Shown one piece after another: positions 1 to 7,436 of a stretch of 7,436 bases of DNA (the first letter of the stretch is position 1; each line of letters starts with the position of its first letter). The position numbers and the translations under genes were made by a program. A model generated the notes under the pieces. It was not told the origin of the DNA. It did not search any database and worked only from the letters and a program-made list of their open reading frames with translations. This DNA comes from Planctomycetia bacterium (lineage in GTDB: Bacteria; Planctomycetota; UBA1135; GCA-002686595), in contig SXKQ01000200.1 of assembly GCA_005778045.1 (NCBI GenBank), positions 1-7,436 on the forward strand, given 5' to 3'.

Positions 1-1052
1 CCGATCTCGTCGAGGAACAGCACGCCGCCCGCGCTCGACTCGATCAGGCCCACGCGGTCGCGCACCGCGCCCGTGTACGCGCCCTTCATGGCGCCGAACA
101 GCTCGCTCTCGAGCAGACCTTCCGCGATCGCGCCGCAGTTGACGCCCGTGAAGGGCTTCTCGCGCCGCGGCCCGTTCTCGTGCAGCGCGCGCGCCACGAG
201 CTCCTTGCCCGTACCGCTCTCGCCGTAGAGCAGCACCGGAAAGTCGCCCTCGGTGATGCGGTCGACGACCGCGAGCATGGCGGTGATCGCGCGTCCGCGG
301 CCGATGATCGCCGGGTACTTGTGGCGCAGCTCGAGCCCGCTCGGCACGAAGCCCTCCGAGAGCGACTCGAGCGCCTTCGACTGCTCGGCGAGCGCGCCCT
401 TCAGCTCCTCGTTGCGCAGCTCGAGGCTGCGCAGCATGCGCGCGTTCTCCTCGAGCAGGCGCACGCGCTCGAGGCTCAGCGCGGCTTGGTCGGCGAAAGC
501 CTCGAGCAGCTCCTGAGAGTGCTCGTCGAAGCGCCCCTGCGCGAAGCGGTTGTCGACGTACAGACAGCCGCGCACCTCGTCGCCGACGCGCATCGGCACG
601 CACAGCACGCTGCGCAGCTTGAGGTCCGCCACGGACTGCTTGGGGGTGAGCGCCTCGTCGTTGAGCGCGTCGTCGGAGCGCAGCGCCTGTCCGCTCTCGA
701 GCACCGCCGTCGTGATCGAGCGCGACAGCTTGCGCAGTGCCTTTTTCAGGTTCTCGCGGTCGATGTTGCGCGCCGCGACGACCTCCCAGCCCGGGCCGGC
801 CTCGAGCCCCTCGACCGCGCCGCCCTCGACGCGCGCGGCGAGCGCGCTGGCCGTTCCCGCGCGCACGATCAGGAAGCCGCGCTCGGCCCCGGCGAGCTCG
901 ATCGCCGCGTCGAGCACGCGATCGGGCAGGGCCTCCGGCCGGACCGCGCGCGCCATCTCCTTGTTCAGCTCGAGGATGCGGAGCAGCGCCGTGCGCGTGA
1001 GCTCCTCGTGCCCGGCGGGACTGTCATTCGATCGCTTCAGGAAACGGAACAC
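1..1052 (-). CDS. Sigma-54-dependent transcriptional activator with N-terminal GAF domain (3' end beyond left edge)
   Basis: Bacterial enhancer-binding protein. It uses ATP to remodel sigma-54 RNA polymerase at -24/-12 promoters. The visible 350 residues hold a GAF-like sensor domain (about 42-195, including SVLCVPMRVGDEVRGCLYVDN). A charged, probably coiled-coil linker follows (about 196-232), then the start of the AAA+ domain from about 245. Walker A GESGTGKE is at 277-284, the sigma-54-contact loop GAYTGA at 324-329, and Walker B VLFLDE ends near 349. The rest of AAA+ and any C-terminal Fis-type HTH lie off the left edge. There is no receiver domain, so the signal is probably a small molecule or redox state sensed by GAF; the ligand is unknown. 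GTG at 1050-1052 is chosen because the in-frame stop of the upstream gene (1065-1067) lies 12 nt before it and no ATG fits upstream of conserved sequence. The pairing with the IscU-like gene suggests cotranscription. Family assignment is very sure; target genes are unknown. Confidence 0.93.
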   Translation of the reverse strand, partial: MFRFLKRSNDSPAGHEELTRTALLRILELNKEMARAVRPEALPDRVLDAAIELAGAERGFLIVRAGTASALAARVEGGAVEGLEAGPGWEVVAARNIDRENLKKALRKLSRSITTAVLESGQALRSDDALNDEALTPKQSVADLKLRSVLCVPMRVGDEVRGCLYVDNRFAQGRFDEHSQELLEAFADQAALSLERVRLLEENARMLRSLELRNEELKGALAEQSKALESLSEGFVPSGLELRHKYPAIIGRGRAITAMLAVVDRITEGDFPVLLYGESGTGKELVARALHENGPRREKPFTGVNCGAIAEGLLESELFGAMKGAYTGAVRDRVGLIESSAGGVLFLDEI

Positions 1053-1064
1053 GGGGCGCCTCGC

Positions 1065-1460
1065 TCAGAGGAGAGGATATCCGCGCGCCAGTCCAGCGCG
1101 GGCTTCGTCCAGCGCTCGGAGCACGAGCTCCAGCGCGTGCTGCTGGGTGCGGCCGAGCCCGCCCATGGCTTCGACCTCGCCCCGCAGGTCCAAGCTCGTG
1201 AGTTCCGCGCGCGGACGTCCCTCGAGAGCCGCGCAGGCATAGCTCGCCAGCGCCAGCGCCGCGCTGCAGCCCCGGCCCGCGTAGCCACACCGCAGCCGGC
1301 CGTCCGCCTCCGCGAGCCAGACCTCGACGCGGTCCCCGCAGGCCGAGTTCTCCCCCACGCCCATCGCGGCCCCCGGCGCGGGCTCAGGCCCGGGTTGCAG
1401 GGCTTTTCGATGGCTCTCGAGGGGCTCGGGAAGGCGCGCCATGGGCCCAGAGTAGCGCAT
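1065..1460 (-). CDS. IscU/NifU-N-like iron-sulfur cluster scaffold homologue lacking the third cysteine
   Basis: Small (131 aa) homologue of the NifU N-terminal/IscU/SufU fold, which assembles Fe-S clusters on three cysteines. Two ligand motifs are visible: ENSACGDRVEVWL (Cys41, Asp43) and GRGCSAALALASYACAAL (Cys65). The C-terminal ligand motif (RIKC/KLHC in SufU/IscU) is replaced by GRTQQHALELVLRAL, so the third Cys is absent and Gln or His occupies the site. I recall a bacterial subfamily with the same KQHA-type ending, so this may be inherited rather than a lesion. A role in cluster transfer or sensing is open. ATG at 1458-1460 is preferred because TAGG lies about 7 nt upstream; ATG at 1440-1442 or 1464-1466 is also possible. 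The ORF is open back to 1514. It ends 12 nt before the GTG of the sigma-54 activator, so the two are probably one operon. Confidence is good for the family and moderate for the start. Confidence 0.75.
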   Translation of the reverse strand: MRYSGPMARLPEPLESHRKALQPGPEPAPGAAMGVGENSACGDRVEVWLAEADGRLRCGYAGRGCSAALALASYACAALEGRPRAELTSLDLRGEVEAMGGLGRTQQHALELVLRALDEARAGLARGYPLL

Positions 1461-1540
1461 TTCCATACCTACTGAAGTCCATAAAAGACAAACACTTAGA
1501 AGCGCGAACTGCAAGCGCTTGTCGAAACCTCGGCCGCCCG

Positions 1541-1553
1541 ATTTGCCTCAAAT
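1541..1553. promoter_or_regulatory. Perfect 5-bp inverted repeat over the -35 of the riboswitch promoter (possible operator)
   Basis: ATTTG (1541-1545) and CAAAT (1549-1553) form a perfect inverted repeat separated by CCT. It overlaps the -35 hexamer TTGCCT of the plus-strand promoter. A second palindrome, CAAGCGCTTG, sits at 1512-1521 in the same divergent intergenic region. Such sites can be repressor operators, but short palindromes arise by chance. No regulator can be named. Confidence 0.3.
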
Positions 1554-1571
1554 GCAACTTCGTAGTATAGT
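1543..1571 (+). promoter_or_regulatory. Sigma-70-type promoter driving the riboswitch RNA
   Basis: The -35 is TTGCCT (1543-1548), the spacer is exactly 17 nt, and the -10 is TATAGT (1566-1571). Transcription would start at about 1577-1579, only a few bases before the P1 stem of the c-di-GMP aptamer. The block is a clear AT-rich island in very GC-rich surroundings, and its position just before an aptamer on the same strand supports it. The minus-strand iscU-like gene starts about 80 bp away, so the region is divergent. I see no equally good minus-strand promoter. Confidence 0.7.
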
Positions 1572-1583
1572 TAGGCGCTTCGA

Positions 1584-1694
1584 GGATCGAGCGACAAGGG
1601 CAAACCCACGGTGACGTGGGGACGCAAAGCCAGAGGGCCCACGGGGAAACCCGGGGGCAGCCTAGCTGCCGAACCGATGACTTGCGCGGGATCC
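1584..1694 (+). promoter_or_regulatory. Cyclic di-GMP-I (GEMM-I) riboswitch aptamer
   Basis: Senses c-di-GMP, the second messenger of the motile-to-sessile switch. The P1 arms are GGATC..GCG (1584-1593) and CGC..GATCC (1685-1694) around a small purine internal loop. The conserved AAGGGCAAACC (1596-1606) is followed by P2, CCCACG (1605-1610) capped by GTGA (1611-1614) and closed by CGTGGG (1615-1620). This is the GNRA loop that docks into P3. The near-invariant GACGCAAAGCC is at 1621-1631. The P3 side ends in hairpin GGCAGC/GCTGCC (1656-1670) and the hallmark ACCGATG (1673-1679). The middle G of AGGG, the family's G20 that contacts the ligand, is kept, which favours c-di-GMP over the cGAMP-preferring GEMM-Ib variants. 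No terminator or start-codon-masking platform is visible directly behind P1. Confidence 0.92.
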
Positions 1695-1985
1695 AAAGAA
1701 GCGGCCGGGCATGCCCCGCGCCGCGTGCGACGCGTGGAGCGTCGTCCGGACCCACACCGGACTTCGCTCCCGGGTCTCCCGCTCCGCGCCTTCGCGCGCG
1801 GCTGCGGAGATCCCGCCGGCGCGGCCGGGGTGTGCTCCAACCCGAGTCACCGCCGCCATGCACACCCACTCGAACCCGCACGTCGCACCTGCCGCGAGCT
1901 CGCGCTCGCACGCCGGAACGACCCACGGCTCGCAAGGTGCGCCGGAGCGGCGGGCTCGGGCCGGCCGGGGAGCGCCGCGCGCAGG

Positions 1986-2168
1986 TGGGGACTTCGCGCG
2001 CGGTCGTAGAGGGAGGAGCGGTGCGTCGCTCGCGCTGTGGGGACGGCGCGACGCGTGCCGTGGAAGAGGAGACGGCGAGGCCGTGGAGCAGTGGGGACTC
2101 TCCCGCGCGCTCGCCCGGCTCGCGCAGGGTGCGCGTCTCTCGCGCGCCCGACGGGACGCCATGGGGAC
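1986..2168 (+). repeat. Four dispersed TGGGGAC repeats in the ncRNA body, three in hairpin loops
   Basis: Identical TGGGGAC occurs at 1986-1992, 2038-2044, 2092-2098 and 2162-2168, at spacings of 52, 54 and 70 nt. The first three are GTGGGGAC and lie in predicted hairpin loops: stems 1975-1982/1996-2003, 2030-2035/2046-2051 and 2085-2088/2100-2103. The hairpin loops at 1734-1738 (GTGGA) and 2062-2071 (GGAAGAGGAG) add more exposed GGA, and GGGAGGAG is apparently unpaired at 2011-2018. The aptamer holds the same heptamer at 1617-1623. GGA in loops is what CsrA/RsmA-binding RNAs use, but high GC makes both GGA and hairpins common. Confidence 0.45.
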
Positions 2169-2233
2169 CGCCGCGGCTTGGCCGCGCCGGGGTGAACCGC
2201 CGATCCGCTGAACCAGCGGCTCGCGAGCCAAAC

Positions 2234-2276
2234 GCGAAGGCATGGGGCCCGCGCTCCATGCCTTCGCTCTTTTCTC
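2234..2276 (+). terminator. Strong intrinsic terminator ending the plus-strand RNA
   Basis: A perfect 12-bp stem, GCGAAGGCATGG (2234-2245) with CCATGCCTTCGC (2256-2267), encloses a 10-nt loop. It is followed by TCTTTTCTC (2268-2276). The U-rich tail exists only for plus-strand transcription; on the minus strand the stem is followed by GTTTGGC, a poor tract. It may still slow minus-strand transcripts of the sigma-factor gene, which ends at 2325, so partial bidirectional use is possible. A second GC hairpin (2279-2284/2295-2300) lies just beyond. Confidence 0.85.
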
Positions 2277-2324
2277 GCGCCCCCGCCCTCTCTCGGGGGC
2301 CGGCGCACGCGCGGGGCGCGGCGC

Positions 2325-3338
2325 TCAGGCGTCGGCGGACGAGCGCAGGCGTTCCTGCAGACGCTCGAGCAGCTTCATGTGGATCTTGCACACGCGCGAC
2401 TCGCTCAGGGCCTCGAGCTCACCAATCTCGCGCAGCGACAGATCTTCCCAGTACTTGAGGTAGACGATGCGCGCCTCCTGTGGCGTGAGCTTCTGCGCGA
2501 CCAGCGCGAGCAGGTCCTCACGGGTCAGCCGCTCGCCGGGCGCCTCGGTGCATGGGTCGGGCATGACCTCGATGCCCACGCCCTCGTCCTCGTCGGTCGG
2601 CGCACGGGCCGGCCCGGGAGCCGTGGCGAGACCACGCAGGAAGCCCGTGGCGTACTCGAGCGGGTCCATGCCCAGCTCGGAGGTGAGCTCGGCCTCAGAC
2701 GGCTGGCGCGCAAGCCGCGCGCGGAGCCCCTCGACGACGCGCTTGTGGCGCTCGAGGCGCGCTCGCCAAGGCCGCGGGAGCCAGTCCTGAGAACGCAGCT
2801 CGTCGAGCAGCGCACCGCGCAGTCGCAGCTCGCAGTAGGACTCGAACGGCACGCCGCGACGACGGTCGAAGCCCTCGATCGCCGCGATCAGTCCGACGTT
2901 GGCCGCAGTGAGCAGGTCGCCGGTGTCGACGGTGCGCGGCAGGCGCAGCGCACATCGGCGCACGAAATCCGTGACGAGGCCCTGGTACAGCTCCACCAGT
3001 GCGTTGCGCTCGTGCGCGCTGGGGCGACGCACGAACTTGCGCCAGAGCGCCGCGGCGGGATCCAGAGGGCGCGTGCGAGTCTGGCCTGCGGACTTGCGCG
3101 GCGGCGCCACGTCGACGGCGCGAGCGGTCGGCGGCGCGACCGGGGTGAGCAACGCGATGCGAGCTTTTCCCGCGGTTTTCACCGCCTTCCTGACGACGCG
3201 AGCCCCCTCGCCCTTGCGGCGAAGAGGTACGGCCGCGGAGTGCAGCGGCGGACTTGGCACGATCGAGAGGACTTGTTCGGGACTCAAGCACAACGCGCGC
3301 TGCGAGGCCAGTCGCACCCCCGCGAGAGGGCGCGTCAC
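2325..3338 (-). CDS. FliA/WhiG-type (sigma-28-like) RNA polymerase sigma factor
   Basis: Alternative sigma factor that directs RNA polymerase to a motility- or development-type regulon. Region 2 spans about 98-190: LWRKF, LVTDFVRRCALRLPRTVDTGDLLTAANVGLIAAIEGFD, then FESYCELRLRGALLDELRSQDWLPR. Region 3 follows (about 191-236). Region 4 is at about 281-330: KLTPQEARIVYLKYWEDLSLREIGELEALSESRVCKIH, a helix-turn-helix with the SESRV signature. The 337-aa longest form carries about 95 basic, Pro/Ala-rich residues before the core, whereas FliA is usually near 240 aa. GTG at 3336-3338 has no visible Shine-Dalgarno, while GTG at 3180-3182 (residue 53) is preceded by AGGAAGG (3185-3191) and gives 285 aa; the true start may be there. 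It lies 50 nt after ybeY, with phoH-ybeY upstream. No anti-sigma factor FlgM or flagellar genes are in view, so the FliA symbol is withheld. Confidence 0.9.
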   Translation of the reverse strand: MTRPLAGVRLASQRALCLSPEQVLSIVPSPPLHSAAVPLRRKGEGARVVRKAVKTAGKARIALLTPVAPPTARAVDVAPPRKSAGQTRTRPLDPAAALWRKFVRRPSAHERNALVELYQGLVTDFVRRCALRLPRTVDTGDLLTAANVGLIAAIEGFDRRRGVPFESYCELRLRGALLDELRSQDWLPRPWRARLERHKRVVEGLRARLARQPSEAELTSELGMDPLEYATGFLRGLATAPGPARAPTDEDEGVGIEVMPDPCTEAPGERLTREDLLALVAQKLTPQEARIVYLKYWEDLSLREIGELEALSESRVCKIHMKLLERLQERLRSSADA

Positions 3339-3388
3339 GCAGCGGCGACGACTTGTTGATCCACAATTCCGGGCCCCTATTCAAGCCC

Positions 3389-3844
3389 CTACTTGCGGCG
3401 CGGTGCAGCGAGGCTTGCGAGCACGACTCGCTCCGCGCGTCGCATGCGCGCACGCTCGCGCGGCTCGTGATCGTCGTGACCGCAGAGGTGCAGCGCGCCG
3501 TGCACGACGTAGAGCAGATGCTCGCGCACGGCGTCGAGACCACGTCGGCTCGCCACCGCGCGCGCACGCTCGGTGCTCACGTACAGCTCCCCCATCGGAC
3601 CGCCGTCCTCCGCGCCGAGGTCGAAGCTGATCACGTCGGTCGGCGTGGGGTCGTCGAGCCACTCTGCGTGCATCGTCGCCAGCTCGGGATCGTCGACGAA
3701 CACGATCGAGAGCGCCTCCCCCGCACGTCCGCCGTGCTCGAGCGCCACTTCGGCCGCCCGCCGGATGCGCGCGTCGGAAAGCCCCCGAGGCCGCTCGTGG
3801 CGGCTGGTCCACGCGATCGCGATCCGGCTCGCCCGGCGATTCAC
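3389..3844 (-). CDS. ybeY: YbeY endoribonuclease / rRNA maturation factor
   Basis: Metal-dependent RNase that takes part in 16S rRNA 3' maturation and 70S ribosome quality control in the cytoplasm. The 151-aa protein has the usual length. It carries the family block DDPTPTDVISFDLG (65-77), the LGE-type segment GELYVS (85-90) and the metal motif HGALHLCGHDDHEP (115-128). His115 and His119 match the first two zinc ligands. The third ligand region reads GHDDH rather than GYDH, so the last His (126) is one residue further on and Asp125 takes the usual position. I recall GYDD variants in related lineages, so this need not mean loss of activity. The start is GTG at 3842-3844, overlapping the TGA of phoH as GTGA, which implies translational coupling. 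This phoH-ybeY order is widely conserved. Confidence 0.93.
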   Translation of the reverse strand: MNRRASRIAIAWTSRHERPRGLSDARIRRAAEVALEHGGRAGEALSIVFVDDPELATMHAEWLDDPTPTDVISFDLGAEDGGPMGELYVSTERARAVASRRGLDAVREHLLYVVHGALHLCGHDDHEPRERARMRRAERVVLASLAAPRRK

Positions 3845-4920
3845 GCGCCGTGCTCGTTGCGCGTCGGCGCCTCGTAGGCGCGCACGATCTGCTCCACCAG
3901 CGGGTGGCGGCAGATGTCCTCGGTGGTGAACTCGACCATTCCGATGTCCTTGAAGCCTTGCAGGCGCGCGGTGGCGTCGACGAGGCCGCTCTTCTGCCCG
4001 CGCTCGAGGTCGGTCTGGCTCGGGTCACCGGTGACGACCATGCGCGAGCCCTCGCCGAGGCGCGCGAGGCACCTCTGCCCCTGCGGCGCCGTGGTGTGCT
4101 GGGCCTCATCGAGGATCACGAAGGCGTTGGCGAGCGTGCGACCGCGCATGTAGGCGAGCGGCGCCACCTCGATCACCCCGGCCTCTTCGAGGCGCATCAC
4201 GTCCTCGAACTCGAGCAGGTCCCCGAGCGCGTCGTACACCGGGCGCATGTAGGGATTGAGCTTCGCGAGCAGGTCGCCGGGCAGGAATCCGAGCTTCTCG
4301 CCCGCCTCGACCACGGGGCGCGTGATGACGAGCTTGCGGCACTCGCCGGTGCGCAGGGCGCGCAGGGCGCAGGCCACCGCGAGGTAGGTCTTGCCAGTGC
4401 CCGCCGCGCCGAGGCCGAAGGTCAGGGGCTTCTGGGCGATCAGCTCGACGTACTTGCGCTGGCGCGGACCGCGCGGCTCGAAGGGCCGCATGCGAAAGCC
4501 CGTGGGCGACACCGGACGCGCGGAGCGCACCCCGACGTTTGCCATGCGATCCGCGGCGGGCGCGCCGCCGTAGCGCGGCGCGCTCGGACCCGGCCCATGG
4601 CGGGGTGCCGGCGGCGGCGCCGAGGGGAACGAGGTAGGCGAGACTCCCGAGGGCATCTCGATCGCACCGGACCCGATCAGGATCCCCTCCGCGTCCTTGG
4701 GGTCGAGCTCGCGCCCCTTGCGCAGCTTCCCGAGCAAGTGCTCGATGCGACGCCGCGCCTCGGAGGTGTGCTCTTCGCTGCCCTTGAGCCGCAGGTTGCC
4801 GTTGCGCGTGAAGATCTCGATGTCGAGGACCTGCCGCAGCAGCTTGGCGTGGCGGTCGTAGGGACCGAGGACGAGAATCGCTTCCTCGTGGGAACGCAGC
4901 GGGATGGTGACTTCGATCAA
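3841..4920 (-). CDS. phoH: PhoH family ATPase (PhoH/YbeZ-like)
   Basis: Cytoplasmic P-loop ATPase related to the N-terminal part of superfamily 1 helicases, thought to act in RNA metabolism with YbeY. The 359 residues comprise an N-terminal region typical of the family (1-85) and a Pro/Ser/Gly-rich linker (about 90-130). The PhoH ATPase domain runs from about 150 to 350. Walker A is GAAGTGKT (171-178), Walker B is FVILDE (267-272) and the GDPSQ motif is at 298-302. RQRKYVELIAQKPLTFGLG before Walker A and TTEDICRHPLVEQIVRAYE at the end are characteristic. The best start is TTG at 4918-4920; no ATG or GTG fits better and the Shine-Dalgarno is weak. The end overlaps ybeY by 4 nt. The HD-domain phosphohydrolase gene found between phoH and ybeY in several bacteria is absent here. 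Confidence 0.95.
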   Translation of the reverse strand: MIEVTIPLRSHEEAILVLGPYDRHAKLLRQVLDIEIFTRNGNLRLKGSEEHTSEARRRIEHLLGKLRKGRELDPKDAEGILIGSGAIEMPSGVSPTSFPSAPPPAPRHGPGPSAPRYGGAPAADRMANVGVRSARPVSPTGFRMRPFEPRGPRQRKYVELIAQKPLTFGLGAAGTGKTYLAVACALRALRTGECRKLVITRPVVEAGEKLGFLPGDLLAKLNPYMRPVYDALGDLLEFEDVMRLEEAGVIEVAPLAYMRGRTLANAFVILDEAQHTTAPQGQRCLARLGEGSRMVVTGDPSQTDLERGQKSGLVDATARLQGFKDIGMVEFTTEDICRHPLVEQIVRAYEAPTRNEHGA

Positions 4921-4961
4921 GGGTGCGCGTTCTTTCGGTTTGGGGCGCCGCTTCGCCCTAG

Positions 4962-4991
4962 AGGATCCAACGACCTTGCGAGACGTGTCAA
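4962..4991 (-). promoter_or_regulatory. Possible sigma-70 promoter for phoH-ybeY in the cdsA-phoH gap
   Basis: On the minus strand a consensus TTGACA (4986-4991) is followed after 18 nt by GATCCT (4962-4967), which keeps the key A and final T of a -10 element. It lies in the 87-nt space after the cdsA stop and would start RNA about 35 nt before the phoH TTG. The -35 is perfect but the -10 is weak, so this is tentative. Confidence 0.4.
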
Positions 4992-5007
4992 GGGGAACCG
5001 CCGCCGG

Positions 5008-6030
5008 CTAGAGCCGGAACAGGATCGGCCATAGAACGAGCGCCACGGGCGAGGCGAGGAAGAAGCTGTCGACCAGATCGAGCATGCCGCCCGAAGGGCC
5101 GAACCAGGAGCCGGAGTCCTTGACCCCCGCCTTGCGCTTGACCCAGCTCTCGAGCAGGTCGCTCGCTTGGGCGGCGACGCTGACGGCCGCGCCCGCGAGC
5201 AGGGCACCGAGTGCGCTCTCGCCGGGCAACCAGCCAAGCTGCGCGAACGCGAGCGTCGAGAGCGCGGCGGTCACGAACGAGCCGAGGCAGCCTTCCGTGG
5301 TCTTGCCCGGGCTGATCGACTTGAACGGGTGGTGCTTGCCGAGCGTGCTGCCTACGTAGTACCCCGCCGAGTCGCCGAGCTTGCAGATCGCGATCAGAGC
5401 CACGAGTCCAAGGTGCGAGAAGTCGTACCAGACCCACGCGAGGCCGAGCACCGACACGACGAGCAGCGGCCCGAGCAGCAGCACGGCCAGCGCCTCGCCG
5501 CGCCGCTCGGCACCGATCAGCAAGAGCCGCAGCACGACGAACAGGAACAGCGCCAGCACGGCGAGACCGCCCGTGTCCGCGGGCAACAAGTCACTGGCGA
5601 GCATCGGCGCCGCGACGAGCGCCAGCCCCGCGAGTCGTACGACCATCGAGCGCGTGCAGCAGGCCGCGTACACGGCGGTCACCACGAGTCCGCAGGCGAG
5701 CGTCGCGGCCGAGAGCCAGAGCGAGCCGAAACCGAGGTCGCGCTGCTCGGCGAGGTCGATGCCGCCGAAGTTCTCGCGCAGGAGCATGAACGCGACGAGC
5801 CCGCCCGCCGAGAGCGGCATCCACAGCTTGCGGCCCGCGAGCGAGCCCATGCGGTCGACTTCCCACACGCAGGCCGCGAGCACACCGGCGCTGAGCGCGA
5901 GGACGGGCAACTCCGACTCGAACTTGGTCGTGAGCCACAGGATCGAGGCCAGCGCGAGCGCAATCGAGCTGCCGACCCACGTGCGACGCCAGAGCTTCGC
6001 ACGGCGCGCGGCGGCGTCCTGCGTGCTCAC
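5008..6030 (-). CDS. cdsA: Phosphatidate cytidylyltransferase (CDP-diacylglycerol synthase), membrane
   Basis: Makes CDP-diacylglycerol from phosphatidate and CTP, the branch point of phospholipid synthesis, in the inner membrane. The 340-aa protein has many hydrophobic segments, for example about 19-35, 41-57, 70-84, 103-122, 131-146, 153-172, 181-203 and 205-217. Conserved polar blocks follow: KLGDSAGYYVGSTLGKHHPF (217-236), SPGKTTEG (240-247) and the C-terminal signature at 295-321 (SWVKR, KDSG, GPSGGMLDLVD). In that signature the usual His before GG is Ser313 and the Arg of DRxD is Leu319, while the Asp pair (318, 321) is kept. I recall similar HGG-less forms in Planctomycetota. The start is GTG at 6028-6030, overlapping the uppS TGA as GTGA; the frame stays open further upstream but that part only shadows uppS and purA. 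Confidence 0.92.
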   Translation of the reverse strand: MSTQDAAARRAKLWRRTWVGSSIALALASILWLTTKFESELPVLALSAGVLAACVWEVDRMGSLAGRKLWMPLSAGGLVAFMLLRENFGGIDLAEQRDLGFGSLWLSAATLACGLVVTAVYAACCTRSMVVRLAGLALVAAPMLASDLLPADTGGLAVLALFLFVVLRLLLIGAERRGEALAVLLLGPLLVVSVLGLAWVWYDFSHLGLVALIAICKLGDSAGYYVGSTLGKHHPFKSISPGKTTEGCLGSFVTAALSTLAFAQLGWLPGESALGALLAGAAVSVAAQASDLLESWVKRKAGVKDSGSWFGPSGGMLDLVDSFFLASPVALVLWPILFRL

Positions 6031-6803
6031 GCCTTGGCCTCGCCGGGCACGGGCGCGTCGGACACGAGCCCGCCAAACTTGCGCACGCGGCGCGCGTAGT
6101 CCTCGAGCGCGGCGAGGAGCTGCGGACGGCGGAACTCCGGCCAGCACTCCTTCGCGACGTAGAGCTCGCTGTAGCTGATCTGCCACAAAAGGAAGTTCGA
6201 GATGCGCAGCTCGCCGGAGGTGCGGATCAGGAGATCGGGATCCGGCGTCGTCGCGTCGTACAGGTAGCGGCGCAGAGTCTCGTCGTCGATCTCGCTCTCG
6301 CGGACCTTGCCCGCGGCGACGTCGCGCGCGAACAGCTTGAGCGCATCGGCGATCTCGGCGCGGGCGCCGTAGGAGAGCGCGAGTCGCAGCAGCATGCCCT
6401 CGTTCTTCGCCGTCAGTTCCTCGGTCTCGCGCAGCCGGGTGAGCACCGCCTTCGGGAGGTCCTCGATGCGCCCGATCGCGCGCAAGCGCACGTCGTTGCG
6501 CATCAGCGTCGGCCGCTCCTCGAGGAGGAACTGCTCGAGCAGCTCCATCAGGAACGCCACCTCCTGCCGCGGCCGCTTCCAGTTCTCCACCGAGAACGCG
6601 TACAGGGTGAGCGACTTCACGCCCATCTTCGCGCACTCGGTGGTGATCTCGCGCACCGAAGCGATGCCTTCCCTGTGGCCGAAGACGCGCACCATGCCGC
6701 GGCCCTTCGCCCAGCGGCCGTGGCCGTCCATGATGACCGCGATGTGCTCGGGGAACGGTCCCCCGAGGTCCGGTCGCTCGATCTGGAGGCGCGGGCGGCT
6801 CAA
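6027..6803 (-). CDS. uppS: Undecaprenyl (isoprenyl) diphosphate synthase, cis-prenyltransferase
   Basis: Condenses isopentenyl diphosphate onto farnesyl diphosphate to make the C55 lipid carrier used for peptidoglycan and polysaccharide assembly. The 258-aa length is typical. Landmarks are PEHIAVIMDGHGRWAKGRG (18-36) with catalytic Asp26 and Arg30, GHREG, SLTLYAFSVENWKRP (about 64-78), DPDLLIRTSGELRISNFLLWQISYSELYV near the end, and the closing WPEF. The P-loop motif reads MDGHGRWA instead of MDGNGRWA, so the conserved Asn28 is His. The start is TTG at 6801-6803, 9 nt after the purA stop, with AGGGAT about 8 nt upstream; no in-frame ATG precedes the MDG motif. It overlaps cdsA by 4 nt, the classic uppS-cdsA pairing. 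Confidence 0.95.
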   Translation of the reverse strand: MSRPRLQIERPDLGGPFPEHIAVIMDGHGRWAKGRGMVRVFGHREGIASVREITTECAKMGVKSLTLYAFSVENWKRPRQEVAFLMELLEQFLLEERPTLMRNDVRLRAIGRIEDLPKAVLTRLRETEELTAKNEGMLLRLALSYGARAEIADALKLFARDVAAGKVRESEIDDETLRRYLYDATTPDPDLLIRTSGELRISNFLLWQISYSELYVAKECWPEFRRPQLLAALEDYARRVRKFGGLVSDAPVPGEAKA

Positions 6804-6812
6804 GTGCGATCC

Positions 6813-7436
6813 CTAGGCGTGCGCGAGCGCGCCCTTGAGGCCTTCGCGCGGGATGATTTGGTCGCGATCGGGTCCGACCGAGAGCATCACGATCGGCACG
6901 CCGACGAGCTTCTCGACCCACTCGACGTACTTGCGCGTCAGGGCCGGCAGGTCCTCGTAGCGGCGCACGCCCGTGATGTCGGTCTTCCAGCCGCGCGCGC
7001 TCTCCATGTGCACCCTCACGTCGGCGAGGTCCACGTGCGCGCCCGGCCACTCGCGCTGCAGGCGACCGCCGACCTCGTAGGCCGTGGCGACCTTGATCTC
7101 CTCGAAGCTGTCGAGCACGTCGAGGTTGGTCATGATCCAGCCGTCGGCGCCGTTGAGCTCGAGGCTGTAGCGCATGGCGAGCACGTCGAACCAGCCGCAG
7201 CGCCGCGGGCGACCCGTGGTCGCGCCGTACTCGTTGCCGGCCTCGCGGATCTTGACGCCATCGGCGCCGTGGTCCTCGCTCGGGAACGGGCCTTCGCCCA
7301 CGCGCGTGCAGTAGGCCTTGGCGATACCGACCACCCGGTCGAGCCAGCGCGCCGGGAAGCCCGCGCCCGCGGCGATGCCGTCGGAGCCAGTGTTCGAGCT
7401 CGTGACGTAGGGATAGGAGCCGTGGTCGATGTCGAG
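6813..7436 (-). CDS. purA: Adenylosuccinate synthetase, C-terminal part (5' end beyond right edge)
   Basis: Forms adenylosuccinate from IMP, aspartate and GTP in AMP synthesis. The visible 207 residues begin at LDIDHGSYPYVTSSNT, the family's core segment. They continue through AYCTRVGEGPFPSE, GNEYGATTGRPRRCGWFD (IMP/aspartate binding region) and TNLDVLDSFEEIKVATAY. The end carries ALTRKYVEWVEKLVGVPIVMLSVGPDRDQII, the guanine-binding C-terminus. The missing N-terminal half, with the GDEGKGK P-loop, lies off the right edge. The reading frame is unbroken to the window end. It stops with TAG at 6813-6815, and uppS starts 9 nt later, so the two are probably cotranscribed. This is a non-standard neighbour, since uppS more often follows frr. 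Confidence 0.96.
   Translation of the reverse strand, partial: LDIDHGSYPYVTSSNTGSDGIAAGAGFPARWLDRVVGIAKAYCTRVGEGPFPSEDHGADGVKIREAGNEYGATTGRPRRCGWFDVLAMRYSLELNGADGWIMTNLDVLDSFEEIKVATAYEVGGRLQREWPGAHVDLADVRVHMESARGWKTDITGVRRYEDLPALTRKYVEWVEKLVGVPIVMLSVGPDRDQIIPREGLKGALAHA

What the first reader, a model, noticed from the sequence alone, without database searches (positions are those of the whole stretch)
1543..2276. A c-di-GMP riboswitch heads a ~700-nt RNA with no recognisable gene
A sigma-70-like promoter, a canonical GEMM-I aptamer and a strong terminator lie in order on the plus strand. Between aptamer and terminator I find about 540 nt of hairpin-rich sequence and no credible protein. GEMM-I riboswitches normally sit in 5' leaders of genes. 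A free-standing precedent I recall is the abundant merRNA of Bdellovibrio. This could be a c-di-GMP-gated regulatory RNA or a c-di-GMP buffer.
Basis: partly seen in the sequence, partly recalled or inferred. Interest (0 to 1): 0.85.

Follow-up and report, generated by a model that had tools for sequence, protein, structure and literature searches.

The report
c-di-GMP riboswitch heading a hairpin-array RNA
In a group of planctomycete bacteria a sensor for the signal molecule c-di-GMP sits at the front of a roughly 700-letter RNA that seems to encode no protein but carries a conserved row of elements showing the same six letters, which looks like a new signal-controlled regulatory RNA family.

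Summary
Observation confirmed. In this planctomycete contig a sigma-70 promoter (1543-1571), a c-di-GMP-I-GGC aptamer (1590-1674; 59.3 bits, cut-off 59) and a terminator (2234-2275) bound one non-coding unit. Tools add: (1) The unit recurs, normally once per genome, in one clade: 57 loci (56 RNAs, window included), 50 converging with a sigma-70 gene. (2) Its 3' half is an array, mostly of 3-4 elements 42-70 nt apart, each showing UGGGGA, often as a GGGG loop closed by U-A on covarying stems (covariation 0.625 against 0.207 shuffled), with GGAGGAG in 37 of 53. (3) The array persists without a detectable aptamer in 6 of 54 array-positive genomes, so it seems the core and the aptamer an optional input; a pure c-di-GMP buffer is disfavoured. 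(4) Sister lineages carry the aptamer in cis before a sigma gene. CsrA and Hfq were not found. Most likely: a c-di-GMP-controlled multivalent decoy RNA for an unidentified partner. Ligand, gating and partner are inferred, not shown.

The parts
1543..1571 (+). sigma-70-like promoter TTGCCT-17-TATAGT; its spacer holds AATGCAACTTC, similar in many relatives
   Evidence: 52 of 57 loci against 12 of 1140 control stretches; TGC[AG]ANTTC 34 times at the promoters of 56 loci and 4 times elsewhere in 387 kb
1577..1702 (+). closing helices around the aptamer: 1577-1581/1698-1702, 1584-1588/1690-1694, 1591-1593/1685-1687, 1595-1598/1681-1684; a transcript start near 1577 is inferred
   Evidence: RNAalifold of 7 close relatives (coordinates); single-sequence fold; most of these pairs do not vary among the 7, so there is little covariation support
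1590..1674 (+). c-di-GMP-I-GGC riboswitch aptamer (RF03167)
   Evidence: 59.3 bits, E 2e-12
1707..1837 (+). long central arm between aptamer and array, less conserved
   Evidence: RNAalifold of 7 close relatives
1974..2004 (+). array element H1, hairpin with UGGGGA at 1986-1991
2012..2018 (+). GGAGGAG linker between H1 and H2; GAGGAG again at 2066-2071 between H2 and H3
   Evidence: GGAGGAG 4.71 per kb in arrays against 0.086 in flanks; present in 37 of 53 arrays
2018..2061 (+). array element H2, hairpin with UGGGGA at 2038-2043
   Evidence: covariation on A4; model R2 match 2014-2123, 69.5 bits (the window is one of the model's own sequences)
2074..2115 (+). array element H3, hairpin with UGGGGA at 2092-2097
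   Evidence: covariation on A4
2153..2198 (+). array element H4, UGGGGA at 2162-2167, predicted in a 7-nt bulge below a hairpin rather than in a loop
   Evidence: RNAalifold; some relatives have similar bulges, modestly above control
2234..2275 (+). intrinsic terminator ending the RNA
2325..3338 (-). sigma-70 family gene (regions 2 and 4) converging with the RNA
   Evidence: Pfam; a homolog converges at 50 of 57 loci, window included

Best explanation
A stand-alone non-coding RNA of about 700 nt (1577 to about 2275) with an input module, a c-di-GMP-I-type aptamer at its 5' end, and an output module, an array of mostly 3-4 structured elements that each display UGGGGA, often with GGAGGAG linkers, ended by its own terminator. 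Shown by comparison: the unit, the lack of coding signal, the structure and conservation of the array, arrays without aptamer, and RNAs away from the sigma gene. Inferred: c-di-GMP binds the aptamer and changes how much of the array is made or exposed; the array works in trans as a multivalent decoy or scaffold for an RNA-binding partner that recognises UGGGGA and perhaps GGA in the linkers. The partner is unknown; CsrA and Hfq were not found. RRM proteins occur in all 23 genomes of this group tested and are a possible, unproven candidate. An early intrinsic terminator between aptamer and array is not conserved (3 of 55), so gating would work by refolding, stability or another route. My probability is about 0.95 for a conserved aptamer-headed structured ncRNA and about 0.5 for the decoy or scaffold mechanism.
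For: Aptamer. Of 58 sigma-baited loci 42 carry it, and the window; the other 16 are 6 array-only, 6 with neither, 2 whose genome has the RNA elsewhere (L036, L051) and 2 cut by contig edges. Array: TGGGGA with a stem of 4 or more pairs in 94 of 170 copies in 56 loci, against 3 of 46 and 3 of 65 on the two strands of the flanks and 0 of 11 antisense. On 27 units 82.5% of cells pair against 59.3 +- 1.5 shuffled (0 of 500), double changes at 16 of 18 pairs (8 of 500), covariation 0.625 against 0.207 +- 0.021 (0 of 500), best slid control 0.272. Model R2 finds 54 of 154 class genomes, one match each, and 15 of 392 in a phylum sample, all of them among those 54. R2 also finds aptamer-less arrays that were not in the model (L038, L039, L040, L012, L016 at E up to 1e-5; L045 at 0.013), where Rfam finds nothing at E up to 0.5. 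Non-coding. At L105, L107 and L111 the RNA lies beside other genes; the genomes of L105 and L107 have the sigma gene elsewhere without it (L036, L051). TGGGGA hairpins are not enriched in 1.2 Mb sampled from two genomes.
Against: No expression, binding or genetic data. No partner identified: RRM presence does not discriminate (4 of 6 genomes without the RNA and 5 of 6 of the cis group have one). No conserved gating structure was found between aptamer and array. 76 of 170 UGGGGA copies have no uninterrupted stem of 4 pairs, and the bulge context exceeds control only at strict scores (8 of 77 against 2.7% at 13, but 18 of 77 against 17.8% at 9). GGAGGAG is absent from 16 of 53 arrays. Two RNAs have one UGGGGA copy only (L050, L104). 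The synteny with the sigma gene also fits a local role.
Confidence: 0.55

Rival explanations
1. Local (antisense-type) control of the convergent sigma gene: c-di-GMP-dependent transcription or read-through past the terminator interferes with the sigma gene or pairs with its mRNA.
For: The RNA converges with the sigma gene at 50 of 57 loci. In sister lineages the aptamer lies upstream of a related sigma gene on the same strand at 34 of 38 loci. Antisense-acting c-di-GMP-I riboswitches have been proposed (PMC9943018, passages read).
Against: A terminator ends the RNA before the sigma gene. At L105, L107 and L111 the RNA keeps aptamer and array with no sigma gene in the DNA held. A row of similar covarying elements is not needed for antisense pairing (inference). 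In six genomes forming one side of a branch the sigma gene persists without the array; one of them, G022, has a weak aptamer match elsewhere.
Confidence: 0.17
2. Base-pairing sRNA: the exposed UGGGGA or GGAGGAG pairs with C-rich stretches of target mRNAs or of rRNA.
For: An invariant G-rich loop on variable stems is also what an antisense seed could look like.
Against: A six-letter seed repeated 3-4 times is short (inference); UCCCCA occurs in the 5' regions of the cis-sigma orthologs of 16 of 18 genomes but at scattered places; Hfq was not found in 22 genomes. Genome-wide targets were not tested.
Confidence: 0.15
3. c-di-GMP reservoir, as proposed for merRNA of Bdellovibrio.
For: Aptamer at the head of a non-coding RNA; the merRNA authors propose storage (PMC3627812, passages read).
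Against: The more widely kept part at this place is the array, which persists without a detectable aptamer in 6 of 54 array-positive genomes. Abundance is unknown.
Confidence: 0.05
4. Ordinary cis riboswitch with an overlooked short ORF or downstream gene.
For: The usual arrangement of this riboswitch class; sister lineages show it.
Against: Phase test and gap lengths, no Pfam match over a cut-off, terminator at the end, next gene on the opposite strand.
Confidence: 0.03

Closest known systems
EutX / Rli55 (B12 riboswitch sRNAs that sequester the response regulator EutV)
   Same: A riboswitch heads a non-coding RNA whose hairpins act in trans by titrating a protein (PMC7602753, passage read)
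   Different: Other ligand; ANTAR hexaloops have conserved A at 1 and G at 4 (PMC8934654, passages read), here U-GGGG-A; ANTAR was not found in 22 genomes, but that search rang in no control genome, so it is inconclusive; in EutX/Rli55 the ligand ends transcription early, whereas no conserved early terminator was found here; titration is inferred here
merRNA of Bdellovibrio
   Same: c-di-GMP riboswitch in an RNA without a conserved ORF (445 nt; PMC3627812, passages read)
   Different: Its authors found no conservation outside the Bdellovibrio lineage; here a clade-wide array that also exists without aptamer. Sequences were not compared
CsrB / RsmZ-type CsrA sponges (architecture recalled, from no call)
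   Same: Several GGA-containing sites in loops and linkers of one RNA
   Different: Loop is GGGG with its A in the closing pair; no CsrA match in 31 of 31 class genomes, against 120 of 294 in a phylum sample
c-di-GMP-I-GGC riboswitch family RF03167
   Same: Aptamer matches just over the curated cut-off
   Different: Family is typed cis-regulatory; no gene lies downstream on the same strand here

Membership tests
c-di-GMP-I-GGC riboswitch (RF03167) | score over the curated cut-off of the covariance model | tested here: met
   59.3 bits against 59; 10 of 11 related loci scanned match RF03167 or RF01051
c-di-GMP-I-GGC riboswitch (RF03167) | binds c-di-GMP | not testable with these tools
   binding cannot be measured here
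c-di-GMP-I-GGC riboswitch (RF03167) | cis-regulation of a downstream gene | tested here: not met
   non-coding region and terminator downstream, next gene on the other strand; met by position in the sister lineages
CsrB/RsmZ-type CsrA sponge | host encodes CsrA | tested here: not met
   0 of 31 class genomes; control: 120 of 294 in a phylum sample; the window's own genome is not held
CsrB/RsmZ-type CsrA sponge | repeated GGA sites in loops and linkers | tested here: inconclusive
   UGGGGA and GGAGGAG repeat, but the hairpin loop itself is GGGG with its A in the closing pair
EutX/Rli55 | hairpins with ANTAR-type hexaloop, A at 1 and G at 4 | tested here: not met
   the array hairpins read U-GGGG-A; in A4 this is 27 of 27 by construction, since units were chosen by the motif
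EutX/Rli55 | ANTAR protein in the host | tested here: inconclusive
   0 of 22, but no control genome rang
merRNA | c-di-GMP aptamer in an ORF-less RNA | tested here: met
merRNA | very high abundance | not testable with these tools
   no expression data
merRNA | sequence homology | not tested
   the merRNA sequence was not fetched

The most novel reading that the evidence does not exclude
A new RNA-based control system: in planctomycetes without detectable CsrA or Hfq, a single c-di-GMP riboswitch per genome controls a multivalent decoy RNA that titrates a so far unknown RNA-binding protein recognising UGGGGA, so that the second messenger reaches many targets through one RNA; the sensor module sits in cis before sigma genes in sister lineages and has been dropped in others.
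Probability: 0.4. Interest if true: 0.9.

Novelty: new variant of a known kind. Interest (0 to 1): 0.82.

Why it matters
Riboswitches that control a trans-acting RNA rather than a gene were described as rare in the one paper on this that I read passages of (PMC3627812). Here a conserved family exists, with a sharply defined repeated element and natural aptamer-less versions as built-in controls. The complete genomes of Poly30, Pla163 and Pla86 carry it (that these strains are in culture is recalled). That would make two questions testable: what c-di-GMP controls in these bacteria, and what takes the place of CsrA- and Hfq-centred RNA regulation in them.

Tried and rejected
CsrA sponge: rejected, 0 of 31 class genomes, 120 of 294 in a phylum sample. 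Hfq-dependent sRNA: Hfq 0 of 22, five control genomes rang. ANTAR: 0 of 22, control silent, left open. Hidden protein: rejected. Early intrinsic terminator as gate: 3 of 55. UCCCCA before the cis-sigma orthologs: present in 16 of 18 stretches at scattered places, no consistent site. GGDEF count as a sign of aptamer need: all 47 genomes have GGDEF, so not decisive. UGGGGA hairpins in other transcripts: 7 of 375 copies in 1.2 Mb have 6 or more pairs, 3 of them in the RNA itself; other motifs 0.3-2.1%, so background. RRM as partner: 23 of 23 of this group (two of them, G016 and G019, with only weak array matches), but also 9 of 12 others. Bulge test for copies without hairpin: 18 of 77 against 17.8% control at score 9, 8 of 77 against 2.7% at 13.

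Rows dropped or double: L084 as a duplicate of L083. L033 and L088 share 123 identical bases at contig ends and are the two ends of one RNA, so 57 near loci are 56 RNAs. One search counted 57 other sequences: those long enough, L151 included. One search left out the distant loci, L151 and L033 (56 left); searches also L088 (55 left; 53 of them with two or more motifs in the array counts). A4 left out L001, L003, L081 and L033 as near-copies or fragments and one of two units of L005, and took only units 53-55 nt apart. L025 and L052 (contig edges) were not counted in the tree's changes. One search covered 88 sources, not every locus held.

Full report
Where it is. The window is planctomycete DNA: its sigma-70 protein used as bait found 58 loci in genome records, the closest (L001) 94% identical; record titles that name a phylum name Planctomycetota or planctomycetes, the others say only bacterium. 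No whole genome is held for the window. The finding lies between a NifU_N-like gene and a convergent sigma-70 gene, followed by ybeY, phoH, a CTP-transferase gene, a prenyltransferase gene and a purA-like gene.

Check of the observation. The best Rfam match of the aptamer is RF03167, c-di-GMP-I-GGC, at 59.3 bits with a cut-off of 59. A promoter pattern, written after seeing the relatives, recurs at 52 of 57 loci against 12 of 1140 control stretches. No protein is supported: six overlapping ORFs have no Pfam match over a cut-off, and in the alignment of 1700-2233 gaps are mostly not multiples of three (5 of 6 for L002, 5 of 5 for L003, 4 of 7 for L004, 9 of 10 for L007, 6 of 9 for L005; L001 has none), with substitutions even over the phases. 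The sigma gene has its substitutions mainly at the third position; three of its alignment gaps are of one base (L001 one, L004 two).

Distribution. A covariance model of the aptamer and its flanks (R1, 11 sequences; its E-values are rough) matches the window and 42 of 58 loci at E up to 0.001, 93 of 154 genomes of the class, one match each except G093 with two, and 111 of 343 of a phylum sample, where several genomes reach the 9 candidates that were scored. Ninety-six distinct loci were compared: 57 near (window included), 38 distant and one weak one, L151. L033 and L088 are two ends of one RNA split over contigs, so the near loci are 56 RNAs. In the near group the RNA converges with a sigma-70 gene at 50 of 57; L088 and L094 end at the edge of the DNA held, and L097, L104, L105, L107 and L111 show no such gene in it. 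The genomes of L105 and L107 have the sigma gene elsewhere, without the RNA (L036, L051). In the distant group the aptamer lies upstream of a same-strand sigma gene at 34 of 38; L114 and L134 are cut by edges, and L138 and L146 (both G093) have none. L134 belongs to G037, which also has an aptamer-less array. Eighteen near genomes carry a closer relative of that cis sigma (53-65% identity) besides weaker ones, the convergent sigma among them at 33-40%, so the convergent sigma is a paralog and the aptamer has a different partner in the two groups; the direction of that change was not determined.

The array. In near RNAs TGGGGA is the 6-mer most often present three or more times: in 44 of 57 sequences of that call, which include L151. 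Copies per RNA from 130 to 900 nt after the start of the aptamer model in 56 loci: none in 1 (L088, cut off), one in 2, two in 10, three in 26, four in 15, five in 2. One further copy lies in the aptamer of the window itself (1617) and is not counted. With at least 4 pairs including the closing U-A: 94 of 170 in the RNA, 3 of 46 and 3 of 65 on the two strands of the flanks, 0 of 11 antisense. Of 113 steps between neighbouring copies 98 are 42-70 nt and 67 are 46-55 nt. For 27 units of two neighbouring elements 53-55 nt apart (A4) 82.5% of cells pair against 59.3 +- 1.5 in shuffles (0 of 500); 16 of 18 pairs have changes on both sides (8 of 500 shuffles reach that); the covariation score is 0.625 against 0.207 +- 0.021 (0 of 500), with slid controls of 0.105-0.272. 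The two pairs without change are the U-A closing pairs; units were chosen by the motif, so its invariance there is by construction, while the stems were not selected. Shuffles do not allow for relatedness of the sequences; the slid controls do. In the window's H4 the UGGGGA is predicted in a bulge; strong similar cases exist in relatives, but as a class they exceed control only at strict scores (8 of 77 against 2.7% at 13). GGAGGAG occurs at 4.71 per kb in arrays and 0.086 in flanks, in 37 of 53 arrays.

Array without aptamer. A model of the unit (R2) finds 54 of 154 class genomes, one match each, and 15 of 392 in a phylum sample, all among those 54. Six of the 54 have no R1 match: G025, G026, G027, G038, G053, G061. 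In the sigma-baited loci R2 finds arrays at the same convergent place at L038, L039, L040, L012, L016 and, weakly, L045, where R1 found none and Rfam nothing at E up to 0.5. L185 and L186 (G037, G038) were read directly. Of these 8 aptamer-less loci 6 have the promoter pattern before the array; L040 and L045 do not. On a tree of 59 sigma proteins the array-only rows need 4 changes, though starred branches alone force only 1; the six rows with neither aptamer nor array need 1. One of those six genomes, G022, has a weak aptamer match elsewhere (24.7 bits). Counts of changes do not tell gain from loss; repeated loss of the aptamer is my reading.

Mechanism. The conserved loop on variable stems, its repetition and its spacing fit a binding site shown several times to one partner (inference). 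CsrA was not found in 31 of 31 class genomes, although the same search finds it in 120 of 294 of the phylum; Hfq was not found in 22; ANTAR is inconclusive; RRM proteins are in 23 of 23 genomes of this group, 4 of 6 without the RNA and 5 of 6 of the cis group. The same hairpin is not enriched in 1.2 Mb of two genomes. How c-di-GMP would act is open: an early terminator is not conserved (3 of 55). The helix 1584-1588/1690-1694 around the aptamer is a possible switch, by inference only. Ligand identity rests on the Rfam match.

Comparison and novelty. The nearest working analogue is EutX/Rli55; the nearest with the same ligand class is merRNA. Neither is matched in all its defining features. Ten full-text searches listed no title or abstract start that describes this RNA; I read passages of PMC3627812, PMC9943018, PMC7602753, PMC8934654, PMC2864571 and PMC11109978 and of the other papers only listings. 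The library holds open-licence papers only, so this is not proof of absence from print.

Noticed in passing
L112, L115-L133, L135-L137, L139-L145, L147-L150: Sister lineages: the aptamer lies about 220-660 nt upstream of the matched part of a same-strand sigma-70 gene, and some promoters look sigma-28-like (TAAA and GCCGAT about 16 nt apart, e.g. L116, L117; consensus recalled), which suggests self-control of that sigma gene.
   Followed up: partly
L138 and L146 (G093): The only class genome with two aptamer matches; neither lies near a cis or convergent sigma gene in the DNA held.
   Followed up: no
L090 and L097: The terminator hairpin itself has the U-GGGG-A loop.
   Followed up: no
L185, L186, L038, L040 between promoter region and array: Aptamer-less RNAs have a 5' part of very roughly 100-200 nt that may hold another, unrecognised domain.
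   Followed up: no
L005, between terminator and sigma gene: About 600 extra bases, with what looks like an open frame, separate the RNA from the convergent sigma gene, unlike in its close relatives.
   Followed up: no
L199 near 10618, minus strand (G013, Pla163): A hairpin of about 10 pairs with U-GGGG-A loop outside the array, next to a terminator-like stretch.
   Followed up: no
   Followed up: no
window 1617-1622: The aptamer of the window and its closest relatives itself contains TGGGGA (GTGGGGACG), as part of its second stem; not counted with the array.
   Followed up: no
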